Assembly: GCF_001412595.2 (NCBI RefSeq)
Contig: NZ_CP012640.2
Location: 248,001-312,000, forward strand
Direction: 5' to 3'
DNA from: Massilia sp. WG5
GTDB lineage: Bacteria; Pseudomonadota; Gammaproteobacteria; Burkholderiales; Burkholderiaceae_D
Length of the DNA stretch: 64,000 nucleotides
In this document: positions 1 through 64,000 of the stretch, one piece after another
Numbering within the stretch: position 1 is the stretch's first letter
How the letters are laid out: each line of letters begins with the position of its first letter
Position numbers and translations under genes: made by a program
The notes under the pieces: model-generated
Told to the model about the DNA's origin: nothing
Seen by the model: the letters and a program-made list of their open reading frames with translations, nothing else
Databases searched by the model: none

Positions 1-821
1 CCGTGGCGCTGCCGCCGCTGAACCGGGTGCTGGCGGCGGACCTGGTCGGCAGGACCCGCGCGGCGCGCCTGCTGGCGGGTTTTCGCGATTATCCGCGCGC
101 CGACATGGATGCCCTGTACGAGGTGCTGGTGCGGGTCGGGCAGCTGGCGGCCGAGCTGCCCGAGCTGGCGGAGCTCGACATCAACCCGCTGCTGGCGGAT
201 GCCGGCGGGGTGGTGGCGCTGGACGCCCGCATGCGCCTGGCGCCGGCGCCGCCGGGGCAGGATCCGCTGGCCCGCCTGGTCATCCTGCCGTATCCGCAGG
301 AACTCGAACGGCATGTCGACAGCGGCATCGGCCCGCTGCTGCTGCGCCCGATCCGCCCGGAGGATGCGCCGGCGCACGTCGCCTTCTTCCACGCCCTCAG
401 GCCGGAAGACGTGCATTTCCGCATGTTCGGCATGATGCGCGAGCTGTCGGCGGCCCAGCTCGCGCGCTTCACCCAGATCGACTATGCGCGCGAAATGGCC
501 ATCATCGCCACCCGCAAGGGCGCGGCGGGCGCCGACGAGACGCTGGGTGTGGTGCGCCTGATGGCCGATCCGGACAATATCGCCGGCGAATTCGCGATCG
601 TGGTGCGCCCGGACCTGCAGCGCAAGGGGCTGGGCCGGCTGCTGATGGACTGCATCCTCGATGTGGGGCGGGCGCGCGGCCTGGGCATCGTGCGCGGCGT
701 GGCGCTGGCCGGGAACGAGGGCATGCACGCGCTGGCCCGGGCCTGCGGTTTCCGCCTGAGCGCGGCCGCGGACGGCACGGTGGAGATGGTCCTGCCCCTG
801 CAGCCCGGCGCGGCGCGCTGA
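1..821 (+). CDS. Acyl-CoA synthetase (ADP-forming type) with C-terminal GNAT acetyltransferase domain, 5' end missing
   Basis: Only the last 273 or so codons lie in the window; the frame is open from the first base, so the gene starts upstream. The first 80 residues match the end of the ATP-grasp subunit of NDP-forming acetyl-CoA synthetases (the ELDINPLLAD motif). After a linker comes a GNAT domain, with the acetyl-CoA loop RKGLGRLL near residue 208. This architecture is that of Pat/YfiQ-type protein lysine acetyltransferases or bifunctional acetate-CoA ligases. In Pat-type enzymes the synthetase part is usually inactive; its key residues are outside the window, so I cannot choose between the two. 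It converges on the stress protein gene 19 nt downstream. Confidence 0.85.
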   Translation, partial: VALPPLNRVLAADLVGRTRAARLLAGFRDYPRADMDALYEVLVRVGQLAAELPELAELDINPLLADAGGVVALDARMRLAPAPPGQDPLARLVILPYPQELERHVDSGIGPLLLRPIRPEDAPAHVAFFHALRPEDVHFRMFGMMRELSAAQLARFTQIDYAREMAIIATRKGAAGADETLGVVRLMADPDNIAGEFAIVVRPDLQRKGLGRLLMDCILDVGRARGLGIVRGVALAGNEGMHALARACGFRLSAAADGTVEMVLPLQPGAAR

Positions 822-840
822 CGGCGAACGGGCCGGCATC

Positions 841-1686
841 TCAGTGCGCGATCAGCAGCGGCACCTGCGCCTGGGTCAGCAACTCGCGCGTCACCCCGCC
901 CAGCACCCATTCGCGGTAGCGGGTATGGCCATACGCGCCGATCACCATCAGCCCGGCGCCGCAGTCCCTGGCCAGTCCCATCAGGGCCTTGCCTTCGGAA
1001 GCACGGGTACGCTCGACCACCACCTCGACCTGGATGCCGTGGCGCGCCAGGTAGAGCGCCATGTCGGCGCCGGGCTGCTCGCCGTGCAGTGCGGACAGCG
1101 TGTCCGGGTTGATCAGGACCAGCTTGACGTTTTCGGCGCGGCGCAACAGGGGCAGGGCGGCGCTCAGCGCGCGCAGCGCCTGCAGGCTGCCGTCCCAGCC
1201 GGCGACGGCGGTGCCGGGGATCGGCTGGCCCTGGTAGCCGGGAGGAACCACCAGCACCGGCCTGGCGCCGTGCAGGGCCAGGTGTTCCGGCAGGCGGCGC
1301 TCGTGCGAGGGCAGGCCGGGGGAGGAGGATGCCTCGGCGTCCTGGCTCAGGACCACCAGGTCGGCGTAGCGCGACTGCAGCAGCAGGCCGTAATCGGTGG
1401 CCTCCTCGATGAGGCGCTCTTCCACGGATTCCACGCCGAGGCGGCGCGCCTGCTCGGTGAACAGGCGCAGGCGGGCGGATGCGGCATCGCGCACCGCATC
1501 GAAGTCTTCCAGCGGGACCGGGGCCGCCATCGATCCGGACAGCAGGGCGAACTCGATCCACGAGACGCCGGTCGCGGCGCTGCCGACGAGATGCGCGCCA
1601 TGCTCGTTCGCCAGCAGGGCGGCGGCGCGCAGGCGGCTTTCCTGCCCGGGGCCATCATCGACGTGCATGAGAATAGTCTTGATCAT
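841..1686 (-). CDS. Universal stress protein, tandem UspA type (281 aa)
   Basis: Two-domain universal stress protein. The C-terminal half ends with the nucleotide-loop pattern GAYGHTRYREWVLGGVTREL, a variant of the Gx2Gx9G ATP-binding motif, followed by a hydrophobic strand ending in IAH. The start chosen is the ATG of MIKTILMHVDDG at 1686, where Usp homology begins; a longer frame adds 11 unconvincing residues. It is divergent from the alcohol dehydrogenase, and a perfect FNR/Anr box sits 70 nt upstream of the start. That suggests induction at low oxygen, as known for many Usp genes in proteobacteria. The precise role is unknown. Confidence 0.9.
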   Translation of the reverse strand: MIKTILMHVDDGPGQESRLRAAALLANEHGAHLVGSAATGVSWIEFALLSGSMAAPVPLEDFDAVRDAASARLRLFTEQARRLGVESVEERLIEEATDYGLLLQSRYADLVVLSQDAEASSSPGLPSHERRLPEHLALHGARPVLVVPPGYQGQPIPGTAVAGWDGSLQALRALSAALPLLRRAENVKLVLINPDTLSALHGEQPGADMALYLARHGIQVEVVVERTRASEGKALMGLARDCGAGLMVIGAYGHTRYREWVLGGVTRELLTQAQVPLLIAH

Positions 1687-1755
1687 GTCATTCCCCAGTA
1701 AAGTGTAGGCAAGATCCACTGTAAGCCCGCGCTATTCCATGTGTCTGCCCCGATT

Positions 1756-1769
1756 TTGATTTGCATCAA
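1756..1769. promoter_or_regulatory. FNR/Anr box between divergent Usp and alcohol dehydrogenase genes
   Basis: TTGATTTGCATCAA matches the FNR/Anr consensus TTGAT-N4-ATCAA at every defined base. Its centre lies 76 nt before the Usp start (minus strand) and 85 nt before the dehydrogenase start (plus strand). That is compatible with class II activation (-41.5) in either direction with a short leader. The motif is seen directly; oxygen control is inferred. Confidence 0.75.
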
Positions 1770-1847
1770 AAACACATGAACTTCCTGCGCACTTCCTGCC
1801 TTATGATTCCTGCATACGCGTGCAGCTGCACTGTCGAGGAGGCCACC

Positions 1848-2882
1848 ATGCGGGGACTTGTGTATCACGGGCCGGGCCGCCGCAGCCTGGAAGAGCGGTC
1901 GCTGCCGGCGATCGACCATCCCGGCGACGCCATCGTGCGCCTGACCCGCACCACGATCTGCGGGACCGACCTGCACATCCTGAAGGGCGACGTGCCGACC
2001 TGCCAGCCCGGCACCACGCTCGGGCACGAAGGCGTGGGTGTCATCCAGGCCGTGGGCGGCTCCGTCACCGCCTTCAGGCCGGGCGAGCGCGTCCTGATCT
2101 CCTGCATCACGTCCTGCGGACGCTGCGATTACTGCCGCAGGGCCATGTATTCGCATTGCCTGGATGGCGGCTGGATACTCGGCAACCGCATCAATGGCAC
2201 CCAGGCGGACTATGTGCGGATCCCGCACGCCGACTTCAGCCTGCACCATGTTCCGGACGGCGCCGACGAGGACGCGCTCACCATGCTCAGCGATATCCTG
2301 CCGACGGGCTTCGAATGCGGCGTCCTGAACGGGAAGGTCGCGCCCGGCTGCAGCGTCGCCATCGTCGGTTCCGGACCGATCGGCCTGGCCGCCCTGATGA
2401 CGGCGCAGTTCTATGCGCCGGCGCTGCTGATCGTGATCGACCCGGACCGCCGCCGCCTGGAGGTCGCCCAGCGCTTCGGTGCGACCCACGTGCTGGCGCC
2501 CGACGCCGGCACGGTTGGGCGCGTGATGGCCCTGACCGGGGGGCGCGGCGCGGATACCGTCATCGAAGCGGTCGGCGTGCCGGCCAGCTTCGAATTGTGC
2601 GAGGAACTGGTGGCGCCGGGCGGCACCATCGCGAATATCGGCGTGCACGGCACCAAGGCCGACCTGCACCTGGAACGCCTGTGGTCGCACAACATCACGA
2701 TCACCACGCGGCTGGTGGACACGGTGACCACGCCCCAGCTGCTGAGGGCGGTGGCGTCGCACCGGCTGGCGCCGGCCTCGCTGGTGACGCACCGCTTCCG
2801 GCTGGACCAGATGGAGGAAGCCTACGATACCTTCGGCCGCGCGGCGCAAACCGGGGCCATGAAGGTGATCATCGAGGTATAG
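1848..2882 (+). CDS. Zinc-dependent alcohol dehydrogenase (344 aa)
   Basis: Medium-chain NAD(P)-dependent dehydrogenase oxidising or reducing a small alcohol/aldehyde in the cytoplasm. Catalytic zinc ligands are visible in TICGTD (about residue 40) and GHEGVG (about 64). The structural zinc lobe SCGRCDYCRRAMYSHC has the expected four cysteines. The Rossmann motif is GSGPIG. The start is fixed by GAGGAGG six bases upstream of the ATG at 1848; the frame is open 29 codons further but without homology. It shares the FNR box with the divergent Usp gene, so a fermentative role at low oxygen is plausible. The substrate cannot be read from the sequence. Confidence 0.92.
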   Translation: MRGLVYHGPGRRSLEERSLPAIDHPGDAIVRLTRTTICGTDLHILKGDVPTCQPGTTLGHEGVGVIQAVGGSVTAFRPGERVLISCITSCGRCDYCRRAMYSHCLDGGWILGNRINGTQADYVRIPHADFSLHHVPDGADEDALTMLSDILPTGFECGVLNGKVAPGCSVAIVGSGPIGLAALMTAQFYAPALLIVIDPDRRRLEVAQRFGATHVLAPDAGTVGRVMALTGGRGADTVIEAVGVPASFELCEELVAPGGTIANIGVHGTKADLHLERLWSHNITITTRLVDTVTTPQLLRAVASHRLAPASLVTHRFRLDQMEEAYDTFGRAAQTGAMKVIIEV

Positions 2883-2998
2883 CGGCACGGCTGTCGTGGC
2901 GATGTAAGGGAATTCGATCGTTTTCCTCGGGCTTCGCGGGTGGCGATCGAGTGCCGGATTCGAAGTCCCGGATCCGGTCGGCGCTGGAGGGGATCCTC

Positions 2999-3484
2999 AT
3001 GATCATCGAAAAGATCTTGGTAGCAACGGACGGTTCGGACGTCGCGGTCCGCGCCGCGCAGATGGCGGTAGTTCTGGCGCACACCGGGGCCAGGCGGATG
3101 GTGGCGGTGTCGGTCGCACAGCCCCAGTTTTCCCTGGCGCCGGAGGCCTCGTCCATCCACGGCCTGGAGCCTGCCGCGGACCGCGCCCTGAAGGCGGCGC
3201 GTGCCCATGTCGAGACGGTCGCGCGCATCGCCAAGAGCGGCGGCGTGTCGTGCGAGGTGCTGGTGAAGCTGGCCTCGTCGCCGGGGCCGGAGATCGTGCA
3301 GACGGCGGAGGACTACGAGTGCGACCTGATCGTCATGGGCTCGCATGGTCCGTCCGCCGTGGAGCGCGGCTACGCCGGCAGCGTTGCCCAGTATGTGCTG
3401 GCGCGCTCGGCGATTCCGGTGCTGGTGCTGCGCGACCCGAGGGAGACGACGCAGCCGGAGTTCAGGGATGAACCGCTGTCCTGA
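2999..3484 (+). CDS. Universal stress protein, single-domain UspA (161 aa)
   Basis: Classical one-domain Usp: starts MIIEKILVATDGS, has the acidic D in strand 1, and ends with the ATP-binding loop GSHGPSAVERGYAGSVAQYV and strand VPVLVLR-like. Length is slightly above the usual 140-150 aa because of an acidic tail of about 15 residues. GGAGG precedes the ATG by about 9 nt. It lies 116 nt after the dehydrogenase on the same strand and may be co-transcribed with it under the FNR box. Its 3' end overlaps the next gene by 17 nt. Confidence 0.92.
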   Translation: MIIEKILVATDGSDVAVRAAQMAVVLAHTGARRMVAVSVAQPQFSLAPEASSIHGLEPAADRALKAARAHVETVARIAKSGGVSCEVLVKLASSPGPEIVQTAEDYECDLIVMGSHGPSAVERGYAGSVAQYVLARSAIPVLVLRDPRETTQPEFRDEPLS

Positions 3485-4589
3485 GCGGTCGTGGCGGCGC
3501 GGCGCGAGCGCCCGCCTGGGCGCCGCGTTCGCGATCCTGTCCCTGGCCGCGGCGGCGGCGGGCGCCGCGCCGTCCTACCTGTCGGTGACCCCGGTGGCCG
3601 GGAAATACGCGGCCGCGGTCGACCTGAACGACGGTGGCCGTTACGCCGTGAACAATTTCGGTCCGGACATTCCGATCGAGCCGGCCTATATTTCCGGCCA
3701 GCCGCTGAACGAGAACGTCGACAGCCTGGGCGGGAACATCACCCGGATCCGCAGCATCAACAACAAGGGGCAGGCCGTCGGCGAATCGAGCACGGCGGAC
3801 GGTTCCCTGCATCCCTTCTTCCATGCGTCCGGCCGCACCCAGGACCTGTCTGCCAGGTACGGGATCGGCAGCGTGAACGCGCTCAACGACCGCGGCGACA
3901 TCACCGGCCAGACCACCGACCTGCGCGCGATGGTGATCCGCGACGGGCGCGTCGATGTCGTCGGCCCCGCCGGCAGCGTGGCGGGGGCCATCAACCAGGC
4001 CGGCGACATGCTGGTCGAGTACTACCCGCCCGGACGGGGCATCGTCACCTGCGTCTACAGCCACGGACGGTGCACCGACCTGCCGGCCTTCGGCACGCAA
4101 TCCGTCGCCAGCGCGATCAACGACGCCGGCTGGGTCAGCGGAACCGCCACGGCCGGCGACGGCCGCCGGCACGGCTGGCTCTACGACGGCAGGACGATCG
4201 CCGACCTGACGCCGGCGGCCGCGAACGGGGCGGCCTACGACGTCAACGACCTGGGCCAGGTGGTCGGAACCATGGACCAGCGCGCCTTCCTCTACGCCGA
4301 CGGCAGGCTGATCGACCTGAACACGTTCGTCGACCCGCAGGCCGACCTGCTGCTGACGTCGGCCTACGCCATCAATAACGACGAGCAGATCCTGGCCAGG
4401 ACCTGCGACCGGGCGGGCGTATTCTGCTATGGGACCGTGCTCCTGAGCGGCATTCCGGCAGTGCCCGAGCCCCCGGCCGCCGCGATGCTGGTGCTGGCGC
4501 TGGGCTTGCTGGCCGCGCGCCGGGCGCGGCGCTGGCGGGTCCGGCCTCTACGGCCCGCCTGCCGCTTCAGGCCGGGGGGACCCGGTTGA
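3468..4589 (+). CDS. PEP-CTERM sorted protein with HAF repeats (373 aa)
   Basis: Predicted exported surface or extracellular protein. N-terminal signal peptide (arginines, then an alanine-rich core, cleavage near AGAAPS). The body consists of about six repeats of the HAF type, seen as SINNKGQAVGES, ALNDRGDITGQT, AINQAGDMLVEY, AINDAGWVSGTA, DVNDLGQVVGTM and AINNDEQIL. The C-terminus has VPEP, a hydrophobic helix, then an arginine cluster: the PEP-CTERM/exosortase sorting signal. In known systems that tail is cut by exosortase. The start overlaps the Usp gene by 17 nt and is preceded by GGAG. Its 3' end overlaps the convergent ldhA by 23 nt. Function unknown; possibly matrix-associated. Confidence 0.88.
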   Translation: MNRCPERSWRRGASARLGAAFAILSLAAAAAGAAPSYLSVTPVAGKYAAAVDLNDGGRYAVNNFGPDIPIEPAYISGQPLNENVDSLGGNITRIRSINNKGQAVGESSTADGSLHPFFHASGRTQDLSARYGIGSVNALNDRGDITGQTTDLRAMVIRDGRVDVVGPAGSVAGAINQAGDMLVEYYPPGRGIVTCVYSHGRCTDLPAFGTQSVASAINDAGWVSGTATAGDGRRHGWLYDGRTIADLTPAAANGAAYDVNDLGQVVGTMDQRAFLYADGRLIDLNTFVDPQADLLLTSAYAINNDEQILARTCDRAGVFCYGTVLLSGIPAVPEPPAAAMLVLALGLLAARRARRWRVRPLRPACRFRPGGPG

Positions 4590-5562
4590 CGAGTTCTTCG
4601 CCGCGTTCGAACGCCGTGATGCTTTCGATCGTGGTCTGCATGATCTGTCCGATCGCCTCGACGGTAAAGAAAGCCTGGTGGCCGGTGACGATCACGTTGG
4701 GAAAGGACACCAGGCGCTGGATGATATCGTCGCGGATGATCGTCGAGGACAGGTCCTGGAAAAACAGATTCGCTTCCTGTTCATAGACATCGATCGCCAG
4801 TCCCCCCAGTTGCCCGGTCTTCAGCGCCTGGATGGCCGATTCCGTGTCCACCAGGCCGCCCCGGCTGGTGTTGATGAGAATGCTGCCGTGCTTGGCGCGC
4901 GCCAGCGTCTCCGCATTCACGATGCGCCTGGTCTGGTCGGTGAGCGGGCAGTGCAGGGAAACCACATCGCTGGACGACAGCAGCTCGTCCAGCGACACAT
5001 AGCGAGCGCCCGCCGCTTCGAAAGCCGGATTCCGGTAGGGATCGTAGCCGACCACATGGCAGCCGAAGCCGCCCATGATCCGTGCGAAGATCACCCCGAT
5101 CTTGCCGGTGCCGACCACGCCGACCGTCTTCCCGTGGAGGTCCACGCCCATCAGGCCATCCAGGTCGAAATTGCCGTCGCGCGTGCGGACGCTGGCGCGC
5201 GCGATTTTCCGGTTCACGGCGAGCAGCAGGCCGACCGCGAACTCCGCCACGGAATACGGCGAATAATCGGTGACGCGCACGACAGCGATCCCGTGCTGCC
5301 CGGCAGCGGCGACATCGATGTGGTTATAGCCGGTCGAACGGGTGGCGATCAGGCGGGTTCCCTGTCGCGCCAGGATCGCCAGCACTTCGGCATCGACGAC
5401 ATCGTTGACGAAGACGCAGACGGCCTCGCATCCTTCGGCAAGCGGGGCGTTCTCGGCGGTCAGCCGGTCGTCGAAAAAACGCAATTCGTGCCGGGCCGAG
5501 GCATTCGCCCGCGCCAGCATCGTCCTGTCATAGCGCCGCGCGCTGAACACTGCTGTTTTCAT
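4567..5562 (-). CDS. ldhA: D-lactate dehydrogenase / D-2-hydroxyacid dehydrogenase (331 aa)
   Basis: NAD-dependent reduction of pyruvate to D-lactate, or a related 2-keto acid reduction. The whole length follows the E. coli LdhA pattern: NGCEAVC-like segment, RTRDGNFDLDGL, Rossmann GVVGTGKIG, and the catalytic Arg (NTSRGG), Glu (DVYEQEANLFFQD) and His (TGHQAFFT). The start ATG overlaps the stop of the upstream dehalogenase gene (ATGA), so the two are translationally coupled. That partner suggests the substrate could be a 2-hydroxy acid such as glycolate/glyoxylate rather than lactate, but the sequence is closest to lactate dehydrogenase. Confidence 0.9.
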   Translation of the reverse strand: MKTAVFSARRYDRTMLARANASARHELRFFDDRLTAENAPLAEGCEAVCVFVNDVVDAEVLAILARQGTRLIATRSTGYNHIDVAAAGQHGIAVVRVTDYSPYSVAEFAVGLLLAVNRKIARASVRTRDGNFDLDGLMGVDLHGKTVGVVGTGKIGVIFARIMGGFGCHVVGYDPYRNPAFEAAGARYVSLDELLSSSDVVSLHCPLTDQTRRIVNAETLARAKHGSILINTSRGGLVDTESAIQALKTGQLGGLAIDVYEQEANLFFQDLSSTIIRDDIIQRLVSFPNVIVTGHQAFFTVEAIGQIMQTTIESITAFERGEELVNRVPPA

Positions 5563-6485
5563 ATTTCCTCCCGGTCAGACGATGAAGGTGCCGAGCTCAG
5601 GAAGGGCAGCGCATGCGCGAGCAGGGCTTCCGGCGCCTCCTCGGGAATGTAGTGGCCGCAGGGCAGCGCCGTTCCCGCCACCTGGTCCGCCACGGCCTGC
5701 CACTCCTGCAACGGTTTGAAGCAGCGCTGCACGACCCCGTCGCCGCCCCACAGCACGAGCAGCGGCATGCCGAGGCGCCGTCCGGCCGCGCGGTCGGCGC
5801 GGTCGTGTTCCAGGTCGATGCCGCTCGAGGCGCGATAGTCTTCGCAGATGCCGTGCGCGGCGCCGGGAAGCGCGATGCAGCGCTGGTATTCGGCCAGCGC
5901 CCGCGGATCGAAAGGCGCGAGCCCGGCGCTGCGGCGGCCCATGACGTCGGTGATGTAGGCGCGTGGATCGGCGGCGATCAGGCGTTCCGGGAGCGGCGCC
6001 GGCTGGATCAGGAAGAACCAGTGCCAGTAGGCGCGCGCGAACGCTTCGCCGGTCTGCTCGTACATCGCCAGCGTGGGCGCGATGTCGAGCAGGACCATGG
6101 CCTCGACGGCGTCCGGATGGTCGATGGCGAGCCGGTGCGCGACCCTGGCGCCGCGGTCGTGCGCCAGGACCTTGAAGCGCCCGAAGCCGAGCGCATGCAT
6201 GACCGCGAGGATGTCGGCGGCCATGGTCCGCTTGCTGTAATTGCCGTGGTCGGCGGCGCCCGGCGGCTTGGACGAGTCGCCGTAGCCGCGCAGGTCGCAG
6301 GCGACCAGCGTGAAGCGTTCGGCCAGTGCCGGCGCCACCTTGTGCCAGATGGCGTGGGTCTGCGGATGGCCATGCAGCAGGACCAGGGGCGGGCCGCTGC
6401 CGCCGATCAGGGCATGGATGGCGACACCCGGCGCGACGTCGATGCTGCGTGCGCTGAAGCCGGGAAACAGGGAGGTTTGTGTCAT
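5559..6485 (-). CDS. Alpha/beta-hydrolase, haloacetate dehalogenase type (308 aa)
   Basis: Hydrolyses the carbon-halogen bond of (fluoro)haloacetate to glycolate in characterised relatives. Seen here: oxyanion motif LLHGHPQTH, nucleophile elbow AHDRGARVAHRL with Asp as nucleophile, the cap-domain motif YWHWFFLIQPAPLPERLI typical of fluoroacetate dehalogenases (His-Trp halide pocket), and the late His in CGHYIPEEAPE. The start is MTQTSLFPGF at 6485; an extension of 9 codons is possible. It is first in a two-gene unit with ldhA and divergent from the symporter gene. A general epoxide-hydrolase-like activity cannot be excluded. Confidence 0.85.
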   Translation of the reverse strand: MTQTSLFPGFSARSIDVAPGVAIHALIGGSGPPLVLLHGHPQTHAIWHKVAPALAERFTLVACDLRGYGDSSKPPGAADHGNYSKRTMAADILAVMHALGFGRFKVLAHDRGARVAHRLAIDHPDAVEAMVLLDIAPTLAMYEQTGEAFARAYWHWFFLIQPAPLPERLIAADPRAYITDVMGRRSAGLAPFDPRALAEYQRCIALPGAAHGICEDYRASSGIDLEHDRADRAAGRRLGMPLLVLWGGDGVVQRCFKPLQEWQAVADQVAGTALPCGHYIPEEAPEALLAHALPFLSSAPSSSDREEI

Positions 6486-6591
6486 GGCGCGCTCGGTCAA
6501 GATGGTCGACATCCGATTCTACTGCAGACCGCCGGGCCGATTCGATACAATGCCGGATGAATTCGCCACGTATCCAGGAAAGAGCCAGCGC

Positions 6592-7518
6592 GTGAACGCA
6601 ATAGAAAAAGCCAGTGCAGTCGTCGCAAGAACCTTCCCGTTCTGGGTCCTCCTGTTTGCCTGCTTCGGCTTTTTCGCGCCGCAGCTCTTTACCGGCTATA
6701 AATCCTGGATCACGCCGCTGCTCGGCATCGTCATGTTCGGCATGGGGCTGACGCTGTCCGCGGCGGATTTCCGGGAAGTGTTCCGCCGGCCGCGGGACGT
6801 CGCCATCGGCGTGGTCGGGCACTACCTGATCATGCCGGGCATCGCCTATGTGCTGGCGATCGCGCTGCGCCTTCCACCCGACATCGCGGTCGGCGTGATC
6901 CTGGTCGGCTGCTGCCCGAGCGGCACCGCCTCCAACGTCATGACCTTCCTGGCCAAGGGCGACGTCGCGCTCGGGGTCTCGATCGCGGCGGTATCGACGC
7001 TGGTGGCGCCGCTGGCCACGCCGGCGCTGGTCTCGCTGCTGGCCGGCGAATGGATGGACATTAATACGCAGTCCCTGTTCATGGACATCGTGCAGGTCGT
7101 GATCCTGCCCATTGTGCTGGGGGTGGTCGCCAAGACCCTGTTCCGCAGGCAGGCGGCGGCCAGCGTGAAGGCCTTGCCGCTGGTGTCCACGATCGCGATC
7201 GTGCTGATCATCGCGATCATCGTCGGCCTGAACCGGCCGAAACTGTTCACCAATGGCCTGCTGATCCTGGTGGCGGTCATCCTGCACAACCTGCTCGGCT
7301 TCGCGCTCGGCTATCTGTTCGCCAGGCTGTTCGGCATGGACCTCGCCAAGCGCAAGGCGGTGATGCTGGAGACGGGCATGCAGAATTCCGGGCTCGGCGC
7401 CGCGCTGGCGGCCGCGCATTTCAACCCGCTGGCCGCGGTGCCGAGCGCCGTGTTCAGCGTGTGGCACAACCTGTCCGGCTCCGCGCTGGCGGCCTGGTTC
7501 GCGCGCAAGGCGGATTAG
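6592..7518 (+). CDS. Bile acid:sodium symporter family transporter (308 aa)
   Basis: Inner-membrane transporter of the BASS/SBF family with about 9-10 hydrophobic helices. Family motifs are visible: GIVMFGMGLTLSAADF near residue 48, CCPSGTASNVMTFLAKGD (sodium-binding crossover) near 105, and ETGMQNSGLGAALA near 262. The start chosen is GTG at 6592 with AGGAAAG upstream, giving the usual N-terminus; an in-frame ATG at 6550 lacks a clear ribosome site. Bacterial members transport 2-keto acids, pantoate or other organic anions, so the real substrate is unlikely to be bile acid. It is followed 22 nt later by a TetR regulator on the same strand. Confidence 0.9.
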   Translation: MNAIEKASAVVARTFPFWVLLFACFGFFAPQLFTGYKSWITPLLGIVMFGMGLTLSAADFREVFRRPRDVAIGVVGHYLIMPGIAYVLAIALRLPPDIAVGVILVGCCPSGTASNVMTFLAKGDVALGVSIAAVSTLVAPLATPALVSLLAGEWMDINTQSLFMDIVQVVILPIVLGVVAKTLFRRQAAASVKALPLVSTIAIVLIIAIIVGLNRPKLFTNGLLILVAVILHNLLGFALGYLFARLFGMDLAKRKAVMLETGMQNSGLGAALAAAHFNPLAAVPSAVFSVWHNLSGSALAAWFARKAD

Positions 7519-7540
7519 CGCCATCGTTTAGAATGGCCGG

Positions 7541-8191
7541 ATGACGAAACCAAGCAGATCGAAGGCCGCCTCCAAGGCCGAGGAAGACGGCACCCGCGAC
7601 CGGATCCTGAATGTCGCCCTCCAGGAATTCTCCAGGCACGGGCTGAGCGGCGCCCGCATCGACGCGATCGCCGCCGAAAGCGGGCTGAACAAGGGGATGA
7701 TCTACTACTACTTCGGCAGCAAGGAAGACCTGTACGTGGCCGCGCTGGAAGAGAGCTACCGCCGCTTCCGGCAGATCGAGGGCGAGTTCCATGTCGACGA
7801 GAGCCTGGCGCCGGAGCCCGCCTTGCGCAAGCTGGTCGGCGCCACCTTCGACTTCCATGCCGCGCATCCCGAGTTCATCCGGATGGTGATGGGCGAGAAC
7901 ATCAACCACGGCGAGTACATCCGCAAGATCCCGGAACTGCGGGCGATCAACCGTTCCGCCATCACGGTGCTGGAGCGCCTGTGCCAGCGCGGTATCGCCG
8001 AAGGGGTATTCCGCGCCGACGTCGATCCGGTCGACCTGCACATGTCGATCAGCGCGCTGTCCTTCTATAACGTCTCGAACCGCCATACCTTCAGCTTCAT
8101 CTTCGACCGCGACCTCGGCGCGCCCGAGGTGCACGCGGCGCGGCGCGAGTCCGTGGTCGACACGATCCTGCGCTCCGTGCGCGCGTCCTGA
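7541..8191 (+). CDS. TetR family transcriptional regulator (216 aa)
   Basis: Ligand-responsive DNA-binding repressor. The N-terminal helix-turn-helix is clear (ARIDAIAAESGLNKGMIYYYFGSKEDLY, residues about 42-68). The C-terminal domain resembles the TetR_C group with a HPEFIRMVMGE segment. It lies 22 nt after the symporter gene and ends exactly where the convergent oprB begins (adjacent stop codons). The target is unknown: the symporter or the oprB-gcd unit are the natural candidates. Confidence 0.9.
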   Translation: MTKPSRSKAASKAEEDGTRDRILNVALQEFSRHGLSGARIDAIAAESGLNKGMIYYYFGSKEDLYVAALEESYRRFRQIEGEFHVDESLAPEPALRKLVGATFDFHAAHPEFIRMVMGENINHGEYIRKIPELRAINRSAITVLERLCQRGIAEGVFRADVDPVDLHMSISALSFYNVSNRHTFSFIFDRDLGAPEVHAARRESVVDTILRSVRAS

Positions 8192-9478
8192 TCAGAAGCT
8201 GATTTTCAGCTGGCTGCCGAGCGCCAGCGCATTGCGGGTAGAGCGGTAAGCAAATGCGCCGGGCTCGACGATGTACTGGAGATCGGCCCGCACACCCAGC
8301 CAGCGCCGCGGCTGCCATCCGTAGCTCAGTTCGACCACGGATTCGCCGGCGGGGAGCGATGCATAGCCGCCGTCATCGGCGTTAACCACGGCGGCGCTCT
8401 CGCGCAAGCGTGGATTCACCTGCGCATGCACGAGGCCCAGCGCGAGCGTATCCGCATCCCGCCCCGCGAAGGTGCCGGTCTTGACCAGGCCGGCCGCATA
8501 CCAGCGCGTGATCTGGGCCGACGCGCGCGGGTTCGCCGTGAACTGGCCGAACACGGAAAGGCCGCGGCCGCCCGGGCCCTGGCGCCATACCATCTGGTCC
8601 GCCAGCACATACATGCCATACCGTCCGCTCACCGTGCCAGGCTCGCCCTGCCGCTTCACCTTGGCCGTATCGTAGAAGGCGCCAAGCTTGTAATGTCCAG
8701 GCAGCGCCGCGGCGTGCGGCGCGCTGCCGGGCGCATATTCCAGCTCCAGTGGCAGCAACACGCCGGCGGTGCCGGCGGCGAAGGGCCGGAAGGCGTTCTC
8801 CCTGTCGCCGAGGCGCGGATTGTCCTGGTAGAGGCCGGTGCGGACCAGCAGTTCGGGCCGCAGCTGGTAGCGGACGGCGGCGCCCCAGCGCGCATTCGGG
8901 TAGTTGTACCAGCCGCTGTTACCCGAGAGGGACAGCGGGTGTGCGCAGAAGACCGCATTCACCAGTTGGCATCCGAGGATCATGCCGCCAAGGTCGTTGC
9001 CCATGGCGAAAAAGCCGAGCCGCAGATTGAGGCGGCCGCCAGCCAGGTTCTGTTCGATGCTGGCCTCGGACAGGCGGGTGTAGGGGCCGCCGTAGACTTC
9101 CTGGACCGGCAGCCGGTTGCCGATGTAGTCGGCCGAAACGCCCGCCCCGCGCCGGTCGTTGACCGTCAGGTGCAGCGTGGCGCCCGACCAGCCGGCAAGC
9201 CGGTCCATGTCGAAGTCCGCGCCCAGGCGCAGCTGCTGGGCATAGGTGCTGCCGCGTTGGCGTCCGCCGCTGACGTTGGCAAAAGTCTCGGAGACGTAAT
9301 CGCCGCGGAAGTTCACGCCGGCGTCGAGATATCGGGTCCGCGCGCCGCCCCAGTCGCCGGTCAATGTGGCGTCGTCCGCCCGTGCGGGCGTTGGCGCCAG
9401 CGTTGCCATCGCGAGCAGGGCGGCGCAGCCGGCGGGGCGCCAGATCGGCGGACGCCGGGATTCATTCTTCAGTTGCAT
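8192..9478 (-). CDS. oprB: OprB-family carbohydrate-selective porin (428 aa)
   Basis: Outer-membrane beta-barrel for sugar uptake. Signal peptide with cleavage after APTPARA, then the family hallmark LTGDWGGARTRYLDAGVNF, alternating barrel strands, and a terminal phenylalanine (QLKISF) as expected for BAM recognition. The start at 9478 has GAGG upstream; an ATG 7 codons earlier overlaps the gcd stop. It is directly downstream of gcd on the same strand, so glucose entry and periplasmic oxidation are likely co-expressed. Confidence 0.9.
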   Translation of the reverse strand: MQLKNESRRPPIWRPAGCAALLAMATLAPTPARADDATLTGDWGGARTRYLDAGVNFRGDYVSETFANVSGGRQRGSTYAQQLRLGADFDMDRLAGWSGATLHLTVNDRRGAGVSADYIGNRLPVQEVYGGPYTRLSEASIEQNLAGGRLNLRLGFFAMGNDLGGMILGCQLVNAVFCAHPLSLSGNSGWYNYPNARWGAAVRYQLRPELLVRTGLYQDNPRLGDRENAFRPFAAGTAGVLLPLELEYAPGSAPHAAALPGHYKLGAFYDTAKVKRQGEPGTVSGRYGMYVLADQMVWRQGPGGRGLSVFGQFTANPRASAQITRWYAAGLVKTGTFAGRDADTLALGLVHAQVNPRLRESAAVVNADDGGYASLPAGESVVELSYGWQPRRWLGVRADLQYIVEPGAFAYRSTRNALALGSQLKISF

Positions 9479-9495
9479 TCTTGGCCTCAAGATAA

Positions 9496-11928
9496 TCATG
9501 GATTCAGCGCATACGCGATGACGTAGTCGCCGCGGTCCGGCGACTGGCGTGCGCCGCCGGCCGAGATCAGCACGTACTGCTTGCCGGTCTTCGGCGACAC
9601 ATAGCTCATCGGGCCGCCCTGGCTGCCCACCGGCAGGCGCGCTTTCCAGACTTCCTTGCCGGTCGCGCTGTCGAAGGCGCGCAGGTAGTAGTCCTGGGTG
9701 CCGGCGATGAACACCAGGCCGCCCTGGGTCGCCAGGGTGCCGCCGAGGGTCGGCATCCCGACCGGCATCGGCATGCGCATCTTGACGCCCATCGGGCCGG
9801 TATCCTGCACGGTGCCGACCGGGACCTGCCACAGCAGCTTGCGGGTCTTCAGGTCCACCGCCGACAGGGTGCCGAACGGCGGCTTCTGGCAGGGGATGCC
9901 GAGCGCCGACATGAAGCGGTTCTTGTTGACGGCGTACGGGGTGCCCTTCAGCGGCACCGCGCCCATGCCGGTATTGACCGCTTCGCCGCCGTTGCCGGCG
10001 GGGCCATTGTCGGTCTTCTGCGGGATCATCTGCACCCACAGGCCGAGCCGCATGTCGTTGACGAAGATGACGTGATGGTTCGGGTCGATCGACAGCCCGC
10101 CCCAGTTCATGCCGCCGAGCGAGCCCGGGAAGCTGAGCGAGACGTCGGTGCCGGGCGCCGTGAACAGGCCTTCGTAGCGCATCGACTTGAAGCTGATGCG
10201 GCACATCAGCTGGTCGAAGGGCGTGGCGCCCCACATGTCGGATTCCTTCAGCGGTCCGGTGCCGATCTGCGGCATGCCGCTTGAAACGGGCTGGGTGGCC
10301 GAGTACTGCTCCTGCATGATGCCGGCGGTCTTCACCGGGCGTTCCTCGACGCGCGTCAGCGGCTTGCCGCTCACGCGGTCGAGGACGAACAGCTGGCCGG
10401 CCTTGGTGCCGAACACCAGGGCCGGCGTGGTCGAGCCGTCCGCCTTCGGGAAGTCGATCAGGCTCGGCTGCATCGGCACGTCGAAGTCCCACAGGTCGTT
10501 GTGGACCGTCTGGTAGACCCATTTCTCCTTGCCGGTGCTGGCATCGAGCGCCAGGATCGAGGTCGCGTAGCGATGGTCCAGCGGGGTACGGTTGCCGCCC
10601 CACAGGTCGACCGAGGAGCTGCCCATCGGGACGAACACCGTGTTCATGGCGGCGTCGTAGGACATGCCGGCCCATGAATTCGGCGTGCTGCGGGCCCAGG
10701 TCTGGCCCGGCGCGAGGCGGGCGTTCGGATCGTCGTGGCCGGGGTCGAAGGCCCAGCGCATCGCGCCGGTGATGACGTCGAAGCCGCGCAGGACGCCGCC
10801 CGGCATGTCGGTCTGGACGTTGTCGGCCACGCGGCCGCCCACCACCACGGTCGTGCCGGCGACGGTCGGCGCGGACGTCAGCTGGTAGGTCGGATCGGCC
10901 GCCGCGCCGAGGCCGGCCTTCAGGTCGACGAAGCCGCCCATGCCGAAGCCTTCGCACATGGCGCCGGTGTCGGCGTCGATCGCGACCAGGCGGGCGTCGA
11001 TGGTATTCATCAGGAGGCGGCGCCGGCAGTTCGCGCCGGCGGGCAGCGCTGCCGGCGGCACCGGCGAGGCGCCGGCCAGGGTCGGCTGGGCGAGCGGCTG
11101 CGTCGCATCGAAATACGCCAGGCCGCGGCAGCGGTTCCACACCTGCGCCTGGGCGTTGATGTCGCGCTCCCAGATCTTCCTGCCGCTGTCGGCGTCGACC
11201 GCGATCACATTGTTATGCGGCGTGCAGAGGTAGATGCGGTCGCCGATCTGCAGCGGGGTTTGCTGGTCTTCCGCGCCGTTGCCGGTGGGGCTGACCGGGA
11301 TGTCGCCGGTATGGAAGGTCCAGGCGACCTGCAGGTTCTTCACGTTGTCGCGCGTGATCTGGTCGAGCGCGACGAAGCGGCTCGCGCCCGGCGTGTTGCC
11401 GTAGCTGCTCCAGTCCTTTTGCTGCTGGCCGGCGGCGACCGGCAGCAGCGGCGTCGGCGTCCCCTGGAAGGCGACGGTCGGATGCGGCTGGAACATCGCT
11501 GCGAAGGCGCCGGCCATGCCCAGCGCCAGCAGGGCGGCAAGGCCGTAAGCGCCTTTCGATCCCGCCAGTCCGGAATCGACCCTGCGCAGCGCGGGCCAGG
11601 CCAGCAGGGCCAGCACCATCAGGCCGGTCGGCAGCATCAGGCGCGACACCAGCGGCCAGAAATCGAGGCCGGCGTCGAGCGGCGCCCAGGCCAGGGTGCC
11701 GACGAAGGCGGCGCCGTACACGAGGACGGCGGACCATTTCAGCCGTATGAACTGCACGGCGGCTGCGACCATGACGAGGCCGGCGATCAGGAAGTACCAG
11801 CTGCCGTGCAGGGTGGCGAGCCTGGCGCCGCCGACGGCAAAGAACAGGCCGGTGGCGAGCAGGACGAGCCCGAGCAGGACACAGCCGGCCCGCAGCGCCG
11901 CTGACGGAGGGGTTTCACTTTTAGTCAT
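9496..11928 (-). CDS. gcd: Membrane-bound PQQ-dependent glucose dehydrogenase (810 aa)
   Basis: Oxidises glucose to gluconolactone in the periplasm and passes electrons to ubiquinone. The N-terminus has five hydrophobic helices (residues about 10-150), then the eight-bladed PQQ propeller beginning at DWSSYGNTPGASRF. The PQQ/metal region DLWDFDVPMQPSLIDF and the LDRVSGKPL segment (lysine position) match mGDH; quinate dehydrogenase is the other member of this family. GGAG precedes the ATG. pqq biosynthesis genes are not in the window. Partner gene oprB follows with its upstream ATG overlapping this stop codon. Length is close to the usual 790-800 aa. Confidence 0.9.
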   Translation of the reverse strand: MTKSETPPSAALRAGCVLLGLVLLATGLFFAVGGARLATLHGSWYFLIAGLVMVAAAVQFIRLKWSAVLVYGAAFVGTLAWAPLDAGLDFWPLVSRLMLPTGLMVLALLAWPALRRVDSGLAGSKGAYGLAALLALGMAGAFAAMFQPHPTVAFQGTPTPLLPVAAGQQQKDWSSYGNTPGASRFVALDQITRDNVKNLQVAWTFHTGDIPVSPTGNGAEDQQTPLQIGDRIYLCTPHNNVIAVDADSGRKIWERDINAQAQVWNRCRGLAYFDATQPLAQPTLAGASPVPPAALPAGANCRRRLLMNTIDARLVAIDADTGAMCEGFGMGGFVDLKAGLGAAADPTYQLTSAPTVAGTTVVVGGRVADNVQTDMPGGVLRGFDVITGAMRWAFDPGHDDPNARLAPGQTWARSTPNSWAGMSYDAAMNTVFVPMGSSSVDLWGGNRTPLDHRYATSILALDASTGKEKWVYQTVHNDLWDFDVPMQPSLIDFPKADGSTTPALVFGTKAGQLFVLDRVSGKPLTRVEERPVKTAGIMQEQYSATQPVSSGMPQIGTGPLKESDMWGATPFDQLMCRISFKSMRYEGLFTAPGTDVSLSFPGSLGGMNWGGLSIDPNHHVIFVNDMRLGLWVQMIPQKTDNGPAGNGGEAVNTGMGAVPLKGTPYAVNKNRFMSALGIPCQKPPFGTLSAVDLKTRKLLWQVPVGTVQDTGPMGVKMRMPMPVGMPTLGGTLATQGGLVFIAGTQDYYLRAFDSATGKEVWKARLPVGSQGGPMSYVSPKTGKQYVLISAGGARQSPDRGDYVIAYALNP

Positions 11929-12289
11929 TACAAATTCTCCAGGAACTAAGCATGCGATGAAGCGTCGTTCGGGCAGCCTCGCGAGGGCCTGCGGCGATGC
12001 TTATCGTCCTGGCATCGCAGGGTTCTTAACTAACTAGTTGGTTAAGAACCCTGCGAACTTTGTCGTCCCTTGCTCCAAATGCAAGCCTGGTGAACATTAC
12101 CGGGTAGTGGAGGATCGGTCCGCAATCATTGCGGACCTGGTCAGTGGAGGGGCGGGGAGGCGCGGGCGATACGAGTCGTCGATAAGACCATTCAAGCGGG
12201 GTTTCCCCGATTGCAGGATTCTATCACGCCCGATCGGCCCTTGCCGGGAGCCGCCGCACGGCGGCCGGATGGAAAACGCGGCCGCCTGC
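11929..12289. other. 361-base non-coding region upstream of gcd
   Basis: Holds the gcd leader and, about 90 nt upstream of the gcd start, a 42-bp near-perfect palindrome (listed separately). The remainder, up to the end of the HAD-like gene, has open frames in several phases, but none shows a ribosome site plus recognisable protein sequence. I see no tRNA or clear terminator with a T-run. Confidence 0.6.
12015..12056. repeat. Near-perfect 42-bp inverted repeat upstream of gcd
   Basis: Arms TCGCAGGGTTCTTAAC and GTTAAGAACCCTGCGA (16 bp, perfect) flank a 10-base centre TAACTAGTTG that is itself almost symmetric (AACTAGTT). It therefore reads as one palindrome with a single mismatched pair. It is AT-rich at the core, unlike its surroundings. 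It could be an operator for a dimeric repressor (the core resembles TetR-type operators), or a strong hairpin in RNA. There is no T-run on the plus strand beyond an ACTTTG. Confidence 0.75.
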
Positions 12290-12712
12290 TCAGTGGCGGA
12301 CGACGGTGAGGGTCCTGCGTTTCGGCTCGCGGCCGGCCGGTACGCCGATCCTGGCCGTGCGCGCAGCGGCGATCGCATGCGGCGAACCGGTGACGGCCAG
12401 CACCTCGTCGGGCGGCACACCCATCTGGTTCAGCACCACGGAATAAGGGGCCTTGTGGCCGCGTTCCTTGAAGTCGGCGCCGGTCAGCACCACCGAAAAG
12501 ATGTGGTGCGCGGTGTCGCCGAAGCGGCGGCGCAGCTGCTGCTCGGCCTGGCGGTAAGGGAGTTCCGAGATCAGGGCGCAGGGCAGGCCGTGTTCCACGG
12601 CTTCGTCCAGCAGGCGGTCGACATCCAGGCCGGCAGGAGCTTCCGGCGCGTGGCCGGCCGCCTGTACGCCAGGGAATGCGGATAAGTCGAAGATGAGCGC
12701 TTGTGCCGTCAT
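12290..12712 (-). CDS. Small HAD-superfamily-like protein with degenerate motif I (140 aa)
   Basis: Resembles a short phosphatase of the HAD superfamily. It starts MTAQALIFDLSAF, where the family has FDxDGT: the second catalytic Asp is replaced by Ser. Motif II-like LISELP, motif III lysine in GHKAPYSVVLNQMGV and motif IV region LAVTGSPHAIAAARTARIGV follow in the right order. Typical members have 210-230 aa, so the cap domain is largely missing. AAGGAG precedes the ATG at 12712, so it is probably translated. It is divergent from a CbbR-like LysR gene. Probably a catalytically dead or decayed relative of a CbbY/phosphoglycolate-phosphatase-like enzyme; that assignment is inference. Confidence 0.6.
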   Translation of the reverse strand: MTAQALIFDLSAFPGVQAAGHAPEAPAGLDVDRLLDEAVEHGLPCALISELPYRQAEQQLRRRFGDTAHHIFSVVLTGADFKERGHKAPYSVVLNQMGVPPDEVLAVTGSPHAIAAARTARIGVPAGREPKRRTLTVVRH

Positions 12713-12816
12713 GATGAGCTCCTTTTCTGAACTGTTGTCGCGGGATGGCTTTACTATACGGCCGAGCAAGATAAAATAAAAATAAATAATTTTCGAAAAC
12801 CGATAAGTAAAAGCTT

Positions 12817-13764
12817 ATGTATCCAGCCAGCTTCAAGCAATTGCAGGCGCTCGTGCTCGTGGCGCGCCACCAGAGCGTTTCGCGCGCCGCGGAGGCGATG
12901 CACGTGACCCAGCCCGCCGTTTCCCTGCACCTGAAACAACTGGAAGAGGCGTCCGGCGTGCCGCTGACGCGCCGCCAGGGCCGCAACATCCAGATGACGG
13001 CGGCCGGCGAACTGCTGGTCGGCTACGCCGAACGCATTCTCGGCCTGTGGGAAGAGGCGGGCGACGGGATCGCCGCGCTGAAGGGCGTGACCAGCGGTAC
13101 CCTGCGCATCGGCGCCGTGATGACGGCCGAACACCTGCTGCCGCCGATGCTGGTGCGCTTCACGACGGGCCGCCCGCACGTGCGCATCAAGCTGCAGGTC
13201 GGATCGCGCCCCGAGGTGATCGGCATGCTGAGCCGCGACGAGATCGACCTCGCCATCATGGGGACGCCGCCGCGCGAATTCCCGACCAGCGCCAGCCGCT
13301 TCGCGCGCCACCCGATGGCCTTCTTCGTCGCGCCGGGACACCCGCTGCTGAAGAAGGCGGCGCCGACGCTGGCCGACATCGCGGACGACAACCTGCTGGT
13401 GCGCGAGCGCGGTTCGGGCACGCGCGCCGCCATCGAGCGCCTGTACGAGGACGCGGGCATGCCGCTGGCGATCGGCTCCGAGCTGTCGAGCAACGAGGCG
13501 ATCAAGCAGATGACGGCCGCGGGCCTCGGCGTGGCCTTCCTGTCCGTGCACGCCTGTACGCTCGAGGTGAGGAACCGGCTGCTCAGCGTGCTGCCGGTGC
13601 CGGGCGTCGTGGTGCAGGGCGACTGGTACGTGATGCACAAGGAGGCGCGTGGGATTCCGCGGGTGGCCGGCTCGTTTCATGAATTCATGGTCGAGCATGG
13701 GCAGCAGGTCATTTCCGACGAACTGGAAAGCATGGCCTGGCCCGCAAGCCCGCCGGCCGGATAG
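12817..13764 (+). CDS. LysR family regulator, CbbR-like (315 aa)
   Basis: DNA-binding regulator with N-terminal winged helix (FKQLQALVLVARHQSVSRAA, then VTQPAVSLHLKQLEE) and a LysR substrate domain. The substrate domain has the CbbR-like pattern IGAVMTAEHLLPPMLVRF and IDLAIMGTPPREF. CbbR proteins control carbon-fixation genes in autotrophs; no cbb genes are visible here, so this member may sense another phosphorylated metabolite. It is divergent from the HAD-like gene. The AT-rich intergenic region contains TTTTCGAAAA (12790-12799), a possible operator. Confidence 0.88.
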   Translation: MYPASFKQLQALVLVARHQSVSRAAEAMHVTQPAVSLHLKQLEEASGVPLTRRQGRNIQMTAAGELLVGYAERILGLWEEAGDGIAALKGVTSGTLRIGAVMTAEHLLPPMLVRFTTGRPHVRIKLQVGSRPEVIGMLSRDEIDLAIMGTPPREFPTSASRFARHPMAFFVAPGHPLLKKAAPTLADIADDNLLVRERGSGTRAAIERLYEDAGMPLAIGSELSSNEAIKQMTAAGLGVAFLSVHACTLEVRNRLLSVLPVPGVVVQGDWYVMHKEARGIPRVAGSFHEFMVEHGQQVISDELESMAWPASPPAG

Positions 13765-13849
13765 TTCAGGGGACGGGTGCGCACGGCAGCACTGCGGGCA
13801 AGGTGTATGCTAGCCGGGCTCCCCCTGTATTTTCCGAGGATGGGTCAGA

Positions 13850-16561
13850 ATGCCCTTACACTCTGCCCGTAAGTTGCGCCGCGGTCTGCTGGCGCTCGCG
13901 ATCGCGCTGCCGGTGCTGTATATCTTGTCTGCCGGCATTGCAATCATGCAAGACTACCAGTCGACGATCGGCAAGGCCGAGTCCGAAATGCGCAGCATCG
14001 CCGCGACGCTCAACGAGCACGCCGTGCGCACCTTCGGCGAAGCGGACAGCCACGTCAGTGCGGCGGCGGCCGAGATCCAGCGCCGCGCGCTGACGCTCGA
14101 CGACCAGGCCGGCCTGCACGAGATCCTTGCCGCTGCGATCCAGGATCTTCCCATGGCCAGCGGGTTCTCGGTCACCTCGCCGGATGGCATGATGCGCGCC
14201 AGCGCCTCGCGCTATCCGATGCAGCCGATCGACAACCGCGACCGCGAGTATTACGCCTACCTGGCTTCGCACCACGACACCGGCATGCACATTTCCCGCC
14301 CGGTCAAGTCGCGCACCACCGGCAGGTGGAGCGTTCCGATCGCGCGCCGGCTCGACAATCCGGACGGCTCCATGAAGATGATCGTCAGCCTCGGCGTCGA
14401 CATGGCCTATTTCGACCGCTTCTACCGCAGCCTGCAGCTGGGCGAATATACCCGCCTGCTGCTGGTCAGGCGGGATGGCTGGGTGGTGATGGAAACGCCG
14501 CTGGCGGCCGACGTGATGGGACGTAACCTGGCGCGCACGCGGCTGTTCCGCAGCCTGCAGAGCGTGCCGACCGGTTCCTTCATCAACGACCGCAGCGTGA
14601 CCGACGGCAGTGCGCGGGTGATCGGCTATGCCAGCTACGCCCAGTCGCCGCTGGTCGCCGTGGCGAGCGCGCGGCGCGACGAGGTCCTGCAGCCCTGGGT
14701 CACGCGCAGCTGGCAGTTCGCCGGCCTCGGCGCCCTGTCCACGTTCCTGCTCCTGATGCTGCTGCGTTTCGTGTGGCGGCGCCTGGCCGACCTGGAAGCG
14801 GCCCAGCTTGGCCTGGCAAAGCGCAACGACGAACTGGACGCCGCGCGCCGGCGCTTCCAGGAGCTGGTCGATGGCATCGACGGTGTCGTCTGGGAAGCGA
14901 CCCTGCCGGAATTCCGATTCACCTATGTCAGCGGCAACGCCGAAGCGATCTCTGGCTACAAGGCCGACGCATGGGTGGACGACCCGCACTTCTGGCGCGA
15001 CAAGCTCAGCACTGGACTGGATGGCAAACCGGTCGAAGCGGCGCTGGCCGTCGGCGGGCCGAGCCTGTTCAAGCCGATGGAACACCGTATCCTCCGGCCC
15101 GACAAGAGGGAAATTTGGCTTCGAAGCAACATCATGTTGGCCGGCACCAGCGGCGGGACCTTGCACGTCCGCGGCGTCACGATCGACATCACGCGCCAGA
15201 AACAGTCGGAACTGCAGCTGTTCCAGGCGATCCACCTCGATCCCCTGACCAAGCTCCCCAACCGGCATGCGCTGGCCGACAGCATCGAGCACGCCTTGAC
15301 GCTGGCGCAGCACAATCACGCGGGGGTGGCGATCCTCCTGATCGACGTCGACAATTTCAATATGCTGAACGACAGCCTGGGACATGGGCCGGGCGACGAG
15401 GTGCTGGTCGAGATCGCCGAGCGCCTGCGCGGCTGCATCGGGCCGGCCGGCACGCTGGCGCGGATGGGCGGCGACGAGTTTGCCGTGGTAATGGAGGAGG
15501 TGGACCATGTCGCCTTGCGGGTCGAGCAGCTCGCCGAGCGCATCAACGCAGCGCTCGAGCGCAGGATTCCGGTCGAGGGCCGCGAGCTCTACGTGACGGT
15601 CAGCATGGGCATTTCCCTGTTTCCGGCGGACGGAACAGATGCGCAGACCCTGCTGCGCAATGCCGATACCGCCCTGTACCGGGCCAAGGCCGCCGGCCGC
15701 AACGGCTGGCAATTCTTCGACAGCTCGATGGCGCGCCAGGTCGAACACCGGCTGGACATGGAAACCGCGCTCCGGCACGCGATCGAGCATGACGAGTTCA
15801 GCCTGTTCTACCAGCCGCAACGCTCGCTCAAGGGGGGGCACATCGTCGGCGCCGAAGCCCTGGTGCGCTGGGACCGCCCGGGGGTCGGCATGGTGCCGAC
15901 CCAGGAGTTCATCAACCTGGCCGAGGACAGCGGATTCATCGTTGCGCTGGGCAACTGGGTGCTGAGGGCGGCCTGCCGCCAGGCGATGGACTGGAGCCGC
16001 GCCGGCCTGAAGCTGCGGATCGCCGTCAATGTGTCCATGGTGCAGCTGCAGCAGACCGATTTCGTAGAGCAGGTGCGGTATGCGCTTGCCCTGTCGGGAC
16101 TGCCCGCACATTGCCTCGAACTGGAGATCACCGAGGGAGCGCTCGCGGCCGACGTCGTGGACGCCCTCGACAAGCTGCGCCAGATCAAGGCGATGGGCGT
16201 GGAACTCGCGGTGGACGACTTCGGCACCGGTTACTCGTCGCTGTCCTACCTGAAGCAGATGCCCTTCGACCGCCTGAAGATCGACCAGAGTTTTGTACGG
16301 GACATACCGGGCAGCGCGGATGGCTGCGCGATCGTGCGCACGATCCTGGCGATGGCGTCCAACCTGAACCTGCAGGTGATTGCCGAAGGCGTCGAATCGA
16401 CGGAACAGCTGGATTTCCTGCGCGCCGAAGGCTGCCAGGAAATCCAGGGCTACCTGCTGTCGCCGCCGATCAGTCCCGACAGCTTCATTGCGCGCTTCCT
16501 GACTGCCGGGCGAGCGCCCGAACCGGTGCCGGCAGGCCGGGCCCGCACCATCGGGCGCTAG
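13850..16561 (+). CDS. Membrane sensor diguanylate cyclase/phosphodiesterase (Cache-PAS-GGDEF-EAL, 903 aa)
   Basis: Turns over cyclic di-GMP. An N-terminal helix (residues about 12-33) and a second at about 290-310 enclose a periplasmic Cache-type sensor (DNRDREYYAYLASHHD motif). Then come a PAS domain (about 340-460), GGDEF (motif at 540-544, intact) and EAL (EAL at 669-671, intact). The EAL domain keeps NVS, ELEITE, DDFGTGYSSL, LKID and AEGVE, so phosphodiesterase activity is expected. The inhibitory RxxD site before GGDEF is absent (GPAG instead). GAGG precedes the ATG. The gene stands alone between LysR and the convergent pstS. The ligand is unknown. Confidence 0.92.
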   Translation: MPLHSARKLRRGLLALAIALPVLYILSAGIAIMQDYQSTIGKAESEMRSIAATLNEHAVRTFGEADSHVSAAAAEIQRRALTLDDQAGLHEILAAAIQDLPMASGFSVTSPDGMMRASASRYPMQPIDNRDREYYAYLASHHDTGMHISRPVKSRTTGRWSVPIARRLDNPDGSMKMIVSLGVDMAYFDRFYRSLQLGEYTRLLLVRRDGWVVMETPLAADVMGRNLARTRLFRSLQSVPTGSFINDRSVTDGSARVIGYASYAQSPLVAVASARRDEVLQPWVTRSWQFAGLGALSTFLLLMLLRFVWRRLADLEAAQLGLAKRNDELDAARRRFQELVDGIDGVVWEATLPEFRFTYVSGNAEAISGYKADAWVDDPHFWRDKLSTGLDGKPVEAALAVGGPSLFKPMEHRILRPDKREIWLRSNIMLAGTSGGTLHVRGVTIDITRQKQSELQLFQAIHLDPLTKLPNRHALADSIEHALTLAQHNHAGVAILLIDVDNFNMLNDSLGHGPGDEVLVEIAERLRGCIGPAGTLARMGGDEFAVVMEEVDHVALRVEQLAERINAALERRIPVEGRELYVTVSMGISLFPADGTDAQTLLRNADTALYRAKAAGRNGWQFFDSSMARQVEHRLDMETALRHAIEHDEFSLFYQPQRSLKGGHIVGAEALVRWDRPGVGMVPTQEFINLAEDSGFIVALGNWVLRAACRQAMDWSRAGLKLRIAVNVSMVQLQQTDFVEQVRYALALSGLPAHCLELEITEGALAADVVDALDKLRQIKAMGVELAVDDFGTGYSSLSYLKQMPFDRLKIDQSFVRDIPGSADGCAIVRTILAMASNLNLQVIAEGVESTEQLDFLRAEGCQEIQGYLLSPPISPDSFIARFLTAGRAPEPVPAGRARTIGR

Positions 16562-16585
16562 GCCTGCCGCGATTCGCCGGCCGGC

Positions 16586-17629
16586 TTACCAGACCGCCTT
16601 GCCCGCGCCATCCTTCAGATTGTTCTTCCAGGCGGCTTCCACCAGCTTGGTGACCGAATCCGGCATCGGCACGTAGTCCAGTTCGGTGGCCGCGCCGGCG
16701 CCGTTCTTGAAGGCGTAGTCGAAGAACTTCAGCACTTCCTTGCCCTTGGCGGCGTCGCCCTGCGACTTGTGCACCAGGGCGTAGGTCACGCCGGTGATCG
16801 GCCAGGCGGCCTTGCCCGGCTGGTCGGTCAGGACCACGCCGAAGCCCGGCGCCTTGACCCAGTCGGCGTTGGCGGCGGCGGCCTTGAAGGCGTCGTCGTC
16901 CGGCTGCAGGAAGCTGCCGTCGTGGTTCTTCAGCTGGGTGTGGCTCAGCTTGTTCTTCTTCGAATAGGCCCACTCGACGTAGCCGATCGAACCCTTGATG
17001 CGCTGGACGTTGGCGGCGACGCCGTCATTGCCCTTGCCGCCCACGCCGGTAGCCCATTTCACGGCGGTGCCGGCGCCGATCTTCGACTTGAAGTCCGGGC
17101 TGGTCTTCGACAGGTAATCGGTGAACAGGAAAGAGGTGCCCGAGCTGTCGGCGCGGTGCACGACGGTGATGTCCTCGGCCGGCAGCTTCACGCCCGGGTT
17201 CAGGGCGGCGATGGCCGGGTCGTTCCACTTGGCGATCTTGCCGAGGTAGATATCGGCCACGACCGGACCGGTCAGCTTCAGCTGGCCCGGCTGCACGCCG
17301 TCCAGGTTCACGATGGTGACGACGCCGCCCATGATGGTCGGGAACTGCATCAGGCCGGCTTCGTTCAGCTCCTCGAGCGACAGCGGCATGTCCGAGGCGC
17401 CGAACTCCACGGTCTTGGCCTTGATCTGCTTGATGCCCGCGCCCGACCCGATCGACTGGTAGTTGAGGCCGTTACCGCTGGTCTTCTTGTACATTTCGGC
17501 CCACTTCGAGTAGATCGGGTAGGCGAAGGTCGAACCGGCGCCCGTGATGTCCACAGCCAGGGCCGCGGTGCTCGCGAAGGTAGCCGAGGTGCCGATGATG
17601 ATGGTTGCCAGCAGGTGCTTCATGCGCAT
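16586..17629 (-). CDS. pstS: Phosphate ABC transporter substrate-binding protein PstS (347 aa)
   Basis: Periplasmic high-affinity phosphate binder. Signal peptide MRMKHLLATI...ALA, then the family start ITGAGSTFAYPIYSKWA. Phosphate-loop residues are seen in GSGAGIKQI, FGASDMPL and RADSSGTSFLFTDYL. The C-terminus is full length. AAGG is correctly spaced from the ATG at 17629. No pstC, pstA, pstB or phoU follows: the neighbouring gene is convergent, so this is an orphan pstS. A Pho box lies upstream, so PhoB control is likely. Confidence 0.95.
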   Translation of the reverse strand: MRMKHLLATIIIGTSATFASTAALAVDITGAGSTFAYPIYSKWAEMYKKTSGNGLNYQSIGSGAGIKQIKAKTVEFGASDMPLSLEELNEAGLMQFPTIMGGVVTIVNLDGVQPGQLKLTGPVVADIYLGKIAKWNDPAIAALNPGVKLPAEDITVVHRADSSGTSFLFTDYLSKTSPDFKSKIGAGTAVKWATGVGGKGNDGVAANVQRIKGSIGYVEWAYSKKNKLSHTQLKNHDGSFLQPDDDAFKAAAANADWVKAPGFGVVLTDQPGKAAWPITGVTYALVHKSQGDAAKGKEVLKFFDYAFKNGAGAATELDYVPMPDSVTKLVEAAWKNNLKDGAGKAVW

Positions 17630-17667
17630 ATCAAGCCTTTCAGGTTATAAAAATGTTCGAGAAGCGC

Positions 17668-17701
17668 AGTGTATGGAAGAAAAATAACAGCTTGATGACA
17701 T
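17668..17701 (-). promoter_or_regulatory. Pho box and -10 element of pstS
   Basis: On the minus strand 17701-17684 reads ATGTCATCAAGCTGTTAT, matching 14 of 18 positions of the PhoB consensus CTGTCATAAATCTGTCAT with the two direct half-sites in register. Ten bases downstream is TACACT (17673-17668), a usable -10, which is the spacing normal for PhoB-activated promoters. It lies 55 nt before the pstS start. Confidence 0.7.
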
Positions 17702-17736
17702 CGATTTTCCGGGTCCGCGCCATGCGCGCCACCGCT

Positions 17737-17750
17737 TTGATCGCGATCAA
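17737..17750. promoter_or_regulatory. Perfect FNR/Anr box upstream of the phaB remnant
   Basis: TTGATCGCGATCAA is a perfect FNR/Anr site (TTGAT-N4-ATCAA), fully palindromic. Its centre is 80 nt before the ATG of the broken phaB gene, the same distance as the related box before phaC. It also lies about 115 nt upstream of the divergent pstS. Confidence 0.75.
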
Positions 17751-17823
17751 ATCTCCCGTACAGGCGCCGCTCCTGGCGCCGCGGGCCAGGTCTGACGGAC
17801 GTAGCAAAGAGCAAGGAGGCGGC

Positions 17824-18391
17824 ATGGGACGGATGGCGGTAGTGACGGGCGGCACGCGCGGGCCTGGCCGGGCTCACCCAGGCCCTGGGTCCGGCGGAGA
17901 TTTTGGTCAACAATGCCGGCGTCACCGCCGATGCCGCTTTCCACAGGATGGGCAAGGAGCAGTGGTGGCGGGTCGTGCGCACCAACCTGGGCTCGGTGTT
18001 CAATATGAGCCGCCTGGTGATCGAGGGCATGCGCGAGCGGCGCTTCGGGCGTATCGTCAACATCAGTTCGATCAACGGGCGCAAGGGACAGGCGGGCCAG
18101 TGCAACTATGCGGCGGCCAAGGCCGGCATCCTCGGCTTCACCAAATCGCTGGCGCTGGAGAATGCCGGCGACGGCATCACGGTCAATGCCGTCGCGCCGG
18201 GCTACTGTGACACGCCAATGGTGGCCGCCGTGCGGCCCGAGGTCCTGCAGGGCATCGTCGCCGGCATTCCGGTCGGGCGGCTCGGCATGCCGGAAGACAT
18301 CGGGCGGGTGGTCGCCTTCCTGGCCGACGACGCCGCCGGCTTCATCACGGGCGCGACCTTCGACGTGAACGGCGGACAGTACCTGGCGTGA
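17824..18391 (+). pseudogene. phaB: Acetoacetyl-CoA reductase (phaB) with internal deletion and frameshift
   Basis: The intact enzyme (about 245 aa) reduces acetoacetyl-CoA to (R)-3-hydroxybutyryl-CoA for PHA synthesis. Here the normal N-terminus MGRMAVVTGGTRG runs for 13 codons. At about 17862 the sequence jumps, one frame over, into LAGLTQALGPAEILVNNAGVTAD, which corresponds to residue 72 or so of PhaB. Roughly 55-60 codons, including the rest of the glycine-rich NADPH motif, are missing. The remainder is clean: NISSINGRKGQAGQCNY with the Ser-Tyr-Lys catalytic set, and the C-terminal VNGGQYLA. A TTG at 17903 could start a 162-aa product without the cofactor loop. Convergent with phaC. Confidence 0.85.
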
Positions 18392-18449
18392 GCCCGGGCC
18401 TGCGGCCATGCGCCATCAGCACCGGCAGGGCCGCTTCAGGCCGGCAGGT

Positions 18450-20234
18450 TCATGGCTGCAGCACGTAGGTGCCGGGCGCGTCGCCGAGGCTGGGCGCCGG
18501 CGCGGGCGGCGCCGTCATCGGGCCGGCATGGCGCGCCAGCCAGGACTCCCAGGCCGGCCACCAGCTGCCCTGGCGCTCTTCGGTCGCGGCCTGCCAGCTC
18601 TCGGGGTCGACGTAGCGGCCGTCGTGGGCATGGGTAGCGATCTGGTAGCTGCGCTTTGGCGTGCCGGGCGGCGACACCACCCCCGCATTGTGCCCGCCCG
18701 AGGTCAGCAGGAAGGTGACGTCGGTGTCGCTCAGGGGCACGACCTTGTACACCGAGCGCCACGGCGCCACGTGGTCGGTGAGGGTGCCCACCGCGAAGAC
18801 CGGGATGTGGATGTCGGTCAGGGCCACCGGCCGGCCGTCGACGATGTAGCGCGAGCTGGCCAGGCTGTTTTTCAGGAACAGCTTGCGCAGGTACTCCGAG
18901 TGCATGCGGTAGGGCATGCGGGTCGCGTCCGCGTTCCAGGAAGCGAGGTCGTTGTCCTTGTCGGGAATGTCGAGCAGGTAGTGGCGCAGGCGGCGTGACC
19001 AGATCAGGTCGCTCGAACGCAGGAGCTGGAAAGCGCCCGCCATCTGGCGCGTGTCGAGGTAGCCCTGCTGCCACATCACGGCTTCGAGGAAGGCGACCTG
19101 GCTGTCGTCGATGAACAGCGACAGCTCGCCCGGCTCGGTGAAGTCGACCTGGGCCGCCAGCAGGCTCATGCTGGCCAGGCGGTGGTCGCCGTCGCGCGCC
19201 ATCGCCGCCGCCGCGATCGCCAGCAGCGTGCCGCCGATGCAGTAGCCGCAGGCGTTCACCTTCGGGGCGCCGGTCTGGGCGACGATCGCGTCGAGCGCCG
19301 CCATGATGCCGAGACGGCGGTAATCGTCGAGCGAGAGTTCGCGGTCCTCGGCCTCCGGGTTCTTCCAGGACAGCACGTAGACGGTGTGGCCGTGCCCGAC
19401 CAGGTAGCGCACCAGCGAATTCTCCGGCGACAGGTCGAGGATGTAGTACTTCATGATCCAGGCCGGCACGATCAGCAGCGGCACGGCGTGCACCTGCGGC
19501 GTCTGCGGCGCGTAGCGGATCAGTTCGACCAGGTGGTTCTGCAGTACCACGCTGCCTGGCGTGATGGCGACCTCGCGTCCCGGGCGGCAGCTGACCTCGG
19601 GTGCGCCGCCGGTCAGCGCCCGCCGCGCGTCGCCGGCGGCGCGCACCGTTCCGCGCACGAGATTCTGGCCGCCGCTGGACAGCGTCGCCTGCTGCGCCAC
19701 CGGGTTGGTGGCGATGAAATTCGACGGCGCCACGCCATCCAGGAGCTGGCGCGTCATGAAGGTCACCACATCGCTGTGATGCGGCGAGACCCCGCGCACG
19801 CCGGTGGTGGCGCGGTGCCACCATTGCTGGGCGAGCAGGAAGCCCTGGCTGAGCTGGTTGTAGGGCCAGGTGTGCCAGAGCGGATCGGAAAAACGCTTGT
19901 CCTGGGCCAGCGGGCGCACCGGTTCGTCGGCCGTGCCGAGCATGGCGCTGGCGCTGTAGTGCAGCCAGCGCTCGGCGTTGGCTGCAGCCTGTACCGTCAG
20001 TTCCATCTGCTTGGCCGGCGACAGCAGCAGGTGTGCGCCCCAGTCCTGCCAGGCCGCCGCCAGTGCGGCGGGGGAGATGTAGCCGGTCAGCCGGCCCAGC
20101 CAGGCGTTCACGGCCAGGTCGATCTGCGCATGTTCGGGGCTGGCCTCGGGATACTGGTGGCGCCAGGCGCCGCCTTGCCAGGCGCTGGCGTCGCGCCGCT
20201 GCTCGCTGGCCGGGATGTCGGAGCGGATGTTCAT
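18450..20234 (-). CDS. phaC: Poly(3-hydroxyalkanoate) synthase (594 aa)
   Basis: Polymerises (R)-3-hydroxyacyl-CoA into PHA on cytoplasmic granules. Class I-type length. The lipase-like box GYCIGG places the catalytic Cys at about residue 332. The catalytic Asp is in VGTLTDHVAPW and the His in TSGGHNAGVVSPPG. Other synthase signatures are the PhaC N-terminal domain (PSNFIATNP) and LLIVPAWIMKYYILDLSPENS. The start is MNIRSDIPAS with GGGGA upstream; an ATG 8 codons earlier is possible. An FNR-type box lies 75-88 nt upstream. The convergent phaB is broken, so the monomer must come from another reductase or the (R)-hydroxyacyl pathway. Confidence 0.95.
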   Translation of the reverse strand: MNIRSDIPASEQRRDASAWQGGAWRHQYPEASPEHAQIDLAVNAWLGRLTGYISPAALAAAWQDWGAHLLLSPAKQMELTVQAAANAERWLHYSASAMLGTADEPVRPLAQDKRFSDPLWHTWPYNQLSQGFLLAQQWWHRATTGVRGVSPHHSDVVTFMTRQLLDGVAPSNFIATNPVAQQATLSSGGQNLVRGTVRAAGDARRALTGGAPEVSCRPGREVAITPGSVVLQNHLVELIRYAPQTPQVHAVPLLIVPAWIMKYYILDLSPENSLVRYLVGHGHTVYVLSWKNPEAEDRELSLDDYRRLGIMAALDAIVAQTGAPKVNACGYCIGGTLLAIAAAAMARDGDHRLASMSLLAAQVDFTEPGELSLFIDDSQVAFLEAVMWQQGYLDTRQMAGAFQLLRSSDLIWSRRLRHYLLDIPDKDNDLASWNADATRMPYRMHSEYLRKLFLKNSLASSRYIVDGRPVALTDIHIPVFAVGTLTDHVAPWRSVYKVVPLSDTDVTFLLTSGGHNAGVVSPPGTPKRSYQIATHAHDGRYVDPESWQAATEERQGSWWPAWESWLARHAGPMTAPPAPAPSLGDAPGTYVLQP

Positions 20235-20308
20235 GCGTGGTTCCCCGTGGAGACTCATTGGGCTTGCATCACTCTAAGGCAGGGGGATGTCCAGGGCCAG
20301 TGGCACAC

Positions 20309-20322
20309 TTGATGTGCGTCAA
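20309..20322. promoter_or_regulatory. FNR/Anr-type box upstream of phaC
   Basis: TTGATGTGCGTCAA fits TTGAT-N4-ATCAA with one mismatch. Its centre is 81 nt before the phaC start (minus strand), nearly identical to the spacing of the perfect box before the phaB remnant. The GGDEF-EAL gene on the plus strand begins 150 nt away and is a less likely target. Confidence 0.6.
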
Positions 20323-20467
20323 AAGGCGCCAACAATTCGCGCTGCCGCCGACGCTGTGCAGGGCCGCGGCGCCGGGCCGTGCGCCGTATCGCGCTTGCCG
20401 CGCTGTGCGCGCGGCGTTCGTGCTAGGCTGTGCATCTCGTCGACCAAGCCGTTTTACGCCTGCGCTC

Positions 20468-22594
20468 ATGGACTCTTCGATTGCCGCGGACATCCGGCGG
20501 CACTTCGACGACCTGCTGGAACACTTGCCGGCAGGGGTCGTCGTGCATGATGCCGATGGGCGCATCCTGTCGGCGAACCGGCTCGCCTGCGAACTGCTCA
20601 AGCGGAGCCCGGCGCAGCTGAAGGACACGGCCCCCACGGCGGCCGCCTGGACCTTCATCCGCTCGAACCGGCAGCCGATGCCGCCGGAAGAGTTTCCTGT
20701 GAACGTGGTCCTGCGCACCGGCGACAAGGTCTCGCAGGTGGTCGTCGGCATCCCGGCGACGGAACAGGAAGCGGAACGCTGGCTGATCTGCAATGCCTAT
20801 CCGGAATTCGACGACGCTGGAGAGTTGTCCCGGGTCGTGGTGTGCTTCACCGACTGCACCGCCCTGAAGCGCGCCAAGCAGCGACTGCAGAAATCCGAGC
20901 GGCGCCTGCAACTGGTGCTGCGCGGCTCCAGCGATGCGTCATGGGATGTCGACCTGGTCAGCGGCGAAGTCTATTACTCGCCGCGCTGGTGGAGCATGCT
21001 CGGCTACGAGCCGAATGCGCTGCCCGCCGACGGCGAGCTGTGGTTGAGGCTCACCCATCCGGACGACCGTACGCGGGTCGAAGCCTTCATGCGCGAACTG
21101 CTGCTGTCGCGGCGCGAGAGCTACGGCATCGAATTGCGGCTGCGGCACCGCGACGGCCACAACGTCCCGGTGCTGTCGCGCGGCTATGTCCTGCGCCGTT
21201 TGGACGGCCGGCCGCTGAGGATCTCGGGAACGAACACCGACCTGACCGAACGCAAGCAGGCCGAGCGGCGCATCTACGAGGCGGCCTATTTCGACCACCT
21301 GACCGGCCTGCCGAACCGCCGTTTCCTGATCGAGGAACTGGACAAGGTACTGGCGCGCAGCGACCGTTCCGGCCACCACGGCGCGCTGCTGTTCCTCGAC
21401 CTCGACAATTTCAAGCTGCTCAACGATACCCTCGGCCACGACCTCGGCGATGCGCTGCTGCGCCAGGTCGCGCAGCGCCTGCGGCTCACGCTGCGCCACA
21501 GCGACCAGCTGGCGCGCCTGGGCGGCGACGAATTCGTGATCGTGCTCGAGGAACTGGGCGCAGCCCTGGGAGAGGCGGTGACGGAGGCGAAGCACGTGGT
21601 CGAGAAGCTGCTGGCGGCCTTCGAACAACCGTTCTACCTGTCCGGGCGCCTGATCCTGAGCACGCCAAGCATCGGCATCGCGCTGTTCGAGGGCAGCGCG
21701 GCCGGCATCGAGACCCTGCTCAAGCAGGCCGACCTGGCGATGTACAAGGCCAAGGCGGAGGGTCGGAACACCGCGCGCTTCTTCGATCCGGGCATGCAGT
21801 CGGCGGCCGACCGCCAGGCATCGCTGGAGAGCGCGCTGCGCCGCGGCGTGAAGCGGCACCAGTTCGTGCTGTACTGCCAGCCGCAGTTCAGCGGCCACGG
21901 ACACCTGGTCGGCGCCGAAGCCCTGGTCCGCTGGCGCCGCGAGGACGGCGTCCTGGTCAGCCCGGGCGAATTCATCGGGCTGGCCGAATCGACCGGCCTG
22001 ATCCTGCCGCTCGGGCAGGACGTCCTCGAACAGGGCTGCCGCGCGCTGGCGCGCTGGAGCACCGACCGCGCGCTCTCCAGGTTGAAGCTCGCGGTCAACG
22101 TCAGCGCGCGCCAGTTGCGCGACGCCGAGTTCCCGCAGACCGTGGCCGCGATCCTGGCCGGCACCGGCGCACCGGCCGACCGGCTGTGCCTGGAGCTGAC
22201 GGACAGCGCGTTCGCCGGAAACCTCGGCGAGATCGTCGAGCGCATGCGCGAACTGTGCGGGCAGGGCGTGTGCTTCTCGCTGGACGATTTCGGCACCGGC
22301 TATGCCTCGCTCGCCTGCCTGAAGCGGATCCCGCTGGCGGCCCTGAAAATCGACCGCTCCTTCGTGCACGACGCCCATGTTGACCCGGAAGCAGCGCCCA
22401 TGGTGCAGGCCATCATCGCGCTGGCGCACACGCTCAATCTCGACATCGTCGCGAAAGGCGTCGAGCACGAGGACCAGCGCCGCTTCCTGGTGTCGGGGGG
22501 CTGCGGGGGGCTGCAGGGCAACCTGCTGGGGCCGGCGATGCCGATCGAGGACTTTGAACGTCTCTACAGCGCGTCCGGCATGGGACATGCATGA
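20468..22594 (+). CDS. PAS-PAS-GGDEF-EAL protein with altered EAL catalytic residue (708 aa)
   Basis: Soluble cyclic di-GMP protein: PAS 1 (about 15-130), PAS/PAC 2 (about 145-265, SGTNTDLTERKQAE), GGDEF (motif 352-356 intact) and EAL (484-486 intact). The RxxD inhibitory site is present (RHSD, nine residues before GGDEF). In the EAL domain NVSARQ, DDFGTGYASL and LKID are kept. However, the conserved AEGVE reads AKGVE: codon 663 is AAA (22454-22456) where Glu is expected. ELTE reads ELTD and QGY reads QGN. The protein is therefore likely mainly a diguanylate cyclase. No clear ribosome site precedes the ATG at 20468, so the start is less certain. It lies 101 nt upstream of the TonB receptor gene. 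Confidence 0.88.
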   Translation: MDSSIAADIRRHFDDLLEHLPAGVVVHDADGRILSANRLACELLKRSPAQLKDTAPTAAAWTFIRSNRQPMPPEEFPVNVVLRTGDKVSQVVVGIPATEQEAERWLICNAYPEFDDAGELSRVVVCFTDCTALKRAKQRLQKSERRLQLVLRGSSDASWDVDLVSGEVYYSPRWWSMLGYEPNALPADGELWLRLTHPDDRTRVEAFMRELLLSRRESYGIELRLRHRDGHNVPVLSRGYVLRRLDGRPLRISGTNTDLTERKQAERRIYEAAYFDHLTGLPNRRFLIEELDKVLARSDRSGHHGALLFLDLDNFKLLNDTLGHDLGDALLRQVAQRLRLTLRHSDQLARLGGDEFVIVLEELGAALGEAVTEAKHVVEKLLAAFEQPFYLSGRLILSTPSIGIALFEGSAAGIETLLKQADLAMYKAKAEGRNTARFFDPGMQSAADRQASLESALRRGVKRHQFVLYCQPQFSGHGHLVGAEALVRWRREDGVLVSPGEFIGLAESTGLILPLGQDVLEQGCRALARWSTDRALSRLKLAVNVSARQLRDAEFPQTVAAILAGTGAPADRLCLELTDSAFAGNLGEIVERMRELCGQGVCFSLDDFGTGYASLACLKRIPLAALKIDRSFVHDAHVDPEAAPMVQAIIALAHTLNLDIVAKGVEHEDQRRFLVSGGCGGLQGNLLGPAMPIEDFERLYSASGMGHA

Positions 22595-22633
22595 AGTTTC
22601 CATAAAGACACATGCTATGCTGCAAATATAAGT

Positions 22634-22662
22634 TTGTAACGTGCAAATTGGATAAGTTACAA
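22634..22662. promoter_or_regulatory. Inverted repeat in the TonB-receptor promoter region
   Basis: TTGTAAC (22634-22640) and GTTACAA (22656-22662) form 7-bp arms separated by 15 bases, in an AT-rich stretch 34 nt before the receptor start. The spacing of half-sites (about two helical turns) suits a dimeric regulator. Which protein binds is unknown; the hybrid kinase encoded downstream has no DNA-binding domain. Confidence 0.4.
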
Positions 22663-22695
22663 TGTCACGAGGAAATTACCGTCTGACTTGTAATC

Positions 22696-24663
22696 ATGTC
22701 CAGCCCCCACAAGATTTACCCGGCCCCGGCCGGCTCCGGCGGCATCCGTTTGCGCACACTGGTACGTTGCCTGGTCCTGACCACGGCAGCGGCGGCCGCG
22801 CATGCGGAGACGCTTTCTTCCGAACCCCGGGATCTCGGCGACCTGAGCCTGGAAGAGCTGGCGAATATCCAGGTCACCTCGGTATCGCGCCGTCCGGAAT
22901 CGCTGTCGGATGCGGCCTCGTCGATCTTCGTGATCACCGGCACCGACATCCACCGCGCGGGCGCCACCACGCTGCCGGAAGCCCTGCGACTGGCGCCCAA
23001 CCTGCAGGTGGCGCGTGTCGATGCGCGCAACTATGCGGTCACGGCGCGCGGCTTCAGCAGCGCCTTCGAGAACAAGCTGCTGGTCCTGATCGACGGTCGC
23101 ACCGTGTACTCGCCGCTGTTTTCCGGCGTGTACTGGGACGTGCAGGACGTGGTGCTGGAAGACGTCGAGCGCATCGAGGTCATCAGCGGCCCGGGCGCCA
23201 CGCTGTGGGGCGCGAATGCGGTCAACGGCGTCATCAACATCATCACCAAATCGGCGGCCGCCACCCAGGGCACGCTGATCACCGCCGCCGGCGGCAAGGA
23301 CGAGCGCAACGGCGCCGTGCGCTACGGCGGCGCGCTCGCCAACGGCGGCCACTACCGGGTGTACGGCAAGTACGCCGCCAACGACGACCTGAACACCGAA
23401 AAGGGCGTGCGTTCGTCCACCGGCTGGCACCGCCAGCAGGCCGGCTTCCGCGCCGACTGGGGCGACGCGGCGCGCAATGCCGTGGTCCAGGGCGATGTCT
23501 ATGACGCCAGCCTGCACCAGCGCGGCACGGCCGACATCCAGGTGCGCGGCGCCAATCTGCTCGGACGCGTCAACCACAACTTTGCCGGCGGCTCGACCGC
23601 GACCGTGCAGATGTACTGGGACCACACCGAACGCGACCAGCCGCTCGCCTTCGTCGAACACCTCGACACCTTCGACCTGCAGCTCCAGCACTCGGTCGGC
23701 CTGGGCGAGGGCCACCGCCTGGTCTGGGGCGGCGGCTATCGTTTGGGACATGACCGCGTGCAGAACGGCGCCGCCTTCGGCTTCCTGCCCGGGACCCTGA
23801 ACCTGCACTGGGCCAATTTGTTCGCCCAGGACGAGATGGCGCTGCGCGACGACCTGCGCCTGACCGCCGGGCTTAAGTTCGAGGACAACAACTACACCGG
23901 TGTGGAAGTCCTGCCGACCCTGCGCCTGGCCTGGAATCCGAAGCCGTCGACGCTGGTCTGGAGTTCGCTCTCGCGCTCGGTGCGCGCGCCATCGCGGATC
24001 GACCGCGATTTCTATTCGCCGACCGTGCCGGCGGTCGTCAAGGGCGTGCCCCAGTACGCGATCGCGGGCGGGCCGGATTTCGAATCCGAAGTGGCGAACG
24101 TGTTCGAACTCGGCTACCGCGCGCAACCCCTGCCGGCGCTGTCGTATTCGGCCACGGCCTTCTACGGTCGCTACGACAGGCTGCGCACCCTCGAGCCGAA
24201 CCCGAACGGCACCGGTTCCGTGTTCCGCAACCTGGCGGACGGCCGCACCCGCGGCATCGAAGCCTGGGCCAGCTGGCAGGCCGCCAAGTCCTGGCGCGTC
24301 TCCGGCGGCGGCGTGGTGCAGCGGGTCGACACCGCCCTGGCTGCCGGCAGCAGGGACGCCTCCGGCGCGACCGGCCTCGCCACGAGCGATCCGAGCCACT
24401 ACTGGATGCTGCGCTCTTCCTACGATGTCGCGGCCGGGCAGGAATTCGACCTGACGCTGCGCCACGTCGGCGCGCTGGAAAAGCCGGCCGTGCCATCGTA
24501 CACGGCGGTCGACCTGCGTTACGGCTGGCGCATCCGCGATGGGCTGGAGCTGTCCCTAATCGGGCGTAACCTGTTCGATCCGCACCACGCCGAATTCGGC
24601 GCCCCGGGCGCGCGCAGCGACTACGAGCGCGCCGTTCTTCTCAAGCTGGTCTGGAACCTGTAA
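22696..24663 (+). CDS. TonB-dependent outer membrane receptor (655 aa)
   Basis: Outer-membrane gated channel or ligand sensor. Signal peptide ending AAAHAE. Then comes the short element DLGDLSLEELANIQVTSVSRR, typical of a receptor subgroup found beside signalling genes, and a plug domain (about 65-180: GTDIHRAGATTLPEALRLAP, LVLIDGRTVYSPLFSGVYWD, GPGATLWGANAVNGVINIITK). The beta-barrel ends LLKLVWNL. It is small for a TonB receptor, consistent with that subgroup. The YfiR-like gene starts 4 nt after its stop, so it is the first gene of a four-gene unit. Ligand unknown; no metal- or siderophore-specific clue. Confidence 0.9.
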   Translation: MSSPHKIYPAPAGSGGIRLRTLVRCLVLTTAAAAAHAETLSSEPRDLGDLSLEELANIQVTSVSRRPESLSDAASSIFVITGTDIHRAGATTLPEALRLAPNLQVARVDARNYAVTARGFSSAFENKLLVLIDGRTVYSPLFSGVYWDVQDVVLEDVERIEVISGPGATLWGANAVNGVINIITKSAAATQGTLITAAGGKDERNGAVRYGGALANGGHYRVYGKYAANDDLNTEKGVRSSTGWHRQQAGFRADWGDAARNAVVQGDVYDASLHQRGTADIQVRGANLLGRVNHNFAGGSTATVQMYWDHTERDQPLAFVEHLDTFDLQLQHSVGLGEGHRLVWGGGYRLGHDRVQNGAAFGFLPGTLNLHWANLFAQDEMALRDDLRLTAGLKFEDNNYTGVEVLPTLRLAWNPKPSTLVWSSLSRSVRAPSRIDRDFYSPTVPAVVKGVPQYAIAGGPDFESEVANVFELGYRAQPLPALSYSATAFYGRYDRLRTLEPNPNGTGSVFRNLADGRTRGIEAWASWQAAKSWRVSGGGVVQRVDTALAAGSRDASGATGLATSDPSHYWMLRSSYDVAAGQEFDLTLRHVGALEKPAVPSYTAVDLRYGWRIRDGLELSLIGRNLFDPHHAEFGAPGARSDYERAVLLKLVWNL

Positions 24664-24667
24664 AGCC

Positions 24668-25243
24668 GTGCGAGACCGTCGAGTGTTTTTCCATCGCGCC
24701 CTCATCGCCCTGTGGCTCGGCGCGGCAGGCCTGAACATGGCAGCCCCGGCAGCGGCCGCCGGCACCGTCGTCGCCAGCGAGGAGCGGGTCGAAGCCGCCT
24801 ATCTGCACAAGTTCCTGAATTACGCGGACTGGCCGCCGGCCTCCTTCCCGCAGGCCGATACGCCCTATGTGATCGGCGTCGCCGGCGACGATGCGGTGGC
24901 CGACGAACTGGCGCACATCGCCGCCGGGCGCAGCGTCAACAACCGCGGCGTGATCGTCAAGCGCCTGCTGCCCGGCGACGCGGTGAACGGGCTGCACATG
25001 CTGTTCGTCGGCCGCGGCGAGCGTGCCCGGCTGGCCCAGTGGCTGCACCAGGCCAAGGGGCGGCCGATCCTGACCGTGTCCGCCTTCGACGGCGCGCTGG
25101 AGCAGGGCAGCATCCTGAATTTCCGGGTCGTCGACGACCGCGTCCGCTTCGAGGTGTCGATCGACGCGGCCGAGCAGAGCGGCATCCACCTGAATTCCCG
25201 TCTTTTTAGTGTCGCCACGAACGTGGTAAAAGGAAACCGTTGA
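24668..25243 (+). CDS. YfiR/DUF4154-family periplasmic protein (191 aa)
   Basis: Small exported protein of the YfiR family. Starts with GTG; the signal peptide ends near AAAAAG. The family signature VEAAYLHKFLNYADWP at about residues 37-52, the central VIGVAGDDAVADEL and HMLFVGRGERARL, and the terminal FEVSIDAAEQSGIHLNSRLFSVA with an asparagine-serine-arginine strand all fit. In Pseudomonas, YfiR holds the diguanylate cyclase YfiN inactive through its periplasmic domain. Here the next gene is a hybrid histidine kinase instead, starting at this stop codon. Role inferred: periplasmic gate of that kinase. Confidence 0.85.
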   Translation: MRDRRVFFHRALIALWLGAAGLNMAAPAAAAGTVVASEERVEAAYLHKFLNYADWPPASFPQADTPYVIGVAGDDAVADELAHIAAGRSVNNRGVIVKRLLPGDAVNGLHMLFVGRGERARLAQWLHQAKGRPILTVSAFDGALEQGSILNFRVVDDRVRFEVSIDAAEQSGIHLNSRLFSVATNVVKGNR

Positions 25244-25245
25244 TC

Positions 25246-27675
25246 ATGTTCGGCGCCGTTCGACAATCCATCTCACGCAAGCTGGTGCTTGGGGTGCTGG
25301 TCACCACACTGACCACGCTGCTCATCGCCTGCGCCTCGATGCTGGTGCTGGACATCCATAATTACCAGACCGGCTGGGCCGGCGACCTGCGCGCGCAGGC
25401 CGACATCCTGGCCGAGGTCACCAAGCCGGCCCTCGAATTCAACGACACCAAGGTGGCGCAGGAAAACCTGCTGCAGCTGCGCGCCAGGCCGCTGATCGTC
25501 AGCGCCGCGGTCTACCGCGCGGACGGTTCGGTGTTCGCGTCCTACGGCAAGACCCCGCAGGACCTGCAGCGGGTGCCGAAACGCATGCCGCGCGCCGGCA
25601 ACATGATCGACGGCGGCCAGATCGCCGTCGCCACGCCGATGCTGCGCAACGGCGACCTGGTCGGCACCGTCTACGTCGAAGCCGCATACCCGCTGATGGC
25701 CCAGGTGCGGCGCTACCTGACTATCCTCGGCGCCGTGCTGCTGGGCAGCCTGCTGATCGCCATGCTCATGTCGAGCTGGCTGCAGGCGGCGATCATCAAG
25801 CCCGTGCTGGCGCTGACCGCGGCGGTCGACCAGGCGATCCGCCGCCGCGACTTCTCGATACGCGTGCCGAAGACCACCGACGACGAAGTCGGGGTGCTGG
25901 TCGATGCGTTCAACGGCATGCTCGACGAAGTCGGCCAGCGCGCGCGCGAACTCGAGCAGTCGCACGCCCAGATGCGGCACGAGGTGGACGTCCGTATCGA
26001 GGCCGAGGAAGCGGTGCGGCAGCTGAACAATTCGCTGGAAGAGCGGATCCGCGAACGCACCACCGAACTGGAGAAGACCCACGCCCAGCTGCGCCAGTCG
26101 CAGAAGCTGGAAGCGATCGGCCAGCTCACCGGTGGCGTCGCGCACGACTTCAACAACGTCCTGCAGGTCATCGCCGGCAACCTGCAGCTGCTGCAGATGT
26201 CCCTGGCGGGCAATCCGGAGGCGCAGCGCCGCCTCGAGTCGGCGGCCTTCGCGGCCGACCGCGGCGCCAAGCTGTCCTCGCAGCTGCTGGCGTTCGCGCG
26301 CCGCCATCCGCTGCAGCCGGTGGCGACGAACATCGGCCGGGTCCTGCGCGGCATGGACGACCTGCTGCGCCGCGCCCTGGGCGAGTCGGTGCAGATCGAG
26401 ACCGTGGTCGCCGGCGGGCTGTGGACTACCCTGGCCGACCCGCACCAGCTCGAGAACGTGATCCTGAACCTGGCCATCAATGCGCGCGACGCCATGCAGG
26501 GCGACGGCCGGCTCACGCTGGAACTGAACAACGCCATGCTGGACGATAACTACGTGCTGCACGAACCGGAAGTGACGGCCGGCCAGTACGTGATGCTGGC
26601 GATCTCGGACACCGGCTGCGGCATGCCGCCCGAAGTCATCGCGCGCGCCTTCGAGCCCTTCTTCACCACCAAGCGCGAAGGCGAGGGCACCGGCCTGGGC
26701 CTGTCGATGGCCTACGGCTTCGTCAAGCAGAGCCATGGCCACATCCGCATCTACAGCGAAGTCGGCAGCGGCACCACGATCAAGATCTACCTGCCGCGCT
26801 CGATGCAGCCGGAAGTCGAACTGCCGAACCTGCGCAACGCGCCGGTGCTGGGCGGCTCGGAAACCATCCTGGTGGTCGAAGACGACCTCGCGGTGCAGGC
26901 GACCGTGGTCGACATGCTGCAGGGCCTGGGCTATCGCGTGCTGAAGGCCAGCGACGGCCAGGGCGCGCTGACCATCCTGCAGAGCGGCATCCCGATCGAC
27001 CTGCTGTTCACCGACGTCGTGATGCCGGGCCCGGTGCGCAGCATCGAGGTCGCGCGCCAGGCCAAGCAGATGTTCCCGGCCATCGAGGTCCTGTTCACCT
27101 CGGGCTATACGCAGAACGCCATCGTCCACGGCGGCCGCCTCGATCCGGGCGTGGAGCTGATCAGCAAGCCTTACCGCCGCGACGAGCTGGCGCGCAAGAT
27201 CCGCCAGCTGTTCGCGTCGCGCAAGGTAGGCGCGGCCCCGGCTTCTCCCGCGCCCGCACCCGCCCCGGCGGCGCCGGCCGCGGGCGAGGAGCCGGGCCTG
27301 ACCGTCACCACCAACCCGATGGCGATCCTGGTGGTCGAGGACAACCCGGACGCGCGCGCCATGCTGTCGGAGCTGCTGCTGATCCTCGGCCATGCGGTCG
27401 AAGGCGTGGGCAGCGCCGAACAGGCGCTGGAAGTCCTGGCGCAGAAGCGCTTCGACATCCTGCTGACCGATCATTCGCTGCCGGGCATGTCCGGACTCGA
27501 ACTGGCGCGCAAGGTGACGGCGCAGGGATCCGGCATGAAGATCATCTTCTCGTCCGGCTACGGTGCGCCGGACACGCCCGACCTCGAGATCCGCCCGGCC
27601 TTCCTGCCAAAGCCCTTCACCCTGGCAGCGCTGCAGAAGGTGCTGGGCGAGGCGACCTGCGCGGACGGCGTGTAA
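25246..27675 (+). CDS. Hybrid sensor histidine kinase with YfiN-like periplasmic domain and two receiver domains (809 aa)
   Basis: Inner-membrane kinase. TM1 about 12-36; a periplasmic CHASE8-like domain about 37-155 (PALEFNDTKVAQENLLQL, then SAAVYRADGSVFASY); TM2 about 160-185; HAMP; coiled coil; HisKA with the phosphorylated His at about residue 300 (GGVAHDFNNVLQ); HATPase (NLAINARDAM, DTGCGM, GTGLGLSM). Then come receiver 1 (Asp about 590, FTDVVMPG), a proline-alanine linker and receiver 2 (Asp about 742, LTDHSLPGMSG). ATG at 25246 is used; a TTG at 25240 overlapping the yfiR stop has better ribosome spacing. No output domain, so it must phosphorylate another protein. Confidence 0.9.
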   Translation: MFGAVRQSISRKLVLGVLVTTLTTLLIACASMLVLDIHNYQTGWAGDLRAQADILAEVTKPALEFNDTKVAQENLLQLRARPLIVSAAVYRADGSVFASYGKTPQDLQRVPKRMPRAGNMIDGGQIAVATPMLRNGDLVGTVYVEAAYPLMAQVRRYLTILGAVLLGSLLIAMLMSSWLQAAIIKPVLALTAAVDQAIRRRDFSIRVPKTTDDEVGVLVDAFNGMLDEVGQRARELEQSHAQMRHEVDVRIEAEEAVRQLNNSLEERIRERTTELEKTHAQLRQSQKLEAIGQLTGGVAHDFNNVLQVIAGNLQLLQMSLAGNPEAQRRLESAAFAADRGAKLSSQLLAFARRHPLQPVATNIGRVLRGMDDLLRRALGESVQIETVVAGGLWTTLADPHQLENVILNLAINARDAMQGDGRLTLELNNAMLDDNYVLHEPEVTAGQYVMLAISDTGCGMPPEVIARAFEPFFTTKREGEGTGLGLSMAYGFVKQSHGHIRIYSEVGSGTTIKIYLPRSMQPEVELPNLRNAPVLGGSETILVVEDDLAVQATVVDMLQGLGYRVLKASDGQGALTILQSGIPIDLLFTDVVMPGPVRSIEVARQAKQMFPAIEVLFTSGYTQNAIVHGGRLDPGVELISKPYRRDELARKIRQLFASRKVGAAPASPAPAPAPAAPAAGEEPGLTVTTNPMAILVVEDNPDARAMLSELLLILGHAVEGVGSAEQALEVLAQKRFDILLTDHSLPGMSGLELARKVTAQGSGMKIIFSSGYGAPDTPDLEIRPAFLPKPFTLAALQKVLGEATCADGV

Positions 27676-27678
27676 GGC

Positions 27679-28536
27679 ATGGAGGGCGCGTTCGCCGCCC
27701 TGGCCCTGGCGGTGCTGCTGCCGTGGGCCCCGCCGATTCGCGGCCGGCGTGACTGGACCTGGTGCGCGGGCCTGCTGCTGGCCTGCCTGGCCGGCCTGCT
27801 GTCGGGGGCGGTGGACTGGCGGGCGCCGGTGTCGGCGACGCTGTTCGCTGCGCTGGCCTGGCGCGCACGCGAGGCCCGGCAAAGCCGGCTGCGAGTGGCG
27901 CTGCTGGTACTGGCCGGCCTGTGCGCCTTCCTGTTCGCGCTGCACCGGGTGCCGGGTTTCCTCAATCCGGTGCTGGCGGAAGGCATCGTCTTTTCGAAGG
28001 GCGCCGCGCCGCTCACCCTGCGCCTGAATGTCGACACCGCGGTGGCGGGTATCGTGCTGGTGGGCGTGTTCTGCCGGCCGATCCGCAGCGTCGAAGAATG
28101 GCGCGCCATGCTGCGCCGGGTGTGGCCGGTGTCGGCGGCCACCCTGGTCGTCGTGCTGGGCATTGGCTGGGCGCTCGGCTATGTGCGGCCCGACCCGAAG
28201 TGGACGCCGTATTCCGCCTTCTTCCTGGCTTCCAACCTGCTGTTCACCTGCGTCACCGAGGAAGCCTTCTTCCGCGGCCTGCTGCTCGAGCGCGTGGCGC
28301 GCGCCATGGACCGCGGGCGCGCCGGCGCGGTGATCGCCACCGTGCTGAGCGCCGTGCTGTTCGGCCTGGCCCATGCGCGCGGCGGCGCGCCGCTGGTGCT
28401 GCTGGCGACCGTCGCCGGCCTGTTCTACGGCGCGGCCTACCTGAAGTCGCGCCGCATCGAGGGCGCGATCCTGACGCACTTCGCGCTCAACGCCGTGCAC
28501 TTCCTGGCCTTCAGCTATCCGGCGCTGGCGCGCTGA
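27679..28536 (+). CDS. CPBP family intramembrane glutamic protease (285 aa)
   Basis: Polytopic membrane protein, about 7-8 helices. All three CPBP/Abi motifs are present: TEEAFFRG (EExxxR, about residue 194), FGLAHARG (FxxxH, about 230) and HFALNAVHF (HxxxN, about 273). Relatives cleave prenylated or membrane proteins or act as immunity factors. Its start is 3 nt after the kinase stop, so it belongs to the receptor-YfiR-kinase operon and may process a membrane component of that system. The substrate is not known. Confidence 0.88.
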   Translation: MEGAFAALALAVLLPWAPPIRGRRDWTWCAGLLLACLAGLLSGAVDWRAPVSATLFAALAWRAREARQSRLRVALLVLAGLCAFLFALHRVPGFLNPVLAEGIVFSKGAAPLTLRLNVDTAVAGIVLVGVFCRPIRSVEEWRAMLRRVWPVSAATLVVVLGIGWALGYVRPDPKWTPYSAFFLASNLLFTCVTEEAFFRGLLLERVARAMDRGRAGAVIATVLSAVLFGLAHARGGAPLVLLATVAGLFYGAAYLKSRRIEGAILTHFALNAVHFLAFSYPALAR

Positions 28537-28550
28537 AGCGGCGCCCGCGG

Positions 28551-28578
28551 TTGACGAAAAAAGCAGGAGGTATATACT
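28551..28578 (+). promoter_or_regulatory. Sigma-70 promoter of a structured leader
   Basis: TTGACG (28551-28556), a 16-base spacer, and TATACT (28573-28578), each one mismatch from consensus. The predicted start of transcription is near 28585, immediately after the CPBP gene. It reads into a 23-codon ORF, two hairpins and then the Usp gene. Confidence 0.65.
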
Positions 28579-28610
28579 CGGGCCGTCACCGACCAGCCAG
28601 GGGCATCGAG

Positions 28611-28682
28611 ATGGACACATGCTCTGCCTTCCGTGCGCGCCTTGCGCACCTCGCCACGCGAGACATCGCCGGCCTTTTCTAG
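28611..28682 (+). CDS. Possible 23-residue leader peptide
   Basis: ATG at 28611 with AGGGGC seven bases upstream, 23 codons, stop TAG at 28680-28682. The peptide begins MDTCSAFRAR and ends IAGLF. It carries three arginines in the first two thirds but no run of one amino acid. It sits about 26 nt after the predicted transcription start, and its stop codon abuts the base of a strong hairpin. That is the arrangement of translation-coupled leaders. No homology recognised; it could be chance, but ribosome site, promoter and hairpin coincide. Confidence 0.45.
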   Translation: MDTCSAFRARLAHLATRDIAGLF

Positions 28683-28777
28683 GCTCGGCGAGGTCCCGAA
28701 CCTGCCGTTCCAGGACCTCCCGAGCACCCCGCCCGATCGTTCAATGAGCCGGCGCACGAGCGCGCCGGCGCCGTTTT
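28683..28777 (+). terminator. Two successive hairpins, the second terminator-like, between leader ORF and Usp gene
   Basis: Hairpin 1, 28683-28725: GCTCGGCGAGGTCC pairs with GGACCTCCCGAGC with one bulge, and the loop can pair further (GAAC/GTTC). Hairpin 2, 28748-28769: GCCGGCGC and GCGCCGGC around a 6-base loop, followed by GCCGTTTT at 28770-28777, a short T-run. Together with the promoter at 28551 they would define an RNA of about 190 nt, or an attenuated leader of the Usp gene that starts at 28824. Confidence 0.55.
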
Positions 28778-28823
28778 CCGTCGACGTCCGGCCAGGGTAT
28801 GCCTGGCCGTGGAGGGTCTTGTC

Positions 28824-29714
28824 ATGCCGAAACCTGTCCTCGTGATCTCCGAATCCCCGCATCCGGTCGCCCACGCGGCCGCGCGCGCAGCGATGCTGGC
28901 GGCTGCGCTGCAATGCCGGCGCATGGAATTCCTGTGCGCGGCGCGCGGCGCCGGCACCCTGTGCAAGGGCATGGAGGAGGTGGAGCACGCCGGTGCGGCG
29001 GCGCAGCTGCGCTTCGGCGTCCACTGCTCGGCGCAATTCGATACCGGCGCGTTCCCGGCGGCCCTGATGCAGCGCGCGCTCGATGCCGATCCGCTGCTGA
29101 TCGCGGCCGCCTGGCAGGCGCACGAATGGTGGCCGATCCTGCACAACTTCAACCTGCTGCGCGACGTCTCCCGTGCCAGCCTGACGCCGGTCCTGCTGGT
29201 GCGCCAGCCGGCCCGCAAGCCCTATGCGCACGCGGTGTTCCCGAGCGACTTCTCGCCCGACTCGCTCGACACCCTGCAAGCCGCGCTGAGACTGCTGCCG
29301 GCCACGCGCCTGACGATCGTGCACGCCTTCCACGTCCCCGGCGAAGGGCAGATGCGCGCCGCGCGCGTGCGCGACGAGGCGATCGGCGCCTGCCGGCGCA
29401 AGGCGGAGCTGGCGGCACAGGAAGCGTTCGCGGCGCTGGCCGCGCGACTGCAGCCGCATCCGGCCAGGCTGTCGCTGGTGTTGCTGCCCAGGCCCACCGG
29501 GCTTGCAGTCGCGGAATACGTCAACGCGGTCGATGCCGACATCATCGTCCTGTCAGGCAGCCAGCGCTGGCTGGTCGACGACTGGTCCTGGCAGCACCGC
29601 GCCCGCGAGCTGATCGAGAAGACCTCGAGCGACCTGCTGATGGTGACGCCGGCGAAACCGGGGCCCTGCAGGCTGGTGGGACTGGACCTGCTGGCGGACC
29701 GCTCGGAGGCATGA
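28824..29714 (+). CDS. Divergent universal stress protein, tandem-domain (296 aa)
   Basis: Two Usp-like halves. The second is recognisable: FPSDFSPDSLDTLQAALRLLP, RLTIVHAFHVPGE, DADIIVLSGS, and a final strand SSDLLMVTP. The ATP loop (Gx2Gx9G) is not preserved: the region reads GSQRWLVDDWSWQHRA, so nucleotide binding is doubtful. The first half contains several cysteines and lacks the loop too. Start ATG 28824 with GGAGG at correct spacing. It lies behind a structured leader and is convergent with the LysR gene. Function unknown. Confidence 0.75.
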   Translation: MPKPVLVISESPHPVAHAAARAAMLAAALQCRRMEFLCAARGAGTLCKGMEEVEHAGAAAQLRFGVHCSAQFDTGAFPAALMQRALDADPLLIAAAWQAHEWWPILHNFNLLRDVSRASLTPVLLVRQPARKPYAHAVFPSDFSPDSLDTLQAALRLLPATRLTIVHAFHVPGEGQMRAARVRDEAIGACRRKAELAAQEAFAALAARLQPHPARLSLVLLPRPTGLAVAEYVNAVDADIIVLSGSQRWLVDDWSWQHRARELIEKTSSDLLMVTPAKPGPCRLVGLDLLADRSEA

Positions 29715-29736
29715 GGGCCCGGGGCGCGAGCGTGCT

Positions 29737-30660
29737 TCAGGCGCCGGCGGCCTGGCCGCGTTCCCAGTAGCCCGGCGTGTTGTAGATGCCCTTCAGGTAA
29801 TCGACGAAATGCCGGATCTTGGCCGGCAGGTAGCGCTGCTGCGGATAGACGGCCTGGATCGGGTAGTCGACCACGGCGAATTCGTCCAGCACCGTGATCA
29901 GCTCGCCGCGCTTCAGCTCGGCCTGGATCTCCCAGGTCGAGCGCCAGCCGATGCCGAGTCCCTGCCTGACCCAGTCGTACAGCAGTTCGCCGTCGTTGCA
30001 GGCGAGGTCGCCGTCGACCCGCACCGCGAACAGCTTGCCGTCGCGCTGGAAGGTCCAGCCGCGCTGCTGGCCGCCCTGCAGGTTGAAGGCCAGGCAGTTG
30101 TGACGCGCGAGATCCTCGGGCTGGGCCGGCGTGCCCTTGCGTTCGAAGTAGGCCGGCGTGCCGCACACCACGCGGCGGTTCGGGAACAGCGGGATCGCGA
30201 CATAGTTCGGGTCGAGCACCGCGCCGATCCGGATCGACATGTCGTAGCCCTCCCGCACCAGGTCCACCACGCTGTCGGTGAAGTTGAAGGACATCTTCAG
30301 CTCCCCGTGGATGGCGCGGAAGGCCGGCGCGTGCGGGGCCACGTGCGAGCGCCCGAAGGCCGCCGGCGCCGACACCACCAGGTGGCCGCGCACCGTGCTG
30401 CGTCCCTCGGTGATGCTGTTCTCGGTGATCTCGAAATCGCGCAGCAGCTGGCGGCAGGGCTCGAGGAACTGTTCGCCCAGCGCCGTCAGCGACAGGCCGC
30501 GCGTCGAGCGGTGCATCAGGCGCACCCCGAGCCGGCGCTCGAGCGCGTCCAGGCGCCGGCCCATCACCACCGGCGTCACGCCTTCGATCATGGCGGCGGC
30601 CGCGAAACTGCCTTTTTCCGTGACGAGCACGAAGCTGCGGATTTCCGTGTAACGGTCCAT
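29737..30660 (-). CDS. LysR family regulator, probable regulator of the gcl operon (307 aa)
   Basis: N-terminal helix-turn-helix (MDRYTEIRSFVLVTEKGSFAAAAM, then VTPVVMGRRLDALERRLG) and a LysR substrate-binding domain of the type found in aromatic/organic acid regulators (STVRGHLVVSAPAAFGRSHVAP, YDMSIRIGAVLDPNYVAIPLF). The start at 30660 is set by GGAGG. It is transcribed away from gcl across a 121-bp region with a palindrome, the usual arrangement of a LysR regulator and its target. The inducer is presumably glyoxylate or a related acid (inference). Confidence 0.88.
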   Translation of the reverse strand: MDRYTEIRSFVLVTEKGSFAAAAMIEGVTPVVMGRRLDALERRLGVRLMHRSTRGLSLTALGEQFLEPCRQLLRDFEITENSITEGRSTVRGHLVVSAPAAFGRSHVAPHAPAFRAIHGELKMSFNFTDSVVDLVREGYDMSIRIGAVLDPNYVAIPLFPNRRVVCGTPAYFERKGTPAQPEDLARHNCLAFNLQGGQQRGWTFQRDGKLFAVRVDGDLACNDGELLYDWVRQGLGIGWRSTWEIQAELKRGELITVLDEFAVVDYPIQAVYPQQRYLPAKIRHFVDYLKGIYNTPGYWERGQAAGA

Positions 30661-30674
30661 GCATCCTCCATTCA

Positions 30675-30687
30675 ATACTTTAAGTAT
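30675..30687. promoter_or_regulatory. Candidate operator between LysR and gcl
   Basis: ATACTT-T-AAGTAT, a perfect 13-bp palindrome, lies 15 nt upstream of the LysR start and about 100 nt before gcl. This is where LysR proteins bind to control themselves and the divergent target. It does not strictly match T-N11-A. Confidence 0.4.
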
Positions 30688-30781
30688 CGGCAGAGACAAT
30701 AGTAGCAGCAATTCAACATTGCGGCGCTTGGGGCTATGCTGACTTCATCGATCCGATTCCAACCATCCAATGGAGGCGAGC

Positions 30782-32572
<1,791 letters not shown>

Positions 32573-32582
32573 GGAGAACACC

Positions 32583-33362
32583 ATGCCAAGATTCGCAGCC
32601 AACCTGACGATGCTGTTCAATGAACTGCCTTTCCTGGACCGCTTCGAGGCGGCCTCGAACGCGGGCTTCCGCGGCGTCGAGTACCTGTTTCCCTATGCCT
32701 TCGAGGCCGCGGCGCTGGCGGAGAGGCTGGACCGCCACGGCCTGGTCCAGGTCCTGCACAACCTGCCGGCCGGCGACTGGGACAAGGGCGAGCGCGGCAT
32801 CGCCTGCCATCCCGGCCGCGCGGGCGAATTCCAGGACGGCGTCGGCCGCGCCATCGACTATGCGCGCCAGCTGGGCTGCCGCCAGCTCAACTGCCTGGTC
32901 GGGATCGCACCCGCCGGCGCCGATCCGGAGCGCGTGCGGCGCACCGTGGTCGACAACCTGCGCTTCGCGTCGGGCAAGCTGAAGGAAGCCGGCATCCGCC
33001 TGCTGGTCGAGCCGGTGAATACCTTCGACATCCCGGGCTTCTGGCTGAACCGCACTGCACAGGCCATCGCCCTGATCGAGGAAGTCGATTCCGACAATCT
33101 CTGGCTGCAGTACGACATCTACCACGCCCAGCGCATGGAAGGCGAGATCGGCAACACCATCGCCAAGCACCTGGCGCGCATCGCCCACATCCAGCTGGCC
33201 GACAACCCGGGCCGCAACGAGCCGGGCACCGGCGAGATCAACTTCCCGTGGTTGTTCCGGCACATCGACCGGCTCGGCTACGACGGCTGGATCGGCTGCG
33301 AGTACAAGCCGGCCGCCGGCACGGCAGCGGGACTGGCGTGGCGCCAGGCCCTGGCCGGTTGA
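32583..33362 (+). CDS. hyi: Hydroxypyruvate isomerase (259 aa)
   Basis: Interconverts hydroxypyruvate and tartronate semialdehyde. TIM-barrel of the AP-endonuclease 2/xylose isomerase family: PRFAANLTMLFNELPFLDRF at the start, LLVEPVNTFDIPGFWL (metal-binding Glu, about residue 143), LQYDIYHAQRMEG, HIQLADNPGRNEPGTGEI and IGCEYKP with the second Glu. Length is the usual 258-260. AAGGAG precedes the ATG. The next gene begins 32 nt downstream. Confidence 0.95.
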   Translation: MPRFAANLTMLFNELPFLDRFEAASNAGFRGVEYLFPYAFEAAALAERLDRHGLVQVLHNLPAGDWDKGERGIACHPGRAGEFQDGVGRAIDYARQLGCRQLNCLVGIAPAGADPERVRRTVVDNLRFASGKLKEAGIRLLVEPVNTFDIPGFWLNRTAQAIALIEEVDSDNLWLQYDIYHAQRMEGEIGNTIAKHLARIAHIQLADNPGRNEPGTGEINFPWLFRHIDRLGYDGWIGCEYKPAAGTAAGLAWRQALAG

Positions 33363-33394
33363 ACCGACCCTTATCACATCTGGAGGAACGAGAC

Positions 33395-34285
33395 ATGGCA
33401 AACATCGGATTCATCGGGCTGGGCATCATGGGTGCCCCGATGGCGGGACACCTGCTCAAGGCGGGCCACCGCCTGTTCACCTACACCCACGGCGAGACCC
33501 CGGCGCAGCTGCTGGATGCCGGCGCCGCGGCCTGCGCCAGCAGCGCCGAGGTGGCGCGCCAGGCGGATATCGTCATCATCATGGTGCCGGACACGCCGCA
33601 GGTGGAGGAGGTGCTGTTCGCGGAGAACGGCGTGGCTGCGGGCCTGAGCGCCGGCAAGGTCGTGGTCGACATGAGCTCGATCTCGCCGGTCGCCACCAAG
33701 GACTTCGCGCGCCGCATCGATGCGTTGGGCTGCGACTACCTGGACGCGCCGGTGTCGGGCGGCGAAGTCGGGGCCAGGGCGGCGAGCCTGACCATCATGG
33801 TGGGCGGCAGCGAGGCGGCCTTCGACCGCGTGCTGCCGCTGTTCCGGCTGATGGGCAAGAACGTCACCCTGGTCGGCGGCAACGGCGACGGCCAGATCAC
33901 CAAGGTCGCCAACCAGATCATCGTCGCGCTGACCATCGAGGCGGTCGGCGAGGCCCTGCTGCTGGCGGCCAAGGCCGGCGCCGATCCGGCCCGGGTGCGG
34001 GAAGCGCTGATGGGCGGCTTCGCCTCCTCGCGCATCCTGGAAGTGCATGGCGAGCGCATGATCAAGCGCACTTTCGCGCCGGGCTTCCGGATCGACCTGC
34101 ACCGCAAGGACCTCAACCTGGCCTTGACCACCGCGCGCCAGCTCGGCGTGGCGCTGCCGAACACGGCTACCGCCCAGGAGCTGTTCAACACCTGCGCCGC
34201 CCACGACGGCGGCAACTGGGACCACTCGGCCATGGTGCGCGCGCTCGAGGTGATGGCCAACTTCGCGATCGGCCAGGAAGCGTAA
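33395..34285 (+). CDS. glxR: 2-hydroxy-3-oxopropionate (tartronate semialdehyde) reductase (296 aa)
   Basis: NAD(P)H-dependent reduction of tartronate semialdehyde to D-glycerate. Beta-hydroxyacid dehydrogenase family: Rossmann GFIGLGIMGAPMAGHLLKAGH, substrate loop DAPVSGGEVGARAASLTIMVGG (about 118-138), catalytic Lys in GDGQITKVANQIIV (about 170), and the C-terminal helix LDLHRKDL-like segment. GGAGG upstream of the ATG. Its stop codon overlaps the next start (TAATG), so translation is coupled to the kinase. Confidence 0.95.
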   Translation: MANIGFIGLGIMGAPMAGHLLKAGHRLFTYTHGETPAQLLDAGAAACASSAEVARQADIVIIMVPDTPQVEEVLFAENGVAAGLSAGKVVVDMSSISPVATKDFARRIDALGCDYLDAPVSGGEVGARAASLTIMVGGSEAAFDRVLPLFRLMGKNVTLVGGNGDGQITKVANQIIVALTIEAVGEALLLAAKAGADPARVREALMGGFASSRILEVHGERMIKRTFAPGFRIDLHRKDLNLALTTARQLGVALPNTATAQELFNTCAAHDGGNWDHSAMVRALEVMANFAIGQEA

Positions 34286-35550
34286 TGGACATGCGCCCGC
34301 GCGACCTGCTCGCAAGCATGTTCGCCGCCGCGGTCGAGGCGGCCCAGCCGGCGCAGCGCATCCAGGCCTCCCTGCCGGCGCCGCCGAAGGGACGCACGGT
34401 GGTGATCGGCGCCGGCAAGGCCTCGGCCGCGATGGCCCAGGCGCTCGAGCGTCACTGGGCCGGGCCGCTCACCGGCCTGGTCGTCACGCGCTACGGCTAC
34501 GCCGTGCCCTGTGAACGCATCCGCATCGTCGAGGCGGCGCATCCGGTGCCGGATGCCGCCGGCCTGGAAGCGGCGCGCCAGGTGCTGCTGGCGGTGCAGG
34601 GCCTCGGGCCGGACGACCTGGTGATCTGCCTGATCTCGGGCGGCGGCTCGGCGCTGCTGCCCTTGCCGGCGGATGGCGTGAGCCTCGAAGACAAGCAGGC
34701 CGTCAACCGCGCCCTGCTGGCGTCCGGCGCCAGTATCACGGAAATGAACTGCGTGCGCCGGCACCTGTCCGCCATCAAGGGCGGACGGCTGGCGGCGGCC
34801 TGCCATCCGGCGCGGGTCGTCAACCTCCTGATTTCCGACGTGCCGGGCGACGATCCGGCCGATATCGCCTCCGGGCCGACCGTGGCGGACGCCACGACCT
34901 GTGCCGAGGCCCTGGACATCGTGCGCCGCTACGGCATCGAACTCCCGCCCGGCGCGCGGCGCCTGCTGGAGAGCGGGGCCGGCGAGACCGTCAAGCCGGG
35001 CGACGCGCGCCTGGCCAGGGTCGGCACCCACATCATCGCCTCGCCGCAGATGGCGTTGGAAGCGGCGGCCGAGGTCGCGCGCGCGGCCGGGGTCACCCCG
35101 CTGATCCTCGGCGACAGCATCGAGGGCGAGGCGCGCGAGGTAGCCAAGGTCATGGCCGGCATCGCGCTGCAGGCGCGCCGCCATGCCCAACCCCTGGGTC
35201 CGCCCTGCGTGCTGCTGTCGGGCGGCGAGACCACGGTGACGGTGCGCGGACAGGGCCGCGGCGGACGCAATGTCGAGTTCCTGCTGGCGCTCGGCCTGGC
35301 CCTGGACGGCGCACCCGGCATCCATGCGCTGGCGGCCGACACCGACGGCGTCGACGGCGCCGAAGAGGTGGCCGGCGCTTTCCTCGCGCCCGACACGCTC
35401 GCGCGCGCCTGGGCGCGGGGCATGCGCCCGCGCGACAGCCTGACTGAGAACGACGGCCACGGCTTCTTCGGCGCGCTGGGCGATGCGCTCGTCACCGGAC
35501 CGACGCTCACCAACGTCAACGATTTCCGCGCCATCCTCATCCTTCCATAG
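34285..35550 (+). CDS. ttuD: Glycerate 2-kinase, MOFRL family (421 aa)
   Basis: Phosphorylates D-glycerate to 2-phosphoglycerate with ATP (TtuD/GckA type, not GlxK). N-terminal DUF4147 domain with TVVIGAGKASAAMAQALE, LISGGGSALLPLP, RRHLSAIKGGRLA and DVPGDDPADIASGPTV. C-terminal MOFRL domain with LLSGGETTVTVRGQGRGGRNVEFLLA-like motif and ADTDGVDG. Its start overlaps the glxR stop by one base; pyk starts 8 nt after its stop. The product enters lower glycolysis directly above enolase. It could also act on hydroxypyruvate (older annotation as hydroxypyruvate reductase). Confidence 0.93.
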   Translation: MDMRPRDLLASMFAAAVEAAQPAQRIQASLPAPPKGRTVVIGAGKASAAMAQALERHWAGPLTGLVVTRYGYAVPCERIRIVEAAHPVPDAAGLEAARQVLLAVQGLGPDDLVICLISGGGSALLPLPADGVSLEDKQAVNRALLASGASITEMNCVRRHLSAIKGGRLAAACHPARVVNLLISDVPGDDPADIASGPTVADATTCAEALDIVRRYGIELPPGARRLLESGAGETVKPGDARLARVGTHIIASPQMALEAAAEVARAAGVTPLILGDSIEGEAREVAKVMAGIALQARRHAQPLGPPCVLLSGGETTVTVRGQGRGGRNVEFLLALGLALDGAPGIHALAADTDGVDGAEEVAGAFLAPDTLARAWARGMRPRDSLTENDGHGFFGALGDALVTGPTLTNVNDFRAILILP

Positions 35551-35558
35551 GAGTTCCG

Positions 35559-36998
35559 ATGCTACGCCAACGCCGTTCCCGTATCCTCGCCACGCTGGGT
35601 CCGTCCAGCGCCACCATCGAACGCATCCGCGCGCTGGCCGATGCCGGCGCCGACGTGTTCCGCCTGAACTTCAGCCATGGCAGCCATGCCGACCATGCCG
35701 CGCGCTTCGAGGCGATCCGCGCGGTGGAGCGCGAGCTGGGCCGGCCGATCGGCATCCTGATGGACCTGCAGGGTCCGAAGCTCCGGATCGGCCGGATGCT
35801 CGGGGGCCGCACGCTGCTGGAGGCGGGGGCCTCGTTCCGGCTGGACCTCGATCCGGCCGAGGGCGACGTGCGCCGCGCCCAGCTGCCGCATCCCGAGATC
35901 TTCGCGGCGCTGCGCCCCGGCGCCGAGCTGCTGCTGGACGACGGCAAGCTGCGCCTGCGCGTGGAATCCTGCGGTCCGGAGCACGCCGGGACCCGCGTGC
36001 TGGTCGGCGGCCCGCTGTCGGACCGCAAGGGCGTGAATGTGCCGGGCGTGCTGTTGCCGATCTCGCCGCTGACCGCGAAGGACCGTGCCGACCTGGCCTT
36101 CGGCCTGGAACTCGGCGTCGACTGGGTCGCGCTGTCCTTCGTGCAGCGTCCGGAAGACATCCGCGAGGCGCGCGCCCTCATCGGCGACAAGGCCTGGATC
36201 ATGGCCAAGCTGGAAAAGCCGGCCGCGATCGATGCGCTGGACGAGATCGTGGCCCTGTCGGACGGCGTGATGGTGGCGCGCGGCGACCTCGGCGTCGAGC
36301 TGCCGCCGCAGCAGGTGCCGGTCCTGCAGCGCCGCATCGTGCACGCGGCGCGCGCCGCCGGCCGCCCGGTGGTGGTGGCGACCCAGATGCTGGAGTCGAT
36401 GACCGCGGCGCCGGTGCCGACCCGCGCCGAGGTGTCCGACGTCGCCGGCGCGATCTATGACGGCGCGGACGCGGTGATGCTGTCGGCGGAATCGGCCTCG
36501 GGCCAGTACCCGGTCGAGGCGGTGGCGGTGATGGACGAGGTGATCCGTGAAGTCGAACGCGACCCGCGCTGGCGGGTGGACCTGGATGCCTCGCATACCC
36601 CGGCCGAAGCGACTACCGCGGATGCGATCTGCTGCGCGCTGCGGCGGGTGGCCAGCCTGCTCGCGCCGGCGGCCATCGTGGCCTACACGGCCAGCGGCGC
36701 CAGCTGCCTGCGCGCCAGCCGCGAACGCCCGGCGACGCCGATCCTGGCGCTCACCCCGCACGCCGCCATCGCCCGCAGGCTTGCGCTGGCCTGGGGCGTG
36801 CATCCGCTGCCCTTCGAGGAAGCGACCACGCTGGGCGGGATGGTCGAGGATGGGGCCGCGGCGGCGCTGCGGCTCGGGCTGGCCGGGGAGGGCGACGACG
36901 TGGTGGTGGTGGCGGGTTTCCCGTCGGGGCAGGCGGGGAGCACCAATCTGCTGCACGTGGTGCGCGTCAGCCAGCACCCTCCAAGGCATCGTAGCTGA
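35559..36998 (+). CDS. pyk: Pyruvate kinase (479 aa)
   Basis: Converts PEP and ADP to pyruvate and ATP. The barrel domain begins [24 protein letters not shown] and [12 protein letters not shown] follow. The signature [19 protein letters not shown] carries the catalytic Lys (about residue 216), and [14 protein letters not shown] and [10 protein letters not shown] complete the site. The C-terminal regulatory domain (about 345-470) is present. Last gene of the gcl unit, so it drains the 2-phosphoglycerate/PEP made from glyoxylate; probably a pathway-specific second pyruvate kinase. Its 3' end overlaps the convergent chemoreceptor by 32 nt. Confidence 0.95.
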
Positions 36999-38583
36999 GC
37001 TGCGCGGCGCGGGTGCGAGGCGGTTCTTTCGCTTCATTTTTTAGCTTGAAGACGCCGACCACCTGCGACAGGTGAAGCGTCTGCTCTTCCAGGCGGCTTG
37101 CGGCCGCCGCCGCTTCTTCCACCATCGCCGCGTTTTGCTGGGTGGTGTTGTCCATCTCCAGGATGGCGAGGTTGATCTGTTCGATACCGACGCTCTGCTC
37201 GCCGCTGGCGCCGGCCAGTTCGTTCATCAATTCGGACACTTTACGGACGGATTCCACCAGCCCGATCATGGCGCTGCCGGCCTTGTCCACCAGGATGCTG
37301 CCGGTCGTGACCTTGGTCACCGAGTCGTCGATCAGGGCCTTGATTTCCTTGGCGGCGCCGGCGGAGCGATGGGCCAGGTTGCGCACCTCGGAGGCGACCA
37401 CCGCAAAGCCGCGCCCCTGCTCGCCCGCGCGCGCCGCCTCGACCGCGGCATTCAACGCCAGGATATTGGTCTGGAAAGCGATGCTTTCGATGACACCGAT
37501 GATGGCGACAACCTTGCGGGAGCTTTCGTTGATCGCTCTCATCGTGGCGACCACTTCCGCAACCATTTCCCCACCCTGGCCGGCCTGGCCGGCAGCCGAT
37601 AGGGCAAATTCCCTGGCCTGGTGCGCGCTGTCGGCGTTGCTCTGGACGAGCGAGGTCAGCTCCTCCATCGAAGACGCGGTTTCTTCCAGGTTTGCGGCCT
37701 GGTTTTCGGTGCGCGACGACAGATCGAGGTTGCCTGCTGCAATTTCTGCGGACGCAATTGCAATGGTATCGGCACCGGAGCGCACTGCGCTTACCGTATC
37801 GATCAGGCTGTCGACCATGGCTTTCAGCGCGGACAGCAAACGCCCGGTTTCGTCATGGCGCGTGACCTCGATCTGTGCGGTCAGGTCGCCGCGCGAAACG
37901 GTTTCGGCCAGCCTGACCGCTTCCTTGATCGGGATCGTGACGGACCTGGTGATCAGGTAGGCAGCGAGGGCCGAGGCCAGTGTTGCGAGAACCAGTAATC
38001 CGCTCAGCAGCACGGTCGTTGAACGCGAGCTTGCGGCGGCTTCCGCGCCGGCCTGGTTCACGCGCTCGGCTTCGTATTTGAGCAGGGCGTCGAGCCGTCC
38101 AAAATACGCGTTCTGGACCGGCACCACGGTCGCGAACAGATAGGCCGTCGCCGCCGCCTTGTCGCCGCCCCTGAATTGCGCGATGGCCTCCGCGCGCTTC
38201 GATGCAAACAGCGAGAAAGCATCTTTTTCGCCGGCGAGCAGCTGCTTCTCGATATCGGATGTCAGCAAACCATTCAGCCGCGCTTCGGCTTCCCCGCTGA
38301 CGCGGTCGGCATCGCCGACCATGTCGAAAAATTTTGCGGCCTGTGCGGGATCGGGTGCCAGCATGGCGTTACGCAAGGCCTGGGCGCCGCGGTTCGCATA
38401 ACTGCGCATGACATTGATTTGTTCGACTGCCACATAGCGTTGAGTCACGATCTGATCGGTCAAGGCGCTGGTGCTGCGAATACGGTCGATGCCGATAATC
38501 GACATCAAAAGCATGATGACGATGACGATGCCAAATCCGATCGCCAGCCGGATCCCGATACGAAAATTAGAAAAGTTCACCAT
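36967..38583 (-). CDS. Methyl-accepting chemotaxis protein (538 aa)
   Basis: Inner-membrane chemoreceptor. TM1 about 12-32, a periplasmic four-helix-bundle (4HB_MCP) domain about 35-185, TM2 about 190-212, HAMP, then the signalling coiled coil with the tip sequence [28 protein letters not shown] hairpin (about 385). Methylation helices flank it. There is no NWETF-type CheR tether at the C-terminus. It lies between the glyoxylate and urate operons, so an attractant from purine breakdown is conceivable, but the ligand cannot be read. Confidence 0.94.
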
Positions 38584-38792
38584 TGTTCCATCTACTCAAT
38601 CGAATTGCCCGGTCGCGGCTTGCGGAATTGATATGACGTCGGCACATGCAATGTCCGCACCGGAGCGGAGTGCCGTCGCAATTTTTCTTGGGGGGTAAAA
38701 CAGGGTATCAGTGCGATTCAGGAGAGGCTATTGCTTTCCGCTTCCAGCTTGGTTGGCGTTGCTCTCGTCCAACGGCTATTGTGTGTTCATTA

Positions 38793-38820
38793 CGTCGTCC
38801 CCGCCTTCGCGGGGACGACG
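38793..38820. repeat. REP-like palindromic hairpin downstream of the M20 gene
   Basis: CGTCGTCCCCGC, loop CTTC, GCGGGGACGACG: a perfect 12-bp stem located 23 nt after the minus-strand M20 stop codon. Such GTCCCCGC/GCGGGGAC palindromes occur as dispersed intergenic elements in many proteobacteria. It may also serve as the transcription terminator of the puuE-M20 unit; a GCTTTT follows it on the plus strand, but no T-run follows on the minus strand. Confidence 0.6.
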
Positions 38821-38843
38821 GCTTTTCAGTCTGCGTCTATTAC

Positions 38844-40094
38844 TCAGTCCAGCAAATCGAACAGCGTCCGCGCAATCACCTTGGTCGCGCGGCGCAGGTC
38901 TTTCAGGTCGATATGCTCGTCCGCGCGCTTGGCATTGCTCTCGCCGACCGTGCGCGGGCCGGCGCCGTACAGGACCGCCGGAATCCCGTGCTCGCCGAAC
39001 AGGCGCGCATCGGTGTACAGCGGGGTGCCGGCGGCGCCGATCGGCTCGTCGAACACGGCGCTGGCGTGGCGCGACAGGGCGTCGACCATCGGACGGTTGC
39101 CGTCCAGCGGTTTCAGGGCATTGGCCAGCAGCAGGCGCTTGATCTCGATGCTGATGCCCGGGCAGTCGGCCACCGCCTCCTGGATCAGGCGGCGCAGGCC
39201 GGCTTCGACCTCGGCCGGGTTCTCTTCCGGGATCATGCGGCGGTCCAGCTTCAGCACGACCTTGCCCGGCACCACATTGGTGTTGGTGCCGCCCTCGATC
39301 AGGCCGACATTCAGGTAAGGGTGGTTGATGCCCTTGACCTGGCTGCGGGTCTGCTTGTACAGGGTATTCTGCCCGTACAGCGCGACCAGGATGCGGGTCG
39401 CGGCCTGCAGGGCGTCGACGCCGGTTTCCGGTACGGCCGCGTGGCCCATCTTGCCGTTGACCGTCACTTCCATCTGCAGGCAGCCGTTGTGCGCGGTGAT
39501 GACCTGGTAGCTGAAGCCGGCCGCGATCAGCAGGTCGGGCTTGACCAGGCCTTTTTCCAGCAGCCAGCCCGGACCGAGCTCGCCGCCGAATTCCTCGTCG
39601 TAGGTGAAGTAGAGTTCGACGCCGCCCTTCAGCGGTGCGCCCAGCGCCTCGAGGGCGCGGGTGGCGAAGGTGAAGGTCGCGAAGTCGCACTTGCTGACCG
39701 CCGCGGCGCGGCCGTACAGCTTGCCGTCGGCGATCTCGGCGCCGTAGGGCGGATGGGTCCAGCCTTCGCCCGGCGGCACCACGTCGCCGTGGGCGTTCAG
39801 GGCCACGATGCGCCCTTGACCGTCGCCGTTGCCATAGCGGCGGCGCACGACGAGGTTGGTGATCGTCTCGAGTCCGGCGGCGCGGACGGTATCAAGCGGC
39901 ACCGCATGCTGCTCGGCCTCGAAGCCGAAGTCCTTCAGCAGCTGGGCGGTGCGCTCGGCGTGCGGCGCGTTATTGCCCGGCGGGGTGTCGGTGGGAACGC
40001 GCACCAGCTCCTGCAGGAAGCGCACCTCCTCGTCGAAGTGGGCGTCGATCCAGGCGTCGAGGGTCTCGTAGGGGGCGTTAGTGATCGTAGTCAT
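38844..40094 (-). CDS. M20 family metallohydrolase (416 aa)
   Basis: Zinc amidohydrolase of the ArgE/DapE/CPG2 group. Metal and catalytic signatures: LNAHGDVVPPGEGW (His and Asp, about 92), GRAAAVSKCDFA, the EE pair in TYDEEFGGELGPGW (about 160), a dimerisation domain with KMGHAAVPETGVDAL, and the late His in FGEHGIPAVLYG. The substrate is unknown. It overlaps the uraD-allC gene by 4 nt (ATGA), so it is part of the allantoin unit. A carbamoyl- or ureido-compound hydrolase is reasonable, possibly for the ureidoglycolate step, but nothing in the sequence proves it. Confidence 0.85.
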   Translation of the reverse strand: MTTITNAPYETLDAWIDAHFDEEVRFLQELVRVPTDTPPGNNAPHAERTAQLLKDFGFEAEQHAVPLDTVRAAGLETITNLVVRRRYGNGDGQGRIVALNAHGDVVPPGEGWTHPPYGAEIADGKLYGRAAAVSKCDFATFTFATRALEALGAPLKGGVELYFTYDEEFGGELGPGWLLEKGLVKPDLLIAAGFSYQVITAHNGCLQMEVTVNGKMGHAAVPETGVDALQAATRILVALYGQNTLYKQTRSQVKGINHPYLNVGLIEGGTNTNVVPGKVVLKLDRRMIPEENPAEVEAGLRRLIQEAVADCPGISIEIKRLLLANALKPLDGNRPMVDALSRHASAVFDEPIGAAGTPLYTDARLFGEHGIPAVLYGAGPRTVGESNAKRADEHIDLKDLRRATKVIARTLFDLLD

Positions 40095-41866
40095 GTCGGG
40101 TCCGTGGCAAGTTGGTCGAGGAGGGTTTGGAAAGCACGCACGCACAGTTCGGCGTCGTCATTGGTGATGGATTCGAGCGGGTTGTGACTGATGCCGGCGT
40201 TCTGACCGCGCAGGAACAGCATCGCCTGCGGCATCACCTGGTGCAGCATCATGGCGTCGTGGCCGGCGCCGCTGGGCAGGTGGAACACCGGCAGGCCGAG
40301 GGCGGCGACCGCGCGTTCCCACTGGCGGCGCAAGCCTTCGTCGCAGGGCGCGGCGGCGGCGCGCATGGTTTCCTCGAGCGTGAACGCGAGGCCGCGGCGC
40401 TCGCAGATCGCGCGCAGCTCGGCCTGGATATCCTGCGCGCAGGCGTCGCGCACGGCGTTGGTGGTGGCGCGCACGTCGAGGCTGAAGCGACAGCGGCCCG
40501 GCACCACGTTGATCGAGCCGCTAGGCACCTCCAGCATGCCGACCGTGGCGACCAGGTCGGGTACGGCGGCGGCGCGCTTCTCGGCAAACAGGACCAGTTC
40601 GGCCGCGCCGGCGGCGGCATCGCGCCGCATCGTCATCGGCGTGGTGCCGGCGTGGCTCGCCATGCCGGCGATCTCGCCCAGGAAACGCACGCTGCCGTTG
40701 ATCGAGGTGACCACGCCCAGCGGCAGGTCGGCGTCGTCCAGCACCGGGCCCTGTTCGATATGGGCCTCGACGAAGCCGAGGTAGCGGGCGGGATCGCGCT
40801 GCAGGGCGGCGATTCCCTCGGCGTCCAGGCCGGCGTTCTGCATCGCGTCGCGCATGGTGATGCCCTCGAGGTCCCGCTGGTCCAGCCAGGCCCGGTCGAA
40901 CTGGCCGGTGAGGGCGCCCGAACCGAGGAACACGGCCTTGTAGCGCTGGCCTTCTTCTTCCGCGAAGGCGACCACCTCGATCCCGAAGGGCAGGCGGCGG
41001 TCCTGGCGGCGCAGCTCGCGTACGCAGGCCATCGGCACCAGGATGCCCAGGCGGCCGTCGTACTTGCCGCCGTTGCGCACGGTGTCGTAGTGCGAGCCGG
41101 TCAGCAGGCGTTTGGCCTGCGGGTCGGCGCCGTGGTAAATGCCCACGACATTGCCGACCGCGTCGACCCGGGCTTCGTCGAAGCCGCAGTCGTCGATCAT
41201 CCAGCGCGCCAGCTGGCTGGCGCAGGCGCGGTGCGCGTCGGTCAGGTAGGTGACGCACAGCTCGCCGCGTTCAAGGTAGCCGGGGTCGCTGTGGACGGCC
41301 AGCTGCTCGGCCCAGTCCCACACGTGGTTGCCGAGCACGGGTTCGTGGCCGAACTTGTCGTTCAGGCGGATCTCGGCGATGCGGTGGATGTTGCGCAGGG
41401 CTTCGGCGAATTCGAAGCCGGGCTGGTTGCCCAGGCGGCGCGCGAAGCTCGCGATGATCTCGTGCTTGCCCAGGCCCAGGCCGCGCGGACCGCGCACCGC
41501 CAGGATGAAGGGGAAGCCGAATTTCGCGTTGTAGTCGGCGTTCAGGCGCTGGATGGCGGCAAATTCCTCCGGCGTGCAGTTGGTCAGGCCGGCCTTGTTC
41601 TGTTCGTTCGTCGATTCCGCCGTCAGGGTCTTCGACACCATCGCCTTGCCGGCCAGTTCCGGGTGGGCGCGGATCAGGCCCAGCTGGGCCTCGTGCGGCG
41701 CGCCGCGCACCGCCTCGGCCAGTGCGCGCTTGAGATGGGCCAGGCTGGCGAAGGGGCGCTGCCGCCAGGCCCGCGCCGCGATCCAGGGCGAGTGTTCGTA
41801 GACGCCGTCCAGCAGCGCGGTGAAGCCCGCCTCGTCGGCGGCGTTGAGACTTTCCAGGGTGAGCAT
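40091..41866 (-). CDS. uraD-allC: Fusion of OHCU decarboxylase (UraD) and allantoate amidohydrolase (AllC), 591 aa
   Basis: N-terminal UraD domain (1 to about 173) decarboxylates OHCU to S-allantoin: the catalytic His68 in LIRAHPELAGKA, KFGFPFILAVRG and the terminal RIAEIRLNDKFG are all present. The C-terminal domain (about 180-585) is an M20-type allantoate amidohydrolase: GSHYDTVRNGGKYDGRLG, AFAEEEGQRY with its Glu pair, EAHIEQGPVLD, and SGAGHDAMMLHQVMP with the late His. Two steps that are not consecutive (PuuE acts between them) are thus on one chain. The start at 41866 follows the puuE stop by 2 nt, with GGGAG upstream. Confidence 0.92.
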   Translation of the reverse strand: MLTLESLNAADEAGFTALLDGVYEHSPWIAARAWRQRPFASLAHLKRALAEAVRGAPHEAQLGLIRAHPELAGKAMVSKTLTAESTNEQNKAGLTNCTPEEFAAIQRLNADYNAKFGFPFILAVRGPRGLGLGKHEIIASFARRLGNQPGFEFAEALRNIHRIAEIRLNDKFGHEPVLGNHVWDWAEQLAVHSDPGYLERGELCVTYLTDAHRACASQLARWMIDDCGFDEARVDAVGNVVGIYHGADPQAKRLLTGSHYDTVRNGGKYDGRLGILVPMACVRELRRQDRRLPFGIEVVAFAEEEGQRYKAVFLGSGALTGQFDRAWLDQRDLEGITMRDAMQNAGLDAEGIAALQRDPARYLGFVEAHIEQGPVLDDADLPLGVVTSINGSVRFLGEIAGMASHAGTTPMTMRRDAAAGAAELVLFAEKRAAAVPDLVATVGMLEVPSGSINVVPGRCRFSLDVRATTNAVRDACAQDIQAELRAICERRGLAFTLEETMRAAAAPCDEGLRRQWERAVAALGLPVFHLPSGAGHDAMMLHQVMPQAMLFLRGQNAGISHNPLESITNDDAELCVRAFQTLLDQLATDPT

Positions 41867-41868
41867 GC

Positions 41869-42813
41869 TTACTCCCATGCGAAGGCAGTGTCGGGGTTGA
41901 AGGGATGCACGCGCTTCCAGTGGCGCGCGATGTCGATGCGGCGCGCGACCCAGACCCGGTCGTGCTGCTCGATGTAGTCGAGGAAGCGCTGCAGCGCGCG
42001 GAAGCGTCCCGGGCGTCCGAGCAGGCGGCAGTGCAGGCCGATGCTCATCATCGACGGACGGTCCGCGCCTTCGGCGTAGTGCACGTCGAAGGCGTCGCGC
42101 AGGTAGGACAGGAAGGGATCGCCGTGCGAGAAGCCCTGGGGCAGGGCGAAGCGCATGTCGTTGCAGTCCATCGTATAGGGCACGACCAGTTGCGGCGCCT
42201 GGCTGCCGTGGGTCTTGCGGACCTTCAGCCAGAAGGGCAGGTCGTCGCCATAATAGTCGCTGTCGTATTCGAAGCCGCCGTAGTCGGCCACCAGGCGGCG
42301 CGTGTTCGGGCTGTCGCGGCCGGTATACCAGCCGAGCGGACGTTCGCCGGTCAGGCGCTCGATGGCTTCCATGCCGCGCGCCATGTGTTCGCGCTCGGTG
42401 GCTTCGTCGACGTTCTGGTAGCTGATCCAGCGCCAGCCGTGGCAGGCGATCTCGTGGCCCAGTTCCTTGAAGGCGGCGCCGATGTCCGGGGAGCGTTCGA
42501 GCGCCATGCCGACCCCGAACACCGTCAGCGGCAGGCCGCGCTTCTCGAATTCGCGCAGGATGCGCCAGACCCCGACCCGCGAGCCGTATTCGTAGATGCT
42601 TTCCATGCTCAGGTGGCGGTCGGGGAAGGCGGCCGGGTTGAACATCTCGGACAGGAACTGTTCGCTGCCGGGGTCGCCGTGCAGCACGCTGTTCTCGCCG
42701 CCTTCCTCGAAATTCAGGACGAACTGCACGGCGACGCGGGCCTGGTCCGGCCATTCGGCATGCGGCGGCCGCCGGCCGTAGCCGTGCAGGTCGCGTGGAT
42801 AGCTTTGGGTCAT
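41869..42813 (-). CDS. puuE: Allantoinase PuuE, polysaccharide-deacetylase fold (314 aa)
   Basis: Hydrolyses allantoin to allantoate; unlike classical allantoinases this family is related to NodB deacetylases. Typical start YPRDLHGYGRRPPHAEWP, then VAVQFVLNFEEGGENSVLHGD, FGVGMALERSP, GHEIACHGWRWI (His cluster), GWYTGRDSPNTRRLV and YDSDYYGDDLPFW. Full length. It is second in the GntR-puuE-uraD/allC-M20 minus-strand unit, 31 nt after the GntR stop. Confidence 0.95.
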   Translation of the reverse strand: MTQSYPRDLHGYGRRPPHAEWPDQARVAVQFVLNFEEGGENSVLHGDPGSEQFLSEMFNPAAFPDRHLSMESIYEYGSRVGVWRILREFEKRGLPLTVFGVGMALERSPDIGAAFKELGHEIACHGWRWISYQNVDEATEREHMARGMEAIERLTGERPLGWYTGRDSPNTRRLVADYGGFEYDSDYYGDDLPFWLKVRKTHGSQAPQLVVPYTMDCNDMRFALPQGFSHGDPFLSYLRDAFDVHYAEGADRPSMMSIGLHCRLLGRPGRFRALQRFLDYIEQHDRVWVARRIDIARHWKRVHPFNPDTAFAWE

Positions 42814-42844
42814 GGAGCGCCTCTTGTTCAGGTTGAAGATGGAT

Positions 42845-43564
42845 TCAGTGATTCAGGATGTCGGCCAGGTCGATGCGCTGCTGGTCCATGTGCAGGTTGC
42901 GCTGCACGTTGCCGAGGTGCTTGTCGACCAGGCGCACGGCGGCCTTCACGTCGCGCTTCTCGAAGGCGTCGACGATGGCGACGTGCTCCTCGTGCGATTC
43001 CTCCGCGGACTGGGTGGACTGGCGCATCAGCGCGATCAGGGACGAGCGGGTCAGCAGTTCGCTCAGCATCTGGACCAGCACCTGGTTGCCCAGCATGCGC
43101 GCCAGCACCAGGTGGAAGTCGCCCAGCAGGCGGGTGCGGCCCGGGATCTCGTCGTTCTGCAAGGCTGCCTCTTCCTGCGCCAGGTGTTCGCGCAGCTGGC
43201 GGATCTGGGCGTCGGTGATGGACGCGCACAGCTGTTTGGTAACGGCGGTCTCGAGGATGCTGCGCACTTCGAACACGTCCTGCGCTTCCTCGGCCGTCGG
43301 CTTGGCGACGAAGGCGCCGCGCGCCGGTTCCAGCACTACCAGCCGGTCGCGGCTGAGCTGGTTGAAGGCCTGGCGCACGACGGTGCGCGAGACGTCGAAG
43401 ATGTCGCCGATCTTCTGCTCGGACAGCTTGGTGCCCGGCATCAGGCGGCGGTCCGCGATGGCGTTGGTGATGGAGTCGACGATGCGCTGGGTCGCGCTGC
43501 CGGCCGGCGCCGGGGCGTCGATTTGCGACGGGACGACTTTGAGCGACGGGCGGGAGCGGGTCAT
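42845..43564 (-). CDS. GntR family regulator, FCD subgroup (239 aa)
   Basis: Winged-helix DNA-binding domain (about 25-95: IVDSITNAIADRRLMPGTKLSEQKIGDIF, then SRTVVRQAFNQLSRDRLV) and an all-helical FCD effector domain with the metal-type histidines (DFHLVLARMLGN, SHEEHVAIVDAF, VDKHLGNV). It is the first gene of the puuE unit and divergent from uraH, with a perfect palindrome 50 nt upstream. It probably represses both sides and responds to a purine-pathway intermediate. The start at 43564 is where homology begins. Confidence 0.9.
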   Translation of the reverse strand: MTRSRPSLKVVPSQIDAPAPAGSATQRIVDSITNAIADRRLMPGTKLSEQKIGDIFDVSRTVVRQAFNQLSRDRLVVLEPARGAFVAKPTAEEAQDVFEVRSILETAVTKQLCASITDAQIRQLREHLAQEEAALQNDEIPGRTRLLGDFHLVLARMLGNQVLVQMLSELLTRSSLIALMRQSTQSAEESHEEHVAIVDAFEKRDVKAAVRLVDKHLGNVQRNLHMDQQRIDLADILNH

Positions 43565-43614
43565 GGTGTGCTTTTCAAGTAATCGGTTGACATCGTGTAG
43601 TTGACTTCCTGAAT

Positions 43615-43660
43615 AAAGTGTATACACTTTTTTTGGAAATGAAAACATAAAGTGTATGCA
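43615..43660. promoter_or_regulatory. GntR operator region between GntR and uraH
   Basis: AAAGTGTATACACTTT at 43615-43630 is a perfect 16-bp palindrome centred on GTATAC, the core typical of FCD-type GntR operators. A half-copy, AAAGTGTATGCA, follows at 43649-43660. Both lie in the divergent promoter region of the two urate-pathway units. Confidence 0.75.
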
Positions 43661-43702
43661 ATCCGATCAAATTTCCTACCACGCTCACCACCAAGGAGAA
43701 TC

Positions 43703-44059
43703 ATGGGACACCTCAGCACCCACGTGCTCGACACGATGAACGGCTGCCCGGCCGCCGGCATGAAAGTCACCCTGCAGTCGCTCGACGGCGCCGAACCCCG
43801 GACCGTCAAGAGCCTGATCCTGAACGCCGACGGCCGCAACGACGGCGGTCCGCTGCTCGACGCCGGCGCCATGGCGGCCGGACGCTACCGGCTGGTGTTC
43901 TCGGTCGCGGCCTACTTCCGCGGCCGCGGCGTCGAGCTGCCGGAGCCGCCCTTCATCGACGAGGTGCCGATCGATTTCGGCATCGCCGATGCGGCCGGCC
44001 ACTACCATGTGCCGCTGCTGGTCAGCCCTTGGGCTTACTCGACCTACCGGGGTTCCTAG
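43703..44059 (+). CDS. uraH: 5-hydroxyisourate hydrolase (118 aa)
   Basis: Transthyretin-related protein hydrolysing 5-hydroxyisourate to OHCU. Seen: GHLSTHVLDTMNGCPAAGM (catalytic His9-type residue), KSLILNADGRNDGG (Arg), and the C-terminal signature YHVPLLVSPWAYSTYRGS that separates the enzymes from transthyretin. Length typical. AAGGAG upstream of the ATG. First plus-strand gene after the GntR operator; puuD follows after 196 nt. Confidence 0.96.
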   Translation: MGHLSTHVLDTMNGCPAAGMKVTLQSLDGAEPRTVKSLILNADGRNDGGPLLDAGAMAAGRYRLVFSVAAYFRGRGVELPEPPFIDEVPIDFGIADAAGHYHVPLLVSPWAYSTYRGS

Positions 44060-44102
44060 GCCGGCAACACATGCGATAAAATTTTTATATCCAACGATAA
44101 AA

Positions 44103-44118
44103 AAATCGTATACAGTTA
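44103..44118. promoter_or_regulatory. Second candidate GntR site in the puuD upstream region
   Basis: AAATCGTATACAGTTA matches 12 of 16 positions of the perfect palindrome 488 bases upstream and shares the GTATAC core. It lies in an AT-rich 196-bp gap between uraH and puuD, suggesting that puuD-permease-porin has its own promoter under the same regulator. Confidence 0.4.
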
Positions 44119-44255
44119 TTTTCGTCGCCGCGGAGCACATCGGAGAGCCGGCCCGGCCGGTCCACCATGGTTGCGATGTTTTGCCCCTCACAGAGCCCGC
44201 TGTGGTGAAGGGAACGCAGGTCATGACGGCCTGCCTTCTTTTCGCTTGAGGCTCT

Positions 44256-45491
44256 ATGGAAACCTATCTGCTCGACTGGGCCAACCTGTTGCTGCGTTGG
44301 ACCCACGTGATCACCGCGGTCGCCTGGATCGGCGCATCCTTCTACTTCGTCTTCCTCGATAACTCGCTGCACAAGCCGACCGCGCCCGACCTGGTCGACA
44401 AGGGCGTGGACGGCGAACTCTGGGCCGTGCACGGCGGCGGCTTCTACCACCCGCAAAAATACCTGGTCGCCCCCAAGGCCATGCCCGAGAACCTGCACTG
44501 GTTCTATTGGGAGAGTTACGCCACCTGGCTGTCCGGATTCGGCCTGTTCACGGTGCTCTACCTGTTCAATGCCGGCACCTTCATGGTCGACAAGAGCGTC
44601 CACGACTGGTCGTCCGGCGCCGCCGTCGGCACCGCGCTCGGCTTCCTGGCCGCCTTCTGGTTCGTCTACGACATCATCTGCCGCACCTTCGGCCGCAGGA
44701 AGAACGGCGACCTGATCGTCGGCGCCTGCGTGTTCGTGTTCGTGATCTTCGCGGCCTGGCTGGCCTGCCAGCTGTACGCCGGCCGCGCCGCCTTCCTGCT
44801 GGTCGGCGCGATGCTCGCAACCTCGATGAGCGCCAACGTGTTCTTCTGGATTATCCCGGGCCAGCGCACGGTCGTGGCCCAGTTGAAGGCCGGCCAGCCG
44901 GTCGACCCGATCTACGGCTGGCGGGCCAAGCAGCGCAGCGTGCACAACACCTACTTCACGCTGCCGGTGCTGGTCGCGATGCTGTCGAACCACTACGGTT
45001 GGCTGTATTCCGGCGCGAACAACTGGGCCGTGCTGGTGCTGCTGATGCTGGCCGGCGCCCTGATCCGCCACAGCTTCGTCGCCCGCCACAAGGCCCTCGT
45101 GCTCGGCAAGCGCGTGCCCTGGGAGCATGCCGTGGCGGGCGTCGCCGCCCTGATGGCGCTGGCGGTCTGGCTGGTGCCGCAACCGGAAGCCGAGTCGGCC
45201 GCGCCGGTGATGGCAGCCGCTCCGGCCGCGGGCGGCGCCACCGCCCACAACGTCAGTTTCCAGGAAGTGAAAGGCGTGATCGACCAGCGCTGCGTGATGT
45301 GCCACTCGGCGCAGATCCAGAGCAAGGGCCTGGCCTTCGACAACCCGGCCTCGATCAAGCGCCATGCGCAACAGATGTACCAGCAGGCGGTCGTCCTCAA
45401 GCTGATGCCGCTGAATAACGCCACCCAGATCACCGCCGCAGAGCGGGACTTGCTGAAGCGTTGGTACGAAGAGGGCGCGCCGGTCGAATAA
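44256..45491 (+). CDS. puuD: Membrane urate oxidase PuuD with cytochrome c domain (411 aa)
   Basis: Oxidises urate to 5-hydroxyisourate and passes electrons to the respiratory chain instead of making peroxide. About eight membrane helices (residues 8-310) with WTHVITAVAWIGASFYFVFLD-type start and the HGGGFYH motif, then a periplasmic mono-haem domain with CVMCH (about residue 349) and a probable Met ligand in KLMPLNNATQ. This is the urate hydroxylase/PuuD architecture. It is upstream of the purine permease. It replaces soluble uricase, none of which is seen in the window. Confidence 0.93.
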   Translation: METYLLDWANLLLRWTHVITAVAWIGASFYFVFLDNSLHKPTAPDLVDKGVDGELWAVHGGGFYHPQKYLVAPKAMPENLHWFYWESYATWLSGFGLFTVLYLFNAGTFMVDKSVHDWSSGAAVGTALGFLAAFWFVYDIICRTFGRRKNGDLIVGACVFVFVIFAAWLACQLYAGRAAFLLVGAMLATSMSANVFFWIIPGQRTVVAQLKAGQPVDPIYGWRAKQRSVHNTYFTLPVLVAMLSNHYGWLYSGANNWAVLVLLMLAGALIRHSFVARHKALVLGKRVPWEHAVAGVAALMALAVWLVPQPEAESAAPVMAAAPAAGGATAHNVSFQEVKGVIDQRCVMCHSAQIQSKGLAFDNPASIKRHAQQMYQQAVVLKLMPLNNATQITAAERDLLKRWYEEGAPVE

Positions 45492-45590
45492 AGCTCCCCG
45501 AGCGGCCGGGTCCAAGCGCGGCCGTCGCCCGACAAGCAGCATGCATTCTTTGGTTTCACGACAGTAGTCAACAATAATCAGGAGACAAGC

Positions 45591-47093
45591 ATGAACCAAC
45601 ACAGCCGCCATCCGGTGGATGAAAGACTGCCCCTCGGGCGCCTGACCGCACTGGGCCTGCAACACGTCCTCGTGATGTACGCGGGCGCCATCGCCGTGCC
45701 CCTGATCGTGGGCAGGGCCCTTCACCTGTCGCCGGAGCAGGTCACGCTGCTGATCTCGGCCGACCTGTTCTGCTGCGGACTGGTGACCCTCATCCAGTCC
45801 TTCGGCCTGTCCTCGTGGTTCGGCATCAAGCTGCCGGTCATGATGGGCGTGACCTTCGCCGCGGTCGGGCCGATGGTGGCGATCGCGAACGCCGTGCCCG
45901 GCGCCGACGGCGCCCGCGCCATCTTCGGGGCCGGCATCGGCGCCGGCGCGCTCGCCATCCTGATCGCGCCGCTGATGAGCCGCATGCTGCGCTTCTTCCC
46001 GCCGGTCGTCACCGGCACCATCATCCTGATCATCGGCGTCAGCCTGATGCGGGTCGGCGTGAGCTGGGCCATGGGCGGCCCGGATTCGGCGGCCCAGAGC
46101 GTCGACGTGGCGCGCCTGGCCACCATGGTCGACAGCGCGCGCGCCAGCCTGCCCGCGGGCGCGGACCCGGCGACGATGAAGCTGACCGGCCCGGTCCCGA
46201 TGACGCCGAACGCGTCCTACGGCGCGCTCGACAACATGGCGATCGCCGGCTTCGTGCTGCTGGTCGTGCTGGCGCTGGTGAAGTATGCCCGCGGCTTCAT
46301 CTGCAATATCTCGGTCCTGCTCGGCATCGTCGCGGGCTGCACCGTGGCCTACGCGGCCGGCAAGATGCACTTCGATAAAGTCGGCAAGGCGCCCTGGTTC
46401 GAGCTCGTGACCCCGTTCGCCTTCGGCATGCCGACCTTCGACATCGTGATGATCCTGACCCTCACGGTGGTGATGGTGGTGGTGATGATCGAGTCGGCCG
46501 GCATGTTCCTGGCCCTGTCGGACATGACCGGCAAGGAGATCGGCCGCAAGGACCTGGCCGCCGGCCTGCGCACCGACGCCCTGGGCACCCTGCTGGGCGG
46601 CGTCCTGAATACCTTCCCGCACACCAGCTTCTCGCAGAACGTCGGCCTGGTGGCCGTCACCGGCGTGAAAAGCCGCTGGGTCTGCGTGGCCGGCGGCATC
46701 ATCATGATCGTGCTGGGCATGCTGCCGAAGATGGCCGCGCTGGTCGAATCGATCCCGCAGTTCGTGCTGGGCGGCGCCGGCCTGGTGATGTTCGGCATGG
46801 TGGCCGCGGCCGGCATCCGCATCCTGACCCGCGTCGATTTCCGGACCAACCGCTTCAATCTCTACATCGTCGCGCTGTCGATCGGCTTCGGCATGATCCC
46901 GCTGGTCGCCCCGCGCTGGGCCCAGCAGATGGCGCACAGCCTGCACCCGCTGCTGGAATCCGGCATCCTGCTGACCGCCCTGGCGGCGGTCACCCTCAAC
47001 ATTTTCTTCAACGGTACGCGCGACATTCCGGCCGAGAGCCATGCGGACGCGGACCATATCGACCATCCGATCGCACAGGGGAGCAAGGCATGA
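45591..47093 (+). CDS. NCS2 family urate/xanthine permease (500 aa)
   Basis: Proton-coupled inner-membrane purine transporter with 14 helices. Diagnostic motifs: GLQHVLVMYAGAIAVPLIVG in TM1, the TM8 acidic residue in VMIESAGMFLALSDM, and the TM10 segment NTFPHTSFSQNVGLVAVTGV with the QNVG signature of xanthine/urate (not uracil) transporters. Placed directly after urate oxidase, so urate is the best guess. Its last codons overlap the start of the outer-membrane protein gene (ATGA). Confidence 0.92.
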   Translation: MNQHSRHPVDERLPLGRLTALGLQHVLVMYAGAIAVPLIVGRALHLSPEQVTLLISADLFCCGLVTLIQSFGLSSWFGIKLPVMMGVTFAAVGPMVAIANAVPGADGARAIFGAGIGAGALAILIAPLMSRMLRFFPPVVTGTIILIIGVSLMRVGVSWAMGGPDSAAQSVDVARLATMVDSARASLPAGADPATMKLTGPVPMTPNASYGALDNMAIAGFVLLVVLALVKYARGFICNISVLLGIVAGCTVAYAAGKMHFDKVGKAPWFELVTPFAFGMPTFDIVMILTLTVVMVVVMIESAGMFLALSDMTGKEIGRKDLAAGLRTDALGTLLGGVLNTFPHTSFSQNVGLVAVTGVKSRWVCVAGGIIMIVLGMLPKMAALVESIPQFVLGGAGLVMFGMVAAAGIRILTRVDFRTNRFNLYIVALSIGFGMIPLVAPRWAQQMAHSLHPLLESGILLTALAAVTLNIFFNGTRDIPAESHADADHIDHPIAQGSKA

Positions 47094-47944
47094 AGCGTAG
47101 CCGCAGTTGGAATATCGTTCTGTCCACCATGATCGCCACGCTGGCCCTGCCGGCCATGGCAGCCGACTGGAGCGATACGTCGATCGCCTGGCGCGCCGGC
47201 GGCCGTTTCGCCGAGCCTTTCAACGCGAACGACATCCACAAGGATATCGTGCAGGTCAGCCATGCGAGCGGCTACAAGTACGGCAGCAACTTCTTCAACC
47301 TGGACATGCTGCTGTCGAACAAGACCGACCCCTCGGCCAAGGGCGCGAGCTCGGGCGCGCAAGAGTTCTACGTGGTCTACCGCCACACGCTGGAGTGGGG
47401 CAAGGTGACGGGAACGCCGATGCGCTTCGGCCCGATCAAGGACGCCGGCCTCACCTTCGGCTTCGACGCCAACACCAAGAACGATGCGGGCTACAACTCC
47501 AAGAAGCGCATGCTGGTGGCCGGCCCGACCTTCATGGTGGACGCCAAGGGCCTGCTGAACGTCGGCATCTACGAGCTATGGGAAAGCAACGCGCCCTACA
47601 GCAGCTTCACCGGGGTGAGCACGCCGCGCTACCACTACGACGCCCACCCGATGCTGGGCGCCGTCTGGGCCTTCCCGCTGGGCGGCACCGGCCTGTCCTT
47701 CGAGGGCTACGCCAACTTCATCGCCGCCAAGGGCAAGAACGAGTTCGGCCGCGACACCAGGCCCGAGACCAACATCGACATGCAGCTGATGCTGGACGTG
47801 GGCGGCCTGTTCGATGTCAAGCCGAAGCGCTTCCGCGCGGGCCTCGCCTATCAGTACTGGCGCAACAAGTTCGGCAACGACGCCCGCACCATCCCTGGCG
47901 CCACCGCCAGCACGCCGATGGTGAAGGCGCAGTACCACTTCTAG
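47090..47944 (+). CDS. Tsx/OmpK-like nucleoside-specific outer membrane channel (284 aa)
   Basis: Outer-membrane beta-barrel. Signal peptide ends PAMAAD; the mature part starts WSDTSIAWRAGGRFAEPFN and includes KDIVQVSHASGYKYGSNFFNLDML, characteristic of the OmpK/Tsx family. It ends MVKAQYHF with terminal Phe. Tsx passes nucleosides; in this operon (urate oxidase, purine permease) it most likely admits urate or related purines. Translationally coupled to the permease. Converges on the MFS gene. Confidence 0.88.
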   Translation: MKRSRSWNIVLSTMIATLALPAMAADWSDTSIAWRAGGRFAEPFNANDIHKDIVQVSHASGYKYGSNFFNLDMLLSNKTDPSAKGASSGAQEFYVVYRHTLEWGKVTGTPMRFGPIKDAGLTFGFDANTKNDAGYNSKKRMLVAGPTFMVDAKGLLNVGIYELWESNAPYSSFTGVSTPRYHYDAHPMLGAVWAFPLGGTGLSFEGYANFIAAKGKNEFGRDTRPETNIDMQLMLDVGGLFDVKPKRFRAGLAYQYWRNKFGNDARTIPGATASTPMVKAQYHF

Positions 47945-47950
47945 CCCTCA

Positions 47951-49561
47951 CTAAGCGAGCAGCGCCTGGATCTCCTCGAGCCGGCGCCCGCGCGTGTCGA
48001 TGCCTTTCCTCGCCAGCAGCAGGGCGGCGGCAAGCATCGGCACCGCGATCACCAGTGCGGACAGCGACAGGTCCGCGAACAGTCCCGCGACGCCGAGGCC
48101 GGCGCCGAGGATGCCGCCCAGCTTCGAACTCGCGGCGATCAGGCCGGAACCGGTGGCGCGCAGGTGCACCGGATAGATCTCGGCGGCGTAGGGAATCAGG
48201 GTCGCGATCACGCCGCTGGCCGAGACCAGCAGCGCGCAGGTGGCGACCGCCAGCGCGGTGGTCGAGGCCATCCCCGTCCAGCCGAGCAGGAAGAAGCCCA
48301 GCAGGCTGGCGGCGCTGAGGGCGATGAAGCTCACCAGCGTCATCACCGAACTCCAGCGGTGATAGAGCCAGATCACCAGCAGCGTACCGGGCAGGGCCAG
48401 GAAGGCCGCGCGCGCCAGCAGGGAGGTCGCGGTGGCCGCATCCATGCCCATCGCACGCAGGTTCATCGGCAGCCACAGCAGGAAGCCGAAATTCGCCAGG
48501 CCCCAGGCCACGCCGGCCACGCCCATGCCGATCGTCAGCGGCGCATAGCCGCCGCGCAGCAGTTCGCGCAGGCCCGCGGATGGCGCCGCCGGCGCGGCGA
48601 GGGAAGCCGGCGGCAGGGCCGCCTCGCGCACGCCGCCGCGCATGTTGCCGCCAAAGCGCGCCAGCACCGCGCGCGCCTCCTCGTGCAGGCCGCTGCTGGC
48701 CAGGAAGCGCGGCGACTCGGGTAGCAGTCGGCTGAGCAGGATGATCACCGCGCCGGTGGGTAGGCCCAGCAGCCACAGGACGCGCCAGCTGAAGGACGGT
48801 TCCAGCAGGCTGGCGGCGCCGGCAGCGACCAGGTAGCCGGCCGAGTTGCCGATGCCGCCCAGCGCCACCAGCAGCCAGCCGCGGTGCGCCGCCGGAATCA
48901 TCTCGGCCATCATGGTGAAGGTGATCGGCAGCAGGCCGCCGGCCGAGGCGCCCATCAGGAAGCACATCGCCAGGTTCCAGGCGAACGAGGGCATCGCGCC
49001 GCAGATCGCGGTGCCGATGAACATCAGGGCCGACAGCAGGATCGTGGCGCGCCGGCCGAAGCGGTCGGCCACCAGGCCCCACAGCACCGAGCCGACCGTG
49101 GTCCCGGTCAGGGCGACCAGGGCCAGGAAGCCCGCGTTCTGCTTCGAGAGGCCGTATTCGCTGGTCATGCCCGGCATCACGAAGCCGAGGGTGGCCGGCT
49201 TCATCACGTCGATGGTCAGCGCGACCACCAGCACCAGCACCAGGCTCCAGTGGCGGGCATTCAGGGGGATGCCGTCGGCAGCCTCGAACAGCAGCGCGCC
49301 ATCGCCGGCCTCAGTGTCCTTGCCGGTCGCGCGCATGCGCTTGAAGCGCGGCATCAGGCCATAGGCGGCCAGCAGCAGGCCGAGAGGAATCAGCGCCATC
49401 CCGGCCATCATCGGCGCATCCATCGGCATGCCGACCATGCGGTAACCCATGTGGGAAGCGCACACGAACATCGGGATGTGGGCAAGGACCCCGGCGACCA
49501 GGGCCAGGGTGCCGGTCCAGAATGCGATGGGGTGGTGGAAGTGCAGGCCGTTCGATTTCAT
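47951..49561 (-). CDS. MFS transporter with N-terminal two-helix extension (536 aa)
   Basis: Major facilitator of the aromatic-acid/sugar porter type. The core (about 105-530) has the signature GLVADRFGRRATILLSALMF between helices 2 and 3, WRVLWLLGLPTGAVIILLSRLLPESPRFL at the middle, and EIYPVHLRATGSGL late. Before it stand about 100 residues with two further hydrophobic segments (about 11-31 and 50-68) and a His/Met-rich start, not part of normal MFS proteins. Substrate unknown; it flanks the urate genes but is on the other strand. Confidence 0.85.
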   Translation of the reverse strand: MKSNGLHFHHPIAFWTGTLALVAGVLAHIPMFVCASHMGYRMVGMPMDAPMMAGMALIPLGLLLAAYGLMPRFKRMRATGKDTEAGDGALLFEAADGIPLNARHWSLVLVLVVALTIDVMKPATLGFVMPGMTSEYGLSKQNAGFLALVALTGTTVGSVLWGLVADRFGRRATILLSALMFIGTAICGAMPSFAWNLAMCFLMGASAGGLLPITFTMMAEMIPAAHRGWLLVALGGIGNSAGYLVAAGAASLLEPSFSWRVLWLLGLPTGAVIILLSRLLPESPRFLASSGLHEEARAVLARFGGNMRGGVREAALPPASLAAPAAPSAGLRELLRGGYAPLTIGMGVAGVAWGLANFGFLLWLPMNLRAMGMDAATATSLLARAAFLALPGTLLVIWLYHRWSSVMTLVSFIALSAASLLGFFLLGWTGMASTTALAVATCALLVSASGVIATLIPYAAEIYPVHLRATGSGLIAASSKLGGILGAGLGVAGLFADLSLSALVIAVPMLAAALLLARKGIDTRGRRLEEIQALLA

Positions 49562-49582
49562 GGGAGATCCGGAAAGCGGGTA

Positions 49583-49609
49583 TTGACAGGCGAAACGGCC
49601 GATTATACC
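49583..49609 (+). promoter_or_regulatory. Possible promoter of the DUF3943 gene
   Basis: TTGACA (49583-49588, perfect) and TATACC (49604-49609) with a short 15-base spacer, about 80 nt before the downstream ORF. The spacing is suboptimal, so this is tentative. Confidence 0.35.
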
Positions 49610-49698
49610 GATGGGTTACTTCCTTTCGGCAATCCGTGCGACAGGATTTTCATGCATTAGTTATATTTATGCCAACAATGTCCCACTGCAGGAAGCCC

Positions 49699-51213
49699 AT
49701 GAAATCCCCGAACAAGTACTTCGCGCCCCGCAAGCGCGCCCATCTCCTCATGCTGGCGCTGGCCGCCGGCGCCGTCCATGCCGCGCCGGACGAGGCAATC
49801 ACCACGGTGCAGGAAGGCTGGGAAGCCCCGCAACATCCGCTGGCCGTGCCGCGCGCCGCATCCGCGCCGGCGGATCAAGCTACCGCGCTCTCGAAGCCTG
49901 CGCTCGAGGCCTTCGACGCCGCCGCGCGCCCCTACAAGAGCTATGGCGCCACCGCCCTCGAAATCGCGGGCTTCCAGTTCGCGCTGAACCGCGTCGACCA
50001 TGCTTTCGTGAAGCCGGACGACTACGCCGTCAGCGTCGGTTCGTGGCGCCGCAACCTGCGCAGCAGCTGGGTGGAGGACCGCGATCCCTTCGAGATCAAC
50101 CAGCTCGGCCACCCTTACCAGGGCTCGGTGTATTACAACATCGCGCGCAGCAATGGCCTGGATTTCTGGGAATCGATGGGCGCCGCGTTTGCCGGCAGCG
50201 CCGTGTGGGAAGTCGCCGGCGAAACCACGACGCCCTCGCGCAACGACCAGATCACGACCAGCTTCGGCGGCACCTTCCTGGGCGAGTCGCTGTACCGGAT
50301 GGCGAACCTGGTGCTGGAGCGCGGCTACGGCCTGTCGCCGGGATGGAAGGAAGCCGCGGCGGCCGGCATCTCGCCGGCGCTCGGCTTCAACCGTTATGTG
50401 CGCCCGGGCCGCCACGCGCCGGTCTGGGACAGCCACGACCCGGCCGTGTTCGCGCGCCTGCAACTGGGCGCCACGGTCAGGTCGCGCGGCAATGCGGGGC
50501 CGTCCCTGGCCGACCGGCGCAGCGAGTTGGCGGCCGACTTCGCGCTGGAGTACGGCTTGCCGGGCAAGGGCGGCTACACCTACCGCCGGCCCTTCGATTA
50601 CTTCCTGTTCCGCCTGCGCGGCTCGACCGCCCAGGGCGTCGAGAGCCTGAGCTCGCGCGGCCTGCTGTTCGGCGCGCCCTACGAGGGCGGCGAGAAGCTG
50701 CGCGGCATCGCCGGCCTGTACGGCAGCTACGACTACCTGTCGCCGCAGCTGTTCCGCGTCGCCAGCACGGGGCTGTCGCTGGGCAGCAACCTGCAGTGGA
50801 ATATCGCGCCGGCGCTGACGCTGCAGGGGCATGCATCGGGCGGTGTCGGCTACACCTCGACCGGCACCGTGCGGGCCAGCGCCGCCGGCCAGTACACTTA
50901 CGGCTTCGCGCCCCAGGCCGGACTGACGCTGCGCCTGATCGGCGGCGACCGGCTGGCGGTCGACCTGGGCCAGCGCGCCTTCTTCAACGGCAAGCTGACC
51001 ACGCCCCAGGGCGACGGCAACGACCGGGTGCTACGCGCCGAAGCGGCGCTGACCTACCGGATCCGCGGCCACCACGGCCTCACGCTCAAGTACCTGAGCT
51101 CGCGCCGCCGCTTCAACTTCCCCAACACCGCCGAACGCGAGCAGCGCCACGACACGGTCGGCCTGTACTACACCTGGCTGCCGGCCCACGGCCTCGGCGC
51201 CGTGAGCTGGTAA
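49699..51213 (+). CDS. DUF3943 domain outer-membrane protein (504 aa)
   Basis: Exported protein of unknown function. The start at 49699 has AGGA upstream and gives a signal peptide MKSPNKYFAPRKRAHLLMLA...VHAA; two earlier in-frame ATGs lack a ribosome site. The DUF3943 core is clear: FEINQLGHPYQGSVYYNIARS, DFWESMGAAFAGSAVWEVAGE, TTSFGGTFLGESLYRM. The rest (about 270-504) alternates polar/hydrophobic residues like a beta-barrel (YGFAPQAGLTLRL and similar strands), ending in VSW. Monocistronic; converges on ybdK. Probably located in the outer membrane; the function is not known. Confidence 0.82.
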   Translation: MKSPNKYFAPRKRAHLLMLALAAGAVHAAPDEAITTVQEGWEAPQHPLAVPRAASAPADQATALSKPALEAFDAAARPYKSYGATALEIAGFQFALNRVDHAFVKPDDYAVSVGSWRRNLRSSWVEDRDPFEINQLGHPYQGSVYYNIARSNGLDFWESMGAAFAGSAVWEVAGETTTPSRNDQITTSFGGTFLGESLYRMANLVLERGYGLSPGWKEAAAAGISPALGFNRYVRPGRHAPVWDSHDPAVFARLQLGATVRSRGNAGPSLADRRSELAADFALEYGLPGKGGYTYRRPFDYFLFRLRGSTAQGVESLSSRGLLFGAPYEGGEKLRGIAGLYGSYDYLSPQLFRVASTGLSLGSNLQWNIAPALTLQGHASGGVGYTSTGTVRASAAGQYTYGFAPQAGLTLRLIGGDRLAVDLGQRAFFNGKLTTPQGDGNDRVLRAEAALTYRIRGHHGLTLKYLSSRRRFNFPNTAEREQRHDTVGLYYTWLPAHGLGAVSW

Positions 51214-51232
51214 GCCGGGCGTGCCGCCGGCC

Positions 51233-52426
51233 TCAGGCGGCGCCGTTCTCGAACAGTTCGCTGGCCATGCGCGCCAGGTCGTTCATCCCGCCGCCGGCCT
51301 CGAGGTGGGCGCGCAGCCAGCGCGCCTGGCCGCCATCCTTCATCAGCTGCTCGATGACGGCGCAGGCCTTGCCGAAGCCAGGATCCTGCGAGCGGCGCTT
51401 GAGCCGTTCCAGGTCGCTGCGGACCGCCTCGGCGATCGGGATGGCGACCCCGGTTTCCGGATCGATCCAGTTGCCCTCGACGCCGTCGCGCGCGGCATTG
51501 AAGCGGTTCCAGGTGTACAGCTCGCGGCTGGCGCTGGACGGCCAACGGCCGGCCTGCTCGGCGAATTCCAGGCACAGTTCGCGCGCATAGCAGGCCAGCG
51601 CCGCCGCGTAGACGGGCTTGAGCGGCGTGTCCAGCACCCGCAGCTCGATCGTGCCGTACTCGGGCTTGGGCCGCACGTCCCAGTAGAAATCCTTGATGCT
51701 GTTGACGATGCCGTATTGCGCCAGCTGGTCGAAGTGGACGCGGAAGTCGTTCCAGGTGCGGATCTCGTAGGGCAGGATGCCGCTCATCGGGAAGGCCCCG
51801 ACCACATTGCTGCGCGAGCTGCAGAAGCCCGACACCTCGCCCTGCCAGCACGGCGAGTTGGCGGACAGCGCGATGAACAGCGGCGCGCGCTGGGTCAGCC
51901 AGGCGGTCAGGCGCATCGCTTCGTCGGGCGAACCGGCGCCGATGTGCACATGCATGCCGAACACGGTGAACAGCTTGGCCAGGTAGCCGAACTTGCGCTC
52001 CGAGGCGAAGTAGCGCTCCTTCGGATAGATGCGCTGCTCGGCCCACTTCTGGAAGGGATGCGCGCCGCCGCCGGAGATCGAGGCGCCGACCTCGAAGGCG
52101 GCGCGCTGCACCGTCGAGCGGATGTGCTCGAGCTGGTCGGCGGCTTCGTCGTAGGAGGTCAGGATCGAGGTCGCCACCTCCAGCATCGAGGTGGTGATCT
52201 CGGGCGTGTGCACCCAGGGCTTGTCGTGGCGGTCGAGCAGGTCGAGGATGTCCGGCGCGGCCGGGAACAGGTCGAAGGTGAGACGGTCGAGCACCATCAG
52301 TTCGAGCTCGATGCCCATGGTGCCCAGGGTCGATTCACGGAAGTCGGGCAGGAAGGCGGCGCCTTCTCCGGAGACGGCCAGCGCCTGCTGGTCGGGTATT
52401 GCCTGGTCGCTGGTTCGATCGCTCAT
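51233..52426 (-). CDS. ybdK: YbdK-type carboxylate-amine ligase (weak glutamate-cysteine ligase, 397 aa)
   Basis: GCS2 family ATP-dependent ligase; E. coli YbdK joins glutamate and cysteine weakly, but its true substrate is unknown. Seen: TLGTMGIELELMVLD (metal-binding Glu pair, about residue 38), HTPEITTSMLEVATS, SGGGAHPFQKWAEQ, GMHVHIGAGSPDEAM, FCSSRSNVVGAFPMSG and PEYGTIELRVLDTP. Full length. GGAGG precedes the ATG, which overlaps the antiporter stop (ATGA). Third gene of a coupled unit with a secreted protein and the antiporter, a grouping I do not recognise. Confidence 0.9.
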   Translation of the reverse strand: MSDRTSDQAIPDQQALAVSGEGAAFLPDFRESTLGTMGIELELMVLDRLTFDLFPAAPDILDLLDRHDKPWVHTPEITTSMLEVATSILTSYDEAADQLEHIRSTVQRAAFEVGASISGGGAHPFQKWAEQRIYPKERYFASERKFGYLAKLFTVFGMHVHIGAGSPDEAMRLTAWLTQRAPLFIALSANSPCWQGEVSGFCSSRSNVVGAFPMSGILPYEIRTWNDFRVHFDQLAQYGIVNSIKDFYWDVRPKPEYGTIELRVLDTPLKPVYAAALACYARELCLEFAEQAGRWPSSASRELYTWNRFNAARDGVEGNWIDPETGVAIPIAEAVRSDLERLKRRSQDPGFGKACAVIEQLMKDGGQARWLRAHLEAGGGMNDLARMASELFENGAA

Positions 52427-53631
52427 TGCGCACCTCCACGGTAAGTCTCTCCGGCCAGGCGCAGGCCCAGCCAGGTCAGGCCCGGCGCCAGCAGGACGTT
52501 CAGCGCCAGCAGGGCGCTCATCAGCATGGTCGAATGCTGGTCCAGGCCGGTGTAGGCGTTCAGGGTATTGTCGACGACCAGGCCGCCGAAGCTCACCAGC
52601 GAGCACATCGACAGCGCCATCGCATGCTTCTTGCGCCGGTTCCAGGCGATGGCAGGCCACAGGGCCAGGCGGGTGGCGGCGATACGCGCCGCGAACACGA
52701 CCATCGCGACCACCACGATCCAGCCCTGCATCAGTTCATGGATGTCGACCATCGCGGCCGACATCAGGAACAGCAGCACGTAGCCGATGTCCTGGGCGGT
52801 CGCCAGCTGGGCCTGGAACACGTTGTCGCGCTTCTCGGCATTGCGCAGCAGGACGCCCATCAGCAGCAGCGACAGCAGCGCGCTGGAGGCGGTGACGGAG
52901 CACAGGCCAAGGTCGATCAGCAGGGCCGCCAGCAAGACGCCCGGACGCATGGTCGCCGGCACCTTGCACAGGCGCGTGGCGAGCGCGTAGGCGCCATAGG
53001 ATAACAGGGCGAACAGGGCGCCCAGCAGCAGCTTGCCGCCCTGGCGCATCAGCTCCGCGCCGAAGGTGCCGACGGCGTCGGCGCCGTGGCTGCGGGTCCA
53101 GGCCAGGGTCAGGCCCAGGGCCAGCAGGGCGACCAGGTTGCTCAGGCCAACCATGTTCGCGGTGGCGAAGGTGCCGGGTCCGCTCGCGTTCTCGTCGGCG
53201 ACCATCGAGGCCAGGATCACGGGATTCACCGCGATCAGGATCGAGCCGATGAAGATGGCGCCGCCCCAGGGCAGGCCGAAGGCGGCCAGCACCAGGGTCG
53301 CGGCGGCGAAGCGCGTGAGCGTGGCCAGCAGCAGGCTCTTGCCCTGGCGACCGCTGCGCAGCAGCCAGGCCAGGTCCATCTTGCGCCCGACCTCGAACAG
53401 CACCAGCGCGGCGGCGCCATTCAGCAGTTCCTGGAACTGGGTCAGGAGCGGACGGTCGATCATGCCGGCCCCGCTGGCGCCCAGCAGCAGGCCGGCGATC
53501 ACCGCGCCGTACAGCTTCGGCACCTGGAAGCGCTGCAGGGTAAAGCCCAGCACCAGCGCCAGCATCAGGCCGGCGCCCAACACGGCGAGCGGCGACAGCA
53601 GCAGCAGGGGCGTCGTCAGTTCCTCATTCAT
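52423..53631 (-). CDS. Cation:proton antiporter, CPA2-like, without RCK domain (402 aa)
   Basis: About 12-13 membrane helices in the Na_H_Exchanger fold (VPKLYGAVIAGLLLG, LNGAAALVLFEVGRKMD, LTRFAAATLVLAAFGLP). It lacks the C-terminal nucleotide-binding RCK/KTN domain of KefB/KefC. At the position of the family's ion-binding acidic pair (QD/DD in helix 5) the sequence reads MVGLSNLVALL, so classical exchange may be altered. It starts 8 nt inside the upstream gene and overlaps ybdK by 4 nt. Ion and direction unknown. Confidence 0.82.
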   Translation of the reverse strand: MNEELTTPLLLLSPLAVLGAGLMLALVLGFTLQRFQVPKLYGAVIAGLLLGASGAGMIDRPLLTQFQELLNGAAALVLFEVGRKMDLAWLLRSGRQGKSLLLATLTRFAAATLVLAAFGLPWGGAIFIGSILIAVNPVILASMVADENASGPGTFATANMVGLSNLVALLALGLTLAWTRSHGADAVGTFGAELMRQGGKLLLGALFALLSYGAYALATRLCKVPATMRPGVLLAALLIDLGLCSVTASSALLSLLLMGVLLRNAEKRDNVFQAQLATAQDIGYVLLFLMSAAMVDIHELMQGWIVVVAMVVFAARIAATRLALWPAIAWNRRKKHAMALSMCSLVSFGGLVVDNTLNAYTGLDQHSTMLMSALLALNVLLAPGLTWLGLRLAGETYRGGAQ

Positions 53632-54658
53632 GGCGCGCCTCCCAGGCCTGGGCGAGCGTCTTCAGCTCGCGTTCGACGAGGGCGGCGCGCTGCGCGGCGA
53701 CGTCGTCCGCATGCGGTCCCTGGCGCGGCGCATCGGTGCCGATCCGGGCGCGCACGATGCCGGCGTTGTCGCGCAGCGGAATCCAGAGCTGGCCCTGGAT
53801 GGCCGCGCCTTCGCGCCACACGGCGATGAACTTGGCGCCGCTGCGGGTGCCCGCGGTGGCCGGGTCCAGCAGGGTGAAGGGCTGCAGCCATTCGGCCGCG
53901 GGGAAGCGGCGCGCCAGCTGCACCTGCATGGCGGTGCGCTGTTCGAGGCGCGAGTCGTCGCGCGAGTAAGGCAGGTGCAGCTGGCCCTGGCCAATGCCGG
54001 CGGTGCGCAGCACCATGCAGGTCTTGTCCGAGGCCCAGCGCCAGGTATCCCCTTCGAGGATGCGCGGCTTGCCGTTGGTGCCGGCCAGCCAGGCGTCCAG
54101 CAGCGGCGAGGAAGCCGGCGCCGGATTGCCGGCATTGACCGCCTGGGCGGCCTTGGCGACCGGGTCCCAGTGGGCCTGCTGCCAGGCGCGCGTATCGGGC
54201 CTGTCCGACGGACGCCAGCGCCAGGCGACGGCGGACCAGCTGCCGTCGGCCGCTTGCCAGACCGCGACGGCCTGCTGCAGCTCCCCGCTGCCGGCCACGC
54301 GGGCCTGGCCGGTCCAGTCCTTGCTCCAGGGCGGGGCGCCGCCGGGCGTCCGCGACGACAGGCGGTGCCAGGCGATCGCCGCCGGCGGCAGGCAGGTGGC
54401 TTCGGGCGCGGGAATGCTCTTCCAGTACTGCATCTCGAGGCGCTGGCTCCAGGCGCACTGGCGCAAGGTCGGCTCGCCCATGCGGGCATAGGCGGGATCG
54501 GGTGCGGCCTCGCACTTGCCGGGCCGGGTGCCGGTCAGCTTGTCGAAATCCGCCAGCGCGGGCGGCGTGTCCTTGCGTGCGGCCATGGCGCCGGTCGCGC
54601 CGAGCGCGAGCAGCGCCAGGGTGGCGAGCGAGTGTGGAAGGTAGCGTAGTGGGATCAT
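53624..54658 (-). CDS. Secreted protein of unknown function (344 aa)
   Basis: Not recognised. Signal peptide MIPLRYLPHSLATLALLALGATGAMAA. The mature part is tryptophan-rich (at least 15 Trp) with three or four cysteines (GKCEAAPD, RQCAWSQ, TCLPPAAIAWH, KTCMVLRT), which could form disulfides. No transmembrane helix after the signal. It overlaps the antiporter gene by 8 nt and would be the first gene of that unit. Its periplasmic location next to an antiporter suggests an accessory or sensing role, which is inference. Confidence 0.7.
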   Translation of the reverse strand: MIPLRYLPHSLATLALLALGATGAMAARKDTPPALADFDKLTGTRPGKCEAAPDPAYARMGEPTLRQCAWSQRLEMQYWKSIPAPEATCLPPAAIAWHRLSSRTPGGAPPWSKDWTGQARVAGSGELQQAVAVWQAADGSWSAVAWRWRPSDRPDTRAWQQAHWDPVAKAAQAVNAGNPAPASSPLLDAWLAGTNGKPRILEGDTWRWASDKTCMVLRTAGIGQGQLHLPYSRDDSRLEQRTAMQVQLARRFPAAEWLQPFTLLDPATAGTRSGAKFIAVWREGAAIQGQLWIPLRDNAGIVRARIGTDAPRQGPHADDVAAQRAALVERELKTLAQAWEARHE

Positions 54659-54803
54659 ATTGACGAGCGGGCAAGTGGGCCGGGCTGGCGTGTCCGGCGC
54701 GGAGCGGCGGAGGCGGCCAGCCGCCGGGAACCGCGGCTTGGGCGGTCATGAACTGGAGCGGGCGTAGCACTTGGCGCACCTCAAGGAGGGGCATCCGTGC
54801 TCA

Positions 54804-54833
54804 AGTGTACGCTAAAAACGTCAATTTGGACAA
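54804..54833 (-). promoter_or_regulatory. Possible promoter of the secreted protein-antiporter-ybdK unit
   Basis: On the minus strand TTGTCC (54833-54828) and TACACT (54809-54804) are separated by 18 bases, in the only AT-rich patch of a 199-base gap between the patatin stop and the unit's first gene. The leader would be about 140 nt. Confidence 0.4.
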
Positions 54834-54857
54834 ATGTAGTTGCAACTTGTAAATACT

Positions 54858-57053
54858 TTACGGCGCCGGCTTGCCCAGGACCGTGCTGCGGATCCGCTCC
54901 CAGTTTGCCAGGAAAGCGTCGACTTCGGCGGCTTCGCTGTGCCGGCGCTGCAGCATGCCGGCCATTGCCCGCGTGGTGCCGCCGTTCAGGAACCAGCTCA
55001 GCGGCGGCTGGCGTCCCTCGGCGGTCCAGGGATAGCGCAGTTCGATCACGCGGCCGGCGCCGCAGCCGCCCAGCAGGCGCGTGGTTTCCTCCTCGGCGGC
55101 CTGGGCCCGTGCATTGCGGGTCTGGTAGAGCGAGAAGAAGGGCAGCGACAGTTCCGGCACCGGCGGCACGCGCTTGTCGCCGGGGCGCAGGCGCGCTTGC
55201 CATGGCATGCGCAGGCCGACCGCCAGCGGGCGCCGCGCCGGCCCGGCCGCGGCGTCGGCCAGCTGGGCGCGGCTCGGGCAGATCCATTCCGACTGCGAGG
55301 CCGGCTCGTTCTCGATCACCAGCACCACCAGCTGCTCCGGCCGGACCAGGCCGAGTTTCAGGATCTCGGCGATCATCGCGTTGAGGGTGGCGGCGCCGGA
55401 GTTCTCGAAGTAGCCGCCGTCGACCAGGTAGTCCCAGGGCTCGCCCTGGCTGGTGGCGACCAGCGCGGCCGGGCTGACGTAGGGGAAGCGGGCGCTGTTG
55501 TGGACCGCCTGGGCCAGCGTGAGGCGGCTGGTGTCGAGTGAGGGCTGGCCCGGCGCGCGGCCGAACAGGTCCTCGGCCTGGGGCGGCGCGAAGGCCAGCC
55601 GCGACTGCACCACGCGCCGGCCTTCGCTGGCCGAGGTGGCGTTGAAGATCAGGCGCGGCAGGCGGGCGGTTTCCAGCCCGGGCGCCAGCAGCGGCCGCCG
55701 GAACCAGTCGGCGGCCGGCGACAGCGGAAAGCGCTCGGCCCAGCCGCGCTCCCAGGCGCCTTCCAGCGCCAGCGAGCGGTCGCAGGTTGGGCAGGGAAGC
55801 GGCCAGAAGCGCGCCAGCAGGTCCGGATAGAGCAGGGCGCCGACCAGCGGCGCCAGGTAGTCCTGGCCGAGGAAGGCGCCGACCTGGGCCGCGGTGCGGG
55901 CGTAGTCCGGATCGCCGACGGCCAGCGAGCCGGCGAAGGCGGCCAGGCCCAGGCTGCCGCCCGAGACCCCGCTCATCGCGTAGATGTTGGGCGCGAAGCG
56001 CCGGCCCTGGCTGCGCGCCTGGCGTTCCAGCTCCAGCAGCAAGGTGCCGGACCAGAACGCGGCGCGCGAAGCGCCGCCGGCGGCCGCCACCAGGTAGACC
56101 GGCTCGGTGCCGTGGGCGCCGCGCGCGGCCTGCCAGGCGCGGAAATCCTCGGCCAGCGCGGGGCGCGCCGCCCGCACGGGCGGGCCACCGTTGCGGGCCA
56201 CGAAATGGTTCTCGTTCCAGCACGAGGCCAGCAGGGCGGTGAACAGGGGCAGCAGGGCCAGCGAGGGCCAGCCGGCGCTCTTCGGCAGGTAGACCAGCAC
56301 GATGCTGCCGAACACGGTCCAGGAGCCGAAGGCGAACAGCAGCAGCGCCGGGGCGCCCAGCAGGCGCGCGGCCGCCTCCCGGCCGAGGCAGACCGCCGCC
56401 AGCACCAGCGCCGACACCGCGAACATCAGCAGCACCGCGGCCACGCTCGGGCCCGGGGTGCGGAGTGAGCGCGCCCAGGGCCGGGCCGGCAGCGCCTGGC
56501 GTCCCAGCCAGCGATTCAGCAGATGGCGGCGCCGCACCACCAGCACCAGGAAGACGCCGCTGTAGAGGGCGGGCGCCAGCCAGGCCCCGGACGGCGCGCC
56601 GGGCAGGGCGAACCAGAGCGTGATCGGCACGCAGGCCAGCAGGCCCAGCGCGCGCGGCAGCCAGGCATTGACGGCGGCGGCGAAACGGTGGCTGGCGCAG
56701 GGACCGACGTTATCGAGCGGGAAGCGCCTGGCCAGCAGCAGGCGCGCGCAATACCAGGCGGTCAGCGACCAGTAGGCCAGGGCCGCGATGAAGATCCAGT
56801 AGCCCGGGTTGGCCCACAGGCTTTCCGTGGTCTCCCCGACATTGCGGAAGGCGCCGAGCGCCTCGCGCGCCTGCGGTACGGCAAGCAGGATCAGGTTGCC
56901 GGCGGCGACCGTCAGCACCGGATAGAAATTCAGCAGCAGGGTACGGCGCAGGAAGGTGAAGCGGGTGACCCGGACGGAGGGACGCCAGGCGGCCGGCGCG
57001 ATCCGCTGCCCGCCGTCGATTCCGTGTTCGTCGACATCCATGCCTTGTGGCAT
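54858..57053 (-). CDS. Membrane-anchored patatin-like phospholipase (731 aa)
   Basis: N-terminal half (about 35-290) carries about seven hydrophobic segments. The C-terminal half (about 330-720) is a patatin-like catalytic domain: AAAGGASRAAFWSG near residue 338 (glycine-rich oxyanion loop), GVSGGSLG (GxSxG serine, about 371), and the catalytic Asp in LVDGGYFENSGAATL (about 560). Patatins release fatty acids from phospholipids or other acyl esters. The fusion to a multi-spanning membrane domain is less common than soluble forms. It lies 105 nt downstream of the AI-2E-family gene on the same strand. Substrate unknown. Confidence 0.83.
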   Translation of the reverse strand: MPQGMDVDEHGIDGGQRIAPAAWRPSVRVTRFTFLRRTLLLNFYPVLTVAAGNLILLAVPQAREALGAFRNVGETTESLWANPGYWIFIAALAYWSLTAWYCARLLLARRFPLDNVGPCASHRFAAAVNAWLPRALGLLACVPITLWFALPGAPSGAWLAPALYSGVFLVLVVRRRHLLNRWLGRQALPARPWARSLRTPGPSVAAVLLMFAVSALVLAAVCLGREAAARLLGAPALLLFAFGSWTVFGSIVLVYLPKSAGWPSLALLPLFTALLASCWNENHFVARNGGPPVRAARPALAEDFRAWQAARGAHGTEPVYLVAAAGGASRAAFWSGTLLLELERQARSQGRRFAPNIYAMSGVSGGSLGLAAFAGSLAVGDPDYARTAAQVGAFLGQDYLAPLVGALLYPDLLARFWPLPCPTCDRSLALEGAWERGWAERFPLSPAADWFRRPLLAPGLETARLPRLIFNATSASEGRRVVQSRLAFAPPQAEDLFGRAPGQPSLDTSRLTLAQAVHNSARFPYVSPAALVATSQGEPWDYLVDGGYFENSGAATLNAMIAEILKLGLVRPEQLVVLVIENEPASQSEWICPSRAQLADAAAGPARRPLAVGLRMPWQARLRPGDKRVPPVPELSLPFFSLYQTRNARAQAAEEETTRLLGGCGAGRVIELRYPWTAEGRQPPLSWFLNGGTTRAMAGMLQRRHSEAAEVDAFLANWERIRSTVLGKPAP

Positions 57054-57158
57054 CGTCCGCTCTCCCCGTCACCGCCTCCCATCTGATCATAAGGGCAAGT
57101 CCGCCCCAGGCCGCCCTCCGCATGCAGCGTCCTGGCTGCCGATCAAAGCCGGGGCCGT

Positions 57159-59030
57159 TCAGGCGCGCTGCGCGCGCTCCGGGGCGACGAAGGCAAGCGC
57201 CTCCTCGAAGGAGCGCAGCACCATGTCGACCTGGTCTTCCACCTCGGCAGGCTTCGGCAGCGGATCGATCAGCGGCAGGCGGATCGTCACCAGCATCGCT
57301 TCCGGCAGGCCGGCGCGCAGCCTGGCGACGGTGCCGCGCCACTGGTCGAGCATGGCTTCGACCGGATAGTTGATGAACACGGTCGATACCAGGTCGGCCT
57401 TGTCCGGACCCGGATTCTCGCTGTCGCTGTCGCCGATGATCGAGAAGCTGCGCGCGTCGATGCCGGCCTCGCGCAGCGCGCGCACCAGCAGTTCGCTGAG
57501 CAGGTCGTCGCGCATCGAGGCCAGGCCGACGCACAGCACCACCGAATGGGCCGGCACGTCGAGCGCGCCCTGCCAGCGGCCCAGGCGCGCCTCGCGCATC
57601 TGGCGCAGGTGGGTGCCGACGTTGGCGTCGAGCAGGGAGACGTCGCGCCGGCGCCAGTGCTTCGGCGCGCCGCCCGACTCCGGCGTCAGTGTCATGGCGA
57701 CGTCGGCGATGGCGGCGCGCACCCGCTCTTCCTGGCTCTTGGGCATCACGCCGGAGCGGGTCTCGCTGGCGGCCAGCACGATCCCCGGCAGCAGGATGTG
57801 GTCGCAGTAGCGTGCGAAGCTGGAGCGCTCCAGGAAGGCGTGGGCGTCGTGGATGATGGCGGCGATGTCGCCGGCCAGGATGCGCTGGTAGAAGCGCTGG
57901 GCGCCGCTGACGGCCGGGGCGTCGCCGAGCAGGATGGCGACCGGCTCCAGGGTGCGGACGTGGCGCCCGGCCACCACCAGGCACAGGGTCAGCGGGGTCG
58001 ACAGCAGCAGCCCGACCGGGCCCCACATCGCGCCCCAGAACAGGGCCGAGATGATCACCGCCAGCGGCGACAGGCCCGAGCTCTGGCCGTACACCTTGGG
58101 TTCGACGATGTTCGCGACCAGCAGTTCGAGGGCGACGAACAGCACCATGCAGGACAGGGCCAGGCTCCAGCCGGGGTCGATGGCGGCCACGAACACGGCG
58201 ATGACGGCGCCGGCCGCCATGATGCCGAGGTAGGGCACGAAGCGCAGCAGGCCGCTCAGCGCCCCCCACAGGATGGCGTGCGGCACGCTGGCCGCCCACA
58301 GCACCAGGCCGATCAGGGTGCCGAAGGTGATGTTGACGACGAACTGCGAGAAGAAGAAGCGCGACACGCCCTGGGCCGCATCGGCCAGCGCCTGCACCGT
58401 GCGGCTCATTTCGGTCTGGCCGCCCAGGCGGATCAGGCGGTCGCGCAGGGACTCGTGTTCGAGCGACATGAAGACCAGCAGCACCATCACCAGGCCGGCC
58501 TCGCCGATCGGTCCCCAGGCCAGCGAGAACAGGCGGGTCAGCGCGCCGGTGGTGGTCAGGCGCGGCGCGCGGATCTCGACCGGGATCGGCTGGGTCGGGC
58601 TGATGGTGATGGTGGTCATGCCGCGCTTGCCGGTGACCGGCACGCCGCCCGACGGCGCCACCGCGCTCAGCTCGGCTTCGATGCGGGCGAAGGGCCGCTC
58701 GGCGATGTCGCGCACCGCGGCCACCTTGGTGCGCATCGCGGCGCGGTATTTCGGCAGGTCGCCGGTGACCGCCACCAGCTGGAAGGCCAGCACGGTGCCG
58801 ACCCCGATCAGGCAGGTGGCGGCCAGCAGCACCGACAGCATGGTGGCGGGCATTTGCGGCAGCCCGGCGCGGCGCATGGCGCGGATCAGCGGCGCGATCA
58901 CGAGGCTGAGGATGCCCGCCAGGGCGATCGGCTCGAGGACGTCGCGGCCGACGTATAGCAGGCCGAGGCCGCAGGTGACGGTGACCAGCGTGCCGGCATT
59001 CAGGTGCTTGAACAGGGGAAGATCGCGCAT
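57159..59030 (-). CDS. AI-2E family transporter with long C-terminal cytoplasmic domain (623 aa)
   Basis: Membrane protein of the TqsA/PerM/YdiK family. Helices in the first 370 residues, with the family region FFFSQFVVNITFGTLIGLVLW, PHAILWGALSGLLRFVPYLG and LLVANIVEPKVYGQSSGLSPLAVI. Typical members stop at about 350-380 aa. This one continues for about 250 residues, including SGAQRFYQRILAGD, PAHSVVLCVGLASMRDDLLSELLVRAL (Rossmann-like) and a final helical part. The start ATG at 59030 has a poor ribosome site. Members are linked to autoinducer or ion export; no quorum gene is nearby. Confidence 0.85.
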   Translation of the reverse strand: MRDLPLFKHLNAGTLVTVTCGLGLLYVGRDVLEPIALAGILSLVIAPLIRAMRRAGLPQMPATMLSVLLAATCLIGVGTVLAFQLVAVTGDLPKYRAAMRTKVAAVRDIAERPFARIEAELSAVAPSGGVPVTGKRGMTTITISPTQPIPVEIRAPRLTTTGALTRLFSLAWGPIGEAGLVMVLLVFMSLEHESLRDRLIRLGGQTEMSRTVQALADAAQGVSRFFFSQFVVNITFGTLIGLVLWAASVPHAILWGALSGLLRFVPYLGIMAAGAVIAVFVAAIDPGWSLALSCMVLFVALELLVANIVEPKVYGQSSGLSPLAVIISALFWGAMWGPVGLLLSTPLTLCLVVAGRHVRTLEPVAILLGDAPAVSGAQRFYQRILAGDIAAIIHDAHAFLERSSFARYCDHILLPGIVLAASETRSGVMPKSQEERVRAAIADVAMTLTPESGGAPKHWRRRDVSLLDANVGTHLRQMREARLGRWQGALDVPAHSVVLCVGLASMRDDLLSELLVRALREAGIDARSFSIIGDSDSENPGPDKADLVSTVFINYPVEAMLDQWRGTVARLRAGLPEAMLVTIRLPLIDPLPKPAEVEDQVDMVLRSFEEALAFVAPERAQRA

Positions 59031-59082
59031 TCGCGTGTTGCTGGCGGGACGGCGCACCGCCCCGTGAGAACGTAAAACCAGC

Positions 59083-59112
59083 AATGTAGCGCAAAAACGT
59101 GAGTACGATCAA
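59083..59112 (-). promoter_or_regulatory. Possible promoter of the AI-2E-family gene, with a palindrome
   Basis: Minus-strand TTGATC (59112-59107) and TACATT (59088-59083), 18-base spacer, leader about 45 nt. The -35 is embedded in the palindrome CGATCA-ATTTTA-TGATCG (59106-59123), so a regulator bound there would block the promoter. Confidence 0.4.
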
Positions 59113-59146
59113 TTTTATGATCGCCCTGCCAGGCCCGGATGCCGGT

Positions 59147-60658
59147 TCAGGCGCCTTTTTCGAGCTTGGCGGCCGTCAGCGGGACCAGCGCCGGCCCCTC
59201 CAGCACCCGGCCGTCCGGGGCGAAGCGGCTGCCGTGGCAGTCGCAGTCCCAGCTGGTTTCCGCGCCGTTCCATTTGATCTCGCAGCCCATGTGCGAGCAC
59301 CGGCCGGCCACCGCCTGCAACTGGCCGTCCTGGCCGCGGTAGACCGCCACCGGCGTGCCGTCGATCTCGATCTTGCGGCCCTGGCAGGGCGGCAGGTCGT
59401 CGAGCCGGCCGATCTGCCCGGCGTCCAGGACCGGGGCCTGCTCCGGCCGCGCCGCGCCGGTGTTCTCCTGCTCGAAGCCCTTCGGCCGCTTGTCCCGCGC
59501 CAGGCGCTCGACCGCGTAGAGGTCGCGCCAGGGCGTGCCGCGCCCGAGGATCTCGTCGGCCAGCATCATCCCGGCCAGGGTGCCGTAGGTCAGGCCGTCG
59601 CCCGAGAAGCCGGTCGCGATGAAGGTGTTCTGCGCATCGACGTTGCGGCCGATGTAGGGCAGCTTGTCCTTCGAGCGGTAGCGCTGGGCCGACCAGCGGT
59701 ACTCCACCGGGCCGATCGGCCAGTGGTCGCGCGCGAAGGCTTCGAGCTGCTGGAAGCGTTCCTGCCCGACTTCCTTCTCGCCCAGCTTGTGGGCGCTGCC
59801 GACCACCACCAGGTAGGTGCGGCCATGTTCGGTCCAGGTGCGCACCGAATGGCGCTCCTTGCCGATGCACCAGTACACGCCCGGTTCGGGGACCGAATCG
59901 TGCAGCGGCGCGGCGATGCCGTACTCGCGCACCACCTCGAGCTGCGACTGCACCAGGTGGATGCCGATCGGGGTATGGGTGGCGATCACGATCTGCTGGC
60001 ACTGGACCTTGCCGTGGGTGGTGTGGAGCACGGCCGGATCGTCCTCGATCGCGGTGACGCGGGTGTTTTCGAAGATCAGGCAGTCCTCGCTGCCGATCTT
60101 CCGGGCCAGCTGGCGCACGTAGGCCAGCGGCTGGAACTGGGCCTGTTCCTCGACCACCAGGGTCTTGCGGGCGCTGTCGAGCGGCAGCGGGGCATCGTCG
60201 CGCAGGTCGGTGCGCAGGCGCGCGCGCATCGCGGCCAGGGCTTCCTTCTCGACGTCGGCGACCTGCGCCGGGTCGGTGGCGATCAGGTGCCAGGGCAGGC
60301 GCTGGAAGCCGCATTCCAGGTTCATGCCTTCGACGGTGGCCTGGATCAGGTCGATCGCGGCGGCGCGCGACTCCACCACCCGGCGCATGGTTTCCAGGCC
60401 ATGCAGCTCTTCCAGCGTGTGCAGGCCGAGGTCGACGGTGGCGTACAGGTTGCCGGTCGAGTTGCCGGTGCTGGCGTCGCCGACCTTGCAGGCGTCGAGC
60501 ACGGCGACGCGCTTGCCGGCCTGGACCAGGAGCATGGCCGCGGTCAGGCCGGTGATGCCGGCGCCGACGATGGCGACGTCCACCTGCAGGTCGGTTTGCA
60601 GGGTCGGCAGGCAGGCGGTCTTGGCCGCCGTGCCTTGCCAGAGCGATGAGGTATCCAT
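59147..60658 (-). CDS. FAD-dependent oxidoreductase fused to a Rieske iron-sulfur domain (503 aa)
   Basis: DAO/DadA-like flavoprotein (about 1-390): dinucleotide motif VDVAIVGAGITGLTAAMLL, STGNSTGNLYA, and FAD-closing GFSGDGLTYGTLAGMMLAD. C-terminal Rieske domain (about 425-500) with both ligand pairs, CSHMGC and CDCHGSRF, for a 2Fe-2S cluster. Such fusions probably pass electrons from an amine or amino acid donor to a quinone or cytochrome, but no member I can name is characterised well. The start is MDTSSLWQG at 60658 with AAAGG. Located 116 nt upstream of the AI-2E gene on the same strand. Confidence 0.9.
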   Translation of the reverse strand: MDTSSLWQGTAAKTACLPTLQTDLQVDVAIVGAGITGLTAAMLLVQAGKRVAVLDACKVGDASTGNSTGNLYATVDLGLHTLEELHGLETMRRVVESRAAAIDLIQATVEGMNLECGFQRLPWHLIATDPAQVADVEKEALAAMRARLRTDLRDDAPLPLDSARKTLVVEEQAQFQPLAYVRQLARKIGSEDCLIFENTRVTAIEDDPAVLHTTHGKVQCQQIVIATHTPIGIHLVQSQLEVVREYGIAAPLHDSVPEPGVYWCIGKERHSVRTWTEHGRTYLVVVGSAHKLGEKEVGQERFQQLEAFARDHWPIGPVEYRWSAQRYRSKDKLPYIGRNVDAQNTFIATGFSGDGLTYGTLAGMMLADEILGRGTPWRDLYAVERLARDKRPKGFEQENTGAARPEQAPVLDAGQIGRLDDLPPCQGRKIEIDGTPVAVYRGQDGQLQAVAGRCSHMGCEIKWNGAETSWDCDCHGSRFAPDGRVLEGPALVPLTAAKLEKGA

Positions 60659-60804
60659 GGTGCGGCCTTTCAGTCGTTGTACCGTTCGGCTCGATGATCC
60701 CAAGATCCGGTCCGCGGCGGCGCAGCGTTGACCGGAGAAAAGAATGCCTGCGGACCGGCTTCGGCAAGGACCGGCAAGCGCCTGCCCGGCCCCGGGGATC
60801 CGCC

Positions 60805-61479
60805 TCAGGCGCCCAGCCGGCCGGCCAGCTCGGACAGGTCCTGCACGATCATCTCCGGTTCATCGGCCAGCGGGAACGGCCGCTGCTTGCCGCGGCAGAC
60901 GAAGGCGGTGCGCACCCCGGCCAGGCTGGCGCCGGCCAGGTCCCAGCCGTGCGCCGCGACCAGCATCGCCTGCCCGGGCGCGACCCGCATGCGCGACGCC
61001 GCGCCCCGGTAGACCTGCGGGTTCGGCTTGTAGACCCCGAAATCCTGTACGCTGAACTGGGCGTCGAACAGCGGCGCCAGGCCGGCGAAGGCCAGCTGGG
61101 CGCGCAGGCCGGCGCTGGTCGAATTCGACAGCGCCGCCAGGCCGAATCCGGCGCGACGCAGGCGCGCCAGCGCAGGGGCCGCGTCCGGGTGCGCGGGCAG
61201 GCGCGTGATCGGCGCGATCGCCGCCTGCGCCTGCTGCGGGCTCAGGTTCAGGCCGCGGCCTTCGGCCAGCATGCGCAGCGCCGCCGCCCCGACCTCGGGC
61301 AGCGGCTCGAAGCGCCCGGCCAGGTTCAGCGCGGTTGCGTAGTGCAGCATGGTGGTGAACCAGAGCTCGGCGCCGCCTGGAAGGAGGCGCTCGATGCTGG
61401 CCCGCAGCGGGGCCAGGTCGAGCAGGGTTTCGTTGATGTCGAACAGCAGGAGGACGGGACGGTCCGTGCTTTGGGGCAT
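60805..61479 (-). CDS. Haloacid dehalogenase type II (224 aa)
   Basis: Cytoplasmic L-2-haloacid dehalogenase-like HAD enzyme. FDINETLLDL gives the nucleophile Asp with the NET sequence typical of type II dehalogenases, the ALSNST motif provides Ser-Asn, the Lys is in GVYKPNPQVY, and the end motif is VAAHGWDLAGA. Length is typical. With the alpha/beta-hydrolase at 5.6-6.5 kb it is the second dehalogenase-type gene in the window. Many such genes have no proven dehalogenase function, so activity is tentative. Confidence 0.87.
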   Translation of the reverse strand: MPQSTDRPVLLLFDINETLLDLAPLRASIERLLPGGAELWFTTMLHYATALNLAGRFEPLPEVGAAALRMLAEGRGLNLSPQQAQAAIAPITRLPAHPDAAPALARLRRAGFGLAALSNSTSAGLRAQLAFAGLAPLFDAQFSVQDFGVYKPNPQVYRGAASRMRVAPGQAMLVAAHGWDLAGASLAGVRTAFVCRGKQRPFPLADEPEMIVQDLSELAGRLGA

Positions 61480-61553
61480 GTGGTCGGCTCCTTAATAAAG
61501 CGGAGCCCCATCATCGCCCGATCCCGTCCCGGCCGGCGCGCGGGACCGGTGGA

Positions 61554-62189
61554 TCAGCGCGCCACGATCAGGCGCAGGCCGAGCGCGATGAAGATCGCGC
61601 CGGCGATCCGGTCCATCCACATGCCGGCGCGCGGGCGGCGCGCCAGCCAGGCGCCGACCGCGCCGGAAAAGAAGCCCAGCAGGCCGAACAGGACTGCGGC
61701 CTGGGCCGTGAAGGCGAGGCCGAGCAGGGCGGTCTGCAGGTTGGCGTCGCCGCGCTGTGCTGCCACGAACTGCGGCAGGAAGGACAGGAAGAACAGCGCC
61801 ACCTTCGGATTGATCGCGTTCGCGAACACGCCGCGGAAGAACAGGGTGCGGGCCGATTCCGTCACGCCTTCGGCGCGGCTTGCGGCCGCGCCGCCGCGGC
61901 TCCTGATGGCATTGAAACCCATCCAGGCCAGATACAGGCCGCCGCATACTTTCAGGGTCGTGAAGGCCAGCGGCGAGGCCGCGATCAGGGCGCTGACGCC
62001 GATCGCCGCCAGCAGTGTATGGCTGAGGCAGCCGAGCGCGCAGCCGAGGCCGAAGGCCATGCCGCGCATCCGGCCCTTGGCCATGCCGATGCCCAGCACC
62101 ATCATATTGTCGGGGCCGGGAGACAGGGTCAGCAGGATGGCCGCAGCCAGGAAAGCGAATAATTGTTCTGGTGTCAGCATGCGCGTCAT
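61554..62189 (-). CDS. LysE/RhtB family amino acid exporter (211 aa)
   Basis: Six-helix inner-membrane exporter for amino acids or related small molecules. Signature LTLSPGPDNMMVLGIGMAKGRMRGMAFGLG (helix 1 to 2) and the later FRRGVFANAINPKVALFFLSFLP-type motif. Start ATG at 62189 or 9 bases later. Separate unit, 74 nt upstream of the dehalogenase on the same strand; divergent from the phosphoesterase. Substrate unknown. Confidence 0.9.
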   Translation of the reverse strand: MTRMLTPEQLFAFLAAAILLTLSPGPDNMMVLGIGMAKGRMRGMAFGLGCALGCLSHTLLAAIGVSALIAASPLAFTTLKVCGGLYLAWMGFNAIRSRGGAAASRAEGVTESARTLFFRGVFANAINPKVALFFLSFLPQFVAAQRGDANLQTALLGLAFTAQAAVLFGLLGFFSGAVGAWLARRPRAGMWMDRIAGAIFIALGLRLIVAR

Positions 62190-62271
62190 CTTACACTTCG
62201 TTGATTTAGAGCACTAGTGCCGTCGCCAAACCTGCGCCAGACCTTCGCACCGCTGGTGTAAAGTGGCAATT

Positions 62272-62301
62272 TTGCAACATTTCTTCCATTTGCTGTATAG
62301 T
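62272..62301 (+). promoter_or_regulatory. Promoter of the metallophosphoesterase gene, nearly leaderless
   Basis: TTGCAA (62272-62277), 18-base spacer, TATAGT (62296-62301). Transcription would start near 62308, only about 3 nt before the ATG at 62311, so the mRNA may be leaderless. Confidence 0.5.
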
Positions 62302-62310
62302 CCGCGCTGT

Positions 62311-63156
62311 ATGAGACCAAGCAAGCGCCACCGGCCTTTTCGCCACGCCACCGAGCGGGTACTGAACACCCTGCTGATGAAGGGCTGGGCGGCAGCGCTG
62401 AGCTACCGCCTGGGCGGCCACGGCGTGCTGGGCGTGACCCGCTACGAGATCGAGCTGGGCCCGGAGCAGCGACTGCCGCGCCCGCTCAGGATCGCCTTCG
62501 CCTCGGATTTCCATGCCGGCCCGACCACCCATCCCGCCATCTTCGACGCCCTGCTGGCCCAACTGGCGCACGAGCGCCCCGACGTCCTGCTGCTGGGCGG
62601 CGACTATGTCTCCTTCGACGCCGGCCACGTGCGCGCATTGTCCGGTTTCCTGCGCGCGGCCCGGGCGCCGCTCGGGACCTATGCGGTGATGGGCAACCAC
62701 GACGTCTGGAACGGCGGCGAGGAGATCGCCGCGGTGCTGGCGGCCGGCGGTGCCGAGGTGCTGGTCAACCGCAACACCGCGCTGCCGGCGCCCTTCGGCG
62801 CGGTCAGCATCTGCGGGATCGACGACCCCTGGACCGGCGCGCCCTCGGCCGAGGCCACCTTCGACGGCGCCGGGGCGGTGCGGATCTACCTGATGCATTC
62901 GCCGGACGGGCTGTGGTGCCTGAAGGGCCAGCGCTTCGATCTCGGCCTGGCCGGCCACACGCACGGCGGGCAGGTGGTGCGCCGCAACGGCGAACCCTTC
63001 AAGCGCCCGAGCGGCCCGTATTCGCGCGAATACCGGCACGGACGCTTCGAGATCGAGGGCAACGGGCCGCTGGTCGTCGGCCGCGGCATCGGCTGCGCCG
63101 GCATCCCGCTGCGCATGCATGCCGATCCGGAGCTGGTGATCTGCACCGTCCGCTGA
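62311..63156 (+). CDS. Calcineurin-like metallophosphoesterase (281 aa)
   Basis: Binuclear metal phosphoesterase of the YkuE/LpxG-like group. Motifs in order: IAFASDFHAGPTTH (D-x-H, about 55), LLLGGDYVSF (GGD, about 87), VMGNHDVW (GNHD, about 122), LMHSPD (about 192) and LAGHTHGGQV (GHTH, about 213). The first 45 residues are basic with no clear signal peptide. No Shine-Dalgarno before ATG 62311; an ATG at 62377 is an alternative but would also lack one. Relatives remove phosphate from lipid A precursors or undecaprenyl-type lipids. Substrate not readable. Confidence 0.88.
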   Translation: MRPSKRHRPFRHATERVLNTLLMKGWAAALSYRLGGHGVLGVTRYEIELGPEQRLPRPLRIAFASDFHAGPTTHPAIFDALLAQLAHERPDVLLLGGDYVSFDAGHVRALSGFLRAARAPLGTYAVMGNHDVWNGGEEIAAVLAAGGAEVLVNRNTALPAPFGAVSICGIDDPWTGAPSAEATFDGAGAVRIYLMHSPDGLWCLKGQRFDLGLAGHTHGGQVVRRNGEPFKRPSGPYSREYRHGRFEIEGNGPLVVGRGIGCAGIPLRMHADPELVICTVR

Positions 63157-63324
63157 AATTCTTCCTGTTTTGCGCTTGGAATTTGAGTAATAATGGCGTG
63201 CCGCTTATGCTGCCGCCTGGCATCCCTTTTACTCGAAGGGAAATGCCTGGCTTACCAAGCCCGCAGAGGAGACATCCAACATAACAGGGCCTGGGGATAA
63301 ATCTACTATCGATTGGAGAACGCA

Positions 63325-64000
63325 GTGAGTCTTTTTAGAACCAAGAATCTCGACACCATGGTCGCCTCGGCCGGCAAACCCGGCGGGCTGAAAAAGGTGC
63401 TCGGGCCCTTCGACCTGATCCTGATGGGAATCGGCGCCATCGTCGGCACCGGTATCTTCGTCCTGACCGGCACCGGCGCGCTGACCGCCGGCCCGGCACT
63501 GACCGTGTCCTTCATCATCGCCGCGATCGCCTGCGGCTTCGCCGCCATGTGCTATGCCGAGTTCGCGTCCACCGTGCCGATCGCCGGTTCGATCTACACC
63601 TACAGCTATGCCGTGCTGGGCGAGCTGGTGGCATGGATGATCGGCTGGGACTTGCTGCTCGAGTATGGCTTGGCGACCTCGACCGTTGCGGTCGGCTGGT
63701 CGGGCTACTTCCAATCGCTGCTGCACGGCGTCGGCGTCGACCTGCCGGCAGCCCTGAGCGCGGCGCCGGGCGCGCGCCCGGGCATCGATACGGTCATGAA
63801 CCTGCCGGCGCTGCTCATCATGCTGTTCCTGACCTGGATGCTGTCGCTGGGCGTGCGCGAATCGGCCCGCGTCAACAACGTCATGGTGGTCATCAAGATT
63901 TCGGTCGTGGTGCTGTTCATCCTGTTCGGCTTCAGCCATGTGAACACCGCCAACTGGCAGCCGTACGCGCCCTTCGGCGCCTCGGGCATCATGAGCGCCG
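63325..64000 (+). CDS. APC family amino acid permease, 3' end outside the window
   Basis: Starts GTG at 63325 with GGAG upstream and stays open for 225 codons to the window end. MVASAGKPGGLKKVLGPFDLI, then helix 1 GIGAIVGTGIFVLTG (the substrate-binding GxG loop of APC transporters), CYAEFASTVPIAGSIYTYSYA, GELVAWMIGWDLLLEYGLATST and GVRESARVNNVMVVIK. This is the cationic amino acid transporter-like (YfnA/CAT) branch. The preceding 168 bases after the phosphoesterase carry no gene. Substrate probably an amino acid; which one is unknown. Confidence 0.92.
   Translation, partial: MSLFRTKNLDTMVASAGKPGGLKKVLGPFDLILMGIGAIVGTGIFVLTGTGALTAGPALTVSFIIAAIACGFAAMCYAEFASTVPIAGSIYTYSYAVLGELVAWMIGWDLLLEYGLATSTVAVGWSGYFQSLLHGVGVDLPAALSAAPGARPGIDTVMNLPALLIMLFLTWMLSLGVRESARVNNVMVVIKISVVVLFILFGFSHVNTANWQPYAPFGASGIMSA

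Follow-up and report, generated by a model that had tools for sequence, protein, structure and literature searches.

A TonB receptor, a YfiR-like protein and a CHASE8 kinase in Massilia that look like a widespread, little-studied relative of the Pseudomonas Yfi biofilm switch

Do a TonB-dependent receptor, a YfiR-like periplasmic protein and a hybrid histidine kinase, encoded side by side in Massilia sp. WG5, belong to one signalling system, and how would such a system relate to YfiBNR of Pseudomonas aeruginosa? Within the window (the whole 64-kb stretch of DNA analysed), these genes and a fourth, for a CPBP protease, form intact, co-directional open reading frames separated by 4, 2 and 3 nt, as tightly packed as an earlier note on this DNA had described (gaps of 2-4 nt). 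The features of the locus were:

20468..22594, + strand: PAS-PAS-GGDEF-EAL gene, a neighbour (Pfam)
22634..22662, no strand: perfect inverted repeat TTGTAAC-N15-GTTACAA 5' of the receptor gene, a possible operator (sequence)
22696..24663, + strand: TonB-dependent receptor, TOL_0244 family (NCBIfam NF053590 and Pfam)
24668..25243, + strand: YfiR-like periplasmic protein (DUF4154, TOL_0243 family), GTG start (NF053591, PF13689)
25246..27675, + strand: hybrid histidine kinase, 809 aa, TM-CHASE8-TM-HAMP-HisKA-HATPase-REC-REC (Pfam, NF053592)
25384..25677, + strand: CHASE8 periplasmic domain, kinase residues 47-144 (PF17152, 52.9 bits)
25426..25446, + strand: PALEFND motif, corresponding to the 'AAVVF' patch of YfiN (aligned against E. 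coli DgcN)
27679..28536, + strand: CPBP (Rce1-like) intramembrane protease, outside the conserved module (PF02517, 71.7 bits)

The kinase reading frame has an alternative TTG start at 25240, and 101 nt separate the PAS-PAS-GGDEF-EAL gene from the receptor gene, whose neighbours by Pfam are GGDEF-EAL, YfiR, kinase and CPBP genes (at this locus only). No further copies of the inverted-repeat half-sites occurred across the window, and the repeat was not seen 5' of three orthologous receptors, so it was rejected as a conserved operator.

The trio beside known Yfi systems

Each of the three proteins exceeded the curated cut-off of one model in an NCBIfam set: the receptor scored 977 bits against NF053590 (TOL_0244, cut-off 645), YfiR 193 bits against NF053591 (TOL_0243, YfiR-like, cut-off 125) and the kinase 275 bits against NF053592 ('HK near YfiR-like', cut-off 194). 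The trio, its genes side by side in the window, is therefore already catalogued, under model names without functional meaning. YfiR also matched PF13689 (DUF4154, YfiR/HmsC-like; 125 bits, cut-off 24.9), and its predicted structure (pLDDT 93.6) matched the PDB YfiR 4yn9_B (E 2.4e-8, TM 0.70/0.75). In the kinase, Pfam recovered CHASE8, HAMP, HisKA, HATPase and two receivers, bearing out the earlier description of a YfiN-type periplasmic segment joined to a histidine kinase output with two receivers; the kinase and receiver motifs were located in the protein sequence. The CHASE8 domain has a predicted PAS-like structure (pLDDT 86), and the Pfam match was found at E<=0.01 in 70/70 rows of an alignment that combined 68 relatives with the window and E. 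coli DgcN (68 of 70 collected stretches, both L095 halves omitted; two CHASE8 matches not adjoining YfiR, L141 and L148, were excluded beforehand). The periplasmic pattern quoted from the sequence earlier has a real core, the near-invariant F-x-D motif of the family, of which F and D are each present in 87/88 aligned loci, a set that takes in the window and E. coli.

As in YfiBNR and in yfiR-dgcN-yfiB of E. coli, the YfiR gene directly precedes that of a CHASE8/PAS plus HAMP membrane protein, and the window kinase retains the F-x-D patch to which YfiR is proposed to bind in YfiBNR. The two systems differ at both ends: YfiN has a GGDEF output whereas the window protein is a HisKA-HATPase-REC-REC kinase, and a TonB receptor stands here instead of the OmpA-like lipoprotein YfiB, a profile made from E. 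coli YfiB having detected no OmpA-like gene between window positions 16001 and 34000. HmsCDE and AwsXRO are further known systems of the YfiBNR kind. Canonical YfiBNR occupied one small branch of our tree, and the window a separate one.

The main text of Malone et al. 2012 (PMC3375315) reports YfiR-YfiN[PAS] cores whose output is kinase, HPt or GGDEF-EAL and which lack YfiB, and proposes YfiR-YfiN[PAS] as an older modular core; with its kinase output and no YfiB, the window trio is of this core type. To call it a 'rewired' Yfi system, as the earlier note did, is thus misleading, given that Yfi systems with a kinase output were described as early as 2012 and make up most of our samples, with YfiBNR a side branch. 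The word 'TonB' is absent from that main text, and the receptor link and receptor co-divergence are what is added here.

P. aeruginosa YfiR carries two cysteine pairs, of which C145-C152 is described as required for folding (PMC4887326), whereas the window YfiR has no cysteine and so lacks all four; the second pair was present in 6/88 aligned loci, all of them YfiN-type GGDEF loci. Redox control through cysteines is therefore unlikely here. The 'AAVVF' patch of P. aeruginosa YfiN, with F70, was proposed as the YfiR binding site from YfiN alleles (PMC3375315); the F70 equivalent is likewise F in 87/88 aligned loci and is kept in the window (around F65), and the residue equivalent to YfiR F162 is F in 74/88 and also kept.

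Conservation of gene order

A CHASE8 gene lay directly 3' of YfiR in 52/60 loci of a phylum sample, 17/31 of a class sample (the other 14 having no directly downstream CHASE8 gene) and 78/80 named loci (the best 80 of 135, which therefore lean to close relatives), so that the YfiR-kinase order described in the earlier note is widely conserved. The 52 phylum partners comprised 46 kinases and only 5 GGDEF-type proteins. These rates carry the caveat that the search profiles were built from these very loci. The phylum sample held 60 of 72 rows (omitting 2 from the own genome, 6 G103 rows that other sets contained, 2 under the cut-off and 2 more) and the class sample all 31 non-own rows (one under the cut-off); hand-picked loci L033-L052 and additional loci L082-L092 were excluded from the rates and included in the co-divergence pairs. 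No natural YfiR-CHASE8 fusion was noticed among annotated loci, and one YfiR-kinase fusion had no CHASE8 match (L151).

The protease, earlier taken as part of the module, fared differently. A single functional operon of all four genes, with the CPBP protease cutting YfiR, the receptor or the kinase, would accord with its same-strand gene and 3-nt gap and with an own-genome CPBP paralogue that adjoins a TonB receptor (L184; also L197). However, CPBP relatives occurred in 22/62 genus genomes (own included) and none of 20 other CPBP loci held YfiR (DUF4154) (20 of 23 non-window rows fetched; not among them a G006 fragment and both G056 halves), a CPBP profile run over 154 loci matched the window's protein only, and the orthologous loci compared had no CPBP gene. 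The protease was thus rejected as a fourth member, and we regard the four-gene operon as very improbable. Upstream, the supposed diguanylate cyclase does contain GGDEF, but as a PAS-PAS-GGDEF-EAL protein it is possibly bifunctional rather than a plain cyclase, and as a conserved partner it was discarded, being absent at the orthologous loci L034, L035 and L037. Both genes are local neighbours outside the module.

Because these two genes are missing at the three orthologous loci compared, close spacing alone is not proof of partnership, and their absence would fit a neighbourhood packed by chance in a dense, GC-rich genome. For the trio we find chance packing scarcely credible, given that its families are found together again and again in different classes, although Plug matches number only 52 in the 6.2 Mb of the own genome; for YfiR-CHASE8 it is already refuted by conservation.

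Linkage and co-divergence of the receptor

A TonB receptor lay directly 5' of YfiR in 30/60 loci of the phylum sample, 13/31 of the class sample and 45/80 named loci (again the best 80 of 135), and OmpA matches were found in 4/60 fetched phylum loci, which agrees with the earlier suggestion that a TonB receptor stands in place of the OmpA-like YfiB. A further 12 phylum loci had the permuted order YfiR-kinase-receptor. Plug matches were obtained for 40 of the 43 upstream receptors in the phylum and class samples, and a rescan of those 40 with the window's gave Pfam Plug in 41/41 and NF053590 at E<=1e-60 in 28/41. A plug match also occurred in 7/20 CPBP loci; a receptor within about 16 kb is thus not rare, and only direct adjacency counts. 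Across 62 genus genomes, with YfiR counted as present only when over the cut-off, it lay directly downstream of 34/97 TOL_0244 receptors, and 44/78 YfiR genes had no such receptor upstream. No YfiR was found within the fetched stretches around eight orphan receptors scoring close to the window's; three of these eight face a kinase/receiver pair on the opposite strand.

The YfiR-kinase pair might therefore be the real unit and the receptor a co-regulated target or passenger, an uptake protein that the kinase controls or with which it shares transcription, the signal (envelope stress, for example) entering via YfiR alone. YfiR-CHASE8 linkage is indeed much tighter (52/60) than direct receptor linkage (30/60), 63/97 TOL_0244 receptors have no YfiR directly downstream, and the second YfiR-kinase locus of the own genome has no receptor. 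The co-divergence of receptor and YfiR points the other way. Over 88 pairs (a hand-typed locus list with no duplicates of one place), YfiR and CHASE8 correlated at r=0.78, a value matched by 1/2000 within-genome swaps, and in 70 kinase loci their r was 0.82, against 0.55 for CHASE8 with its own kinase core. Receptor and YfiR correlated at r=0.71 across 39 receptor loci and still at 0.65 at constant kinase core, although the true within-genome pairing ranked second of 32, not first. The kinase core thus follows CHASE8 of its own chain less closely than YfiR, CHASE8 and receptor follow one another. Receptor-YfiR pairs also occur without a CHASE8 gene (receptor directly 5' in 16 of 32 such YfiR genes, from four sets), and the trio survives the change of gene order at the 12 permuted loci. 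A passenger receptor accordingly seems to us rather unlikely, if the strongest of the competing explanations.

The N-terminal tail preceding the receptor plug reads LSLEELANIQVTSVSRR. The form LS-EELANI-VTSVS was found in 2/30 own-genome receptors examined (out of 52 Plug matches), one of the two carriers being solitary, and the tail was thus rejected as a YfiR-specific docking motif; what it marks is the receptor family, not a link to YfiR. A strict tail pattern occurred in 11/107 YfiR-adjacent receptors and 1/45 others.

A proposed signalling chain and its implications

TonB receptors are coupled to transmembrane signalling in the FecA/FpvA transducer systems and in PfeA-PfeSR. Unlike the STN-bearing FecA/FpvA, the window receptor had no detectable STN domain (Pfam at E<=1 gave only Plug and two barrel models), and unlike PfeS, the window kinase has a separate periplasmic protein between receptor and kinase. 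FecA-type transducers also have a cognate anti-sigma/sigma pair; the identified neighbours of the window receptor are those named above. We propose that the trio forms a Yfi-type signalling module across outer membrane, periplasm and inner membrane, and give the following mechanism, taken as a whole, about an even chance; our literature search turned up no experimental work on YfiR-kinases of this family. YfiR would bind the hydrophobic membrane-distal tip of CHASE8 (around F65), a likely contact, and keep the kinase locked in a single state, probably the inactive one. The release signal would come from the TonB receptor, most probably as a ligand, perhaps hydrophobic, that is brought into the periplasm and fills the hydrophobic pocket of YfiR, causing it to leave the kinase; in P. 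aeruginosa YfiR, this pocket is reported to take YfiB F57, vitamin B6 or tryptophan (PMC4887326). Direct YfiR-receptor contact would be an alternative route. Against the model count the many TOL_0244 receptors and YfiR genes that lack the other partner, the second YfiR-kinase locus without a receptor, the 14/31 class loci with no CHASE8 gene next to YfiR, the missing cysteines and the lack of a response regulator beside the window kinase. Every step of binding, sign, ligand and phosphotransfer here, gating by a TonB ligand included, we infer from gene content, domain identity, order conservation and co-divergence.

A hydrophobic ligand is plausible because TOL_0244 of Thalassolituus oleivorans was sevenfold up on n-C28 alkane compared with Tween 80, its authors likening it to OmpS, an alkane-sensing receptor of Alcanivorax (PMC6304351). 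This proteomic study, the sole paper found on TOL_0244, treats the protein as an alkane receptor and does not contain the word YfiR.

Alternatively, YfiR could bind the imported compound as a small periplasmic binding protein and act as an activator, the liganded complex switching the kinase on, as LuxP does on LuxQ. Substrate-binding proteins are among the structures that the YfiR model matches (8wgl, 5z6v, 3lkv and, weakly, 3lft), and P. aeruginosa YfiR is reported to bind small molecules (PMC4887326). Yet its affinities for vitamin B6 and tryptophan are given as just tens of millimolar in the same paper, and P. aeruginosa YfiR acts as a repressor (PMC3375315). We consider a liganded activator unlikely and retain release of a bound YfiR as the preferred reading.

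Once released, the kinase would hand phosphate on, by way of its two receivers, to a regulator whose gene lies elsewhere; no response regulator adjoins it in the window. A REC-GGDEF-EAL protein is a plausible candidate for this regulator, and c-di-GMP may then be what the chain finally alters: the two other CHASE8 kinases of the own genome directly precede REC-GGDEF-EAL genes, and no hidden YfiR was detected beside either (HMMER, filters off).

More speculatively, and with doubts that outweigh our confidence, the commonest Yfi-type system of Pseudomonadota may be a TonB-receptor-gated kinase and not a diguanylate-cyclase switch, in which a receptor ligand (perhaps hydrophobic) or the N-terminal LSLEELxN tail competes with the CHASE8 tip for one YfiR pocket, YfiB-YfiN being a side branch.

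If the proposed chain is correct, it would provide a route from TonB receptor to phosphorelay that dispenses with both STN domain and sigma factor. YfiBNR has been studied as a biofilm switch; should it prove that many YfiR proteins respond to a TonB receptor and govern kinases, the wider logic of the family may be the sensing of an imported compound, with alkanes one candidate, and many receptors and kinases of unknown partner would gain a testable one. Ultimately, the receptor-YfiR-kinase trio looks like a widespread, little-studied relative of the Pseudomonas Yfi switch that carries a signal from outside to the cell interior.

Gene content of the locus

The four genes occupy the following window positions:

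22696-24663, co-directional with the YfiR, kinase and CPBP genes: TonB receptor (Pfam Plug and barrel)
24668-25243, same direction, 4-nt gap after the receptor: YfiR (Pfam DUF4154)
25246-27675, same direction, 2-nt gap after YfiR: hybrid kinase (Pfam CHASE8-HAMP-HisKA-HATPase and two receivers)
27679-28536, same direction, 3-nt gap after the kinase: CPBP protein (Pfam Rce1-like CPBP)

The close packing described in the earlier note was borne out, and a Pfam domain search identified its proposed YfiN-like periplasmic segment as CHASE8 and recovered the claimed histidine kinase output with two receivers. The kinase carries the customary motifs (H-box, nucleotide-box and receiver), and Pfam detected no STN domain on the receptor. 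Just 5' of the receptor gene lies a perfect inverted repeat, TTGTAAC-N15-GTTACAA (22634-22662), with half-sites unique in the 64-kb window; it was not found at three orthologous loci. The host genome comprises 6.2 Mb on 3 contigs, and its closest named protein relatives come from Massilia.

The receptor, YfiR and kinase exceeded the cut-offs of three NCBIfam models, NF053590 (TOL_0244 receptor), NF053591 (TOL_0243 YfiR-like) and NF053592 ('sensor histidine kinase, YfiR-like protein-associated'). Judging by the shared locus tag, the first name probably refers to TOL_0244 of Thalassolituus oleivorans, which proteomics found sevenfold up on the alkane n-C28 relative to Tween 80, and which was likened to Alcanivorax OmpS, there called necessary for alkane detection (PMC6304351, a paper in which the word YfiR is absent).

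Conservation of gene order

At phylum level, 50 of 200 genomes held YfiR (PF13689), and at class level 18 of 143; the host genome belongs to both sets. Loci were annotated with profiles derived from the fetched loci themselves together with the window and E. coli; since all 70 CHASE8 stretches matched Pfam CHASE8 (E<=0.01), and the 41 rescanned receptors (the window's plus the 40 with a plug match among 43 upstream receptors) all matched Pfam Plug, 28 of them also NF053590 (E<=1e-60), these calls are not an artefact of home-made profiles.

When the receptor-YfiR-kinase order was surveyed, as proposed earlier, a CHASE8 gene lay directly 3' of YfiR in 52 of 60 phylum-sample loci (46 with a kinase, 5 with GGDEF and 1 truncated where its contig stops). 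The receptor was directly 5' in 30, and both neighbours were present in 27. Corresponding counts were 17, 13 and 7 in the class sample (n = 31), and 78 (77 kinases), 45 and 43 among the best 80 of 135 named relatives. By coordinates, the receptor followed the kinase instead in 12 phylum loci, one a contig-end fragment and one split in two frames. A receptor match occurred anywhere in the fetched stretch at 47 of 60 phylum loci, but only direct adjacency is informative, as plug matches also occurred in 7 of 20 unrelated CPBP loci.

Within 62 genus genomes, 63 of 97 TOL_0244 receptors had no over-cut-off YfiR directly downstream and 44 of 78 YfiR genes had no TOL_0244 receptor upstream; nor was YfiR found near eight orphan receptors close to the window's. 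The receptor link is thus frequent, not obligatory. A second, solitary TOL_0244 receptor in the host genome (L288 7370-9340; C1:3026875-3028716) shares the window receptor's N-terminal tail. In three genomes (loci L290, L295, L296), an orphan receptor close to the window's faces two genes of the other strand, one for a receiver and one for a kinase. Loci L069 and L041 carry paired or tandem YfiR genes and TonB receptors with no CHASE8 gene alongside, a hint that a receptor and its YfiR may also function with partners encoded elsewhere.

The CPBP protease had been taken to close the operon. Its direction and 3-nt gap agree; YfiR, however, was present in 0 of 20 other CPBP loci fetched. CPBP relatives occurred in 22 of the 62 genus genomes, the host included, and at L184 and L197 a paralogue has genes for a TonB receptor and a receiver as immediate neighbours, an arrangement unlike the window's.

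Co-divergence and the proposed YfiR-CHASE8 interface

YfiR and CHASE8 distances correlated across 88 pairs (r = 0.78), a value reached in 1 of 2000 draws when partners were swapped among paralogues within 15 genomes. At 70 kinase loci, YfiR-CHASE8 gave 0.82 (partial correlation 0.73) and YfiR-kinase core 0.58; CHASE8 and the kinase core share one chain, yet correlated at only 0.55, whereas YfiR and CHASE8 are separate chains. With the receptor present (39 kinase loci), receptor-YfiR gave 0.71 (partial 0.65) and receptor-CHASE8 0.76. All these values rest on simple identity distances, and small differences among them carry little weight. The true receptor pairing ranked 2 of 32 within-genome assignments (46 receptor loci).

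In Malone et al. (PMC3375315), the YfiN alleles insensitive to YfiR include A66, A67, V68 and F70; the YfiR alleles with enhanced binding map around F162. YfiN AAVVF corresponds to PALEF in the window kinase; the F70 column holds F in 87 of 88 sequences, with D two residues further in 87 of 88, and the F162 column holds F in 74 of 88. The YfiR model (pLDDT 93.6) matched PDB YfiR, with substrate-binding proteins as weaker matches, and PAS-like sensor domains such as WalK, 3cwf and CitA were among the best solved-structure matches of the CHASE8 model (pLDDT 86). With its long first helix ending at residue 64, F65 is predicted at the helix end, membrane-distal by topology. The YfiR surface for YfiB overlaps that proposed for YfiN, and VB6 and tryptophan can also bind in the YfiR pocket, though weakly (PMC4655355, PMC4887326). 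The ligand-competition model, in which a receptor-delivered ligand in the pocket would displace YfiR from the CHASE8 tip, draws on these two points.

Output changes and relation to the Yfi core

On a quick joint YfiR+CHASE8 tree of 88 loci, kinase and GGDEF outputs interchanged at least 9 times and receptor presence (directly upstream) changed at least 18 times. The six GGDEF-only loci without a receptor, E. coli included, grouped together (support 89, some long branches); an OmpA-like gene was seen in five, and four cysteines occur in the YfiR domains of these six and of no other locus. At L150, a further GGDEF-only locus, a receptor is present instead. At the columns that we equated, via the four E. 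coli cysteines, with P. aeruginosa C71, C110, C145 and C152, Cys occurred in 55, 57, 6 and 6 of 88; unlike E. coli YfiR, window YfiR has none.

The window kinase has no adjacent response regulator. Of four CHASE8 matches in the host genome, two lie beside YfiR; the others, without detectable YfiR, are kinases with a REC-GGDEF-EAL(-REC) gene immediately 3' (L297 4139-8834 and L298 3840-8922; C1 near 2.82 and 5.33 Mb). Directly 3' of the kinase, GGDEF-containing genes stood at 5/46 phylum, 3/12 class and 10/77 named loci (best 80 of 135), and other receiver-containing genes, some further kinases, at 16/46, 3/12 and 2/77, making c-di-GMP a plausible endpoint among several. At L151 (5476-8118), YfiR and kinase are naturally fused in one 881-residue frame: YfiR domain, coiled-coil-like stretch and membrane helix (both assigned by eye), histidine kinase and receiver.

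Far from Pseudomonas, Malone et al. 2012 (PMC3375315) found YfiB mostly missing and GGDEF-EAL, HPt or kinases in place of YfiN's GGDEF, and proposed a modular YfiR-YfiN[PAS] core; 'TonB' is absent from the main text. Among open-access papers in PubMed Central, we found none that describes the three genes together as a signalling system. As a genomic neighbourhood, the receptor-to-kinase chain has good support; its YfiR-CHASE8 step is likely and its receptor step putative. Overall, the trio is a real, widespread module that belongs to an already catalogued family set and varies the known Yfi core.
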